From the IMG/VR virus record IMGVR_UViG_3300045742_000043, positions 1 to 40,080 of that record: a DNA stretch of 40,080 bases; one strand, 5' to 3'. Under the pieces are notes generated by a model that saw only the letters and a list, made by a program, of their open reading frames with translations, was not told the DNA's origin and made no database searches. Shown here piece after piece: positions 1 through 40,080 of this stretch. Numbering within the stretch: the first letter of the stretch is position 1; each line of letters opens with the position of its first letter. The position numbers were made by a program, and so were the translations under genes. Origin of the DNA: a virus.

Positions 1-127
1 ACGGTATTTGTGCAGCGTCTACATTGCTGTATAGTGATAGCCATGGTTAAGCAATAACGCTTAATCAAGTTAAACGTTAAAGGTAAATAGCATGACTAAT
101 GTAATCAAAGTAAATCCGGCCCATCCC
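1..127. repeat. Left copy of the 127-bp exact end repeat
   Basis: These 127 bases recur exactly at 39954-40080. The repeat includes the upstream region and the first codons of the gene at 92. The simplest reading is a circular assembly graph cut with a 127-base overlap, giving a 39,953-bp unit. A genuine direct terminal repeat of this length is also possible. Confidence 0.97.
8..35 (+). promoter_or_regulatory. Candidate sigma70-type promoter for the gene at 92
   Basis: TTGTGC (8-13) and TATAGT (30-35) are separated by 16 bases and lie about 60 bases before the ATG at 92. A small dyad TTAAGC-AATAAC-GCTTAA (47-64) follows and could be an operator. No other promoter-like element is obvious between the iteron region and this gene. 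Confidence 0.4.
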
Positions 128-388
128 GCTGCACAAAAGATCGCCAGCCGAGCAAGTGCGCGCAGCCGCACGCTGGCCCTCGCCGTAGAATTTGACGGCA
201 GGCCGGTTGAAGATTTCGCCAAAGCCTGGGAAGAAAAGGCCTTTGAAATCCATGGGCCGAAGAGCAAGCACACGGCACGCGGCAAAGCCGAGCAGTTTAG
301 TGGTTGGCTGAGATTCTTCACCCGCGAGGGTATCATCAAGGTCGTTGAGACCAAGCCCGCCGCCAAAGGCAAGACCAAAGCAGCTTAA
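92..388 (+). CDS. Small conserved-type phage protein, paralogue of the protein at 29190-29546
   Basis: This 98-residue, Lys/Ala-rich protein has no family I can name. It stands alone: its own candidate promoter lies upstream and a terminator follows 18 bases after the stop, so it is probably expressed independently and perhaps early or strongly. Residues about 33-40 (DGRPVEDF) and 68-73 (GWLRFF) match a pattern in the minus-strand protein at 29190-29546 (DGKAVEHF and GWLAHF), suggesting a shared fold. Both proteins are small and basic with Lys/Ala-rich tails, so nucleic-acid binding is conceivable, but this is inference. A weak purine-rich site (AAAGG) precedes the ATG. Confidence 0.8.
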   Translation: MTNVIKVNPAHPAAQKIASRASARSRTLALAVEFDGRPVEDFAKAWEEKAFEIHGPKSKHTARGKAEQFSGWLRFFTREGIIKVVETKPAAKGKTKAA

Positions 389-405
389 CCTAGCTGTTAG
401 CTAAC

Positions 406-428
406 AAGGGAGCTTAGGCTCCCTTTTT
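406..428 (+). terminator. Rho-independent terminator after the first gene
   Basis: An 8-bp stem AAGGGAGC / GCTCCCTT with a TTAG loop runs directly into a T-run (424-428). It follows the stop of the gene at 92 and isolates it from the packaging operon. A perfect 10-base palindrome GTTAGCTAAC (396-405) abuts it. Confidence 0.9.
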
Positions 429-440
429 AGTGCGTGATTA

Positions 441-467
441 TTAACAAGCCGACGCACACGTTATAAA
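441..467 (+). promoter_or_regulatory. Candidate promoter for the packaging/structural operon
   Basis: TTAACA (441-446) and TATAAA (462-467) each match the sigma70 consensus at five of six positions. The spacer is only 15 bases, shorter than ideal. It lies between the terminator at 406-428 and the dyad cluster at 561-638, so transcripts would carry those dyads in a roughly 200-base leader. Confidence 0.35.
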
Positions 468-560
468 GGATCGCGTTGTTATGTCAAATAAGTTTATCCC
501 CCCTCCCCTTTGCCCCTTGCATTCATGCGTGAAAACGGCTCCACCCCCTCACACATAGTG

Positions 561-638
561 TATGGATTATGAGTGTCATAATGTATGGATTATGACACAT
601 TGTGACATTCACAATGTGTGGATTATGAGTGTCATAAT
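561..638. promoter_or_regulatory. Cluster of three operator-like dyads upstream of the terminase genes
   Basis: Dyad A at 566-582 is ATTATGA-GTG-TCATAAT. Dyad B at 595-619 has 11-bp perfect arms (ACACATTGTGA / TCACAATGTGT) around CAT. Dyad C at 622-638 is an exact copy of dyad A. Superimposed on them, T(A/G)TGGATTATGA occurs three times as a direct repeat (561-572, 584-595, 617-628). The arrangement suggests a multi-site operator for a regulator controlling the terminase/structural operon, or a packaging recognition site next to the small terminase gene. The same GAGTGTCAT(A/T)AT string recurs at 39451-39462 over another promoter. Confidence 0.65.
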
Positions 639-684
639 ATGCGCTACTAGCCACCGGCTGCCCGGTAATGGTATAAATGCCCCC

Positions 685-960
685 ATGGATAACCAGATAC
701 AGTTCATTAGTGCTGAAGAGCTCCGGAAGTTGTCCGAGCTAGAAAGAGCCAACGAGGTAGCCCGCACCGCCGAGGGGATGCTCAGCGACATGGAACAAGT
801 CTACAACAACCTGGGCGGCGCGCAGTTCATGCAAGAATGGGCGCAGAACCATCCTGGGGACTTCTTTAAGCTCAAGGCAAAGGTCATGCAAGGCATAAAG
901 AACCCCAACAACACACAGAGAATCTATATAGGGCTCCCCACCACAGAGCTCGACAGTTAA
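685..960 (+). CDS. Putative terminase small subunit
   Basis: This 91-residue, mostly alpha-helical, charged protein lies immediately before the large terminase, the usual place for TerS. Position rather than a recognisable motif is the main evidence. TerS proteins bind the packaging site and regulate the large-subunit ATPase. The reading frame stays open upstream to an ATG at 562, but that extension would run through the dyad cluster and looks non-coding, so the ATG at 685 was chosen. The Shine-Dalgarno sequence is weak. The gene ends one base before the GTG of terL, so the two are probably translationally coupled. Confidence 0.65.
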   Translation: MDNQIQFISAEELRKLSELERANEVARTAEGMLSDMEQVYNNLGGAQFMQEWAQNHPGDFFKLKAKVMQGIKNPNNTQRIYIGLPTTELDS

Positions 961-961
961 C

Positions 962-2398
962 GTGATACCGCAGGTATACCAGGACAGCGAGACCCCCTAT
1001 TCCGAGCTTGGTATATCCAGCAGTGGATACACGCCCCGCAGTGTGTTCACGGCCTTTCATGCTCGTAATAACCGATGGTCCTGCCTGGTGTGCCATCGGC
1101 GGGCGGGTAAGACAGTCGCTTGCATCAATGAGGTAGTCACCCGTGCGCTCTACACACAAAAGAAAAATGCTCGATTCGCCTACATCGCCCCCTTCTACCG
1201 ACAAGCAAAAGATGTCGCGTGGCAGTATCTTAAAGAAGCCACTGCGGAGTTTGCTATCGCGACTAGGGAAAGCGAGTTGCGCGTTATTCTCCCTAATGGG
1301 GCGTGGATTACTTTATACGGTGCTGATAATATCGATGCTCTACGTGGTATTTATCTTGACGGTGTCATTATTGATGAGTATGGTGATTGCCGCCCTGGTC
1401 TATGGGGTGAAGTTATTCTCCCAACCCTGGCTGATCGCAAAGGCTGGGCGGTCTTTATTGGCACGCCTAAAGGGAACAACCACTTCAAGCACACCTACGA
1501 CAGAGCGAGGAAAGAAGGCTGGTTCGTAATGAACCTCAAAGCCAGCGTTAGCGGTATTCTAGATCCTAAAGAACTAGAAGAAATGCGCAAGCAGATGTCG
1601 GACGAAGAATGGGCGCAAGAGATGGAGTGCAGTTTTCAAGCCGCCCTGCGAGGGGCGTACTACGGCGACCAACTGGCTGAGCTGCAAGCTAACGAGCACA
1701 TATCTACTGTCCCGCACAACCCGGACCTCCCCGTGTTCGTGGCTACAGACCTGGGCTACACAGACTCCACAGCCCTCTGGTTTTGGCAGGTCACCAGCAA
1801 TGGTCTGGCAATTATAGACTACGAAGAGCACCACAGCGAGAAGTTGAGCTTCTATTTTGATCTGTTAGACGAAAAGCCGTACTCAGGTAATTACCACACT
1901 ATTTGGCTCCCGCACGATGCAAAGTCCAAGACCCTGCAAACGGGCAAGTCTACCGTTGAGCAGTTTCTAGAGAAGAAGAACGAAGATGGCTCCCGCAAAT
2001 ACCCGGTTAAGATAGCGCCGAAGCTGGACCTTCAAGATGGGGTGAACGCGGTGCGTAAAGTACTCCCCTTGTGCTACTTTGATGAAGTAAACACCTACGA
2101 CGGGGTGGAAGCGTTAAAAGCCTACAGGCGAGAATACGACCCGATAAAGCGAGCCTTTAGCAACACTCCAAGACACGACTGGGCATCCCATGGGAGTGAC
2201 GCCTTCCGTTACCTGGCTTTGGTGACTGCCAAGCCACAAGCAGTGCAGGACGAAGAAAAAGAGCAGGCAGAGCTTAGCAGCCGCATGTTGACTAAGATGC
2301 CTAAAATTAAGACTCTAGAGGATGTGTCTCTAGAACAACTATTTAAAGATAACGAAGCAGCTCCGAACCTACGACTTGCTTCCCGCAGGAGAGTATAG
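962..2398 (+). CDS. terL: Terminase large subunit (packaging ATPase/nuclease)
   Basis: The 478-residue protein is the usual length for TerL. The N-terminal ATPase domain has a Walker A-type motif CHRRAGKT at residues 44-51 and a Walker B VIIDE at 135-139. The C-terminal RNase H-like nuclease domain shows the acidic motif ATDLGYTDS near residue 260 and further acidic residues towards the C-terminus. The enzyme translocates DNA into the prohead through the portal and cuts the concatemer. It starts with GTG one base after the small-subunit stop and its TAG overlaps the GTG start of the portal gene by one base (TAGTG). I cannot assign the packaging strategy (cos, pac or DTR) from sequence alone. 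Confidence 0.95.
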   Translation: MIPQVYQDSETPYSELGISSSGYTPRSVFTAFHARNNRWSCLVCHRRAGKTVACINEVVTRALYTQKKNARFAYIAPFYRQAKDVAWQYLKEATAEFAIATRESELRVILPNGAWITLYGADNIDALRGIYLDGVIIDEYGDCRPGLWGEVILPTLADRKGWAVFIGTPKGNNHFKHTYDRARKEGWFVMNLKASVSGILDPKELEEMRKQMSDEEWAQEMECSFQAALRGAYYGDQLAELQANEHISTVPHNPDLPVFVATDLGYTDSTALWFWQVTSNGLAIIDYEEHHSEKLSFYFDLLDEKPYSGNYHTIWLPHDAKSKTLQTGKSTVEQFLEKKNEDGSRKYPVKIAPKLDLQDGVNAVRKVLPLCYFDEVNTYDGVEALKAYRREYDPIKRAFSNTPRHDWASHGSDAFRYLALVTAKPQAVQDEEKEQAELSSRMLTKMPKIKTLEDVSLEQLFKDNEAAPNLRLASRRRV

Positions 2399-4470
2399 TG
2401 GCAACAGATGTAACGAATACAATTGAGTCTCAAGACCAGTTTAAGAATACGCCGGCTGGCTGGGCGAAAAGGTGGCAGACCGAAATAAAGGCGGCACAGA
2501 AGCAGTTTGAGTCCTTCCACAAACGTGGAGATCAGGTAATCGCCCGCTACGGGGATGACCGTGATAAGGACGAAGAAAGAACGGACAGCCGTGTGAATAT
2601 GTTCTGGTCTAGCACGAACACTCTTATGTCCATACTGTACTCCAACCTGCCAGCGGTGGATGTGGGCCGTAAATTCAGTGACCACAACGACGATATTGGG
2701 CGCGTGGCGGCCTTGATGATGCAGCGCATTCTCGATTACGACATTGCCGACAACGGTAAGGAGTACACTAATGTCCTCCGCCAAGTGGTGCAGGACCGTT
2801 TACTGCCTGGGCTGGGCGCTGCGCGGCTATATTACGAGTTTGACAGCGAAACAATAGCCCACGAAGCTCTTATGGACGAGGAAGACAACGAACTTGCCCC
2901 GGCATACGAAGAAGAGAGCATCGAAAACGAAAAAGTCACCTGTGAATACCACTATTGGGGTGATGTTCTGTGGGGCTGGTCCCGTACCTGGGGAGATGTG
3001 CCATGGGTAGCGTTCCGTAATTACCTCACAAAAGAGGAAGTTAAGGAAAGATTCGGTGAAGACCACGTTAAGAGTGTTAAATTTAAGAATGCAACTGTTT
3101 CAAACTCCGATTCAGACGGTGACAAGGCCGAAGAAAGAGAAGTTTGGCAAAAAGCCGAGATTTGGGAGATCTGGGACAAGTCTACTGCCACGGTGTACTG
3201 GTGGAGTGATGGGGTAGACAAGATTTTAGACAAAAAAGAAGACCCGCTGGAATTGCGGGGGTTTCTACCGTGCCCGCAATTCTGGCTTGCTAACGTCACA
3301 ACGAGTTTTTGTATGCCGAAACCTGATTTTATCATGTTTCAAGACCTGTTAAACGAAATTGACATCTTACACACACGTATTTCTATACTTACGGAGGCCG
3401 TAAAGGTCGTAGGGGTCTACGACAGGTCCAGCGATGGTGTGCAGCGTATGTTGATGGAAGGCACAGAGAATGAACTCATTCCTGTGGATAATTGGGCCAT
3501 GTTTGCAGAAAAAGGAGGTCTACAAGGACAGATAGACTGGCTGCCAGTGGAGGCAGTGGTCAACGCCATCATCCAACTCCGTACTTTGCGAGAAGATAAC
3601 ATCATACTGCTAGAAAAAGTCAGTGGTATGTCCGACATTATCCAGGGGCAGGGTACCCATCCTCGCGAGGGGGTCGGTACCCAAGAACTCAAGGCCGAAT
3701 ACGGCAGTATCCGTATACAGGCGATGCAGGAAGAGCTGGCGCAGTTCGCTACTGATGTGCTAGAGCTAAAAGCGGAGATAATCAGCCGCCACTGTTCCCC
3801 GGAGTCCATACTGGCCATGGCTAATGCTCAGTTTATGGACCAGAATGACCATCAATTCATCGAACCAGCTATAGCCCTGCTAAAGGACTGGGACAATGCA
3901 GCCATACGAATAAAAGTGCGCAGCGAGTCTATGGCAATGATAGACTACTCGCGGTTACGACGGGAGCGCACAGAGTTTATCACGAACATGGCTTTATTCA
4001 TGCAATCGGCTGCCCCACTGGTCCAGGTGGAGCCTGGGGTCACCCCTTACCTGTTAGACATGCTTAAATGGGGCATGGCAGGGTTCAAAGGCAGTATGGA
4101 GATTGAGGGTACTCTAGACGCTGCCATAGAAGCAGCCAAGAAGGCTAAGCAGAAGCCCGACCCAGACGAGGGTAAAAACCAGGCGGAACTTCAAAAAGAA
4201 CAAATGCGTATCCAAGGTGAGATACAGAAAATACAAGTTAAGCTCAAAGCGGATATGCAGATTCTACAGGCTAAGTTCCAGGCTAAGATGCAGGAGATAC
4301 AGGCTAAGGCAGTGGCCGACCAACAAAAGGAAGAAGCGCAGGCTATGTTCTCCGGCTTGGAAAAAGAGATGGAAACCATGTTCGACGGTATGATTGCTGA
4401 GGCAGAGTCTCAATTGAGAATTAAGGAAATTGAAGCACAGGGTAGGAACGCAGGTAAAAGTGATGGCTAG
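2398..4470 (+). CDS. Portal protein (P22-type long portal)
   Basis: The 690-residue length and N-terminal pattern fit the long portal proteins of podoviruses such as P22, which form the dodecameric vertex for DNA entry and exit. Residues about 1-130 contain the typical helical N-terminus followed by an RxNMFWSST-like segment. The C-terminal region, about 580-690, is a long Gln/Lys/Glu-rich coiled coil that would form the barrel projecting into the capsid. It starts with GTG overlapping the terL stop (TAGTG). The next gene starts inside its last codons. Confidence 0.92.
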   Translation: MATDVTNTIESQDQFKNTPAGWAKRWQTEIKAAQKQFESFHKRGDQVIARYGDDRDKDEERTDSRVNMFWSSTNTLMSILYSNLPAVDVGRKFSDHNDDIGRVAALMMQRILDYDIADNGKEYTNVLRQVVQDRLLPGLGAARLYYEFDSETIAHEALMDEEDNELAPAYEEESIENEKVTCEYHYWGDVLWGWSRTWGDVPWVAFRNYLTKEEVKERFGEDHVKSVKFKNATVSNSDSDGDKAEEREVWQKAEIWEIWDKSTATVYWWSDGVDKILDKKEDPLELRGFLPCPQFWLANVTTSFCMPKPDFIMFQDLLNEIDILHTRISILTEAVKVVGVYDRSSDGVQRMLMEGTENELIPVDNWAMFAEKGGLQGQIDWLPVEAVVNAIIQLRTLREDNIILLEKVSGMSDIIQGQGTHPREGVGTQELKAEYGSIRIQAMQEELAQFATDVLELKAEIISRHCSPESILAMANAQFMDQNDHQFIEPAIALLKDWDNAAIRIKVRSESMAMIDYSRLRRERTEFITNMALFMQSAAPLVQVEPGVTPYLLDMLKWGMAGFKGSMEIEGTLDAAIEAAKKAKQKPDPDEGKNQAELQKEQMRIQGEIQKIQVKLKADMQILQAKFQAKMQEIQAKAVADQQKEEAQAMFSGLEKEMETMFDGMIAEAESQLRIKEIEAQGRNAGKSDG

Positions 4471-4843
4471 ATATGTCCAAGTTAAAAATCAAGCGGGAGA
4501 GTGGGAGCTCATTGAAGTGGGTGATCGACAGCTTCCTGGACCCAGAGTTCATATCGTTGGGGCTAAGGAAAGACAGGCGTACAGGTCGCCGCTTGATGGT
4601 AGCGTCATTACTAGTGAAAGACAAGAACGGTATCATATGGAATCGAACAATGTGGTTCGACCCGGAGACTTTGGTAGTAATGAAGGAAAAGACTACTTCC
4701 AGAAACAGCGACAACACCGTCAAGACTTCCTGGATGGAAAAAGCCCTGAACACCATAAGGAAGTCAAACAAGCAATCATAGAGACTGTTCAAAAGCTGGA
4801 ACAGGGTCAAAAACCAGCTAAGCCCGTAAAAGAGGATATATGA
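4463..4843 (+). CDS. Conserved portal-linked phage protein of unknown function
   Basis: This 126-residue protein starts at the ATG at 4463, overlapping the end of the portal gene by 8 bases and preceded by the ribosome-binding-like AGGTAAA. The central segment with YRSPLDGSVI followed by basic SERQER and NVV resembles a small family often encoded between portal and scaffold genes. From memory, its function is not established. A charged helical C-terminus (residues 85-126) follows. A second frame over the same DNA (4473-4781) is also open for 102 codons, but this frame carries the recognisable pattern. The stop TGA at 4841-4843 is one base before the scaffold ATG. Confidence 0.8.
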   Translation: MARYVQVKNQAGEWELIEVGDRQLPGPRVHIVGAKERQAYRSPLDGSVITSERQERYHMESNNVVRPGDFGSNEGKDYFQKQRQHRQDFLDGKSPEHHKEVKQAIIETVQKLEQGQKPAKPVKEDI

Positions 4844-4844
4844 A

Positions 4845-5960
4845 ATGGAAGATGATGATGCGGTTCCTTCCGCACGCGAAGCTCTTGAAGCAGCTTTTGA
4901 TTCTGTAGATGAGGATGAAGAAAGCTCGGATGAAGAGTTTGAGTCAGAGGATGAAGGATCAGGAGAAGAAGACACAGTCGCTGACGCAGAAGAACCCAGC
5001 GATGAAGACAGCGAAGATGAAGAAGATGAGCCGGAGGAGGAAGAAAGCACTGAGGACGACGAGGACGACGGGGACGAGGAACCTGTCGACACAGCCAGTG
5101 GAGATGACTCAGGAGATGATGGAGAGGATGAGGAACCTGAAGCCGATGTAAAAGCCCCGGCGAGCTGGTCCCCTGAGTCCCGTGAAAAGTGGAAAGACAT
5201 ACCTGCTGAAATTAAAGCGCAAGTACTCAAACGTGAGAAGGAGGTTGCTGACGCTATAGGGAACTCCACGGCTGCGCGGCGGTTTGCTCAGGAGTGGTCA
5301 AGTATGGTGGACCCCTACAAAGGACTCATGGCTGCGCAGGGGGCCACACCTTACCAGGCTGTAGACCAGCTCCTAAAAATAGGGGCGGGCCTCGCTACAG
5401 GCAATCCTACCCATAAGGCGGACATAATCAAGAACCTGATCAATCAGTACCAGATTGATCTGCCTACGCTAGACAGTATGCTCGCTGGTGAAGCGCCCCC
5501 GGCTGGGCAAGTTGATGTTCAGGGGGAGGTGCAGAGGGCGTTACAGGCCCAGCGTGAACATGACCGCATACTCGCGGAGCGCAGAGAAGGTGAAACTGTT
5601 AAAAGTGAAATAGAGACTTTTAGCAAGAGTAAAGAGGCTGAATTCTTTGAGGACGTTCGTGGAGACATGGCTGATCTTATGGACGTGGCAGCAAAGCGGG
5701 GCCAAAATCTCACAATACAAGAAGCATACGACCGGGCTTGCCAGCTACATCCAGAGGTGAAGAAGGTGCTGGATCAGCGGGCTGCCGCAATCGCAGCAAG
5801 GAAGAAAAAGTCTATCTCTTCTAAGAAGAAACGGGCTGCCAGCAGCATAAAGGGCACCAGTAGCGGACAGACTAGTGCCCCTGATTCTCCTATGGATACA
5901 AGGTCTGCAATTGAGCAGGCTTGGGATAAAGCGGAGAACAGGCAGCGTACCAGAGTATAG
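4845..5960 (+). CDS. Scaffold-like protein with a highly acidic N-terminal domain
   Basis: This 371-residue protein lies directly upstream of the major capsid gene, where scaffolds lie in related phages. Residues 1-105 are extremely rich in Asp, Glu and Ser. The rest is helical, with WSPESREKWKDIP and a coiled-coil region, ending in a basic Lys/Arg/Ser-rich tail, which fits capsid-binding ends of scaffold proteins. Its likely role is to direct procapsid assembly and then leave; this is inferred from position and composition. AGAGG at 4831-4835 precedes the ATG. The acidic repeat also makes the antisense strand look open (4421-5269), which is a composition artefact. Confidence 0.8.
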   Translation: MEDDDAVPSAREALEAAFDSVDEDEESSDEEFESEDEGSGEEDTVADAEEPSDEDSEDEEDEPEEEESTEDDEDDGDEEPVDTASGDDSGDDGEDEEPEADVKAPASWSPESREKWKDIPAEIKAQVLKREKEVADAIGNSTAARRFAQEWSSMVDPYKGLMAAQGATPYQAVDQLLKIGAGLATGNPTHKADIIKNLINQYQIDLPTLDSMLAGEAPPAGQVDVQGEVQRALQAQREHDRILAERREGETVKSEIETFSKSKEAEFFEDVRGDMADLMDVAAKRGQNLTIQEAYDRACQLHPEVKKVLDQRAAAIAARKKKSISSKKKRAASSIKGTSSGQTSAPDSPMDTRSAIEQAWDKAENRQRTRV

Positions 5961-5968
5961 GGGTTGCA

Positions 5969-6004
5969 AACTGCCCGCCAGCCGTGCTAGGTTGGCGGGC
6001 AGTT
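5969..6004 (+). promoter_or_regulatory. 12-bp perfect hairpin between the scaffold and capsid genes
   Basis: AACTGCCCGCCA (5969-5980) pairs perfectly with TGGCGGGCAGTT (5993-6004) across a 12-base loop. No T-run follows, so it is a poor terminator. A stable hairpin here could protect the 5' end of a processed capsid mRNA or act as an RNase III site. The remaining bases to 6121 hold only the capsid gene's ribosome-binding site (AAGGA near 6109). Confidence 0.75.
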
Positions 6005-6121
6005 GAGCTGGTGCCCCCTCCAGCCTCCTGATCAAGGTATTCAAATCCTCCAGTGACGGAAAGGCAAGGGTCCAAAGAGCCGAGATAGCAAAACGCTAAC
6101 TTTAACTTAAGGACTTTAACA

Positions 6122-7081
6122 ATGGCTTTCCCAAATGTCTCTGACATTCTAGCCACGACTATCGAATCGCGTACTCGCGCTATTGCTGATAACGTGACTA
6201 AGAATAATGGGCTGCTTATGCGGCTCAAGCAGAAAGGCAAGATTAAGACATTCTCTGGTGGGCACAAGATCTATCAGGAACTTTCTTTTGCCGAAAACTC
6301 TAACAAGGGCTGGTATTCAGGGTATGACACCTTGTCCATCGGCGCGGCTGACGTTATCAGCGCTGCGGAGTTCGAAATCAAGCAGGCGGCGGTCCCTATC
6401 GTCATCTCTGGTTTGGAAATGTTGCAGAATGCTGGTAAAGAGGCCATGATTGATCTCATGGAGTCTCGCGTCTCTGTTGCCGAGTCTACGCTGGCGAATC
6501 TTATCTCTGACGGACTCTATTCGGACGGCACAGGTTCTAGCGGTAAAGAGATCACCGGTCTCGATGCTGCGGTGCCTGTGACCAATACGAACACCTACGG
6601 CGGTATCAGTCGTAGTTCGTATAGTTTCTGGCAGAATCAAGTGAACGACGACACCGGCATTACGTCTTCCACTATCCAGGCCGCGTGGAACGAACTGTGG
6701 GCTAACTGCATTCGTGGTAGTGATCGCCCAGATCTGATCTTGGTGGACAACGCGACTTGGGCACTGTATGTGGCCAGCTTGCAGGCGCAGCAGCGTTTCA
6801 TGTCCCCGGATGTAGGACAGCTAGGTTTCCCCAGCTTGAAGTTCTTTGATGCAGACGTTGTTCTCGACGGTGGCATCGGCGGCTTCTGCCCTACTGGTAG
6901 TGCATTCTTCCTTAACTGTGATTACATTCACTACCGTCCACACGCTCAGCGGAATATGGTGTCCTTATCGCCTAAACGCCGCTACTCAACGAACCAGGAC
7001 GCTGAAGTTCAGATTCTGGCTTGGGCAGGCAACTTGACTAGCTCAGGTGCGCAGTTCCAAGGTCGTTGGGACAACAACTAG
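6122..7081 (+). CDS. Major capsid protein (HK97-like fold predicted)
   Basis: The 319-residue protein matches the pattern of a capsid family found in podoviruses and related tailed phages: KTFSGGHKIYQEL near residue 41, WYSGYDTL near 63, ISGLEMLQNAGKEAMIDLMESR in the spine region, DGTGSSGKEITGL near 136, SDRPDLILVDN near 200, and NCDYIHYRPHAQRNM near 262. These motifs run colinearly and the gene sits right after the scaffold gene. It would form the icosahedral shell. The ATG has a good AAGGA site, and the gene follows the hairpin at 5969-6004. Confidence 0.93.
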   Translation: MAFPNVSDILATTIESRTRAIADNVTKNNGLLMRLKQKGKIKTFSGGHKIYQELSFAENSNKGWYSGYDTLSIGAADVISAAEFEIKQAAVPIVISGLEMLQNAGKEAMIDLMESRVSVAESTLANLISDGLYSDGTGSSGKEITGLDAAVPVTNTNTYGGISRSSYSFWQNQVNDDTGITSSTIQAAWNELWANCIRGSDRPDLILVDNATWALYVASLQAQQRFMSPDVGQLGFPSLKFFDADVVLDGGIGGFCPTGSAFFLNCDYIHYRPHAQRNMVSLSPKRRYSTNQDAEVQILAWAGNLTSSGAQFQGRWDNN

Positions 7082-7090
7082 GAGAATATG

Positions 7091-7609
7091 ATGAGTTCTG
7101 GAACAATTGGTATTTCTCCTGCTGCGGTACGTACTTCCAGCCAAGTGCCGGAGTTCAAGCTGGGTCAGCGAGCACGTCTCGATGACCCCAATCTTGATAC
7201 TACGGTAGTCGGGACTAAGGAGTACATTTACGTGACTGCTGCCGAAGCTATCACCGCCGAAGGGTATGTGTGTCTCATTGACACCGGCTTTTCTGCTGAG
7301 ATGCTGGATACTACGAGCTCTGCTCCTGGTGCTGGCGCTGGTCGCCCGGTTGGTGTGGCTCTTGCTGCTATCGCCAGCGGGGGTTATGGCTGGCTTCAAA
7401 TCTACGGTAAATGTCCTATTCGCACTCTTGCGTCTGCCGCCCTCGGTACTGAGCTTACCAGCTCTGCTACCCCCGGCGCAGTTGATGATGCCACGACCTC
7501 TGGTCTTGAAGTCATCAATGGTTTGTCACTCGGTACCGCTACTGGCGGTTCAGAGGCAACAAACTCTGACGGATTTGCGAACTACCCGCATGTAGGTAGA
7601 ACGCTCTAA
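7091..7609 (+). CDS. Head decoration-like / capsid-associated protein
   Basis: This protein of about 172 residues, rich in Gly, Ala, Thr and Ser with predicted beta strands, immediately follows the capsid gene. That position is typical of capsid decoration or stabilising proteins. I see no diagnostic motif, so the call rests on position, composition and size. AGGAG at 7080-7084 is best spaced for the ATG at 7091; the adjacent ATG at 7088 would add one Met. The gene ends just before a strong terminator, so the head genes form a defined transcription unit. Confidence 0.65.
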   Translation: MSSGTIGISPAAVRTSSQVPEFKLGQRARLDDPNLDTTVVGTKEYIYVTAAEAITAEGYVCLIDTGFSAEMLDTTSSAPGAGAGRPVGVALAAIASGGYGWLQIYGKCPIRTLASAALGTELTSSATPGAVDDATTSGLEVINGLSLGTATGGSEATNSDGFANYPHVGRTL

Positions 7610-7621
7610 CTTGAGCACGGT

Positions 7622-7641
7622 GGGGGCTTCGGCCCCCTTTT
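7622..7641 (+). terminator. Strong rho-independent terminator with UUCG tetraloop
   Basis: GGGGGC-TTCG-GCCCCC (7622-7637) followed by TTTT is a GC-rich stem closed by the very stable C(UUCG)G loop. It separates the head genes from the downstream virion genes. No clear promoter is visible between it and the ATG at 7667, so downstream expression probably depends on read-through. Confidence 0.93.
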
Positions 7642-7666
7642 CGTTTAACTAAATTAGGAGAAGACC

Positions 7667-8398
7667 ATGGCGGAAGTAGAATTCGACCAAGGCTTAATTG
7701 ATCAAGCAATGGGTCAGCTTGACAATACTATTGATTCAGCGGCAGACAATCCCCGCTTTGCAGGTGACGCGAATCTATTTGTAAGATTCTTTAATCACCC
7801 TCACCCCCACAAGCAGAAGACTCTTGAAGAAGGGCGGCCAATTTTTGAGGACCGCGCCTACATCGAGATCATTGTACCTGGAGACCGAGGCAACAGTGTG
7901 AATCGCCCTGTTCGGGATCAGGACAAACGTCGATTCCCCAGACTTTGGCAGCAATTCCAGCAAGGGGCGAACCAGACACAAATCGGGACTCCCCTAGAGG
8001 CATGGCCAGGGATCACCCGCGCACACGTAGAAGAACTAAAGTATTTCAAGATCTTCACAGTAGAACAACTGGCGCAGGTACCAGACAACATCGCTCAACG
8101 GTTCATGGGCATCAACGTACTTCAGCAAAAGGCGCGTGACTTCATCGAGGCCAGCAAAGGTATGGCGATGACTGATGAGATGCGTAATGAGCTTAGTAAG
8201 AAGGATGCTCAGATTAACGCGCTCACACAGGCCATTCAGGATTTGACTGAAGTGGTCGGCGAGTTAAAGAACAGCAAATCTGCTAGTTCCAAGCAGAAAG
8301 CTGATGACACAGTCGGCGCAGCGCAGGCAGCCCTCGCCGGCGCAGTGCCGGAGCCTGAATTTATCGAGGAAGAGGACCCTGATCTAGACGATCGCTAA
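7667..8398 (+). CDS. Conserved virion-region protein with acidic C-terminus
   Basis: This 243-residue protein contains the segment GTPLEAWPGITRAHVEELKYF (residues about 105-125) followed by TVEQLAQV. I recognise that combination from a widespread family of phage proteins near capsid genes, without an assigned function. The N-terminal half is predicted beta-rich (VRFFNHPH, RAYIEIIVPGDR). The C-terminal half is a coiled coil ending in an acidic tail (FIEEEDPDLDDR). The start has a good AGGAGAAG site. The TAA stop overlaps the next ATG (TAATG). It may be a minor head protein or scaffold-like factor, but that is a guess from context. Confidence 0.8.
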   Translation: MAEVEFDQGLIDQAMGQLDNTIDSAADNPRFAGDANLFVRFFNHPHPHKQKTLEEGRPIFEDRAYIEIIVPGDRGNSVNRPVRDQDKRRFPRLWQQFQQGANQTQIGTPLEAWPGITRAHVEELKYFKIFTVEQLAQVPDNIAQRFMGINVLQQKARDFIEASKGMAMTDEMRNELSKKDAQINALTQAIQDLTEVVGELKNSKSASSKQKADDTVGAAQAALAGAVPEPEFIEEEDPDLDDR

Positions 8399-9144
8399 TG
8401 ACTACTGTCACCAATAAACGGTTTTTGACCGCTGGGGTTCTTATAAACGACGTCGCTGTAGATGTGGGACTAGAGTCTGCTAGTGACCCAGTCGCGAATA
8501 CATCGCAACAGTTTATTCAGCTTACACGACAGTTGAGCATCGCGTGCGAGGAACTTGCTGAAGTAGCTATTTGGGAGATGTTCAAACGTGAACACTCCTT
8601 TACTACAGACAGCGGAACCTATGCTGATGGTGAGTATGATTTGCCTAGTGATTTTCACTTCATGATAGATCAGACTCAATGGGACCGCACTAACGATGTA
8701 CCTATGGGCGGACCTTTGAGTTCCCAGGACTGGCAGTATCTGTTGGGGCGTGATTTAGTCAGCTCCACAATATATGCCAGTTTTCGTCAGCAGGAGGGGA
8801 AACTTGCGCTCTGGCCCGCCCCTCCTGCTGACGGACTTGTTATTGCGTTTGAGTATGCCAGCACAAACTGGATACGAAACACTGCTGATGACGGCTATGT
8901 AGATCGAGTGGAGATGTCAGGAGATACCATACTGTTTCCTCCCAGCTTGATACGTTCGTATCTAAAGGCTAAGTGGTTGGAGAGTAAAGGGTTCGCCACT
9001 GCTGATCCTCAGCAGGCGGTGGCTCTGTTCTTAAATACTGGTTCTGGCAAGGACCGGGGTGCCCCAATACTCAAGATGGGTGGAAGGCGGACGCAGTTCC
9101 CGTATCTAAATCGTAATGTCCCGGACACTGGTTATGGTTCTTAG
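8398..9144 (+). CDS. Head-tail adaptor / connector protein (P22 gp4-like position)
   Basis: This 248-residue protein is encoded between the head genes and the tail-hub gene. Its helical N-terminal part (SQQFIQLTRQLSIACEELAE) is followed by a beta-rich region (YDLPSDFHFMIDQTQWDR) and a further helical part with LIRSYLKAKWLESKGFA. The order and helix-beta-helix character resemble podovirus head-completion or tail-tube adaptor proteins that bind the portal. Assignment to a particular family would need a profile search. The start overlaps the preceding stop by one base, so it is likely coupled. Confidence 0.7.
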   Translation: MTTVTNKRFLTAGVLINDVAVDVGLESASDPVANTSQQFIQLTRQLSIACEELAEVAIWEMFKREHSFTTDSGTYADGEYDLPSDFHFMIDQTQWDRTNDVPMGGPLSSQDWQYLLGRDLVSSTIYASFRQQEGKLALWPAPPADGLVIAFEYASTNWIRNTADDGYVDRVEMSGDTILFPPSLIRSYLKAKWLESKGFATADPQQAVALFLNTGSGKDRGAPILKMGGRRTQFPYLNRNVPDTGYGS

Positions 9145-10789
9145 TGCTAGATACAATCCGCAAAGGGGCAGATCCAACGGTAGGGCTCTGATATCGCAGG
9201 GGCATAGACGGGCTACCCAGCCCATAGACATCCCCAGTCCTATGCAAGGAGTGAATATATTCAATTCCTTAGCTGACATGGATCGAACGGACAGTATTTA
9301 TTCTTACAATATGATTCCCAGCGAATATGGGAATCGTACCCGCAGAGGGTTTAAGGAATGGAATACTACGCTTGGCGGTGCTACAGATGCAGTACGAACT
9401 CTTATACCTTTTGAGGGTGAGTCCTCTTCTGATGATAAGCTATTCGCCGCTACTGTACTAGGTTTGTACGATATAACGAGCACCGCAGCCTCCCCGACCA
9501 TAGACACCTCCTTCGGTACCCAGTCCGGGCAGGCGGGTTACGGAGTGTACGAAGCCTACAATAACGATGGTGGTGATCATTTTCTGTTTTACGCCGACCG
9601 TGAAAACGGGTTGTACGAATACGATCCCAGCGGCGGGGGTTGGGCAGCGAGCACAGACATAACCGGCGTTACTGAGACTAACTTAGTGTTCGTAACTGAG
9701 CATAAAAATAGACTTTGGTTTGTAGAGGACGACACAGCGGATGCGTGGTATCTAGCTCTCGGCACTAAAGGTGGAGCCGCGACTAAGTTTTCACTCGGTA
9801 ATAAGTTCAAAAGAGGCGGCAGCCTACGCGGTATCTACAAATGGTCGGTGGATGGCGGAGACGGCATTGACGACTTGCTGGTCTTTGTCTCCTCTGCCGG
9901 AGAAGTCGCTGTGTACCAGGGCACTGACCCAAGCGCAGCCGCAACTTGGCAGAGTCGCGGCGTGTGGTTTATCGGTAAGGTACCTGAAAGTAACAAGATA
10001 GCGGAAAACATAGGAGGTGATCTACATCTACTTTCTGTTTACGGTCTTATATCTATGCAGGATCTGGTCGGGGGTGTGGCAGTCGCTAAGGCGACAGGGC
10101 AGAATACAGTCGCCCGGAGAATCACCCGCGCCATACGGAATGATATGGTCGGTAAACAGGATGATGAACAGTGGGATATCATACAGCTACCTAGCGAGGG
10201 GTCCGTAATAATTCTGCGCCCCTATGATACTGACACTACTCCTCTACAGTACGTGTTCAATTTTACGGCGGCAGGGTGGGGGTACTGGCGAGACATACCA
10301 ATGAATTGCTGTGTTGAATGGAAAGGGGTAGTTTACATCGGGGACGACGCGGGCACTGTCCATATTATGCAAAATAGTCTGGACAATGTTGCGCGGGATG
10401 GGACAGGGGGAGACCCCATTGAGTTTAGTATCCTCACGGCTTACTCGGACCTTGATGCCCCCGGTCTAAATAAACGTGTCCACTTTGTTCGTCCCCGATT
10501 TTTCTCTGAGAATGGGGTGCAACCTGCATACGGCACGAAGATTCTGTATGATTACGATATAAATGAGTCTGCCATCCCCGTATTTGGAGAAGGGGAATCT
10601 GGCAGTTTGTGGGACTCAGGTCTTTGGGATGACGCTGTGTGGGGAGGAGACTCGGTTTCTGTATCTCGTATGATCGGCACTGCCGGTATGGGGCAAGTCG
10701 TGGCGCTGGCTGTCAGGGGAGAAGTGAGTGACCGCACTACTTTCCTGGACGCCAGCATGTATGCAGAGGTGGGAGGTGCCTTTTTATGA
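9134..10789 (+). CDS. Tail hub / packaged-DNA stabilisation protein (P22 gp10 or T7 gp12-like)
   Basis: This protein of about 551 residues has an N-terminal segment, IPSPMQGVNIFNSLADMDRTDSIYSYNMIPSEYGNRTRRGF, of the kind typical of podovirus tail-hub proteins, followed by many short beta repeats such as LYDITST, GVYEAYNNDG and GLYEYDPSG, consistent with a beta-propeller-like body. In such phages it caps the connector and carries the fibres. The ATG at 9134 overlaps the previous gene by 11 bases. An in-frame ATG at 9116 is an alternative adding six residues. Neither has a strong ribosome-binding site, which suggests coupling. Confidence 0.78.
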   Translation: MVLSARYNPQRGRSNGRALISQGHRRATQPIDIPSPMQGVNIFNSLADMDRTDSIYSYNMIPSEYGNRTRRGFKEWNTTLGGATDAVRTLIPFEGESSSDDKLFAATVLGLYDITSTAASPTIDTSFGTQSGQAGYGVYEAYNNDGGDHFLFYADRENGLYEYDPSGGGWAASTDITGVTETNLVFVTEHKNRLWFVEDDTADAWYLALGTKGGAATKFSLGNKFKRGGSLRGIYKWSVDGGDGIDDLLVFVSSAGEVAVYQGTDPSAAATWQSRGVWFIGKVPESNKIAENIGGDLHLLSVYGLISMQDLVGGVAVAKATGQNTVARRITRAIRNDMVGKQDDEQWDIIQLPSEGSVIILRPYDTDTTPLQYVFNFTAAGWGYWRDIPMNCCVEWKGVVYIGDDAGTVHIMQNSLDNVARDGTGGDPIEFSILTAYSDLDAPGLNKRVHFVRPRFFSENGVQPAYGTKILYDYDINESAIPVFGEGESGSLWDSGLWDDAVWGGDSVSVSRMIGTAGMGQVVALAVRGEVSDRTTFLDASMYAEVGGAFL

Positions 10790-11232
10790 AGCCCATATTC
10801 GTAAGCATGGACTATGATCATGATTGGGCTCTTATTCGTCATCGCTTAGGGCTGAAATGGGTAGAAGATACGCGAGGCATAGTGGCGATAGACCTAGAGA
10901 CTAAGAAACGTGTCGCAGCCGCGATATTCAATAACTGGACGTGGTCTTCCGTACAAGTCCATCTTTGGATAGAAAATCCTCTTGTTCTCCGTCATGGGTT
11001 TTTCCAAGAAATCTACCAGTTTGCATTTGTCACGGGGGGCAGGGACAGCCTTATCGGTATGGTTCCTGAACACATTGATGAAGCAGTTAAGCTGAACAAG
11101 CATATTGGGTTTAAAGAAATCGGGCGCATACCTGGCGGGTATAGAGATGACGAGGCGTTTATAATCATGCAGGGTACCCGTGAGGATTTAGCTCACTGGC
11201 AACCTAAGATACAAAAGGAGGAAGCTGCCTGA
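10786..11232 (+). CDS. GNAT-like acetyltransferase-fold protein in the tail gene cluster
   Basis: In this 148-residue protein, residues about 30-60 (GIVAIDLETKKRVAAAIFNNW) and 112-125 (LNKHIGFKEIGRIP) fit GNAT strand patterns, ending in the common NxHxGFxxxGR-like motif. GNAT-like proteins occur between tail-hub and ejection-protein genes in other podoviruses; their substrates are unknown. The start overlaps the tail-hub stop (ATGA) with a strong GGGAGGT site, and the stop overlaps the next ATG (TGATG). The classical acetyl-CoA-binding Q/RxxGxG/A motif is not obvious, so activity is uncertain. Confidence 0.75.
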   Translation: MKPIFVSMDYDHDWALIRHRLGLKWVEDTRGIVAIDLETKKRVAAAIFNNWTWSSVQVHLWIENPLVLRHGFFQEIYQFAFVTGGRDSLIGMVPEHIDEAVKLNKHIGFKEIGRIPGGYRDDEAFIIMQGTREDLAHWQPKIQKEEAA

Positions 11233-12845
11233 TGGGCGGTAAAGACACACCTGATCCACCGGATTACCGGGGCGCGGCAGAAGAACAGGCGCAGGCGTCT
11301 GCAGAAATTACCAATATGCAGACCTATGCGAATAGGCCGAATCAGAACACCCCGTTCGGTAGCCAGAACTGGGACACCGAATCTGTAATTGACCCAGCAA
11401 CGGGGCAGAGAGTAACTCGGTGGACGCAGAATACTGAGCTCAATCCTATGGCGCAGGCTGCCCTGGAGGATCAGCAGTATATTACTCGCGGGCGGTCTGA
11501 TCTTGCTAAGGGTCTTCTTGACAGGGCTAGAGATGAATATGGCCCGATGGTCAACTGGGACAACTTCCAGGATCTTCGTAATGCTCCCGAAGTTCCAGAT
11601 TACCAGTCCCCAGAGTATAGCTCTTTCGGAGGCCAGGGATTATCTAGCCGTGCAGGGCTGCCAGGTACGAGTAACTATGACCGTAGTCAACTCATGCCGT
11701 TCGGCAATAACGTCAATCCTGAACAACTGCAAAGAGGGCTGGACTTTAGCGATGCCCCGGAAATAGGCGACCCAAGGGATCTACGTGGCAGAGCCGAAGA
11801 CGCGGTGTACCAGTCCGCCACCAGTAGACTTGACCCACAATTTGAACAGCGAGCTGAGGCACTAGAAAGCCAGCTACGCAATCAAGGTCTGCGCCCCGGC
11901 GATGAGGCTTACGACACTGCTATGCAGAATTTTGAGCGTCAACGGACTGATGCCTACCAACAAGCAAATTTTGCTGCGATCAATGCTGGTCGTGATGAAG
12001 CTGCTCAGTTGTTTGGGCAGGATGTCACTCGTCGGGGTGTGGACACCAGTGAAGCTATGCAGCAAGGTTCGTTCGCTAACCAGGCAGGTCTTAATCAGTT
12101 CGGTATGAACGTCGGCGCTGCTGGACTGCAAGACAGTCGCAGGGGTCAACAGGCGGGTGAGGTGCTGGGGTTCAACCAGGCGCGGTTCGGTGAAGGAGCC
12201 AACCTTGCGCAGTTGAGTGATGCGCGTCGTGCTTCAGAGTTTGGAGAGGGCACAGCCCTGGCGGACCACCAGAACAAAGTTCGGGAGCAGCAGTTCGCGG
12301 ACCAGTTAAGGGGCGGTGCTCAAAGTTTTGCTCAAGGTATCCAGGGGGTCGGGATTGACAACACTATTCGCCAGCAGCAGATAACGGAGGAGATGCAACG
12401 CCGGGGCTTCACGCTTAATGAGATCAACGCTATCCTGACCGGGCAGCAAGTGGGGATGCCCACCATGCCGAGTTTCAGTCAGGCTACCAAGTCTGAGACT
12501 CCCCAATACATGCGGGCAGCGGAGAGTCAATTCGGTGCAGAACTAGACAGTTTTAATGCTGAACAGCAGGCACTCCAAGGTATGATGAGCGGTGTCGGTT
12601 CTATGGCTGGCGGGTTCATGCCTATGTGCGACGGTCGTCTTAAGAAGAACTTACGTAAGATCGGTACTTGGCTGGGGATTAACATCTACACATGGGAATG
12701 GAATGAACTTGCTGTTAAGCTCGGCCTGAACTGGCTGCCGCGTGTAGGCCCGGTGGTGCAGGAGCTCCCCGAGGAATTACAACATCAACTGCCTAATGGA
12801 CTAATGGCGTGGAATCCAGAGGAGGTACAGTGGAAGCTGACTTAA
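11232..12845 (+). CDS. Internal virion/ejection-type protein with S74-like C-terminal chaperone segment
   Basis: This 537-residue protein is rich in Gln, Ala and Gly with long helices. The N-terminus (PPDYRGAAEEQAQASAE) is typical of podovirus ejection or tail-needle-region proteins. Near residue 470, CDGRLKKNLRKIG followed by INIYTWEWNELA and GPVVQELPEE resembles the intramolecular chaperone (peptidase S74-like) domain of phage fibres, which usually reads DxRLKxNI...GVIAQEV. Here the second motif is degenerate (GPVVQEL). The protein is probably a virion component ejected with the DNA or at the tail tip. Its stop is overlapped by the next gene. Confidence 0.7.
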   Translation: MGGKDTPDPPDYRGAAEEQAQASAEITNMQTYANRPNQNTPFGSQNWDTESVIDPATGQRVTRWTQNTELNPMAQAALEDQQYITRGRSDLAKGLLDRARDEYGPMVNWDNFQDLRNAPEVPDYQSPEYSSFGGQGLSSRAGLPGTSNYDRSQLMPFGNNVNPEQLQRGLDFSDAPEIGDPRDLRGRAEDAVYQSATSRLDPQFEQRAEALESQLRNQGLRPGDEAYDTAMQNFERQRTDAYQQANFAAINAGRDEAAQLFGQDVTRRGVDTSEAMQQGSFANQAGLNQFGMNVGAAGLQDSRRGQQAGEVLGFNQARFGEGANLAQLSDARRASEFGEGTALADHQNKVREQQFADQLRGGAQSFAQGIQGVGIDNTIRQQQITEEMQRRGFTLNEINAILTGQQVGMPTMPSFSQATKSETPQYMRAAESQFGAELDSFNAEQQALQGMMSGVGSMAGGFMPMCDGRLKKNLRKIGTWLGINIYTWEWNELAVKLGLNWLPRVGPVVQELPEELQHQLPNGLMAWNPEEVQWKLT

Positions 12846-13258
12846 ATTTTACAGAGGAAGATCTTGCTGCTTTGGCGGATCTTGGGATAAGCCAAGAAAA
12901 GATAGAATCTATACGGGAGAGGATGGCCCGTGCTGAGGCGATACGGTTTCAAGATGGTCCAGAAGGACGGCAGGCGGGTAGAATATACACGGCAGCGAAT
13001 CCTTTGGAACACTTGGGCCAGGGAATTCAGAAATATCGCGCTGGGCGTCAAATGCAACAGCTTCAAGCTCAGCAACAGCAAGAACTCGCAAACCAGGCAT
13101 CCACCCGGCAGGGGATGATGGGGCGCATCCTACGGGGTGCGCCTCCACCTGCTCAGCCTGCTCAGCCTGCTCAGCCTATGGGGGGTCCGCAGATGTCCCC
13201 TAACCCCGGTCCGAATAGACAGCAACAACTAGCCATGATGCTCAGGGGTGGAAGGTAG
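12830..13258 (+). CDS. Small Gln/Pro-rich virion-region protein
   Basis: This protein of about 142 residues starts from GTG at 12830, chosen because AGAGGAGG (12818-12825) lies just upstream; an in-frame GTG at 12809 lacks such a site. An acidic helical N-terminus (TEEDLAALADLGISQEKIESI) is followed by a Gln-rich coiled coil (residues 70-90) and a low-complexity segment with repeated AQP. I do not recognise a family. It overlaps the preceding gene by 16 bases and its TAG overlaps the next GTG (TAGTG). It lies among ejection-protein genes and may be a minor internal virion protein. Confidence 0.72.
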   Translation: MEADLNFTEEDLAALADLGISQEKIESIRERMARAEAIRFQDGPEGRQAGRIYTAANPLEHLGQGIQKYRAGRQMQQLQAQQQQELANQASTRQGMMGRILRGAPPPAQPAQPAQPMGGPQMSPNPGPNRQQQLAMMLRGGR

Positions 13259-14310
13259 TGGAAGGCGACTTTTACGACACTCTAGGAACACCTGTTGACC
13301 CTAGAGTTTCCCAGGCAAGGCAACGCATGATGACTATGTTGCTGCGCAGGGCAGAGGAGGGTCCCCCTCAGTCTCCTCTGCCCGATTACCCTGCTGATCC
13401 GCCAATGACACCGGAATCGCGACAGAGCAAGTATAATTCTATGCAGCGCCAGAACGTGCTTGGCCAAGTGATGCAAGCCAGCGGGGACCGAGCGCTGAGC
13501 CCTCTGGGCAAGTCCATCTCTTCCCGTGATCCAGAAGCGTGGCTGCAAAATCAGAAACGCAATGACCATGTGCAAAGATATCAAGAAGCTCAAATGTCAC
13601 GGTTTGGGCAGAAGGATGAAGCCCAGGTGCTCATTAAGTCTATAGAGGCTCTGAACGACCTGGCTGGTGAGGTTAAGGATCATAAGATACCAGTGGGGAG
13701 ACTTAAAGAGTTAGAGTTCAATGCTAGTCAACTGCGAAATCTCCGTACAATGCACAAGACCTTAGACCCTGAGTATGCGCAAGCAGCAGGGCAGGCATTG
13801 AATGCTGCGGGTTACTCTGGGCCGATAGAAGGCATAGGCACCTGGATGACTCGTAATGTAGATAAACTCACCACCCAAGAAATGAAGAATGCTGCGCAGT
13901 GGTGGGCTGATCTCGAAGCGAATATAATCGCGCCATGGAGACACGGATTGTTCGGTGCTACACTGACCCCCGGGGAGAAGGAAGCCTTCGCTGCTCTTGC
14001 AAATATGACCCCTGGAATGCCGTCCTCCGAAATTAGAAAGCGCATACAAAACTTGATATCCGCCCGCATAGAAGGATCTCGAGTCCTGTCGATCACAACA
14101 GTCGAGAATTACGGCCCTGGGAACATAAAAATGCTGCGACGCTTGTTCGGTGATCTGGATGCCTCCACCACCCGTACCTATGATAAGAATCCAGATACGG
14201 AGTACGGAGAACAGCCGGACGACGGTTTCAGTGTAGAATGGGGTGCTCAGGAAGGTAAGAATTTAGAGGAAGAACAAGCGCCTTATCTACCAGGGAAGTT
14301 TTTAGACTGA
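13258..14310 (+). CDS. Probable internal virion protein, unknown family
   Basis: This 350-residue protein begins at GTG overlapping the previous stop by one base. It is mostly helical and hydrophilic, with an N-terminal Pro-rich stretch (DYPADPPMTPESRQ) and a central region about 165-250 (EYAQAAGQALNAAGYSG, WWADLEANIIAPWRHGLFG) that could include amphipathic helices. I do not recognise a family. Its place between two ejection-type genes suggests a component released with the DNA. The TGA stop overlaps the next ATG (TGATG). Confidence 0.72.
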   Translation: MEGDFYDTLGTPVDPRVSQARQRMMTMLLRRAEEGPPQSPLPDYPADPPMTPESRQSKYNSMQRQNVLGQVMQASGDRALSPLGKSISSRDPEAWLQNQKRNDHVQRYQEAQMSRFGQKDEAQVLIKSIEALNDLAGEVKDHKIPVGRLKELEFNASQLRNLRTMHKTLDPEYAQAAGQALNAAGYSGPIEGIGTWMTRNVDKLTTQEMKNAAQWWADLEANIIAPWRHGLFGATLTPGEKEAFAALANMTPGMPSSEIRKRIQNLISARIEGSRVLSITTVENYGPGNIKMLRRLFGDLDASTTRTYDKNPDTEYGEQPDDGFSVEWGAQEGKNLEEEQAPYLPGKFLD

Positions 14311-15713
14311 TGCCCCGCAAATATCTAGTAGAAGGCACAGGCGATGTTGTTACCATCCCTGACGGCATGTCGCTCAACGCCGCGTTGAAGCGATACGAAG
14401 CTGAGTACATGAAAAAGCGGGGTATCAAGCCCGCTGGACAGATGGGGGCGGAGTTAGAAGGTAAGGCGAATGCGGCGGCTACCGACGCCGGTAATCGCTA
14501 TATGGACGAGAACCCCATAATGGGGAAAGTGGCGGCTTACCAAGCAGGGGCTAAGAATCTTGGGCGTAACCTGGCACAGATGGCGCTGCCAGAGTCTCTG
14601 GAGAAAAGATTTGGTGTGTCTGATGAGGACATCAAAAGTAAGCAAGCCCTGGAAGCTCCTCTTAAAGAACGTGAAACAGGTATGTACACGACGGGGGAAA
14701 TTGTTCCTTCTTTTGTGGCAGGCGCTGCGGGTAAGATTCCCCAGCTTGCAAAAGGTCTTCCGGCAGCCCTCGCCGCAATGGGGGAAGGTGCAGTCTTCGG
14801 TGGTGCGGTTGCAGGCCCAGAGAACCGTGGAAAGGGGGCGGTAGCCGGCGCTGCCTTTGGCGGTGCTGTGCACGGTGCTGGTAGAGTGCTCAGCAGGGCG
14901 CTACAGGGGCCGGCGCCGCCTAGTGCAGCAGCACAAAGGGCAATGCAGCAGGGCCGCCAAACGCCTCGAGGGGGCGTCGAGCCGTTCATTCCAACGGGCA
15001 TGTCAGCCAGCAAAACTAAGGAAGGGGGAGCAACCAAGTATGTCTATGATAAAATACTTCCAAACTTCCCATCTGCCAGTCGTAGATTGGCAGAACAGGG
15101 TGATGATTTGGTGCGCGACACTTACAGGAATATGTTACGCCAAGGCTATGGAAAACACGCTGATGAAGTAATTAAGAAGTTCGACGAGACAGATAGCCTC
15201 CTAGACGCAGCCCGACATGGGGAAGACTTAGTGGCGCAGGCTCCTGTCGTCGGGTCTAATAAAATCCGCCAGGTGTTAATTGAATCAGGTAAACAGGGAA
15301 GCCGGGGTAACCCAACGCTGAAACAAATTAGCAGCACTAGTAAGCGTCTATATAAAGACGTTGTGGACCCACCGCTTAAAAGAATGGCTGATGAAATGTC
15401 AGACCTTATGAGGGGCACCCCCCAAGAAGGAGGCTTAGGTCTCCGTAAGATGTTCTTTACTCTAGTTAACTGGAGTGGCTTGTTCACCCCTGGCGCGATA
15501 GCAAGGATCGCTAGTTCCAAGTCATTCCAAAAGTACCTTCAAGGTAATACATGGTGGCAGAAACCTCTGCAGAAAGCTATGCAAGCGGGCGATAAACGTA
15601 AGGTTCAAGATGTGCTAGAGCGCGTAATACGGAATAGCGGCATACAGAATAATCAGGAAACGGCAGAAGATGCTGCGACCTATATAGAGGAACAATTTGA
15701 TGGCCAGAGATAG
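14310..15713 (+). CDS. Ejection-type internal virion protein with glycine-zipper membrane region
   Basis: In this 467-residue protein, residues about 125-195 hold a Gly/Ala-rich hydrophobic stretch with GAVFGGAVAGP and GAVAGAAFGGAVHGAG, a glycine-zipper pattern seen in phage ejection proteins and other membrane-inserting proteins. The rest is helical and charged. It probably enters the host envelope during infection and helps form the DNA channel; this is inference from composition and from its place between the tail-hub and fibre genes. The start overlaps the preceding stop, and the tail-fibre gene begins 14 bases before its end. Confidence 0.75.
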   Translation: MPRKYLVEGTGDVVTIPDGMSLNAALKRYEAEYMKKRGIKPAGQMGAELEGKANAAATDAGNRYMDENPIMGKVAAYQAGAKNLGRNLAQMALPESLEKRFGVSDEDIKSKQALEAPLKERETGMYTTGEIVPSFVAGAAGKIPQLAKGLPAALAAMGEGAVFGGAVAGPENRGKGAVAGAAFGGAVHGAGRVLSRALQGPAPPSAAAQRAMQQGRQTPRGGVEPFIPTGMSASKTKEGGATKYVYDKILPNFPSASRRLAEQGDDLVRDTYRNMLRQGYGKHADEVIKKFDETDSLLDAARHGEDLVAQAPVVGSNKIRQVLIESGKQGSRGNPTLKQISSTSKRLYKDVVDPPLKRMADEMSDLMRGTPQEGGLGLRKMFFTLVNWSGLFTPGAIARIASSKSFQKYLQGNTWWQKPLQKAMQAGDKRKVQDVLERVIRNSGIQNNQETAEDAATYIEEQFDGQR

Positions 15714-17970
15714 TTCAGGGATTTACACCCTCCCCTCCGGCAACCCGGTGACTAGTGGAGCAACTATAAGTTCTACTGTCCACAATAACACGATGGATGA
15801 TATAGGGGACGAGCTTAGTGATAGCCTGTCCCGCTCTGGAAAAGGCGGTATGTCCGCTGCTCTGTTATTAGATGATGGAACGGTCTCCCTCCCAGGTGTG
15901 TCCTTTGGAAGTGACCCTAACACGGGTTTGTATCGTGCGGGGGCTGATGATCTTCGTATCGGCACAGGCGGTGCTATCAATGCTAAGTTTGATGGAGGAG
16001 TAACCCTGTATCATGCAGGGACAGCTAGATTCACTTCAACAACCGCAGGATTCACTGCGAACGGTACAGTGTTCGGGCATGTGTCCACAGGGTCGGGGCT
16101 TGTAGAAAACGAGACCCGCAATAGTGTCGGGGGGTTGCAGCTTAGTGTTCTGGCGACCACTGCCGATGTACAGATAGCACAGACTGACTCTTCTGGTATT
16201 GTTGAGGATGTGTGGCTGAATTTAGCTCGTAATGGGGCGGTCAGTTTATATTTCAATAATGCAAAAGCTCTGGGTACGACTGTGGAAGGCATCAGTGTTT
16301 TAGACACTAGTGGCTCTGCTCCTGTGCTCACTTTACGAACTGACGCAAATAGTATTGTAACTCGGCTCCAGTCTGATGGTACAGATTCAGTAGTGCGGAA
16401 TGCTGTCAACTCAGGAGTTATTTCCGTCCAAGGAACTAATTCCGGCGGGTCTGTAGTGGCCATGCTTAGGGGTGATCCTGATGATGCCGCTACTCTGTAT
16501 TATCAAGGTACAGATGCCCTGAACACATCAGCGACAGGTATAAGCGTTCGTTCGGCAGGCAGCGATGCTAGAGTTTTGCTTCAAGATTCTGGCGCTGCCT
16601 CCTTAGCACAGATGTTCACCAGTAGTGACGACTTGTTCATTGAAACACTCGCTACAGATAAAGACATGTATCTGCGGGTGAACGACGGAGGTGTGCAAGA
16701 CAACGCAATAGTAATGATATCTGGCGGTGCCACAACACTATATAATGACGCATCAGCCAGAGTGGCGACCACCAGTACCGGAGCGCAGGTATCAGGTACT
16801 ATATTTGATTTCGTCAACACTGCTTCCACACTTACAGAAAACCAGACTCGCAATAGTGTCGGCGGACTGCAATTGTCCGTACTCGCTACGACTGCTGACG
16901 TACAGATATCCCAGACTGACTCTTCAGGCATAGTCGAAGATGTATGGTTGAATCTGGAACGCAATGGGGCGGTTACTCTTTATCACAACAATGTCGTATC
17001 CCTCGCTACCTATACAGATAATCTAACAGGTATTGAAGTTGGTTCGTCAGGCTCAAACCAGTTACGTATACGACCTTGGGATGCAACGGATTCAGATATT
17101 GACGGGCTGCTGAGTGGGAGCACATTCGGGGGTTTGGTAGAAGGAACAGCAAGCGGGCATATGGTAATCGGTGTGCGCGGCAACGATTCTAACGATTCGT
17201 TTGCCGTAGTGGGCACCGATGACGGAGACGCTGTCTACGATACTCTGATGATACATGCGGCGGCGGGAGGGGCGGCAACCCTGTACTACGACGGAACGTC
17301 TAAACTGGCTACTACTTCATTAGGAGTCAGCATAGACAACGGTACTGGTTCTGCATTATTGCTAGTGACAGGAGCAGATGCTGAAGGTGACGATGGGGGG
17401 CAAATAAATCTGGAAGGCGCAGGAACAGACACTTACGTCGCCCTAGATAATTATAACGGCATTATTCGTCTGCTGGTAAACGACGCCTCACAAATTGGTT
17501 TGCAGTCTGAGCCTTCGGGGGCTGTTACTCTGTACTATTCGGGAACTGCGGAGTTTGTCACCCAGAACTCAGACGCTTCGTACAACACGAGCGGTGCGCA
17601 GGTTAAGGATCACTCAGGCACCTATCAAGATGTAGGATTCAATGTGATGCCGGTGGTAGAGCAGGATACCAGCACAACACTGGACGAAGCCGACGTAGGC
17701 AAGATGCTCCATAGAGATGCTACCGGCGACGCCACTTACACGCTGCCTAGTGGCACCAGCGGGGCAGTGCCGCCAGTGGGGGCACTGGTTATGCTTACCA
17801 ACGAAAACGGCACAGGAACGGTTACAGTAAGCGCAGCAGGCACACTCCGCTGGTTTAATGGGGACGGCACCCCCAGCACCGGCAATAGAACTCTTGCAGA
17901 GGGGGGTGTGTGCAGTATGTATCACTACGCTAACACCGAATGGTGGGTTTGGGGAACAGGGCTAAGCTAA
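15700..17970 (+). CDS. Tail fibre protein with internal duplicated modules
   Basis: In this 756-residue protein, residues 1-35 (YTLPSGNPVTSGATISSTVHNNTMDDI) are a typical virion-attachment end of podovirus fibres. SFGSDPNTGLYRAGADDLRIG near residue 70 is a common fibre motif. The shaft has repeated (G)AVTLYxxG/N elements at about ten places and two near-identical 52-residue blocks 244 residues apart. The last 110 residues (TLDEADVGKMLHRDATGDATYTLPSG onward) form a Ser/Thr/Gly-rich beta domain common at fibre tips. The ATG at 15700 has AGAGGA upstream and overlaps the previous gene. It probably contacts the host surface together with the beta-helix proteins encoded later. Confidence 0.88.
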   Translation: MARDSSGIYTLPSGNPVTSGATISSTVHNNTMDDIGDELSDSLSRSGKGGMSAALLLDDGTVSLPGVSFGSDPNTGLYRAGADDLRIGTGGAINAKFDGGVTLYHAGTARFTSTTAGFTANGTVFGHVSTGSGLVENETRNSVGGLQLSVLATTADVQIAQTDSSGIVEDVWLNLARNGAVSLYFNNAKALGTTVEGISVLDTSGSAPVLTLRTDANSIVTRLQSDGTDSVVRNAVNSGVISVQGTNSGGSVVAMLRGDPDDAATLYYQGTDALNTSATGISVRSAGSDARVLLQDSGAASLAQMFTSSDDLFIETLATDKDMYLRVNDGGVQDNAIVMISGGATTLYNDASARVATTSTGAQVSGTIFDFVNTASTLTENQTRNSVGGLQLSVLATTADVQISQTDSSGIVEDVWLNLERNGAVTLYHNNVVSLATYTDNLTGIEVGSSGSNQLRIRPWDATDSDIDGLLSGSTFGGLVEGTASGHMVIGVRGNDSNDSFAVVGTDDGDAVYDTLMIHAAAGGAATLYYDGTSKLATTSLGVSIDNGTGSALLLVTGADAEGDDGGQINLEGAGTDTYVALDNYNGIIRLLVNDASQIGLQSEPSGAVTLYYSGTAEFVTQNSDASYNTSGAQVKDHSGTYQDVGFNVMPVVEQDTSTTLDEADVGKMLHRDATGDATYTLPSGTSGAVPPVGALVMLTNENGTGTVTVSAAGTLRWFNGDGTPSTGNRTLAEGGVCSMYHYANTEWWVWGTGLS
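16105..16992 (+). repeat. Duplicated module within the tail fibre gene (16105-16260 and 16837-16992)
   Basis: Two 156-base blocks, offset by exactly 732 bases, encode 52-residue segments beginning ENxTRNSVGGLQLSVLATTA. Comparing codons by hand, 22 are identical, 25 differ silently and 5 change the residue. The protein is therefore conserved while the DNA has diverged, indicating an old duplication held by selection on the protein rather than a recent copy. Confidence 0.9.
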
Positions 17971-18389
17971 TGAGCGTGAGTAGCATCGTAGCAGCGGCGG
18001 GTATGGGACTGTCCCGGTCATTTTTAATAGACCCTGGTTCACAAAACTATAGCTCCATTATCCCATCAGGTAATTCCATTTGTGGAATTCGCATTGCTAC
18101 AGATAGAGATGTTGACGAGCGAGATTCTGGCGGGTACACAGACAGGGCAGATTGGCTGGACGCAGTGGGTACCCCAGCCGACTATGAAGTACGGGTGACT
18201 GTGGACTCAGGCAGCCTTGACGCTGGCAGTGATACTACAGGATCTTATATCGCGTTAAGTTCTAGTCGCGAATGGTACACGGACGATATTCAGTCTGCTG
18301 ATCTGACTATTTCAATACGTCGTGCTACGTACACCGCAGATGAAATAAGTTTCACCTGCCAACTCGTGTCTGACAACTCACCTATCTAG
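17970..18389 (+). CDS. Small virion-type protein after the tail fibre, unknown family
   Basis: This 139-residue protein starts at an ATG overlapping the fibre stop (TAATG). A short hydrophobic N-terminus (SSIVAAAGMGLS) is followed by a beta-rich, Ser/Thr/Asp-rich body such as CGIRIATDRDVDERDSGGY and YEVRVTVDSGSLDAGSDTTG. I do not recognise a family. The start overlap suggests co-translation with the fibre. It may be a fibre accessory or structural protein, but this is only contextual. Confidence 0.72.
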   Translation: MSVSSIVAAAGMGLSRSFLIDPGSQNYSSIIPSGNSICGIRIATDRDVDERDSGGYTDRADWLDAVGTPADYEVRVTVDSGSLDAGSDTTGSYIALSSSREWYTDDIQSADLTISIRRATYTADEISFTCQLVSDNSPI

Positions 18390-18398
18390 GCGAGGACA

Positions 18399-18746
18399 GT
18401 GACCCTTAATGAGAAACAAGTTGAATTCACACGATGTGTCGGACTGCTTCTTGTGTATGCTACGGATATGGGCTTATTCGTTATACTGGCAGAAGCGTTT
18501 CGTACAAAGGAGCAGGCCGAGATCTACGCCGCCAGCGGTCGGGGCATCCTCAACAGTGTTCACCGTAAGAAATTAGCGGTGGATTTATTTCGTTACAAAG
18601 ACGGGACTATAAGTTGGGACGTAGAGGATTATACCCAGCTCGGCCAGTATTGGAAAACACTCCATCCTGATGCACGGTGGGGTGGAGACTTCCTTGGTAG
18701 AAGGGACGCTGTGCACTTCAGTTTTGAGCATAATGGGTATTTGTAA
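18399..18746 (+). CDS. Endolysin: M15-type L-alanyl-D-glutamate/D-Ala peptidase
   Basis: This 115-residue protein has all key elements of small phage M15 peptidases: the zinc ligands in the SVHRKKLAVDL segment (H55, D62), the RWGGDF motif at 93-98, and the catalytic acid plus third zinc ligand in DAVH (D103, H106). These enzymes cut peptidoglycan stem peptides in the periplasm. No signal peptide is visible, so a holin must release it. The start is GTG; GAGGA lies only two bases before it, with a better-spaced TAGG just upstream. It opens the lysis cassette. Confidence 0.92.
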   Translation: MTLNEKQVEFTRCVGLLLVYATDMGLFVILAEAFRTKEQAEIYAASGRGILNSVHRKKLAVDLFRYKDGTISWDVEDYTQLGQYWKTLHPDARWGGDFLGRRDAVHFSFEHNGYL

Positions 18747-18803
18747 GTCCTGGGAGTTGTGTGCTACCGTTAAGCCCTATTTAACCGAGTTTAGAGGGAT
18801 GTG

Positions 18804-18983
18804 ATGGACAACGAAAATACAGCGAAAACAGCGGAAGCAGGTCTCGCTTTTCTTCAACGAGTTGAGTTAAAGGGTGCTGAAGTCGGCGCTTACATTGAAG
18901 TTAACCAGCTCCTCGGTCGCATCGCAAATGGAGAATCAGTGGTTGTGGTTCCAGAAAACAACATAAAGGAAATCAAACAGTAA
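18804..18983 (+). CDS. Small soluble protein in the lysis cassette, unknown function
   Basis: This 59-residue protein has AGAGGG at 18793-18798 before adjacent GTG (18801) and ATG (18804) codons; ATG was chosen. The pattern FLQRVELKGAEVGAYIEVNQLLGRIANG is helical. I have a weak impression of similar small proteins near lysis genes in other phages, but no function is known to me. It has no signal peptide or membrane segment. It ends one base before the GTG of the barrel-protein gene. Confidence 0.7.
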   Translation: MDNENTAKTAEAGLAFLQRVELKGAEVGAYIEVNQLLGRIANGESVVVVPENNIKEIKQ

Positions 18984-18984
18984 C

Positions 18985-19521
18985 GTGGACGGGTGGACTA
19001 CGAGCATCAAAAACTTTTTGAAAACGCGGTGGCAATTTGTTGTCATCGCCATATTTGCGATTCTGTTTCTGTGGGGCGTCGTCCGCGAGGCCGAAGCCGC
19101 AGAGCATAGCGCAGAAATCGGGCTTAGCTATGGCGTGATCAATAGCGAGAAGCTGATTACCCAGCGAATCGGTTATGTTTACGACGACCGCTGGCGGTTA
19201 CGATTAGAACGGCATGGCGGCGATTATTACGATACATCAAACAGTTATACACTGGCGCGGTCGGTGATGTGGCGCAAGGGCAAGACGTTCCAGCCAATGC
19301 TTGAGTTTGGCGTTACGTATTGGGATGAGTTGTTGATTGATCCGAATAGCAGGCGCGGACTTCCATTTGTGAATGACGAATGGACTTATAGCCTGGGCGT
19401 TGGCGTGAGAGCTTGGGATGTATTCGAGGCCGGACTGACACACTCAAGCACTGCGGGGCGTTCGCGCCCGAATCGCGGCATTGATAGGATCTATATTAGT
19501 TATGTTCTCGACCTTCCTTAG
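18985..19521 (+). CDS. Exported PagL-like (lipid A deacylase-like) outer-membrane beta-barrel
   Basis: In this 178-residue protein, residues 11-16 are basic (LKTRW), 17-33 hydrophobic, and AEA-A near 36-39 gives a signal-peptidase site, so the mature part is about 140 residues. That part divides into about eight alternating strands (for example AEIGLSYGVI, RWRLRLERHG, FQPMLEFGVTYWDE, EWTYSLGVGVRAWD, RIYISYVLDL), the size of the PagL barrel. THSSTAGRSRPNRGID places H153, S155 and D167 at the spacing of the PagL His-x-Ser...Glu triad (H126, S128, E140 of Pseudomonas PagL), with Asp for Glu and Thr for the usual Asn after the Ser. PagL removes a 3-O-acyl chain from lipid A. It lies between the endolysin and holin genes. 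Fold call good, enzymatic activity uncertain. Confidence 0.6.
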   Translation: MDGWTTSIKNFLKTRWQFVVIAIFAILFLWGVVREAEAAEHSAEIGLSYGVINSEKLITQRIGYVYDDRWRLRLERHGGDYYDTSNSYTLARSVMWRKGKTFQPMLEFGVTYWDELLIDPNSRRGLPFVNDEWTYSLGVGVRAWDVFEAGLTHSSTAGRSRPNRGIDRIYISYVLDLP

Positions 19522-19711
19522 TGGTTTGCTGATCATTCCTGGCCTGATTGGGCTATTCACGATCTATCATTGGTTGCGCCCGCAGCATCCACCGGCCGAT
19601 ACATCAAACCGAATCAATGCAATCCGACTATGGTGGTTTGCGCTGACGAAAGAAGAAGATTTTGTGAGTTTGTATCCGTGGTTGAAAGGCGACGAAGGGG
19701 ATAACGTATGA
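19502..19711 (+). CDS. Small single-span membrane protein in the lysis cassette
   Basis: The 69-residue product of the ATG at 19502 overlaps the barrel gene by 20 bases. One hydrophobic segment (residues about 4-25, FLSGLLIIPGLIGLFTIYHW) is followed by a soluble part rich in Trp and acid residues (IRLWWFALTKEEDFVSLYPWL). It has no lipobox. It might be a holin partner, antiholin or regulator; I recognise no family. Its stop overlaps the start of the holin-like gene (ATGA). Confidence 0.68.
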   Translation: MFSTFLSGLLIIPGLIGLFTIYHWLRPQHPPADTSNRINAIRLWWFALTKEEDFVSLYPWLKGDEGDNV

Positions 19712-20130
19712 GTTTCTGGGGCCGGCTGTTCGGTACGCCGGAAGTCGTTTCCGAAGGCATTGATGCGATTGTGAATACGGGCGATGCGCTGGTATTCACA
19801 GACGAGGAGAAGTCAGACGCAAACATGCGCTGGTGGGAACTTCGGCTTAAGGCGGCAGAGGCCACGCAAGGATCGCGGCTGGCGCGACGGTTGCTGGCGT
19901 TGATGTTCTGTTCGTGTTTTCTGTTTTGGGTCAGTGTTGCTGGGGTTCTGGTTGTTGTCGCTGCATATCAGTGTGCGCCGGTAGCCGGTGTGGCGCTCGA
20001 ATACTGCGCGGCTCAAGTGGCCTCAGACAACATTATTTTGCTCGTCACATCGACGGCGGTTGGATCGAGTGTGGTTGCGATTATCAGTTGGTATTTTTGG
20101 TCAGGGATTAAGCGAAAGGAAGAAAATTGA
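19708..20130 (+). CDS. Holin-like membrane protein (3TM-holin-type)
   Basis: This 140-residue protein has an N-terminal amphipathic region with GIDAIVNTGDALVFTDEEKSDANM, resembling the xDKLVFTxEEKA pattern of 3TM-type phage holins. Two strong transmembrane segments follow (about 62-88 and 105-130), with a basic C-terminal tail (GIKRKEEN). It would form inner-membrane holes that release the endolysin encoded at 18399. The position at the end of the lysis cassette supports the call. Translation is coupled to the preceding gene. Confidence 0.82.
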   Translation: MSFWGRLFGTPEVVSEGIDAIVNTGDALVFTDEEKSDANMRWWELRLKAAEATQGSRLARRLLALMFCSCFLFWVSVAGVLVVVAAYQCAPVAGVALEYCAAQVASDNIILLVTSTAVGSSVVAIISWYFWSGIKRKEEN

Positions 20131-20149
20131 AAACAACACGGACGCAATA

Positions 20150-22015
20150 ATGCAGCTAACGTTCACTGAGCTACCCACGTATCCCCCACTGGACCGGGCG
20201 GGGCACCCTGCCCATGGAACCGGGTGGGCAGTGTACGTTGACGGGGTCCCAGTCCACACCATCCCCCTGGGCTCCGCGTTACCGTACACGGTCCCGGGTG
20301 ATTATGATTACGGTATTCGAGTGACTGTTGCGCCGAAGAACGAACTTGGTGTCGGAAATACCCTGCAAGAAAAAACATTGGAAAAACCGTATGATTTACC
20401 TGGGGACGCTATTGGAGATTTTGAAGTGAGCTTACTTTATCTTGGTCCTAGTTCTGGTACAGTGCCTACGTCTACAGGCCAGGCTTGGTCTTATCCAGGT
20501 ATACCGTACCCGACAATCGAGAATAGCGCGTTAACGGCTCTAGGTCATGTTAAGTGGCCTTATGATCCTTGTACGATTCCTATACCGGACGATCCCGAAA
20601 ACTGGGTTTCAGACACAGCAGGGTTTTATTACATAGATCAGGCGACGGGGACAGATACAGGGCGAACTTACGGGAACCCAAATGCGCCTCGACTCACAAT
20701 TCCGAGTTCGATAGACACCAGCGCAAAAATAGTGATTTCTGGCGCGTACGACACGCAACATGACGGGAACAGGACTATAACTGGAACCTCTAGTGCGCCT
20801 GCGTTTGTTGTTGGGCGGAATGGTGGTGTGCTGACAAATAAATTTGTTCCGAATGTCGCCTCGACGCATGTAGTTTTTGAGATCAACGGGAACTGGACCG
20901 CGAGTTCGTTCAACGGGAAGCTGTGGCCCGCAGGATCGTATATCACGATTAGAAATGCCAGCCTCATCGCGGACGGATCAACGCAGGGTATCGGCGGGAT
21001 TATTACTGGCAGTGGTGGGCATTACATGATCTACAACTGCACGATTTCGGGCGCTGGTCTGCCGCTGACTGATGATGTTGAGTCAGACACGCACGGTATT
21101 AAGGTGTCCCCGACTACTAAAGATGTTTGGATCATCGACTGCGATATCAATGAAAATCACGGTAACGCTATTCAATGCGGGTCTAATGCTGGTGATCTGC
21201 AAGAGCGGATATGGATTGCGGGTTGTACTGCCGACAACAACTTCCAGACTGCATTCTGGACAAAAGCAGGGCGACACATTGTTATGTCGAACTGCATAGC
21301 AACAGATCACACGTTAGGGGGTGCGTCCGGTCACGGAGGATTCGGAACGCAGTACGGCTGCGACAATCTCTGGGTCATCTTCTGTAAGGCGTCAGGGGGC
21401 TATGAAGGGTTCCAGGGCAGATCGTCGTCCGGTGGCGTAGGGGATGTGTACGTTATCGGCAATTTATTTTATGACAATTTTCTATCTGGGAATCCCGGCT
21501 CAGTGAGCGGCAATAACTCAAATGCGGCGCAGTCCTACGGATCGCAGCCGGTTCATCTGCTGCATAATACACTTTGGAATAACTCAGGGGGGCATTACAA
21601 AATCCCCTCGATAAATTCGACTGTGGTGGGAAATATCGTCAGCAAAGAATTGGAATCTAATCACAGACTGATGCAAGCGTACGACCCTTCGTACTGGCAG
21701 GGAGCGGAGAACATATACGAAACGGGCGGGACATATGCCACTGCTGATTCGTCAACGCCTCAAACGTATGCAACATTTGTCGCGGCGGTCGCATCAGAGA
21801 CAGACACAATTGAAGCGACAGAAGCGGCCATAGATTTCGTTTCCGCAAGCAATTTTCACACTAATTCCGGGTCCGTGGCGCGAAGTCATTCGGCATCACA
21901 CTCGATATACGACACGTTCGAGACTCTGTATGGATTAAGTATCAAAGTCGATTTGGACGGGAATCCCCGGCCATCATCAGGCCCGTGGGACGCGGGCTGT
22001 TATCAGGATACATAG
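20150..22015 (+). CDS. Right-handed beta-helix receptor-binding/tailspike-type protein
   Basis: The 621-residue protein starts at the ATG at 20150; the same frame is open further upstream only through the holin gene, where it is not real. Residues 1-150 form a distinct beta-rich head-attachment-like part. From about 190 onward there are repeated short Asn/Gly-rich turns of the pectate-lyase type (YITIRNASLIADGS, YMIYNCTISGAG, DVWIIDCDINENHGNAIQ, IWIAGCTADNN, NLWVIFCKASGG, VYVIGNLFYDNF). It ends in LDGNPRPSSGPWDAGCYQ, a sequence type common at the end of such proteins. It could bind or degrade a surface polysaccharide. Catalytic residues cannot be assigned by eye. No strong ribosome-binding site is visible. 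Confidence 0.82.
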   Translation: MQLTFTELPTYPPLDRAGHPAHGTGWAVYVDGVPVHTIPLGSALPYTVPGDYDYGIRVTVAPKNELGVGNTLQEKTLEKPYDLPGDAIGDFEVSLLYLGPSSGTVPTSTGQAWSYPGIPYPTIENSALTALGHVKWPYDPCTIPIPDDPENWVSDTAGFYYIDQATGTDTGRTYGNPNAPRLTIPSSIDTSAKIVISGAYDTQHDGNRTITGTSSAPAFVVGRNGGVLTNKFVPNVASTHVVFEINGNWTASSFNGKLWPAGSYITIRNASLIADGSTQGIGGIITGSGGHYMIYNCTISGAGLPLTDDVESDTHGIKVSPTTKDVWIIDCDINENHGNAIQCGSNAGDLQERIWIAGCTADNNFQTAFWTKAGRHIVMSNCIATDHTLGGASGHGGFGTQYGCDNLWVIFCKASGGYEGFQGRSSSGGVGDVYVIGNLFYDNFLSGNPGSVSGNNSNAAQSYGSQPVHLLHNTLWNNSGGHYKIPSINSTVVGNIVSKELESNHRLMQAYDPSYWQGAENIYETGGTYATADSSTPQTYATFVAAVASETDTIEATEAAIDFVSASNFHTNSGSVARSHSASHSIYDTFETLYGLSIKVDLDGNPRPSSGPWDAGCYQDT

Positions 22016-23005
22016 ATGGCAATAGTATTTGTAGACAGCACAGCGTCAGGAGCCAATGACGGTACGAGTTGGACGGATGCGTACACTTCGCTAGACAATG
22101 CAATGAACGTAGGCAACGTCGCGGCGGGCGACACAGTTCTAGTTTCTGGGACATTCAACGAAACAGTCAATTTAGATGTGCCGGGGTCAGCGACAGCGAC
22201 GATTCTTGTTCGTGGCGACGATAAGTCGGGCGGTGCAGGCGTTGGCAGCCCGGCGCAGTTCACAATTGATGGGGCGTCTACTCGGGCGAACTGTTTAACC
22301 ACAGCGCTGACGACACCAAACATATTTTATTGCTTCCGCAATATGACTTGCACTGGGGCCACAGCGGACGGTGTGGACTTAGATACTGTCAGGCACGTTA
22401 CTTTCAAAAATTGCAGGTTCACAAGCAACGGGACAACTTCTGGCGCTGGCGTCAAATGCAACAATTCATACTTTCAGTTTGAGTTATGTGAGATTGATAA
22501 CAATTCGCTGCAAGGGATCGACGGCAACAATGTCATTTTGATCGGCTGTAAAATTCATTCAAATACCGCTGAAGGCGTGTTATGTACGGCTGTCGTTGCG
22601 GCCTTTTGTGTATTCTACAACCACTCGAACAACGACGTAGAGTGCAACGGCACGGCAGACGGTGGTATTTATATCAACTGCACGTTTGACGGTGACGGGA
22701 AGACAGTCAGTTGTATAAGGATGGATGGTGCCTCGCATCGTATGCACACGCTTGTAAACAATGTCATCGTCGGAGCGTCAGGCACGGGCGGCTATGGTGT
22801 CGAGTGTTCGAATAATTTAGGCGAGACTGCAATCAGTTTGAATAATTTAGTAAATAACAACGACAACAATTATTCAAACGCAGAAACGTTCACCGGCGAA
22901 GTGACCAGCGCGCCAGGATTCACAAACCAGGGTTCGGATGATTACTCATTATCCAGCGGCGGTGCAGTCGATGCTGGTGTTGATGCTTCGGATAACACGC
23001 TATGA
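22016..23005 (+). CDS. Second right-handed beta-helix protein
   Basis: The 329-residue protein starts immediately after the previous stop. The opening VFVDSTASGANDGTSWTDAYTSLDNAM is the classic start of secreted or virion parallel beta-helix domains. Helix coils follow (HVTFKNCRFTSNG, YFQFELCEIDNNSLQGI, NVILIGCKIHSNTAEGV, AAFCVFYNHSNN). The end (APGFTNQGSDDYSLSSGGAVDAGVDA) matches the usual terminal cap, so the domain looks complete. It has no obvious attachment domain of its own and may bind the preceding protein or the tail. Its TGA overlaps the next ATG. Confidence 0.82.
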   Translation: MAIVFVDSTASGANDGTSWTDAYTSLDNAMNVGNVAAGDTVLVSGTFNETVNLDVPGSATATILVRGDDKSGGAGVGSPAQFTIDGASTRANCLTTALTTPNIFYCFRNMTCTGATADGVDLDTVRHVTFKNCRFTSNGTTSGAGVKCNNSYFQFELCEIDNNSLQGIDGNNVILIGCKIHSNTAEGVLCTAVVAAFCVFYNHSNNDVECNGTADGGIYINCTFDGDGKTVSCIRMDGASHRMHTLVNNVIVGASGTGGYGVECSNNLGETAISLNNLVNNNDNNYSNAETFTGEVTSAPGFTNQGSDDYSLSSGGAVDAGVDASDNTL

Positions 23006-23112
23006 ACATAGGCGCGTATCTCACAACAGCGGATATCGGGGCGTATCAGTTAGTTCCCGCAGGCGGCGGCGGCGGCACGGTTCCCAAACAAACACTCTTA
23101 GGTATAGGATAA
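23002..23112 (+). CDS. 36-residue micro-ORF, Gly-rich, linked to the beta-helix genes
   Basis: The ATG at 23002 overlaps the preceding stop (ATGA) and the frame ends with TAA at 23110-23112, one base before the next ATG. The peptide begins MNIGAYLTTADIGAYQ, has a run of five Gly, and ends in TLLGIG. DIGAYQ resembles the last residues of many beta-helix proteins (PWDAGCYQ in the neighbour). Tight overlap on one side and near-contact on the other support a real gene. Small Gly-rich peptides of this kind occur in phage tail operons. The function is unknown. Confidence 0.6.
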   Translation: MNIGAYLTTADIGAYQLVPAGGGGGTVPKQTLLGIG

Positions 23113-23113
23113 A

Positions 23114-23971
23114 ATGGCAGATAACACACAACTAGACTCAGGTTCAGGCGGAGACCTTCTTGCGACAAAAGAGGTCACTCATGGGGGCGATACAGCAAAA
23201 ATAGCTGTTAGCTCGCTCGTAGGGGTCTCCGGGTCTGAAGGCGCTTATACATTCGCTGATATCAACGGAGACGCCACTAATGGCTTGGATGTTGATGTGA
23301 CCAGGGTAATCCCCGGAACAGGTGCAACGCATCTAGGCAAGGCAGAGGATGCTGCGCATTCTTCAGGTGATACAGGTGTTATGGCCTTGGCGGTGAGGCA
23401 AGATACGCAATCAGATTTTGGCGCTGATGGAGATTATGTTCCTCTTAGTATAAACGCTGACGGCCAATTGCGAGTAACGGCAGAGGATGATGCCGCTGTA
23501 CTTGGTTCAACAACATACTCAGAGGCGAGCACTACAGCGAGCGCTGTTGCCGCCGTTAGGAACGACGATCTAGCAGCACTAGCAGGTACGGATAACGAAC
23601 TGGCCCCGCTCCAGGTCTCTGAGAACGGCGCTTTGTTTGTATGTCTTTCGGCAAACGACGACTACAAATACGCAGCAATCGCTGCCAGCACTTCCGGCGA
23701 TAATACACTTGTTGCAGCAGCAGGCTCGGGCATTAAGATCAGAGTCCTGGCTTATGTGCTTGTTGCCGCTGGTGATGTCACAGCTAGGTTCGAAGATGGG
23801 GCGAGTGGGACGGCTTTATCAGGTCAGATGGATTTAACAACGAACTCAGGCGTGAGCGCGCCCTACAACCCGGCAGGTTATTTTGAAACTACAGCAAACA
23901 CGCTACTGAATCTTGAGTTAGATGCTGCTGTTTCTGTTGCGGGCCATATCACGTACATCCACGTTCAGTAA
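23114..23971 (+). CDS. Virion-type structural protein, beta-rich, unknown family
   Basis: This 285-residue Ala/Asp/Gly/Thr-rich protein opens with DSGSGGDLLATKEVTHGGDTAKIAV, an N-terminus typical of phage virion proteins in which a short acidic segment precedes a repeated beta domain. The C-terminal 100 residues (KYAAIAASTSGDNTLVAAAGSGIKIRVLAYVLVAAG) form a jelly-roll-like beta domain often seen in tail or head accessory proteins. I cannot name its virion location. It starts one base after the micro-ORF and ends three bases before the next gene. Confidence 0.78.
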   Translation: MADNTQLDSGSGGDLLATKEVTHGGDTAKIAVSSLVGVSGSEGAYTFADINGDATNGLDVDVTRVIPGTGATHLGKAEDAAHSSGDTGVMALAVRQDTQSDFGADGDYVPLSINADGQLRVTAEDDAAVLGSTTYSEASTTASAVAAVRNDDLAALAGTDNELAPLQVSENGALFVCLSANDDYKYAAIAASTSGDNTLVAAAGSGIKIRVLAYVLVAAGDVTARFEDGASGTALSGQMDLTTNSGVSAPYNPAGYFETTANTLLNLELDAAVSVAGHITYIHVQ

Positions 23972-23974
23972 TCT

Positions 23975-24985
23975 ATGACTGCCGCGATCCTTCTTAATCT
24001 TGGCGGGGCGGGTGCCTCTGCCCCGACTTTGTCCTCTGCCGTGATTCTCGGCGCACAGCTCGCGCTAGTCTTCACGGAGGTCATGGAGGACGGCGGCTCA
24101 GGTGTCGATGACTTCACACTTTCGCTTTCTGGTGGCGCGGCAACAGCAACGTACAGCTCAGGTCTAGGGAGCAACGCGCTGCTTTACGCACTCTCGCGCT
24201 CGGTTGCTGATACCGAAACCGGGACTTTGTCGTACACGCAACCGGGTGCTGGATTGCAGAGCGACAGCGCGAACGAACTCCAGAGCTTCACAGGCGAGGC
24301 TATTTCTTTTTGGAAAGAGCCGGAGGGTGTGTCCGCCAGTGTTGCTTCAGACGGCATAACGCTGAGCGTTGTGTACGACGAAGCTATCAGTACGGGAGCC
24401 AGCGGGCATACTGGTGTCTCTGTGAGCGCTTCCGGAGGGGCGGTAACTCCGACATACAGTTCAGGACTCGGATCGTCCACGCTCGTTTACACACTGGATC
24501 GAACTATTGATGCCACCGAGACATTAACTACCAGCTACACGCAGCCGGGGGCCGGATACAAAGATTCGGATGATCTTAACGTTGACACGTACTCCGGTCT
24601 CGCTGTAACCAACGGATCGATACAGGACACGATAGCTCCGACTTATGTCTCTTCTATGATCACCGCTGGTGGGGATGAGATGGAAGTTACTCTGTCTGAA
24701 AACATCACGGTAACGGACGGCACAGGGTTCAGCCTGGCTAACTTCTCCGGAGGAGCTGTCACCCCCACTTACTCGAGCGTGACAGATAATGTATTGACCT
24801 TTACGTTGTCCCGCACAGTCGCGTCTTCAGAAACTGGTGGCGAGGTTAGTTACGCCACCGTAGCAGACGGTATTGAGGACTCCGCAGGTAACGATCTTGG
24901 TTCGTTCAGCGATCGTGCTGTCACTAACCCCTCTCTGCAAGAGCAGGGGGCCGGTCTTAGATTATCAATAGCAATAGGATTATAA
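23975..24985 (+). CDS. Protein with three tandem SWM/Ig-like beta domains
   Basis: In this 336-residue protein, three homologous units of about 95-100 residues each contain LSxxAVTPTYSSGL, xLxYTLSRTV-type strands and a DSAGN-type loop (SANEL, SDDLN, SAGNDL). The pattern resembles the SwmB/SWM-repeat family of Ig-like domains common in surface adhesins. The N-terminal 15 residues are hydrophobic and Gly/Ala-rich (AAILLNLGGAGASAP), and the last residues (GLRLSIAIGL) are short and hydrophobic. It is likely displayed on the virion and may help adsorption. The start at 23975 follows the previous stop by three bases. Confidence 0.78.
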   Translation: MTAAILLNLGGAGASAPTLSSAVILGAQLALVFTEVMEDGGSGVDDFTLSLSGGAATATYSSGLGSNALLYALSRSVADTETGTLSYTQPGAGLQSDSANELQSFTGEAISFWKEPEGVSASVASDGITLSVVYDEAISTGASGHTGVSVSASGGAVTPTYSSGLGSSTLVYTLDRTIDATETLTTSYTQPGAGYKDSDDLNVDTYSGLAVTNGSIQDTIAPTYVSSMITAGGDEMEVTLSENITVTDGTGFSLANFSGGAVTPTYSSVTDNVLTFTLSRTVASSETGGEVSYATVADGIEDSAGNDLGSFSDRAVTNPSLQEQGAGLRLSIAIGL

Positions 24986-24986
24986 A

Positions 24987-25244
24987 ATGGACGCGAGTAT
25001 ATTCGCAGGAAACACTACCTCCGCATTTACTTTTTACGAGCTCACAGCTAGTGATGCCACTGAGTACGCCCCTGAACTCGGGTTGAAGGCAATCTACATA
25101 ATGACCTCTGGGGACGTTGTGGTACGTGATCATGAGGATAACGATACGACCTTAGCTGTGGTCGCGGGGCAGACAATAAATATCCGCCCTAAGCAGGTAC
25201 GGGCCACCGGAACAACAGCGACCGTGATGGGGCTGTTCAGCTAG
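24987..25244 (+). CDS. Small virion-type protein of a conserved phage pattern
   Basis: In this 85-residue predicted beta protein, the end (INIRPKQVRATGTTATVMGLFS) matches a recurring pattern in small phage proteins, IRPxxVxATGTTAtxxxGLY, found in tail or accessory regions; the function is unknown. It starts one base after the previous stop, suggesting it is co-translated with the Ig-like protein. Confidence 0.72.
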   Translation: MDASIFAGNTTSAFTFYELTASDATEYAPELGLKAIYIMTSGDVVVRDHEDNDTTLAVVAGQTINIRPKQVRATGTTATVMGLFS

Positions 25245-25246
25245 AG

Positions 25247-25552
25247 ATGATTTGGGGTGATGGGCCGTTCGACATCGCGGCAGGAGTTTTATGGTGTGTT
25301 TGCGGGATCGTGATCGGCGCGTATTACGTGTTCAGGATTGGCTGGCGCGTGATTATCAATTCGTCCGGCATCAAGCAACGTGTTTGGGGCTCATTCATTT
25401 TTTCATGCGGCATCGGGCATTGGACTATGGTGTACTTCATGGCTATCAATCATTCAGCGTGGGTGTTCCAGTTCATTGTTTTACCGATTGACATTTTCAC
25501 CCTCCTGGCAACGGTGGAAGCGGGTCACCGGAGTCCTGATGTCCCAGTCTGA
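25247..25552 (+). CDS. Small polytopic membrane protein
   Basis: This 101-residue protein has three predicted transmembrane segments (about 8-30, 46-66 and 70-90) rich in Trp, Phe and Ile. I recognise no family. It sits at the end of the structural operon just before two more small membrane proteins, so this may be a second lysis or superinfection-control group. The start follows the previous stop by two bases, and the next gene overlaps its end by 14 bases. Confidence 0.7.
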   Translation: MIWGDGPFDIAAGVLWCVCGIVIGAYYVFRIGWRVIINSSGIKQRVWGSFIFSCGIGHWTMVYFMAINHSAWVFQFIVLPIDIFTLLATVEAGHRSPDVPV

Positions 25553-25802
25553 ACAAACGGTCGCTAACGTTTTAGATAACGGTCTTGTCCGCATTACGTC
25601 TGTCATCGGATTTATCGTGTTTATCAGCGTCGCGTCGTGGAACGTCGCGGCGTGGTTTACATCAATTGAGGCCAAGCTGATCAGCATTGAAGCTGAAGTC
25701 GTTTTAGGCACTCAGGACAGGTTCCGACGCGCTGAGATGTACAGGTTTTGCCGCGAGACAGAATTACTCAATCCCGGCTGGAAGTGCGCTCAAATTGAGT
25801 GA
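25539..25802 (+). CDS. Small membrane-anchored protein with C-terminal coiled region
   Basis: This 87-residue protein starts from the ATG at 25539. A soluble N-terminus is followed by one membrane span (about 19-40, SVIGFIVFISVASWNVAAWF), then a short helix (SIEAKLISIEAEVVLG) and a Cys-containing end (CRETELLNPGWKC). The topology is like inner-membrane spanins or their partners, but no lipoprotein partner gene is visible. It overlaps the preceding gene and lies two bases before the next. Confidence 0.68.
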   Translation: MSQSEQTVANVLDNGLVRITSVIGFIVFISVASWNVAAWFTSIEAKLISIEAEVVLGTQDRFRRAEMYRFCRETELLNPGWKCAQIE

Positions 25803-25804
25803 AA

Positions 25805-25969
25805 ATGATACCTGACTGGCTAATCAAACTCGCGATCCCCGGCATAGCGATTCTGATGCTGGCCGGGTTTTACGCGATTATGGATGCTCGGCACGAACCC
25901 AAAGGCGCGATCACCAAAAGTGAGCTGCGCGACGTTCGCCGGCAAATTCGCAGTTTGGAGTATTACTAA
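25805..25969 (+). CDS. Small inner-membrane-anchored protein, truncated by an in-frame TAA
   Basis: The 54-residue product has one N-terminal membrane span (about 5-24, WLIKLAIPGIAILMLAGFYA) followed by a charged helix (TKSELRDVRRQIRSLEYY). The TAA at 25967-25969 is followed in the same frame by 30 further sense codons to TAG at 26060, which continue a plausible charged helix. The full-length ancestor was probably about 85 residues, with spanin-like topology. All three stop codons end other genes here, so the genome does not use a recoded TAA throughout. A point mutation, sequence error or read-through are all possible. Confidence 0.62.
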   Translation: MIPDWLIKLAIPGIAILMLAGFYAIMDARHEPKGAITKSELRDVRRQIRSLEYY

Positions 25970-26062
25970 GAACTCGCGCCCAGCGAGCAGTACAGTCCAG
26001 CCCGAAAGGCGCAAATTAGGGAACTAAAACAAGCAGAACAAGAATTGGTGGAGGAGCTTTAG
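25970..26062 (+). other. Open in-frame extension beyond the TAA of the preceding gene
   Basis: Thirty sense codons follow in frame, ending in TAG at 26060-26062. They translate to ELAPSEQYSP, then a Lys/Glu/Gln-rich helix (RKAQIRELKQAEQELVEEL), which reads like the natural second half of the coiled coil begun upstream. There is no start codon with a ribosome-binding site of its own. It ends one base before the stop of the convergent minus-strand gene. Confidence 0.6.
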
Positions 26063-26063
26063 C

Positions 26064-26330
26064 TCAGTCCTGGTTCACGTAGTTTCTGTCCGGGGCGGCC
26101 CCTTCGTTCTCAATCTCCTCCAATAATTCAATGTACTTCTTTAGATGGTGCTGAGCTTTGCGCAGGTCTTCCAGCCCATTCTTGTGCTTGTGCCTGAACA
26201 CATACTTAGTGATGCAGTATTGAAACTGGTCAAAGTCTAGCTGCCAGCAGATGTCCCAATGCTGTAGATTATGTCCGGTCACCGTTTGCTGGTAGTGGAT
26301 CCCACCGATTTGTGTTTCGTTCGCTCTCAT
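26064..26330 (-). CDS. DUF3310 family protein
   Basis: The 88-residue protein begins at the ATG whose first base is 26330, preceded by AGGAGA and overlapping the thymidylate synthase-like stop (ATGA). The pattern IGGIHYQQ, then LQHWDICW, YCITKYVFRHKHKNGLEDLRKAQHHLKKYIELLE is that of DUF3310, a small phage family sometimes called nucleotide-kinase-like. The function is not established. Its position directly after the ThyA-like gene fits a role in nucleotide metabolism. It is the last gene of the minus-strand operon and converges on the structural operon. Confidence 0.88.
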   Translation of the reverse strand: MRANETQIGGIHYQQTVTGHNLQHWDICWQLDFDQFQYCITKYVFRHKHKNGLEDLRKAQHHLKKYIELLEEIENEGAAPDRNYVNQD

Positions 26331-27286
26331 TTGTTTCTCCTGTCTATCCATTGTACTGAGGCTTTGCGCCATTGGTCGTCTCTTACGTTGAGTATCTGCC
26401 CAAGTCTGAGCCTGCTATTCGGCCCTGCTAGGTACGCTTCCATCATCGGCCTGGCTACCCACTGGAACCACTTAGTTCGGCCCCCGCTGCCGTTCTGCAC
26501 GTAGTCTTCACAATCCCTATGTAGCTGCCACCACGTTTCTTTGTCTTGCAGAATGGGGTAGGCGTGTAGCCCAGGTTGGCTATAGTCGTGGGTGCACCCG
26601 CTCTTGAATAGTTCTTCATAGTTATTAAGTTCGGTATAAACGTGAAGATTATTGGAAACTACTCTGTAAGTTCCAATCTTCAAACCGGCTGAGAAAGCTA
26701 TCAGTTCTTGCAGGTAGGTGAAGTGTACCACGTTGGCCCCCAGAGCTCCCCACACAAGATCGTTACTGCGGTTGACTACTAGCATATCTAGGTGGCCGTC
26801 CCACGCCCTCAGCATGATTTGGGTATTGCAAGGGCGATCATTATGTGGGACTAAAGGCAGGTCCGCTATAGGATCCCACATATTGAGCACTACTTGCCGA
26901 TCTTCTGGGTCTGTAGTCAATCTTTTTATTGCGGTGGATATCTGATCAAAATCCCAGTGGCTTATCCATCTGTGGCCGTAGGCTCCCCATATCATGTTAG
27001 TGTTTTCGTCAGCAAAGTTTCTGTACCCTTTATTGAACTGTTCTACAAACCTAACATCATTACTGCCCGCCAGCATCCACACAACTTCAGCAACGTGGAA
27101 GAAGTGGTTGCAGTCTCGAGCAGGGCTGAACAGCACCCGATTCAATGGGTTCTTTAGCTCCATAATAATCGGGCGAGGGTAACTTATCACTGGCCCGTTG
27201 CGGCTGGTCTGAGTTATCCCACCCGCGCGGAGCGCCCACCACGCATTATGATAGAGTTCATCTACTGTGACACCGAATATTTCCAT
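26327..27286 (-). CDS. Thymidylate synthase-family enzyme (possible dUMP hydroxymethylase)
   Basis: The 319-residue protein uses the ATG at 27286 after AGAGGAAA. ThyA landmarks are present: E67 in EVVWMLAG, YGHRW near 103-107, catalytic C153 in RPCNTQ, phosphate-binding R173-S174 in NRSND, D176, N185 in GANVVHF (equivalent to the Asn that selects dUMP in ThyA) and H215-x-Y217 in NLHVY. Active residues are intact. Classical ThyA makes dTMP from dUMP; related phage enzymes make 5-hydroxymethyl-dUMP with the same core. The adjacent aGPT-PPlase-like and glycosyltransferase-like genes favour the hydroxymethylase reading, though the sequence alone does not decide. No DHFR gene is seen. Confidence 0.88.
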   Translation of the reverse strand: MEIFGVTVDELYHNAWWALRAGGITQTSRNGPVISYPRPIIMELKNPLNRVLFSPARDCNHFFHVAEVVWMLAGSNDVRFVEQFNKGYRNFADENTNMIWGAYGHRWISHWDFDQISTAIKRLTTDPEDRQVVLNMWDPIADLPLVPHNDRPCNTQIMLRAWDGHLDMLVVNRSNDLVWGALGANVVHFTYLQELIAFSAGLKIGTYRVVSNNLHVYTELNNYEELFKSGCTHDYSQPGLHAYPILQDKETWWQLHRDCEDYVQNGSGGRTKWFQWVARPMMEAYLAGPNSRLRLGQILNVRDDQWRKASVQWIDRRNK

Positions 27287-28097
27287 TGTATTTCCTCTTA
27301 CTTCTGCCTTTATGTTCACGGACCCTGCAATACTTATCGAATTCACAAAGGCAGTTTTGTAAATCCTGTCCGTCTATTCTCAACTCCGGTACATCTTTTA
27401 TTATCCGGGTGTGTAAACCGTCAAAGACTGTATAGAAGTTTCCTGGGGTAATCTTTTGCCCCGTTACCCAGTTTAACCCACGGAGGCTCCCAGGGCCATG
27501 GGCGACAAAAGTAAACGAATCCTCAGCCCTGAACAGCGGATGCCCCGCAGTGTTCTTAAGATCAGCTACTACCTGAGCGGCCATGAAGCTGCCGAATCCC
27601 TCGTACCCCTGTAGAATATAATGGGCTTTCGCACAAGTGCTCACATTTTTCCACTTGAATTCCTCCCGCACAGGGAGAAGCCCGATAAGCACTTCTTCCA
27701 GGTAGTCCAGCTTGTTCATCTTCCTGCCGTGAGTAGTGACCACGTAAGCGTTCCCCCATATGGTGGTTCCCTCGCTGGCCATTTGCTTGAGCAAGTTGAC
27801 GTAATACAGAATAGTCTGATCATTAGGTTCTTCGTCTAGCGGCCACAGTTCCAGGGTGTCGGGCTTGTTTATCAGCCTAGCCAACCCCATCAACCATTCT
27901 AGGCTGTCAGTGGGTGCTTCTTGTGACCAGCTACGAATCCACCGGGTCACCCTGTCATCCTCCCGGTGGACGTTGCAAAAGTAGGTCTGCTGGAACACCC
28001 AATCTTCGGACCAGGGCTTACCGACGTTTGCCTCCTTTAAGACCCTAATTTTCTCCCTTTCCCGTATCCAGTAGCATAATTGGTCGTAATACTGCAT
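27258..28097 (-). CDS. aGPT-PPlase / hmdU-kinase-helical-domain-like (DNA glycosylase fold) protein
   Basis: In this 279-residue protein, FCNVHREDDRVTRWI at about 40-54 is the signature I associate with the alpha-glutamyl/putrescinyl-thymine pyrophosphorylase and hmdU DNA kinase helical-domain superfamily described in phage thymine hypermodification. GYEGFGSFMAAQVVADL at 164-180 looks like the helix-hairpin-helix of the DNA glycosylase fold. NCLCEFDKYCRVREHKGR near 248-264 fits the C-terminal end. There is no P-loop, so it is not the kinase itself. Known members replace an activated pyrophosphate on 5-hydroxymethyluracil in DNA with an amine. AGGAT precedes the ATG. Its end overlaps the ThyA-like gene by 29 bases. 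Confidence 0.72.
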   Translation of the reverse strand: MQYYDQLCYWIREREKIRVLKEANVGKPWSEDWVFQQTYFCNVHREDDRVTRWIRSWSQEAPTDSLEWLMGLARLINKPDTLELWPLDEEPNDQTILYYVNLLKQMASEGTTIWGNAYVVTTHGRKMNKLDYLEEVLIGLLPVREEFKWKNVSTCAKAHYILQGYEGFGSFMAAQVVADLKNTAGHPLFRAEDSFTFVAHGPGSLRGLNWVTGQKITPGNFYTVFDGLHTRIIKDVPELRIDGQDLQNCLCEFDKYCRVREHKGRSKRKYNGNIRCHSR

Positions 28098-28137
28098 AAT
28101 TTATCCTAATTTGGTTAAAACGGCTTTACTCGAGGCC

Positions 28138-28201
28138 GCTCGACGGGTTTATAATTGTTGGCAATGCAAAACTATGGGGTACATACCAAAACCCGTCGAG
28201 C
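28138..28201. promoter_or_regulatory. Long inverted repeat between glycosyltransferase and aGPT-PPlase-like genes
   Basis: GCTCGACGGGTTT (28138-28150) and AAACCCGTCGAGC (28189-28201) are perfect 13-bp arms around a 38-base loop. It lies in the only sizeable gap (28098-28217) of the modification gene group. In the minus-strand transcript it would form a long-loop hairpin about 40 bases before the next start codon. No T-run follows, so it is more likely an RNA-processing, operator or translational control element than a terminator. Confidence 0.75.
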
Positions 28202-28217
28202 AGCTCTGAGTAAGCTC

Positions 28218-29054
28218 TCACGTTAAATTGGGGTGTTTGCCCCCCTGTACACGCCATTTAGCGAGACTACCAGTCTTATACGCCTTTTGCCACTGAGCAC
28301 GGTAATCTACACGCTCCTCACCGAGCCATTTAGCGGATTTGGGCTTCTTAATGACCTTCTTTATAAACGGACCAAAGTCCCGTACTAGGTCATCTATCGC
28401 AGCTTCCTGCATTTCCATAGTTCGGTAGTCACAGCCGCCCGCAGCTTGGGACGCCGCCCAGTCCACACAGAACTCTGTTATCAGACAGTTGCCTGCGCCG
28501 CTGGTTAGCACCTCCATATTGAGGCGCGTATCCGCCAATATGGGATGCTGGTCCACCCTCCACAGTTTGGGGAATCCCAGCCGGCGCAGCATAATCCGAT
28601 TCAGCCCATTGACAACTATGACTTTACCGTTTTCTTTAATTGGCAGGGGAGCCTGGTGTCCCATCTGTCTAGGGTGAACCCCGACCTGCACCCAAGCCTC
28701 CAGCAACGTTTCCATGTTGTAGAACATCTGGCCTAGCTCTTCCACTGCATCGCCCCGCAGCGTGACCAATTTATCGCCTACCCGTTTGGAGAATACAAGA
28801 TCATCATCCAGAATACACACTTTGTCTGTGGTGGGGCATACTGTACCTTCCATGATAGCTTGAAACTTCGTACTGTAGTTGGGGTTATCGTGAATGAAAG
28901 GCACGACAGTGACGCCGGGCGGCACTCGCTGCAAGTGCTGTTCTACCTCGTCAGGTGGACACACAATTGATGTGCGCTCCCACCACGTGGATGGGATGGA
29001 CTCCAACGTACGCTGTTTATCTACCCTCCCCCGTGTCATTATGATTAACTGCAT
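28218..29054 (-). CDS. TET-associated-type glycosyltransferase-like protein
   Basis: In this 278-residue protein the N-terminal TRGRVDKQRTLESIP (residues 7-21) and the DDD at 83-85 in CILDDDLVF are the nucleotide-sugar and metal-binding signatures of GT-A glycosyltransferases. The combination resembles the glycosyltransferases associated with phage DNA base modification. Further conserved-looking parts are VNGLNRIMLRR near 148 and NMEVLTSGAGNCLITEFCVDWA near 178-199. It would transfer a sugar to a hydroxymethylated base; substrate and sugar are unknown. GAGGAAA precedes the ATG, and a terminator lies only about 25 bases upstream. Confidence 0.72.
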   Translation of the reverse strand: MQLIIMTRGRVDKQRTLESIPSTWWERTSIVCPPDEVEQHLQRVPPGVTVVPFIHDNPNYSTKFQAIMEGTVCPTTDKVCILDDDLVFSKRVGDKLVTLRGDAVEELGQMFYNMETLLEAWVQVGVHPRQMGHQAPLPIKENGKVIVVNGLNRIMLRRLGFPKLWRVDQHPILADTRLNMEVLTSGAGNCLITEFCVDWAASQAAGGCDYRTMEMQEAAIDDLVRDFGPFIKKVIKKPKSAKWLGEERVDYRAQWQKAYKTGSLAKWRVQGGKHPNLT

Positions 29055-29075
29055 AATATTTCCTCGATAGTTGAG

Positions 29076-29110
29076 TCTAAAAAAGGGCAGAACCTACGGA
29101 ACTGCCCTTT
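29076..29110 (-). terminator. Minus-strand terminator upstream of the base-modification genes
   Basis: Read on the minus strand, AAAGGGCAG (from 29110) pairs with CTGCCCTTT (to 29082) around an 11-base loop, followed by a run of Ts. It ends transcription of the gene at 29190-29546 and lies about 25 bases before the glycosyltransferase ATG. There is little room for a separate promoter, so the genes at 29054-26064 probably depend on read-through. Confidence 0.85.
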
Positions 29111-29121
29111 CTGTCATGTCA

Positions 29122-29143
29122 CCCAGAGGCATGACGCTCTGGG
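29122..29143. other. Second hairpin after the gene at 29190
   Basis: CCCAGAG (29122-29128) and CTCTGGG (29137-29143) are perfect 7-bp arms with an 8-base loop and no T-run. In the minus-strand transcript it lies between the stop of the 29190 gene and the terminator hairpin, so it may protect that mRNA's 3' end. Confidence 0.6.
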
Positions 29144-29189
29144 GGTCTTAGTTGTCCATAAGTATTGAGGAGACCACCCTCGGCCTTCG

Positions 29190-29546
29190 TTACGCGGCGT
29201 CTTTTGCCGCTGGTTCCTCGCCACCGCTGAGCGATGCGTATCCGGATTTACAGAAGTGAGCCAACCAACCACGAGGGCGTTCAGGATTTCCCTTCTGGTT
29301 TGTGATTCCTTCGTTGTTACTGATAAAGTGCTCAACGGCTTTGCCATCGGACTTAAGAAGACGTTCAAACCACTCCTGAGTCTGACCACGGAACTTTTGT
29401 TCCTTGTCTTTGTTCACTGTGATTTTCGCGCCGGGCTTGTACCCATAGTCCACGCGAGGTGCCCGCGCTTTCTTTTCGCCGGTTTCCGTTTTTGCAGTTT
29501 TCGCTTTCACTTTCCCTTTTGCGGGGGGTGCCATAGTATCGGCCAT
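29190..29546 (-). CDS. Small basic phage protein, paralogue of the protein at 92-388
   Basis: This 118-residue protein uses the ATG at 29546, chosen because AGGAGAAG is well placed before it; a GTG at 29570 is possible. A Lys/Ala/Pro-rich N-terminus (residues 5-35) precedes a compact domain with DGKAVEHF, GWLAHF and KSGY. The pattern DG(K/R)xVExF ... GWLxxF matches the protein at 92-388 at similar spacing. The function is unknown. The basic tail and gene context (replication genes upstream, base modification downstream) would fit DNA binding. It is followed by two hairpins, including a terminator. Confidence 0.8.
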   Translation of the reverse strand: MADTMAPPAKGKVKAKTAKTETGEKKARAPRVDYGYKPGAKITVNKDKEQKFRGQTQEWFERLLKSDGKAVEHFISNNEGITNQKGNPERPRGWLAHFCKSGYASLSGGEEPAAKDAA

Positions 29547-29591
29547 CTTCTTCTCCTGTGGCTGTGCCACTTGTTGATTGAGGGGTCAATT

Positions 29592-31025
29592 TTACCCTGC
29601 GGAAACTCTGGATGCAAGCTCTTTTGTAAGGTTTGTATTCGCCAAGTCGTCTAACAGGGTATCTTGATTTACGGCTTTCTTTTCTAAGACCATCGCCACT
29701 GTCTCATCAAGCGTTTTACGCGCTAGAATTCTGTATACGGTCACTGTATTCTGTTGACCTTGCCGCCATACGCGCCCGATGGCTTGAATATAGTGTTCTA
29801 GGTTCCACGTGAGACCGAACATGCAGACGTACTTGCAAGTGTCTTGCAGATTAAGGCCATGCCCCGCAGATGCCGGATGGGCGAGAAGCGCCGGTATTGA
29901 TCCGGAGTTAAATTGATTGATAAGAGTGTCTCCTGCTTTGGGGCTCGTACCTGTAAGGCAAGGAAACCCAAACTTGTCTTGGATACGCTCACGATCATGG
30001 TCATATTCATAGAAGATGAGAAGTGGTGCTCCTCCCAACTCTTCAATGAGTGATTCGAGAGCACTGAGTTTCTCGTCATGAATGAGCTCCCATTCTCTCT
30101 TAGTGATATCCGGTACGCCATCTTCATCCTCCTCAGTGTAGTACACTGCTCCGTTCGCTATTTGTCTGCATTTCGTGCCCGCTGCCGCCGCATTCGCAGC
30201 GACAATAGCCCCGCTTGTGAGTTTACTTAGGAAGTTATCCTCAACGCTGCGGTAGATGTCCATTGCTTTTGGCGGTAGGTCCACATATAAGTCCCACTGG
30301 TTTCCAATTCGGAGATCCGGCATGTCAAGATGATCCTTTGCGGCGAGCCGTAGAACCAGTGGTCTGATTCGGTCGGTAATTTCTTCAAAAGCTCCCGGCA
30401 TAGGTGACCATGTATATCCGCCGAACCCACTCTGGTGGAACCACTTATTTCTAAAGTGGGTAATGTACCTGCCGAGCGTTGCCCCCTGATCGAGAATAAA
30501 TATCTGGCCGAAAATATCCAGGATTCCATTGGGTATGGGAGTTCCAGTAAGGATCCACCTACGATTGAATGATGGTACCCATGGTCTAAGGAGTTTGAAG
30601 CGCTGGGTGTTAGTAGCCTTGAACTTACTGCTCTCGTCCACGCACAGAATATCGGCAGATACAATCTCAGGTCTCCCTGCGCCTGGCGCAAGAAACCATT
30701 TAAGACCCTCCGGGTTGATAAGGAAGATGTCTGAGTCATCGTGCAGCCGCTCCTCTTTGTCTGGCCCATGTAGAATAGTTACTTTGAGATGATTGAATTC
30801 CTCCCACTTGATTACCTCATTGGGCCATACACTGTAGCACACCCGCAAAGGGGCGATAATGAGCATACGCTTATTCGCCCCTGTTTCCTTGAGTATACTA
30901 AAAGCTGCGAGACAGGTGCTCGTCTTGCCCATGCCGGGGTCCAACAGAAGCCCCACTGCCGCTTGTTCCATCATCATACCGATGGCGTTTTCTTGGTAGG
31001 GTTTAGGAACCCAAGATTCGCTCAC
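29592..31025 (-). CDS. SNF2-type superfamily 2 DNA helicase/translocase
   Basis: In this 477-residue protein, Walker A is DPGMGKT (residues 29-35), the DEAD-box equivalent is VDESSKFK near 130, motif III is LTGTP near 160, and motif VI is QAIGRVWRQGQ near 425. This is the compact SNF2-like helicase type found in phage replication modules, where it probably remodels replication or recombination intermediates using ATP. It starts with GTG after AGAGGAGA, 23 bases inside the end of the VRR-NUC gene, so the two are co-translated and may act together. Confidence 0.92.
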   Translation of the reverse strand: MSESWVPKPYQENAIGMMMEQAAVGLLLDPGMGKTSTCLAAFSILKETGANKRMLIIAPLRVCYSVWPNEVIKWEEFNHLKVTILHGPDKEERLHDDSDIFLINPEGLKWFLAPGAGRPEIVSADILCVDESSKFKATNTQRFKLLRPWVPSFNRRWILTGTPIPNGILDIFGQIFILDQGATLGRYITHFRNKWFHQSGFGGYTWSPMPGAFEEITDRIRPLVLRLAAKDHLDMPDLRIGNQWDLYVDLPPKAMDIYRSVEDNFLSKLTSGAIVAANAAAAGTKCRQIANGAVYYTEEDEDGVPDITKREWELIHDEKLSALESLIEELGGAPLLIFYEYDHDRERIQDKFGFPCLTGTSPKAGDTLINQFNSGSIPALLAHPASAGHGLNLQDTCKYVCMFGLTWNLEHYIQAIGRVWRQGQQNTVTVYRILARKTLDETVAMVLEKKAVNQDTLLDDLANTNLTKELASRVSAG

Positions 31026-31317
31026 TGTATTTCTCCTCTAGATCACGTAGAATTTGTTTACCGATTTCTGGGTCGTTGACCACGTACACGGGCCAGCCCA
31101 GCCTTAACAGTATGGTAATGACATATTCTTGTAAACTGCCTGATTTAACTCTTTTGCCCGGAGCTTTGAATTCTATAATGACTAGACAGGGGAACCTCTT
31201 AAAGAACAAATGGTCGGGGAACCCCCGTTTACCCATAGGGGTGATCTTCCAACAGTACCACCCGTTGAGCTCCGCCCATTTGCGAACCTTATTTTCTACC
31301 TCTGTCTTCTCACTCAT
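31003..31317 (-). CDS. VRR-NUC domain nuclease
   Basis: The 104-residue protein is a minimal single-domain VRR-NUC of the PD-(D/E)xK superfamily. Catalytic residues are visible: E6 in the first helix, D35 in GFPDHLF, E49-x-K51 in IIEFKAPG and Q63 in the following helix. Related proteins act on branched DNA as Holliday junction or flap nucleases. Its start overlaps the preceding stop (TAATG) and carries the repeated GGAGCGCAGAG leader. Its end overlaps the helicase gene by 23 bases. Confidence 0.93.
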   Translation of the reverse strand: MSEKTEVENKVRKWAELNGWYCWKITPMGKRGFPDHLFFKRFPCLVIIEFKAPGKRVKSGSLQEYVITILLRLGWPVYVVNDPEIGKQILRDLEEKYSERILGS

Positions 31318-31499
31318 TACTCTGCGCTCCCCAGACTATTCATTCCGGGGTCAAACAACTGCAAGGCTTTCTCTAACTCGTCCACATAGTCCAGCAGGTT
31401 ATTTATGACAAGGTACGCCGCCGCTACGTCAACGCTCACCGTGCCTTTGGCTTTCATGTTGTTACAAAAATTGATCGCGTCTTGTTTTGCATCCCTCAT
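31317..31499 (-). CDS. Small helical protein of unknown function
   Basis: This 60-residue protein starts from the ATG at 31499, which overlaps the preceding stop and is preceded by AAAGGAGCACAGAG. It is alpha-helical with heptad-like leucines (AAAYLVINNLLDYVDELEKALQLF). I recognise no family. It belongs to a chain of tiny genes sharing the same leader; the last codons (GSAE then TAA) lie within that leader copy. Confidence 0.7.
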   Translation of the reverse strand: MRDAKQDAINFCNNMKAKGTVSVDVAAAYLVINNLLDYVDELEKALQLFDPGMNSLGSAE

Positions 31500-31795
31500 T
31501 ACTCTGTGCTCCTTTGGGGCGGTCCCGGTTGCGGCATCCAATAAGAAAAGCTGCCGCTCCATTGAAATGTTTCCGAAATCGTGTCTTGATCCTCGTCTGC
31601 ATAGACGAACGGAACAAAGCCATAGAGTTCATCCCAGACAGCAAACATCGTCCCGTCTGTCGGCGGCGGTTCTTTGAGAACGCTTATCCAGCCTCGGACA
31701 TACTCAACATTGCCCGGTGAATTAATGGGCAGGCCAACCCTGTCACCGGCACCCTCGTACCAAGACATTGTTATCCGCTCTGGTGCATCACTCAT
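31499..31795 (-). CDS. DUF551-like small protein
   Basis: In this 98-residue protein, the segment WISVLKEPPPTDGTMFAVWDELYGF and the end FSYWMPQPGPP match the DUF551 pattern (WIsVxxxLPxdGxxVxvw ... iTHWMPLPxPP), a small protein found in many phages and prophages without known function. Aromatic residues are plentiful. The leader GGGAGCACAGAGTAG precedes the ATG. Its stop overlaps the next start. Confidence 0.78.
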   Translation of the reverse strand: MSDAPERITMSWYEGAGDRVGLPINSPGNVEYVRGWISVLKEPPPTDGTMFAVWDELYGFVPFVYADEDQDTISETFQWSGSFSYWMPQPGPPQRSTE

Positions 31796-31819
31796 CTACT
31801 CTGTGCTCCCTACTTCTTT

Positions 31820-32035
31820 TCATTTACGCACCCCTTCGGTAATGCCTGCGCCACTACCGCCGCCGCTTGGCTCGTTTATCGGGATTTTGTATCGCTGGCC
31901 TTTCAGCCGCTCGATCTTTGCCTCTAACTCCGCTATGCGCTGTTGCTGGAAATCCCACGCAGCACGTGCTGCTACGATTCCGATGGTCTGGCCTTGCTGG
32001 CCCCACCATTTATCAAAATCGTCTGCTTTACTCAT
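31820..32035 (-). CDS. Small conserved-type phage protein with coiled-coil segment
   Basis: In this 71-residue protein, DDFDKWWGQQGQTIGIVAARAAWDFQQQRIAELEAKIERL is a pattern seen repeatedly in small phage proteins of the replication region; the helix at 28-45 forms a coiled coil. The tail is Gly-rich. The function is unknown. The leader GGAGCACAGAGTA precedes the ATG. A 24-base gap separates it from the next gene. Confidence 0.75.
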   Translation of the reverse strand: MSKADDFDKWWGQQGQTIGIVAARAAWDFQQQRIAELEAKIERLKGQRYKIPINEPSGGGSGAGITEGVRK

Positions 32036-32047
32036 TACTCTGTGCTC

Positions 32048-32203
32048 CTACCACTGCCGATCAATCCAATCATCAAACGTGTCGTACTCACCGCAGCGGC
32101 TACACTGTAAATCGCCTTCGCCTACATCGACCCATTCGTGAAAACCGGCCCAGCACAAAAACCTCTCGACTAATCGTTGTGTCGCATTTTCTAGTTCATC
32201 CAT
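32048..32203 (-). CDS. 51-residue protein with a CxxC zinc-knuckle-like motif
   Basis: A frame begins at the ATG at 32203, after GGAGCAGACG, and ends with TAG at 32048-32050, 12 bases before the next gene. The product contains CWAGFHEWVDVGEGDLQCSRCGE: a single Cys, a His and a CxxC, which could bind one zinc. The end is acidic and Trp-rich (DTFDDWIDRQW). Its fit in the compact gene chain and the same style of ribosome-binding leader support it. The function is unknown. Confidence 0.7.
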   Translation of the reverse strand: MDELENATQRLVERFLCWAGFHEWVDVGEGDLQCSRCGEYDTFDDWIDRQW

Positions 32204-32218
32204 CGTCTGCTCCTTGTC

Positions 32219-32914
32219 TTAGTCTCCGCTGAATTTACAAGGCCCGCCCTTATCCCTACTGAACGGACACCACCGGCAATAGGGACCAGGATTCGGCACT
32301 TGTGCTTGTTCATTATCCATCTGTGCCAACCGTTGATCCCAGAAGTATTTATACGTGTTGAACATACGAGCTTCGTAGCTGTTCTCTACGTTCTTACCGA
32401 GATCCATGTAAGTGCCGATCACCCTTACCTGTTCTGGTTCTTCTGTCCATGGCAGGGCAAGGCTCACACTGCCATAGAAGTTACGCTGGTCCACATGGTC
32501 TGGCCATTCTTTACCTGACTTGAGTTCGTATATATGGATAACCCCATCTTTTGGCGGAACTATGATGTCTATAAACCCGCGAATGTAGGGCTCTTCCTCA
32601 TCATCCACAACTAAGTCCCATTCCTTGTTGAGTTTGAACCCTAGTTCGGCTATGGCTCCCAGATCCCGCAGCATCTTAAAGAAATCTTCGTAGGGCTCTA
32701 ACGGAGCATACACGTTTCTGCCTGTCTCATCTAGCTCCACGGGTATGGCGTTTATGTGGCCCTGTATTAGCTGCTCTACCACGGCATGTAGGTTGGTACC
32801 CCTTTGGGCAGCCGCGCCGCTAGGAGGCGTTCTGAGGCGCTCTACGTAGCGGAATTTGTACTGCGCAGGGCACTTTTTAAACACACTCCATTGTGTGTAA
32901 CTCTTTGCTGTCAT
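32219..32914 (-). CDS. Cas4/RecB-like PD-(D/E)xK exonuclease with four-cysteine cluster
   Basis: The 231-residue protein uses the ATG overlapping the HAD stop (ATGA). Nuclease residues H43, D116 (GFIDIIV) and E130-x-K132 (YELKSGK) fit the RecB/Cas4-type core. C15 plus C213, C216 and C226 match the one-plus-three cysteine layout that holds an iron-sulphur cluster in Cas4 and AddB. These enzymes process DNA ends, usually with a helicase. Phages encode stand-alone versions for replication or recombination; no CRISPR array or other cas gene is present. Confidence 0.9.
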   Translation of the reverse strand: MTAKSYTQWSVFKKCPAQYKFRYVERLRTPPSGAAAQRGTNLHAVVEQLIQGHINAIPVELDETGRNVYAPLEPYEDFFKMLRDLGAIAELGFKLNKEWDLVVDDEEEPYIRGFIDIIVPPKDGVIHIYELKSGKEWPDHVDQRNFYGSVSLALPWTEEPEQVRVIGTYMDLGKNVENSYEARMFNTYKYFWDQRLAQMDNEQAQVPNPGPYCRWCPFSRDKGGPCKFSGD

Positions 32915-33264
32915 TTTTTGTTCCAAGGCAGAAACCTGGACATCTCTTCCAGGCTGGGGAATTCCCCGTTAAATTGAATAGCCCGGTCATCGATCGTCAA
33001 CCAGGCGACAGGCTTCTCAGTTGGGAACTTAATCCCTGGGTTCCGCAAACCATGATTTACAAGATACCGCGCCATGCAGGGAATCCCATCTGGCTGACTA
33101 CTGCGGCTGGAGTACACGCACACTTCAAACTCATCGCTCTCCAGCATCTCATCTAGCCATTCTATTGCTCCCGGCACAGGAGGGTCATCAGCCCTTCCTG
33201 CGCCGTGCCAACCGGAGGTATAGCTATGGATGACCCCGTCAAAGTCAACGCATATCGTCTTCAT
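32911..33264 (-). CDS. HAD-superfamily hydrolase (small phosphatase-like)
   Basis: In this 117-residue protein, motif I is VDFDGVIH (D7, D9), motif II is the Ser-rich YSSRS near 51-55, motif III Lys is K84 in PTEKPVA, and motif IV is TIDDRA (D92-D93). All catalytic elements of a minimal, capless HAD phosphatase are present. Substrates cannot be predicted; a nucleotide or a DNA end are both plausible in this replication operon. A G-rich ribosome-binding site precedes the ATG. The gene overlaps the nuclease gene by four bases. Confidence 0.88.
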   Translation of the reverse strand: MKTICVDFDGVIHSYTSGWHGAGRADDPPVPGAIEWLDEMLESDEFEVCVYSSRSSQPDGIPCMARYLVNHGLRNPGIKFPTEKPVAWLTIDDRAIQFNGEFPSLEEMSRFLPWNKK

Positions 33265-33300
33265 TCAACACCCCCACTTCTTCTATATCTGGGTTTTCCA

Positions 33301-34566
33301 TTAGTCTGTTTCCTTTATGTCTGCCCAATTTTCACCAACAAATCCCTCGCTGCGCATAGGCACATCAAAGAGGTCTTGGTCCATCGCAAGTCTTAGCCGA
33401 TCCATACTTTCCTCCCAGATATCTGCTGGTGCTGAGATGTTAATCTCATCATGGACAGTTGCTAAGAACACATCATCGGCACCGCGCATATCTTCCCAAT
33501 CACAGATACACTGCTTGGTCTGATCGGCGGCACTGCCCTGAATAAGATAATTGAGCAGCTTGTACTCAAACGACATTATCCTATCATACTTATCCACATA
33601 CTTGGCAGGTTCAGTATAGTACCTGCGACCTCCCCATGTGGTGATGGGCATGCCTTGTCTGCCCATCTGCTTAGTATCAGTCTGCAACCACTTAATCCCT
33701 GGAAAAGCTCTAAGGTAGGCGTTGATTAATTGAATAGCTTCCTCATAGGTACAGCCTACCTGGCTAGACACTGCGCGGGGGCCTCCCCCGTAGATAATTT
33801 GGAAGGCAGTGATCTTAACCTGGGGACGCTGGAACTCCAGCCCCGCAACAGCTTTGATCATTTCCTGCGCCATACTGTGCGGGTCTAGGCTGGGGTTCTT
33901 TTGATACGCCTCTAAAAGAATACCATCTTCAAAATGCGCAGCTACTCGTATCTCCTGCCCACTAAAGTCCCGCTTTAACCAGACGTGTCCTTCTTCGGGG
34001 AGGAAGGCCCGCCGAAGCGTGGGTGGCTCAGGACAGTCGCTAGGGACTTCGATTTTGTACTGGTTTGGGGGATTCTGGAGATTGGGATGGTCACACGATA
34101 ACCGCCCGGTCCTTGCACCCTTACCCCCTCCAAAGTCATCCCGGCTCCTAACTTGATTCCAGTTGGGGTGGACTCTGCCGTCAGTGTGGGAGAGTTCGAG
34201 CCACTTAACGATAAAGTCACTGAGACATTTTCTAATTGCACCGTAATATATGACGTCATCTCTTAATCCTTTGTCTGCTATGGTTGATTCTAATACTTCC
34301 CGCTTGACACTACGGCGACCTTTAGGTGTGAACACCTGGTGAGTCACTGCGCCTGCATTATCAAGCGCCTTGCCTAGTTGAGCAGGGCTAGATAAATTGA
34401 GGTCTGGTGACTCTAAGGTGGCGCGTACCCGCGCTTCTACCATTGCCAGAGCTTCCGAGTATGTCTGCTGGTGATTTAACAGTAGATCTCTATCTACCCG
34501 GACACCCCGGCGAGTCGCGGCTACTAGTATGGGGCTGAGTTTACGTTCTCTATCATATGGCGTCAT
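33301..34566 (-). CDS. DNA polymerase family A, polymerase domain only
   Basis: In this protein of about 421 residues, motif A is KRDFSGQEIRVAAH, motif B is the KITAFQIIYGGG helix and motif C is TVHDEI. N-terminal SPAQLGKALDN and RTGRLSCDHPNLQNPP are typical of the thumb and palm of Pol I-like enzymes. The 3'-5' exonuclease domain is a separate gene just upstream (34553-35101). The chosen ATG at 34566 has a GGGGGAA site and overlaps the exonuclease gene by 14 bases in the +1 frame. Motif A reads DFSGQEIR rather than DYSQIELR. Confidence 0.93.
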   Translation of the reverse strand: MTPYDRERKLSPILVAATRRGVRVDRDLLLNHQQTYSEALAMVEARVRATLESPDLNLSSPAQLGKALDNAGAVTHQVFTPKGRRSVKREVLESTIADKGLRDDVIYYGAIRKCLSDFIVKWLELSHTDGRVHPNWNQVRSRDDFGGGKGARTGRLSCDHPNLQNPPNQYKIEVPSDCPEPPTLRRAFLPEEGHVWLKRDFSGQEIRVAAHFEDGILLEAYQKNPSLDPHSMAQEMIKAVAGLEFQRPQVKITAFQIIYGGGPRAVSSQVGCTYEEAIQLINAYLRAFPGIKWLQTDTKQMGRQGMPITTWGGRRYYTEPAKYVDKYDRIMSFEYKLLNYLIQGSAADQTKQCICDWEDMRGADDVFLATVHDEINISAPADIWEESMDRLRLAMDQDLFDVPMRSEGFVGENWADIKETD

Positions 34567-35101
34567 AGAGTTCCCCCATACAGAAGTCGAATAGTTTCTT
34601 AGTCCGTACCACGTCACCGATTGCGTATGGCTTGACTAACTCAAACGGGGCTTCACAGATATAAGCCCCCGCTGTTTTCTTAGTCGCTTGTGGTACGTTG
34701 GCAATTATCCAATCATGCAATTCGTCCTGCTCCTCTGGTTCCAGCCCGAGTATCTCCTCGCTGGCAGGCTTGAGGGCAAGGTTCCCGTAGGGATTGTATT
34801 GGAATACCAAGTATTGAGTATCATGGACTTGATCCCACGCGGGCCATGGTAGTTTCAGCCAGTGGGCAGCAACGCTGAGGTCAAAGGGCGCGTTGTGATA
34901 TAGATGTTCGTATTTGTCCCAGTTATCTCTGAGTACCTCGTAGCCTGGTCCTCTAGGCTTGTCGGTTTTGGTGAATGAAATAGGCAGGTAGTCGGGTTCC
35001 TCATCGGGCAGCCACACCGCGACCCCAATAGGTCGCGGAGGGCTGATTAATGGGTTGCCAACTATCGCTTCGGTCTCGAAGTCGTAGGTGGCAATCACCA
35101 T
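34553..35101 (-). CDS. 3'-5' exonuclease (DnaQ-like) domain of the split family A DNA polymerase
   Basis: In this 182-residue protein, Exo I is YDFETEA (residues 6-12), Exo II is HNAPFDLSVA near 69, and Exo III is YAIGDVVRT near 158, the set needed for proofreading. In most family A phage polymerases this domain is fused to the polymerase encoded next. The end (RTKKLFDFCMGELYDAI) is where the fused protein would continue into MTPYDRERKLSPIL of the polymerase gene. The start overlaps the preceding stop (TAATG). Confidence 0.88.
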   Translation of the reverse strand: MVIATYDFETEAIVGNPLISPPRPIGVAVWLPDEEPDYLPISFTKTDKPRGPGYEVLRDNWDKYEHLYHNAPFDLSVAAHWLKLPWPAWDQVHDTQYLVFQYNPYGNLALKPASEEILGLEPEEQDELHDWIIANVPQATKKTAGAYICEAPFELVKPYAIGDVVRTKKLFDFCMGELYDAI

Positions 35102-35838
35102 TAGTGCTTCCTTTTCTTATTCCCGGTAGGTGTAGGTTCTTCACCAGCGTCGTAGTTGTACGGCTGAATGATCAGCTTGTTAAACTCTTCCTGGCGACTG
35201 AAGATGGCGGCCAGCGTAGCGTCGTCCTCAATGTTACTGACCGGGTTAAAGTCCATGGCGAACATGGTGCTTTTATCCGGGCCGTAGTGTATCTCGGTGA
35301 CTGCTGCTTCGGGCGGAATACCGTGACTGGCCAATCCCATCACGTAATTACTCAGCGCCTTACCACTAGTCGGTGGAACACTGACAAGCAAGAGCTGCTT
35401 ACCGAGTGACTCCGGGTGCCCGACAATGCTGGCGGGCGCGACCACTAGCTTTCGCCTGGTCTTGCAGCCTGGGCCTTTACCTGAGATCGCGGTACCCATC
35501 TGGCTGTAATAACAGCCGTGACAGAATTCATTCGGCGGCTCCGGTACGTTGTCGGCGGGGATCATGGTAGGGTTAAACGGGTCGTCGTTACCGATCTTTT
35601 GGCTGTAACAGTTTGGAGGACTCTTGTCATCAGGGTCGTAGGGGCGGTCGTACCACGTACGTTCCGTTCCTATGGCCAGTATGACTACTTCCATCTTGTT
35701 GTTTGGAACCGCCATATCGCCGATCTGCATTATACCGCTCGCCAACGACAGGTTACTCATTGCGGGGGTTTCATCCCCCTGGACCTGCTGAACGCGGGCA
35801 GCCATCTTCTCTTTCCAATTTACTACATCGTTACTCAT
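35101..35838 (-). CDS. Conserved replication-region phage protein, Cys-containing
   Basis: This 245-residue protein has a central part with Cys residues in an order that could bind zinc (PPNCYS, EFCHGCYYS, GPGCKTRR). The region AVPNNKMEVVILAIGTERTWYDRPYD is predicted beta. Proteins with this layout occur beside DNA polymerase in podoviruses and may bind single-stranded DNA; I cannot verify that. The C-terminal tail is basic (GNKKRKH). It is coupled to the exonuclease gene through TAATG. Confidence 0.75.
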   Translation of the reverse strand: MSNDVVNWKEKMAARVQQVQGDETPAMSNLSLASGIMQIGDMAVPNNKMEVVILAIGTERTWYDRPYDPDDKSPPNCYSQKIGNDDPFNPTMIPADNVPEPPNEFCHGCYYSQMGTAISGKGPGCKTRRKLVVAPASIVGHPESLGKQLLLVSVPPTSGKALSNYVMGLASHGIPPEAAVTEIHYGPDKSTMFAMDFNPVSNIEDDATLAAIFSRQEEFNKLIIQPYNYDAGEEPTPTGNKKRKH

Positions 35839-36231
35839 TTACTTCACCTTATGAACAGATAGTGTATCAACCCAGACCTGTACGAGACCACTAATGTTCT
35901 CGCCATCTTCTAGGCGGTCTTTGATTGCCCTTTCATTTAGCCGTCGGTACAGCATATCAAAGGCATCGTGGTCGCGGACGTACTGGTAGAACTCATTCCA
36001 GTCGCCCACTGTAGGCTTCGCCACGCGGTTGCGTTCGACCCTACATAATTCCCCACCGACAGCCGACAACTCGTGCTTACCCATAGCAATAAGAAGATGC
36101 TCTTTATAAGTATCTTCTTCTGCTTTGAGTACTTTGGATTGACGATCTATGGCGAGGCGTTCTTCGCGCTTACTCCAGTAAGCATCAGCAAGACCAGCTA
36201 CATCGCTGGCTATATCTTTCTTATTAGGCAT
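35839..36231 (-). CDS. Conserved small protein at the start of the replication operon
   Basis: The 130-residue protein is the first gene of the leftward replication operon. GGAGGG precedes its ATG. Residues about 14-60 form a long charged helix. The part VGDWNEFYQYVRDHDAFDMLYRRLNERAIKDRLEDGENISGLVQVWVDTLSV resembles a conserved phage protein usually found next to the Cys-containing protein described above. The function is unknown; it may be a replication accessory factor. Confidence 0.78.
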   Translation of the reverse strand: MPNKKDIASDVAGLADAYWSKREERLAIDRQSKVLKAEEDTYKEHLLIAMGKHELSAVGGELCRVERNRVAKPTVGDWNEFYQYVRDHDAFDMLYRRLNERAIKDRLEDGENISGLVQVWVDTLSVHKVK

Positions 36232-36347
36232 TGGACCCTCCGTGCCTTGATTTAACTTATAACTGCCGCCTGGGTGGCAGCAGGGTATAAATTAACACGG
36301 TGATGTTTTGCACGCAAGCCTGGTAGGGTGGTACGCTTAAAGGCGCA

Positions 36348-36385
36348 CCGCATAAAATGCGGGGACCAAGAGGCCCCCGATTTTA
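36348..36385. promoter_or_regulatory. Overlapping dyads in the divergent promoter region
   Basis: CCGCAT-AAA-ATGCGG (36348-36362) is a short perfect dyad. TAAAAT plus CGGGG (36353-36364) pairs instead with CCCCG plus ATTTTA (36375-36385), with one bulged G. The two structures share bases, so only one can form in RNA. They lie upstream of the candidate promoter for the primase gene, so in DNA they may be regulator sites or part of a replication start. Confidence 0.6.
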
Positions 36386-36392
36386 TAGCTAG

Positions 36393-36426
36393 ACATGTGA
36401 GTGACCGCTCACATGTTGGATATAAT
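36393..36426 (+). promoter_or_regulatory. Candidate primase promoter with a palindromic operator
   Basis: A perfect -10 box TATAAT (36421-36426) lies four bases after a dyad with 9-bp arms, ACATGTGAG and CTCACATGT (36393-36401 and 36408-36416). The dyad covers the -35 area, where no good -35 is present, suggesting a promoter that needs an activator or is blocked by a repressor. The primase ATG is about 53 bases downstream. Confidence 0.6.
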
Positions 36427-36478
36427 AGCTGGTTATAAGGCGGAGCGCAACTATAAGCTAGACACAAGGATAACGTAA

Positions 36479-38512
36479 ATGGCAGATAATGTCACTCAAT
36501 TCAGACAGTTCAAAATACCTCCCCACCTACGAGTTAACAGTGATTTTATACCCAGCAAGGCAGAAGAAAATACCGAGTTAGCTCTCAAAGACCTCCAGGC
36601 CAGCGGCCTCACCCCCGAAGACATAGACGCAGCGATTATAGGCGACCTCAGTTTACCTGGCAATGCTCTAGCGGGGTACTTGATTCCTTATACGACCCCT
36701 GACGGAGACTGGGTAGTTGACGAAAACAACTATCTACAGATGTGGTCGAAGAAGATAAAGTACCCCGAAATCCACGACCCCAAAGCCCCGAAGTACATCA
36801 ACCCCACCGCAGCCGAATTAGCAGAACACGACCTTAGCAGTACCCCTCCTTACATTCCCCGGCTCTATCACGAGCGCCCTAAAACCGATATTCTAGCCAT
36901 TTGTGAAGGTGAAAAGAAGACTGTAGCAGTTGCTAAACATCTCGAACTGAGCGCAATAGGCATCGGTGGGTGTTGGAACTGGCGAAACAAGACTACCGGC
37001 GCCGTAGATGACTGGATTATGACGCTCGTTAAGCAGCATAAGTCAGTTGTTATCATCCCTGATGGCGATTTATTGCGCTATGATATCTGTCGTGCGTATG
37101 GTAGCTTCGCTAATGAGCTTATTTATTCTCTCGAAGGCACAGGTATAGAAGTGACTATACTCATGCCGGAGGATAAGATAGACGATTTAATCGTCAAATG
37201 GGGACCAGAAGCGCAGGCAAACTTCACCACTATCCCCCGCACCCATCCAAATGACCTAGTTGAGGACCCTGGGCTGCTCGCAAAGCGATACAACCTCGCC
37301 TACCGGGTGGTCGGTAAGGAACAAGCAGTCAAAGTTGAGCAACATCATGGCAACATCATTCGATTAATGGAAAAACACCCAGCGTTCGAAGAAATTTGGA
37401 TGAACACCGATAAGAATACGGTCATGGTAGGCGAGGTAGAAACTACACCAGGGCTGACTGACATGGATATATGCATTCATTTTCAGCATAATTTCCAGAT
37501 GCCGATGGTTAAACCTCAACAAATACGCGAATGTTTGATGCAGCAGGCTCTTAAGAACAAGCGCAGTCCTCTGCTAGAGAAGATTAAGAGCACAGCATGG
37601 GACCACAAGAACAGATTAGACACATGGTTGACTCGTTTGTGGGGCGTGGAGGATAGTGAATACACTCGCCAGGTAGCTAGAAGATGGTTTGTCGCAGCTT
37701 ATGCTCGTATGGAGGAGCCTGGGTGTAAAGTCGATTGGATGTTAATAACTACAGGCGCTCAAGGCGTCGGCAAGAGCAGTATGCCCACAGTCATGTTTGA
37801 CGGTAATGTAGCTCCGCTCTACGGCAATAGCAGCGACAAGGATACTATGTTACTCGTGCATAGTGGTCTATGCGTCGTACTCGACGAAATGGATAGCATG
37901 AATAAGAAGGACGTTACGTTCTGGAAGACTCTCATCACCACGCAAGAGGACAAGATGCGTCCCCCTTACGGGAGCGGGGTGATGAACTATCCCCGGCGCA
38001 GTGTGATTTACGGCACTACGAATAACAAACAGTTCTTACAGGAGGACAAGAGTGGCTACCGTCGCTACGCACCGATAGAAGTGAATGTCATGCTAGACTG
38101 GGACGGCTTTAAGCAGGAACTCCCACAGCTATGGGCAGAAGCTGCGACCTTGCACCTGGCCGGCGAGCCCTACGTCAGTATAGATGCTGAAATGCCCAAT
38201 AAGAAAGAGTACATCACCGACGACCCTGTAAAGGAGAAGCTAATCGCGTTCTTAGAGGACTGGTGCGCAGAGCCTGGCGCGAGCAAATGGCACGGTCTAG
38301 TGGATGGTGTGCCGTGCTGGGAGTTCAGGTTAAAAGACGCGTATGAATTCATGGGCATGGAACACAATACCAGTCCTAAGATGGCGGCTGAGATCAGTAA
38401 TTGGTTGGTTAGCTGGGGCGGAGTGCGGGTGAATAACGGTATAGGTCGGCGGGGGATAAGGTGCTGGCGGTTCAGGGCTGATGAACTCCGCCAGCACCTG
38501 GACGATGCTTAG
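36479..38512 (+). CDS. Primase-helicase: TOPRIM-like domain plus VirE/SF3-like helicase
   Basis: In this 677-residue protein, residues 138-197 hold a TOPRIM-like domain with CEGEKK (E143) and PDGD (D195, D197), as in DUF3854-type primases. The C-terminal half is a virulence-associated-E-type helicase with Walker A GAQGVGKS (426-433), Walker B VVLDE (466-470) and the downstream arginine-rich segment. It would unwind and prime the genome for the polymerase encoded at 33301-35101. It is the only plus-strand gene in the replication half and has its own promoter. Its TAG overlaps the convergent gene's TAA. Confidence 0.9.
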   Translation: MADNVTQFRQFKIPPHLRVNSDFIPSKAEENTELALKDLQASGLTPEDIDAAIIGDLSLPGNALAGYLIPYTTPDGDWVVDENNYLQMWSKKIKYPEIHDPKAPKYINPTAAELAEHDLSSTPPYIPRLYHERPKTDILAICEGEKKTVAVAKHLELSAIGIGGCWNWRNKTTGAVDDWIMTLVKQHKSVVIIPDGDLLRYDICRAYGSFANELIYSLEGTGIEVTILMPEDKIDDLIVKWGPEAQANFTTIPRTHPNDLVEDPGLLAKRYNLAYRVVGKEQAVKVEQHHGNIIRLMEKHPAFEEIWMNTDKNTVMVGEVETTPGLTDMDICIHFQHNFQMPMVKPQQIRECLMQQALKNKRSPLLEKIKSTAWDHKNRLDTWLTRLWGVEDSEYTRQVARRWFVAAYARMEEPGCKVDWMLITTGAQGVGKSSMPTVMFDGNVAPLYGNSSDKDTMLLVHSGLCVVLDEMDSMNKKDVTFWKTLITTQEDKMRPPYGSGVMNYPRRSVIYGTTNNKQFLQEDKSGYRRYAPIEVNVMLDWDGFKQELPQLWAEAATLHLAGEPYVSIDAEMPNKKEYITDDPVKEKLIAFLEDWCAEPGASKWHGLVDGVPCWEFRLKDAYEFMGMEHNTSPKMAAEISNWLVSWGGVRVNNGIGRRGIRCWRFRADELRQHLDDA

Positions 38513-38859
38513 TCCATTCGGCTTACTTCAAAAGTGCCGTCAGGCTGTGTGATGCTTACAAAAGCATGAGGATACATGCGCAACACCTCGCCGGTGCCGT
38601 GCCTGAACTCTGCTATCGGGTAGTGCTTAGGATCTCCAGGGTATTCTATGGACCCGTCCTTGTGCATCTTATGTCCATCGAACGGACTCCATCCTCCACC
38701 GTGTGTGTAGAGTATGTTCAGTTGCTCCGCCAGTTCCAGCTCTGGGTCGCAGAGTTCCAGCATTTCTGGTATCAGCCCGAGGGCCTCTACCAGATTCTTA
38801 GCTGGTACTTCTTTGTAGTGATTTGTTGGATCAAGTATCCATTGATCAATCTTTATCAT
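38509..38859 (-). CDS. Hypothetical protein of the right-end operon
   Basis: This 116-residue protein is read from the ATG at 38859, inside the end of the preceding gene. It is soluble, with an acidic helix (LVEALGLIPEMLELCDPELELAEQLNIL) and a C-terminal beta part (GEVLRMYPHAFVSITQPDGTFEVSRMD). No family is recognised. Its stop codon overlaps that of the primase on the other strand. Confidence 0.7.
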   Translation of the reverse strand: MIKIDQWILDPTNHYKEVPAKNLVEALGLIPEMLELCDPELELAEQLNILYTHGGGWSPFDGHKMHKDGSIEYPGDPKHYPIAEFRHGTGEVLRMYPHAFVSITQPDGTFEVSRMD

Positions 38860-39019
38860 GGCAGATATACACCTGTTCGTTAGCGTATGCGCCGACAAAA
38901 TAATTTGTCGGCTCGCAATTGGTTAAAAGAAGCGGCACCGGGCTGGCAGCCATCTGGTACGCGAATACCGTGATGGCCGCCAGTATGGAAGCAATGAGTA
39001 AATGCTGCCAACTGATCAT
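38846..39019 (-). CDS. Small exported or single-span membrane protein
   Basis: In this 57-residue protein, residues 6-25 (LLIASILAAITVFAYQMAAS) form a hydrophobic span that could be a signal anchor. The remaining 30 residues contain two Cys (NCEPTNYFV, VYICHDK), which might form a disulphide in the periplasm. AGGTG precedes the ATG, which overlaps the preceding stop (ATGA). Early small membrane proteins in phages often modify the host envelope or exclude other phages, but there is no direct evidence here. Confidence 0.68.
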   Translation of the reverse strand: MISWQHLLIASILAAITVFAYQMAASPVPLLLTNCEPTNYFVGAYANEQVYICHDKD

Positions 39020-39423
39020 GAGCACCGCACCTCGTATACAGGCTGTTGGACTGTGCGGGTGCCCACTTGTACTCGCTTGCACACTGTGCTGGTCCAGGCT
39101 ACCCAGATCTTTAGCGAAGTACCTGGGAGGGACCAATAGGTGCTAAAGCTTTCCACCGGCTCACCCTCATCAAGGATGCGGGAGTTGGGGACCAGACCCA
39201 GCTTGCGGAAGGCTTTGTAGAACGTTTGGTAATCCTCAAACGTGCCAGCCCAGCGAACATCCACGCTATTGCCGAAATCAATGGTCCAGTGACTGGTGTC
39301 CGTTATATCTTGGAGCAACAGTTGGGCGGTCTTTATGGTGGCGGCATGGTTCTGCCGCAGGTCGTCTAGGAACGCTTGCTTTGCATCTAGGCGTCGCTGT
39401 TCGTCGTTAAATAGTTCTTGCAT
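39016..39423 (-). CDS. Hypothetical protein, first gene of the right-end operon
   Basis: In this 135-residue protein, AGGGA precedes the ATG at 39423. The N-terminal half is a charged helix (DEQRRLDAKQAFLDDLRQNHAATIKTAQLLLQDI). The C-terminal half is beta-rich with several Trp (WTIDFGNSVDVRWAGTFEDYQ, YWSLPGTSLKIWVAW). I do not recognise a family. A strong-looking promoter is directly upstream, so it may be an early gene. Confidence 0.75.
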   Translation of the reverse strand: MQELFNDEQRRLDAKQAFLDDLRQNHAATIKTAQLLLQDITDTSHWTIDFGNSVDVRWAGTFEDYQTFYKAFRKLGLVPNSRILDEGEPVESFSTYWSLPGTSLKIWVAWTSTVCKRVQVGTRTVQQPVYEVRCS

Positions 39424-39450
39424 TGTATTCCCTTTTGGGTTGGTTGGTTG

Positions 39451-39491
39451 GAGTGTCATTATACCATAAGGGACACTCTTAAAACAAGCTG
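39451..39491 (-). promoter_or_regulatory. Extended -10 promoter with flanking inverted repeat for the right-end operon
   Basis: On the minus strand, TGGTATAAT (TATAAT at 39463-39458) is a perfect extended -10, with TTGTTT about 18 bases upstream. GAGTGTC (39451-39457) and GACACTC (39472-39478) flank the -10 symmetrically and are a likely operator. GAGTGTCATTAT here differs by one base from GAGTGTCATAAT at 571-582 and 627-638. Confidence 0.75.
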
Positions 39492-39497
39492 GGGGAA

Positions 39498-39768
39498 GTA
39501 AGCACTAGTGCTTACAAAGGGGCTGAAGTAAGCAGTAGTTGGTTTGGCAGTTAGTAATTAAAAAAGGTGGCTTTATAACTTTTAGTTAATAGGCAGGCTA
39601 CTTGTGCTTCCTGTGCTTACAGGGTGCATACGGGAAAGCCCCATTGGGGCGGGCTGTAAGCATTGTAAGCAGGGTAAGCAGTAGTTTATAAAGTGTATGT
39701 GAAATGCATATTTCACATGTATTTTTATTTTTTATAGGGGTTTGTAGTAACTACTGCTTACTGCTTAC
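39498..39768. repeat. Iteron cluster: nine GTAAGCA heptamers; candidate origin or operator array
   Basis: GTAAGCA occurs on the plus strand at 39498, 39528, 39656, 39665 and 39674, and as TGCTTAC at 39509, 39614, 39755 and 39762. The longer form GTAAGCAGTAGTT occurs at 39528-39540 and 39674-39686, and inverted at 39749-39761. GTAAGCA-CTAG-TGCTTAC at 39498-39515 is a perfect 18-base palindrome. An A/T-rich tract (39721-39736) lies inside the cluster, a layout seen in iteron-type origins with an unwinding element. Confidence 0.8.
39697..39718. promoter_or_regulatory. Dyad within the iteron region
   Basis: ATGTGAAAT (39697-39705) and ATTTCACAT (39710-39718) are perfect 9-bp arms around GCAT. 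The dyad sits between the plus-strand iteron group and the A/T-rich tract. It may bind a different regulator or the initiator. Confidence 0.65.
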
Positions 39769-39953
39769 TTCGTTGGGGTTGGCTGGTCCACCCCGTCTGC
39801 GTGTTGTTTCGATTTACCTGCCAAAACAGGCCGCTGTGCTGCTGCGAGGACCACGCTGTACCCGCTGCGAGGGGTCGTGAATTCAGGCGCTGTAAATTTT
39901 TGTTAATCAAGTCAGCCTAGACACATTATAAAAGAGTATCATGTTATAACAAA

Positions 39954-40080
39954 ACGGTATTTGTGCAGCGTCTACATTGCTGTATAGTGATAGCCATGGT
40001 TAAGCAATAACGCTTAATCAAGTTAAACGTTAAAGGTAAATAGCATGACTAATGTAATCAAAGTAAATCCGGCCCATCCC
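39954..40080. repeat. Right copy of the 127-bp exact end repeat
   Basis: This is identical to 1-127, including the start of the small gene at 92, which is therefore present a second time as an N-terminal fragment (ATG at 40045). It should not be counted as a separate gene. Confidence 0.97.

Follow-up and report, generated by a model that had tools for sequence, protein, structure and literature searches.

A PagL-like outer-membrane barrel encoded in a phage lysis operon, a possible accessory lysis enzyme

Introduction

How does a phage in which no spanin candidate can be found open the outer membrane of its host? In a survey of spanin genes, no spanin could be identified in 91 of 677 phages (about 13% of the Gram-negative phages examined), and the general suggestion was made that “an OMP could act as an o-spanin” (Kongari et al. 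2018, PMC6139136). What spanin-less phages use instead is still treated as an open question in a 2026 paper (PMC12819732). The same question is raised by a locus in the IMG/VR virus record IMGVR_UViG_3300045742_000043, here called the window (the whole stretch of DNA that was analysed, 40,080 nucleotides). A gene with a GTG start on its plus strand (18985..19521) encodes a protein of 178 amino acids. The original prediction, made from the DNA letters, described this protein as a barrel resembling the lipid A 3-O-deacylase PagL, and proposed that it either disrupts the outer membrane at lysis in place of spanins or remodels lipid A to block superinfection.

The two ends of the record are exactly identical over 127 bp (a direct terminal repeat without strand, copies at 1..127 and 39954..40080), which points to an assembled circle or to a genome with terminal repeats. 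The window is thus probably a complete genome of about 39.95 kb. Our literature search, which covered few subscription-journal papers, turned up no report that connects PagL with phage lysis. Phage PagL-type barrels that recur in lysis cassettes would offer a directly testable answer for spanin-less phages; their known fold, known triad and obvious dead mutants fit existing lambda holin–endolysin testbeds.

Results

Sequence relationship to PagL

The window protein matches the Pfam PagL family (PF09411) over residues 68-173 with E=0.0032 and 18.1 bits, a score under the 23-bit cut-off, and has no other Pfam match. Against a profile of 47 phage homologues from which the window protein was left out, it scores 74.9 bits (E=3e-22), and a profile that also lacks its two closest kin still gives 49 bits (E=3e-14). 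Alignment to the PagL of Pseudomonas aeruginosa (2ERV) places His153 and Ser155 (19441..19449, plus strand) on H126 and S128, and Asp167 (19483..19485, plus strand) on E140, without a gap. The His-x-Ser ... Asp arrangement that had drawn attention to this gene is therefore found at the exact spacing of the PagL triad. The surrounding hairpin is likewise gap-free, with 9 of 21 residues identical, and the chance expectation of the triad motif in six frames is 1.9e-6. Among 32 bacterial PagLs examined, the acid position is held by E (11), N (11), D (8) or Q (1); with D in 8 of 32, Asp167 is an ordinary variant.

The two proteins also share a PN-x-G loop and a similar size. They differ in that the window protein has Thr156 in place of Asn129 and Asp for E140, scores below the Pfam cut-off, carries a long signal that resembles a TM segment and has charged residues ahead of its A-x-A, and is phage-encoded beside lysis genes.

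Predicted structure of the window protein

AF2 run on a 48-row homologue alignment gave a model with a pLDDT of 92.7 and a pTM of 0.84, while the single sequence yielded an unusable model (pLDDT 42). About eight strands had been expected from the sequence, and any fold other than an eight-stranded barrel had been named in advance as evidence against a PagL relationship; the alignment-based model has exactly eight strands, following an N-terminal helix (residues 2-34). Its top VIA-align match is PagL (2erv_B), with Z 17.0 and 1.7 A over 124 residues. The barrel of OprF is nearly tied (Z 16.4), and Foldseek by itself ranks OprF first. Fold by itself consequently does not settle the assignment. 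Barrels of the OprF/OmpA type share the eight strands but have no catalytic triad and no sequence-profile match, and the PagL assignment draws on fold, triad and profile together. In the model, His153 and Ser155 close strand 7 and Asp167 opens strand 8, which is the place of the PagL hairpin. This position and the superposition on PagL imply that the triad would cluster at the outer-membrane interface. We consider the window protein almost certainly a PagL-family barrel with an intact triad.

Family membership leaves some room for a different substrate. The replacement of PagL Asn129 by Thr156 and the divergence of the family mean that substrate preference may differ, and the protein might be a phospholipase or another acyl hydrolase on a PagL scaffold, with lysophospholipid as its membrane-active product. 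OMPLA (PldA) offers a parallel from bacteriocin release, as it too is an outer-membrane barrel acyl hydrolase and a possible lysis helper. It is, in contrast, a host protein, a larger, 12-stranded dimeric phospholipase linked to colicin and bacteriocin release. Since PagL is both the sole Pfam match and the best structural match of the window protein, such a change of chemistry seems improbable to us.

Architecture of the signal region

The predicted signal peptide is borne out by an N-terminal hydrophobic segment that contains the model helix and ends in A-x-A (residues 1-38; 18985..19098, plus strand); a lipobox is absent. Most lysis-type phage PagLs are built alike: a strong hydrophobic core is followed by charged residues, and these by A-x-A. 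The mean Kyte-Doolittle hydropathy of the core is 2.93 in these phage copies versus 2.02 in bacterial PagLs, and charged residues precede the A-x-A in 18 of 22 lysis-type phage copies versus 9 of 28 bacterial ones.

Position of the gene in the lysis operon

As predicted, the gene lies between an endolysin gene and a holin-like gene, in a tightly spaced and partly overlapping series on the plus strand. The first gene (18399..18746) encodes an M15-type endolysin of 115 amino acids, identified by phrog_465 (endolysin, E=3e-13) and matched under the cut-off by PF13539 (E=5e-4). PHROG 5115, labelled “ferredoxin”, also matches the M15 endolysins of the window and of record L276; this label is probably wrong. 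A small gene follows (18804..18983; 60 amino acids when read from an alternative GTG at 18801), and its stop lies 1 nt upstream of the PagL-like start. The gene for a 68-residue protein with a single TM segment (19505..19711) begins with an ATG inside the 3′ end of the PagL-like gene, and the next gene, whose ATG overlaps the preceding stop, encodes a TM protein of 140 amino acids (19708..20130) that matches phrog_9646 (E=5e-16). That family is annotated as unknown function, and this protein is accordingly called only “holin-like”, by its topology and place. A promoter/terminator scan found no promoter-like site on the plus strand in 17800-20400, which is weak evidence for a single transcription unit.

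Phage relatives and selection

Single-sequence searches with the window protein returned no relatives in IMG/VR or in 50,697 deposited phages, and tblastn with P. aeruginosa PagL and eight phage members as queries gave no match in the same deposited phages. Relatives were sought in IMG/VR with degenerate DNA patterns built on the PagL motif, excluding Pseudomonas chromosomal pagL. Many IMG/VR records (within L087-L166) are of this excluded kind, with a Pseudomonas-type chromosomal pagL beside prophage ends in prophage-derived contigs, and they form a trap for automated claims of “auxiliary metabolic genes”. The pattern scan yielded 71 stretches with about 50 distinct phage PagL-like ORFs, and the Pfam PagL cut-off was exceeded in 46 of 49 phage records. 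Because this set was picked by its motif, the invariant H, S, G, P, N and G and the D/N at the acid position carry no evidential weight. A PHROGs scan of six phage members found no significant family, apart from one member from a 350-kb phage contig, and an S-T-A-G pattern searched in 84,980 bacterial and archaeal genomes gave 7 matches, none of them PagL.

The closest relatives of the window protein come from two phage contigs, L255 (44% identical) and L251 (38%); identity to most of the other phage relatives in the alignment is 13-26%. When placed on one tree with 30 bacterial PagLs, the phage proteins group into few, phage-only clades (3 label changes versus a shuffled mean of 24), and the window protein, L255 and L251 form one clade with 100/100 support. 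In four measurable close phage pairs dN/dS is 0.06-0.15, and in a fifth 0.42, so at the level of sequence the phage genes are under purifying selection in close pairs.

These data bear on whether the gene matters to the phage at all. Its distribution among relatives defined by the portal protein is sporadic, with PagL in 0 of the 39 portal-related records that had no prior PagL hit, as might be expected of a decayed host pagL, or of a “moron” that is selfish or neutral and contributes nothing to the phage cycle. We nonetheless consider this quite unlikely, the least probable of the readings weighed here, given the purifying selection in relatives, the retained triad, the phage-only clades and the repeated placement in lysis regions.

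Genomic neighbourhoods of phage pagL genes

The association with lysis genes recurs in other phages. Record L271 is syntenic with the window phage (major capsid 72% identical, most other shared virion genes 31-47%, endolysin 28%) and has the order tail fibre, TM gene, M15 endolysin, PagL, TM genes and Rz with overlapping Rz1. L269, also syntenic, shares replication genes with the window phage (DNA polymerase 51%, primase-helicase 43%) and holds M15, Rz/Rz1 and PagL inside 3 kb. PagL adjoins an endolysin and Rz/Rz1 in L276 and L281, a holin (phrog_1356) and Rz/Rz1 in L266, a GTA_holin_3TM gene in L257 (phrog_3427, E=1e-34; PF11351, E=5e-21), a PF07486 cell wall hydrolase in L250 and a GH19 gene in L236. 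In L265 it is followed by a member of phrog_9646, the family of the window’s holin-like protein. L251 has a GH108 gene at 2.3 kb from PagL together with a counterpart of the window’s 68-residue gene, and in L178 the gene right after PagL, overlapping its end, encodes a protein 53% identical to the window’s 68-residue protein (E=7e-25).

An M15 or GH24 gene lies within 4 kb of PagL in 8 of the 10 records with such a match, versus 2.75 expected (Fisher p=0.003). This test is based on few records, with some short contigs among them, and p becomes 0.05 when only the five records of 34 kb or more are counted. The recurrence of this neighbourhood fits the part of the original prediction that placed the protein’s action at lysis.

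Other copies lie elsewhere. Recognisable lysis genes are absent near PagL in L106, L165, L169, L207, L238 and L243, and some phage copies adjoin terminase, tail or nucleotide-metabolism genes; in L216, which shares terminase (57%) and portal with the window phage, PagL stands immediately ahead of terL. Copies apart from recognisable lysis genes would suit a barrel that alters or masks LPS late in infection, sparing virions adsorption to debris or blocking superinfection, and the fold and triad are equally compatible with this. Yet phages usually bind the sugars of LPS, and PagL takes off a buried acyl chain. Moreover, most genes that change receptors are early genes or belong to prophages, and the window gene overlaps lysis genes. 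Late envelope remodelling is consequently an unlikely account of the window gene, and its superinfection-blocking form, the second proposal of the original prediction, is less likely than an accessory role in lysis.

Co-occurrence with spanins

The reported lack of a clear spanin pair with a lipoprotein holds in a record that is probably complete. A relaxed lipobox scan of all frames, and across the junction of the record ends, found no o-spanin or u-spanin lipoprotein above the shuffled level, and the matches in the window were all antisense or otherwise implausible. The filter had been relaxed, and the window rescanned, to take in lipoboxes of the types MQGC and SSGC, which reading of the frames had revealed in the o-spanins of L271 and L266, respectively; being a simple pattern, it may let a spanin with an unusual lipobox escape.

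An overlapping Rz/Rz1 pair and PagL occur together in five phages (L271, L269, L266, L276 and L281). This rules out PagL as a general replacement for spanins, and the proposal that it acts in their place stands only as a possibility for the window phage itself. Nor did PagL and spanins anticorrelate among portal relatives: 9 of the 10 inspected relatives without PagL also have no recognisable spanin pair, as judged by a detector that was tuned on the five positive phages and may miss other pairs. Missing spanins alone thus do not point to PagL.

The barrel could also stand in for a spanin by topology rather than chemistry, pairing from the outer membrane with an inner-membrane protein such as the 68-residue neighbour. 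The window record offers no lipoprotein candidate, a TM partner is kept beside PagL in L178, and an outer-membrane protein in the role of o-spanin is what PMC6139136 explicitly suggested. In the 68-residue protein, however, the positive charges follow the TM segment, which suggests a C-in topology, unlike that of an i-spanin. The co-occurring Rz/Rz1 pairs argue against such a role as well, and it would leave the conserved triad unexplained, though the phage set was chosen by that motif. A purely structural partnership therefore strikes us as very doubtful, slightly more so than the phospholipase alternative.

Discussion

A proposed accessory role for the PagL-like barrel in lysis

The reading that we prefer, with a probability of roughly one half, is that the window protein is an accessory lysis enzyme, deacylating an outer-membrane lipid and so weakening the outer membrane at lysis. 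A phage-adapted PagL barrel would be made late, together with the endolysin and the holin-like protein, exported by Sec and then folded in the outer membrane. There, His153, Ser155 and Asp167 would cleave an acyl chain off lipid A (or off an outer-leaflet phospholipid). Deacylation would give lipid A a cylinder to inverted-cone shape, and the outer membrane may then curve, vesiculate and weaken, rupturing more readily once holin and endolysin have acted. From the sequence data we infer each of these properties of the window protein, that is, its export, processing, catalysis, substrate, timing and effect on lysis.

Expression of PagL in Salmonella increases outer-membrane vesiculation, and deacylated lipid A collects in the vesicles (PMC4958258); in the authors’ proposal, it makes the membrane unstable and curved. 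The vesiculation arose without an envelope stress response (PMC4958258). Deacylation by itself would hence probably not lyse the cell, and a helper is likelier than a sole lytic agent. The Rz/Rz1 genes in five PagL phages indicate that PagL is often not alone in disrupting the outer membrane, in agreement with a helper role; in those phages PagL would assist the spanins. In the window phage, with no spanin candidate found, PagL could be the main disruptor of the outer membrane, and we think it unlikely that it is the only one.

Compared with known systems, the window gene shares with Rz/Rz1 its direction to the outer membrane and its place in a lysis cassette, whereas its product is a barrel and a predicted enzyme, with neither lipoprotein nor coiled coil. 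Disruptins (phiKT) have likewise been proposed as non-spanin outer-membrane disruptors of tailed phages, but they are short amphipathic peptides and the window protein is a probable enzyme with a barrel fold. That phage-evolved PagL-type hydrolases form a third class of outer-membrane disruptor beside spanins and disruptins, with the window protein as sole breaker in its phage, is a speculative extension that we rate as rather unlikely.

Additional observations in the window and related records

The window’s DNA polymerase is encoded in two overlapping ORFs on the minus strand (33301-34617 and 34553-35101), either because the gene is split or because of a frameshift near 34553-34617; a single DNA polymerase ORF in L269 (11987-13861) matches both parts, at 51% and 48%. 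A tail-fibre-like protein of 757 amino acids (15697-17970) contains an internal duplication, with NSVGGLQLSVLATTADVQIxQTDSSGIVEDVWLNLxRNGAV present twice.

Among the related records, L219, L223-L226, L228 and L240 encode short PagL-motif proteins without a clear signal peptide, several of which start MLGMCLAPLILMG; the one in L226 adjoins ligase-like and DNA-polymerase-like genes. In a 52-kb contig, a PagL-like gene (L143:4464-4910) comes right after a gene whose 221-residue product is another putative outer-membrane barrel.

Follow-up and report, generated by a model that had tools for sequence, protein, structure and literature searches.

A predicted thymine-glycosylation cassette in an uncultivated phage, with an aGPT-PPlase1-family protein as candidate partner of a swapped transferase

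IMG/VR virus record IMGVR_UViG_3300045742_000043 is an uncultivated phage of 40,080 nucleotides, analysed here over its whole length and called the window. The terminal direct repeat marks the assembly as circular and very probably complete, and no near-identical match to the window was found among known phages. A four-gene minus-strand operon runs from a glycosyltransferase (GT) gene through the genes for an HMUDK_hel (aGPT-PPlase1) protein, hereafter HEL, and a ThyA homologue to a DUF3310 gene (Table 1). As the sequence-only reading had described, the open reading frames of the first three adjoin on the same strand. The inverted repeat between the GT and HEL genes, both arms of which are exact, has no other exact copy within the window and is possibly a regulatory hairpin or operator. 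The terminator-like hairpin was read by eye; the automatic scan does not list it, an 11-nt loop being outside the range that it accepts. The hairpin suggests that the cassette is a separate transcription unit.

Table 1. Position of the cassette genes and associated features in the window.
Feature	Position	Strand	Basis or remark
Terminal direct repeat, 127 bp, perfect, copy 1	1..127		
Terminal direct repeat, 127 bp, perfect, copy 2	39954..40080		
DUF3310 protein	26064..26330	-	PF11753
ThyA-family dUMP 5-hydroxymethylase (predicted)	26327..27286	-	PF00303, phrog_5131, best PDB match MilA
HEL (HMUDK_hel / aGPT-PPlase1 protein)	27258..28097	-	PF18723; helix-hairpin-helix glycosylase-like fold model; proposed base-presenting GT partner
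13-bp perfect inverted repeat GCTCGACGGGTTT / AAACCCGTCGAGC	28138..28201	no strand	GT-HEL gap
TAGT-type (GT-A fold) glycosyltransferase	28218..29054	-	phrog_842, TAGT in relatives, GT-A model; predicted 5-hmdU DNA glycosylation
Terminator-like hairpin, GGGCAG-loop-CTGCCC then T6	29079..29107	-	directly upstream of GT gene

Profile searches placed the three proteins in the families that had been proposed for them. The ThyA homologue matches PF00303 (3e-20) and the thymidylate-synthase PHROG phrog_5131 (7e-87), and is 40% identical to YuA gp17. Its likely start is the ATG at 27286, which is preceded by a Shine-Dalgarno-like AGAGGAA and is preferred over a GTG at 27346. The best PDB match is the hydroxymethylase MilA (88.7 bits, versus 52.4 bits for the top thymidylate synthase). 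Residues were numbered on an E. coli thymidylate synthase reference that is 100% identical to PDB 1aob. Cys146, Arg126, Arg166, Asp169 and Asn177 are kept. The earlier assignment to the ThyA family thus stands, but the accompanying claim that all catalytic residues are present does not, as His147 is replaced by Asn and Trp80 by Arg. The Asn replacing His147 recurs in 119 of the 119 related phage ThyA proteins aligned (44 of the kinase class and 75 of the GT class), in which Cys146 and Asn177 are invariant; position 80 varies among them and is mostly Arg or Ala. Asn at position 177 is uracil-specific. We infer that the ThyA homologue is a dUMP hydroxymethylase rather than a thymidylate synthase or a dCMP hydroxymethylase; Asn177 rules out a dCMP hydroxymethylase coupled to 5-hmC glucosylation.

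The DUF3310 protein (PF11753, 2.9e-5) closes the operon, as had been noted, and its likely start, the ATG at 26330, shares an ATGA with the stop codon of the ThyA gene. The same domain forms the C-terminal part (122-184) of the T7 gp1.7 nucleotide kinase; BLAST found no significant similarity between the two proteins, which have the Pfam domain alone in common. Of the GT-class loci, 69/75 have DUF3310, as do 40/47 of the kinase class. By analogy with gp1.7, the protein may possibly help to phosphorylate 5-hmdUMP.

HEL matches PF18723 at 2.7e-34, and its structure model (pLDDT 94) most resembles, weakly, helix-hairpin-helix DNA glycosylases, in agreement with the aGPT-PPlase-like, glycosylase-fold protein predicted from the sequence. 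Foldseek places MjOgg-DNA at the top (E 0.056, the best value), along with AlkA-type glycosylases and the PaMx11 gp46 glycinyltransferase (8z2m). Residues F40, N42, R45, D48, D179, D193, C251, E252 and K255 are strongly conserved in the kinase and GT classes. The protein is a class 1 aGPT-PPlase, distinct from the amino-acid:DNA transferase (AADT) family PF18724. A role for HEL as the AADT itself is ruled out, PF18723 and PF18724 being separate genes in YuA.

The upstream protein, described earlier as glycosyltransferase-like, matches PHROG 842 (beta-glucosyl-HMC-alpha-glucosyltransferase) at E 8e-22. By itself it scores 19.7 bits (E 9e-4) against the Pfam TAGT family (PF20691), under the 27.5-bit cut-off; among its aligned relatives, 47/52 match TAGT, with a best E of 3e-27. 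In viral contigs, a single-sequence search for GT relatives returned none and a broad GT alignment was too diverse; a tighter alignment did retrieve relatives. Residues D83-D84-D85, R129, D175, G186, G206-G207 and W255 are invariant in the alignment of relatives. A GT-A fold with a DxD metal/nucleotide-sugar motif is indicated by D83-D84-D85 and by a GT-A-like structure model (pLDDT 92), for which Foldseek matches GnT-I and POMGNT (E about 1e-5). The protein is predicted to be a TAGT-type enzyme glycosylating 5-hmdU in DNA. PDB sequence searches with HEL or with GT, as a single query or as a profile, returned nothing meaningful, and neither protein therefore has a solved relative by sequence.

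Searches of the whole genome for a 5-hmdU DNA kinase gave no match to PF18748 or to a wider kinase profile, which does detect the kinase in kinase-type relatives. AADT (PF18724) also gave no match in the window record. Both enzymes are required for the amino-acid/amine route. Among the window proteins scanned, none was recognised as the product of a sugar-nucleotide gene.

In a survey of related loci, the slot upstream of HEL is occupied by GT only in 52, by kinase only in 38, by both in 1 and by neither in 2 (Fisher p 1.7e-22, a value that ignores the relatedness of the loci). AADT is present in 26/38 kinase-only but 0/52 GT-only loci (p 9e-14). Kinase and AADT are absent from every GT-type record searched whole, whereas the viral records of the kinase type give matches at 5e-59 or better. 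On the HEL tree, at least 20 kinase/GT partner changes are required, 9 of which are forced by well-supported branches; mixed-partner sister pairs include L185/L187 and L078/L087. A phylogeny-aware sign test on the well-supported branches gave p 0.06, five of six pairs being opposite and none the same. When loci were sampled from the GT side, HEL was found in 50/54, kinase in 0/54 and ThyA in 52/52 with enough sequence; every ThyA that could be read has the Asn of the uracil type. HEL is not strictly required, as four of the 54 loci (L283, L298, L320 and L335) have ThyA without it. In 30 loci no partner was identified directly upstream of HEL. The loci used to define the GT-B partner classes are those without kinase and without TAGT, and Pfam backs these classes weakly or not at all; the number of GT-B partners is accordingly tentative and in part circular.

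Comparative genomics shows that the occupant of the transferase slot has changed repeatedly in this family, being a P-loop 5-hmdU DNA kinase in some members and a glycosyltransferase in others. Cultured phages illustrate both states. For instance, Microbacterium phage Morrigan carries HEL, TS and TAGT, with no match to the kinase profile, while Golden, isolated on the same host species, carries a P-loop kinase, HEL and TS. Brevibacterium phage LuckyBarnes has ThyA, two TAGT genes and HEL. The GT-type phages, to which the window phage belongs, are a widespread group of putative thymine modifiers.

Kinase-type thymidine hypermodification systems (M6, YuA, PaMx11, ViI and phiW-14) share with the window a homologous ThyA hydroxymethylase and HEL. 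Further likenesses are that the two genes are located close to PolA in the smaller genomes and that DUF3310 is often found in the vicinity. In contrast, the window has a glycosyltransferase in place of the PF18748 kinase beside HEL and lacks the PF18724 transferase. The sequence-only reading had cited phiW-14-type phages as a known system; phiW-14 and ViI, taken as references, carry kinase and HEL, which lie far apart in ViI, so they represent a kinase-type sister system and not the type of the window. The combination of TS, aGPT-PPlase1 and a beta-glucosyl-HMC-alpha-glucosyltransferase near the DNA polymerase is already known from HTVC023P-type pelagiphages, the authors of which suggest that the GT may broaden the system (PMC9599517). 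These phages have the same three gene families as the window in genomes averaging 58.8 kb, versus 40 kb; the passages of that account covered here describe neither kinase/GT exclusivity or swapping nor a definite glycosyl product (PMC9599517). The TAGT of T2/T6 (PF20691), a DNA glucosyltransferase (PMC13216743), is probably of the same family as the window GT and acts, as is predicted for the latter, after replication on hydroxymethylpyrimidine DNA. However, it adds a second sugar, to glucosyl-5-hmC, a cytosine and not a uracil derivative, and a HEL partner is not described there.

We consider it probable that the operon glycosylates thymine of the phage DNA, with HEL as partner of the swapped transferase; a 5-hmdU-based thymine-modification cassette, as originally proposed, is backed by profile, structure and neighbourhood evidence for all three genes. 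Judging from its residues and family, the ThyA homologue would convert dUMP to 5-hydroxymethyl-dUMP. Host or phage kinases, perhaps assisted by the DUF3310 protein, would make the triphosphate, and the phage PolA would probably be the DNA polymerase that incorporates 5-hmdU. Once the DNA is replicated, the GT-A enzyme would move a sugar from a nucleotide-sugar to the 5-hydroxymethyl group, yielding a base J-like 5-(glycosyloxymethyl)-dU. In the most speculative step, HEL would bind or flip 5-hmdU and present the base to the transferase encoded directly upstream. No single reading frame joining HEL with GT or kinase, which would prove a partnership, was found. The GT loci without HEL, the loci with no identified partner directly upstream of it and the distance between HEL and kinase in ViI weigh against the proposed scheme.

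HEL might instead protect, or mark as self, the DNA of any 5-hmdU-decorating system without being a transferase subunit, for instance by shielding 5-hmdU from host glycosylases or by telling phage DNA apart. This is rather unlikely, though the glycosylase-like fold fits it, as does the fact that HEL does not always adjoin its partner and is sometimes missing. Distant HEL homologues adjoin ThyA in bacterial chromosomes, and genes of this type have been reported from defence systems, whether predicted or validated (PMC13092281). The opposing evidence is that HEL directly adjoins the transferase gene in most loci, with repeated partner swaps, and that SPO1, the plain 5-hmdU control, has neither HEL nor kinase. 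The idea, raised by the sequence-only reading, of a base carrying a sugar and another substituent, or of two alternative modifications, would make HEL a second modifying enzyme. Its residue set (F40 to K255), enzyme-like and conserved in both classes, and its resemblance to gp46 favour such a role, but kinase and AADT are both missing from the genome, so the phospho-intermediate used by gp46-type enzymes would not be made. The same residues are kept beside a kinase or a GT, enzymes without a common product, and HEL is absent from 4/54 GT loci. We therefore regard this role as slightly less likely still. Across related loci HEL accompanies either kinase or glycosyltransferase, a pattern that fits a shared partner better than an additional modifying enzyme.

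It is very improbable that the GT acts on another acceptor, such as a host wall polymer, a protein or 5-hmC, with ThyA and HEL doing an unrelated job. GT-A enzymes are very diverse and the window GT by itself falls short of the TAGT cut-off; nevertheless, its relatives are accompanied by HEL and uracil-type ThyA nearly throughout, kinase and GT almost always exclude one another, and a DNA glucosyltransferase is already known within the TAGT family.

In the favoured reading of a HEL-assisted thymine glycosylation, the product would belong to the class of base J, an O-glycosylated 5-hydroxymethyluracil in DNA. Base J arises from 5-hmU made within DNA by the JBP1/2 oxygenases and glucosylated by JGT, whereas the window phage would use a ThyA-made nucleotide. 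According to a 2019 paper, there was at that time no report of glucosylated 5hmdU from a phage. More tentatively, at a little short of even confidence, glycosylated 5-hydroxymethyluracil made by the ThyA route may be present in the window phage and, probably, in hundreds of its uncultivated relatives, with HEL serving as a general adaptor that presents 5-hmdU to a repeatedly swapped catalytic partner, either a kinase or one of several unrelated glycosyltransferases. If so, these phages would hold a prokaryotic counterpart of base J, and aGPT-PPlase1/HMUDK_hel would have to be seen as a modular reader of 5-hmdU instead of as part of a kinase or as a pyrophosphorylase. The identity of one slot gene would predict the chemistry of the DNA, and the group would provide new DNA glycosyltransferases for 5-hmU tagging.

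Reading of the window bears out the glycosyltransferase-like, aGPT-PPlase-like and ThyA-like ORFs proposed in the sequence-only reading. All three lie on the minus strand, and the gene order along transcription is GT (a TAGT-type glycosyltransferase), HEL (a HMUDK_hel/aGPT-PPlase1 protein), ThyA (a predicted dUMP hydroxymethylase) and DUF3310. The GT gene is preceded by a terminator-like hairpin and T run, so the four genes probably form a separate transcription unit. The 120-nt GT-HEL gap holds a 13-bp perfect inverted repeat. Both ends of the record bear a perfect 127-bp direct repeat, which usually marks a circular assembly; the gene content and family memberships observed here therefore belong to a very probably complete genome, in which missing genes are meaningful.

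Positions of the cassette genes and of other features of the window
Feature	Position	Strand	Remark
GT	29054-28218	minus	
HEL	28097-27258	minus	
ThyA	27286-26327	minus	from ATG
DUF3310	26330 (start)	minus	ATG; overlaps ThyA stop codon as ATGA
Terminator-like hairpin, T run	29107-29079		directly upstream of GT gene
DNA polymerase A, exonuclease-like part	34553-35101		
DNA polymerase A, polymerase part	33301-34617		
Small HAD-domain protein	32911-33264		HAD_SAK_2, below cut-off
26-nt repeat around CTCATTACTCTGYGCTCC	31306-31331, 31488-31513, 32024-32049		three copies
Protein with repeated modules	23975-24985		TYSSGLGS... TLSRTV

Elsewhere in the window, DNA polymerase A is apparently split into two parts in separate, overlapping frames. 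The nearby HAD protein could be a nucleotide phosphatase, the early-region 26-nt repeat is a possible regulatory element, and the modular protein, Ig-like in appearance, is perhaps a surface or tail-fibre adhesin.

GT matches PHROG 842 (beta-glucosyl-HMC-alpha-glucosyltransferase) at 8e-22 and Pfam TAGT below threshold; TAGT is matched by 47 of 52 aligned relatives. Residues D83-D84-D85, R129, D175, G186, G206-G207 and W255 are invariant. The AlphaFold2 model (pLDDT 92) matches the GT-A enzymes GnT-I, POMGNT, TarP and RmlA (best E about 1e-5, TM 0.4-0.5). HEL matches PF18723, the helical domain of 5-hydroxymethyl-dU (5-hmdU) DNA kinases, at 2.7e-34, a family also annotated as aGPT-PPlase1. Its all-helical model (pLDDT 94) is nearest, with weak E-values, to helix-hairpin-helix DNA glycosylases and the PaMx11 glycinyltransferase gp46.

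Among PDB sequences, ThyA is nearer to MilA, a hydroxymethylase, than to any thymidylate synthase. In E. coli numbering, checked against PDB 1aob, it retains both Asn177 and Cys146 and has Asn in place of His147, a pattern shared by phage ThyA proteins of the kinase class (44) and of the GT class (75). The residue at Trp80 differs too, this position being variable across the phage proteins compared. Under the established Asn/Asp rule of the superfamily, Asn177 makes ThyA a uracil-type enzyme, and the residue pattern suits a hydroxymethylase. DUF3310, a domain that also forms the C-terminal part of gp1.7, the T7 nucleotide kinase, occurs in 69/75 GT-class and 40/47 kinase-class loci and, as a lead only, might aid triphosphate formation.

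The known amino-acid/amine route requires a P-loop 5-hmdU DNA kinase and an amino-acid:DNA transferase (AADT). A Pfam search of the window record found neither PF18748 (the kinase, matched by YuA gp13 and ViI Vi01_061c) nor PF18724 (AADT, matched by YuA gp10). A kinase profile built from 16 sequences, with scores no weaker than 5e-59 in the viral records of kinase type that were searched, found no kinase in the window record and no match in LuckyBarnes or in those GT-type records that were searched in full. The GT profile, in turn, had no match in kinase-type records.

We gathered 275 HEL loci, annotated phages included, and annotated them with home-made profiles. Among dereplicated viral or phage loci with a ThyA gene and at least 2.5 kb upstream, 52 have a glycosyltransferase without kinase, 38 a kinase without glycosyltransferase, one both and two neither (Fisher p-values on these counts treat loci as unrelated). 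One of the latter, nACB2, has a kinase elsewhere in its genome. AADT is confined to the kinase class (26/38 vs 0/52). The gene directly upstream of HEL is a TAGT-like GT in 41 loci, a kinase in 36 and a GT-B-like or other GT in 14, the GT-B classes having been set up after inspection of loci without another partner and having weak or absent Pfam support; none was recognised there in 30. The partner has been swapped repeatedly: at least 20 changes of the kinase/GT label are required across a tree of 138 HEL domains, nine of them forced by starred branches, and mixed sister pairs are well supported (L078/L087, L185/L187, L138/L151). The starred-branch pair test gave five opposite and no same pairs (p 0.06). 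Sampled from the GT side, 50 of 54 dereplicated loci contain HEL and none a kinase. The other four (L283, L298, L320, L335) pair GT with an Asn-type ThyA without HEL, and are useful natural controls for the role of HEL; L283 (circular record MW202897) additionally encodes a YfbR-like 5'-deoxynucleotidase.

Some loci have further genes. A radical SAM/SPASM protein beside GT and HEL (L128, L131, L135, L138-L141, L156, L158, L194) suggests that base or sugar is processed further, and two kinase-profile genes in tandem (with ADDT) directly before HEL (L116-L120, L130) possibly reflect two successive phosphorylation steps.

The same dichotomy separates cultured Microbacterium foliorum phages. In Golden, HEL is immediately preceded by a P-loop kinase (PF18751) and a TS is present, whereas Morrigan combines HEL and TS with a TAGT glycosyltransferase and does not match the kinase profile; its gp46, annotated as thymidylate kinase, has no Pfam match. 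Among characterised phages, HEL and kinase both occur in M6, YuA, PaMx11, phiW-14 and ViI, and neither in SPO1, which has plain 5-hmdU. HEL thus tracks post-replicative decoration, not 5-hmdU itself.

Distant HEL homologues adjoin a ThyA-like gene in bacterial chromosomes, either before it (L228, L231, L242, L244, L246, L259, L262, L263, L266, L268, L272, L277) or after it (L235, L237, L241, L252, L253, L261); L231 additionally contains an ORF resembling thymidylate kinase and a protein, possibly TIR/SEFIR-like, upstream. The TS, dNMP kinase and 5-hmdU-kinase defence genes described in PMC13092281 are probably relatives of these loci. In a 463-kb viral contig (L134, 5078-5977), HEL follows a member of the inosine-uridine nucleoside hydrolase family (PF01156, 2e-12), with no ThyA nearby; this locus, whose HEL resembles those of L142, L147 and L154, possibly represents different chemistry around the same domain.

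In the proposed pathway, ThyA would form 5-hmdUMP, 5-hmdU would be polymerised into DNA, and GT would add a sugar to its hydroxymethyl group. Speculatively, HEL may bind or flip 5-hmdU for its paired transferase, whichever type: the fold and the conservation of the same HEL residues in both classes point this way, as does the reasoning that kinase and GT have the 5-hmdU substrate in common, not the product.

The genes themselves are already known, TAGT having been described as a DNA glucosyltransferase of T2/T6 (PMC13216743), and the GT/HEL pairing was glimpsed before. A pelagiphage study (PMC9599517) describes TS with aGPT-PPlase1, some genomes also having a beta-glucosyl-HMC-alpha-glucosyltransferase, suggested there to broaden function. 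A 2019 paper states that there was no report of glucosylated 5hmdU in phages, and text searches of the available papers found nothing newer. Our analysis adds the exclusivity of kinase and glycosyltransferase, their repeated swap and the explicit prediction of a glycosyl-5-hmdU.
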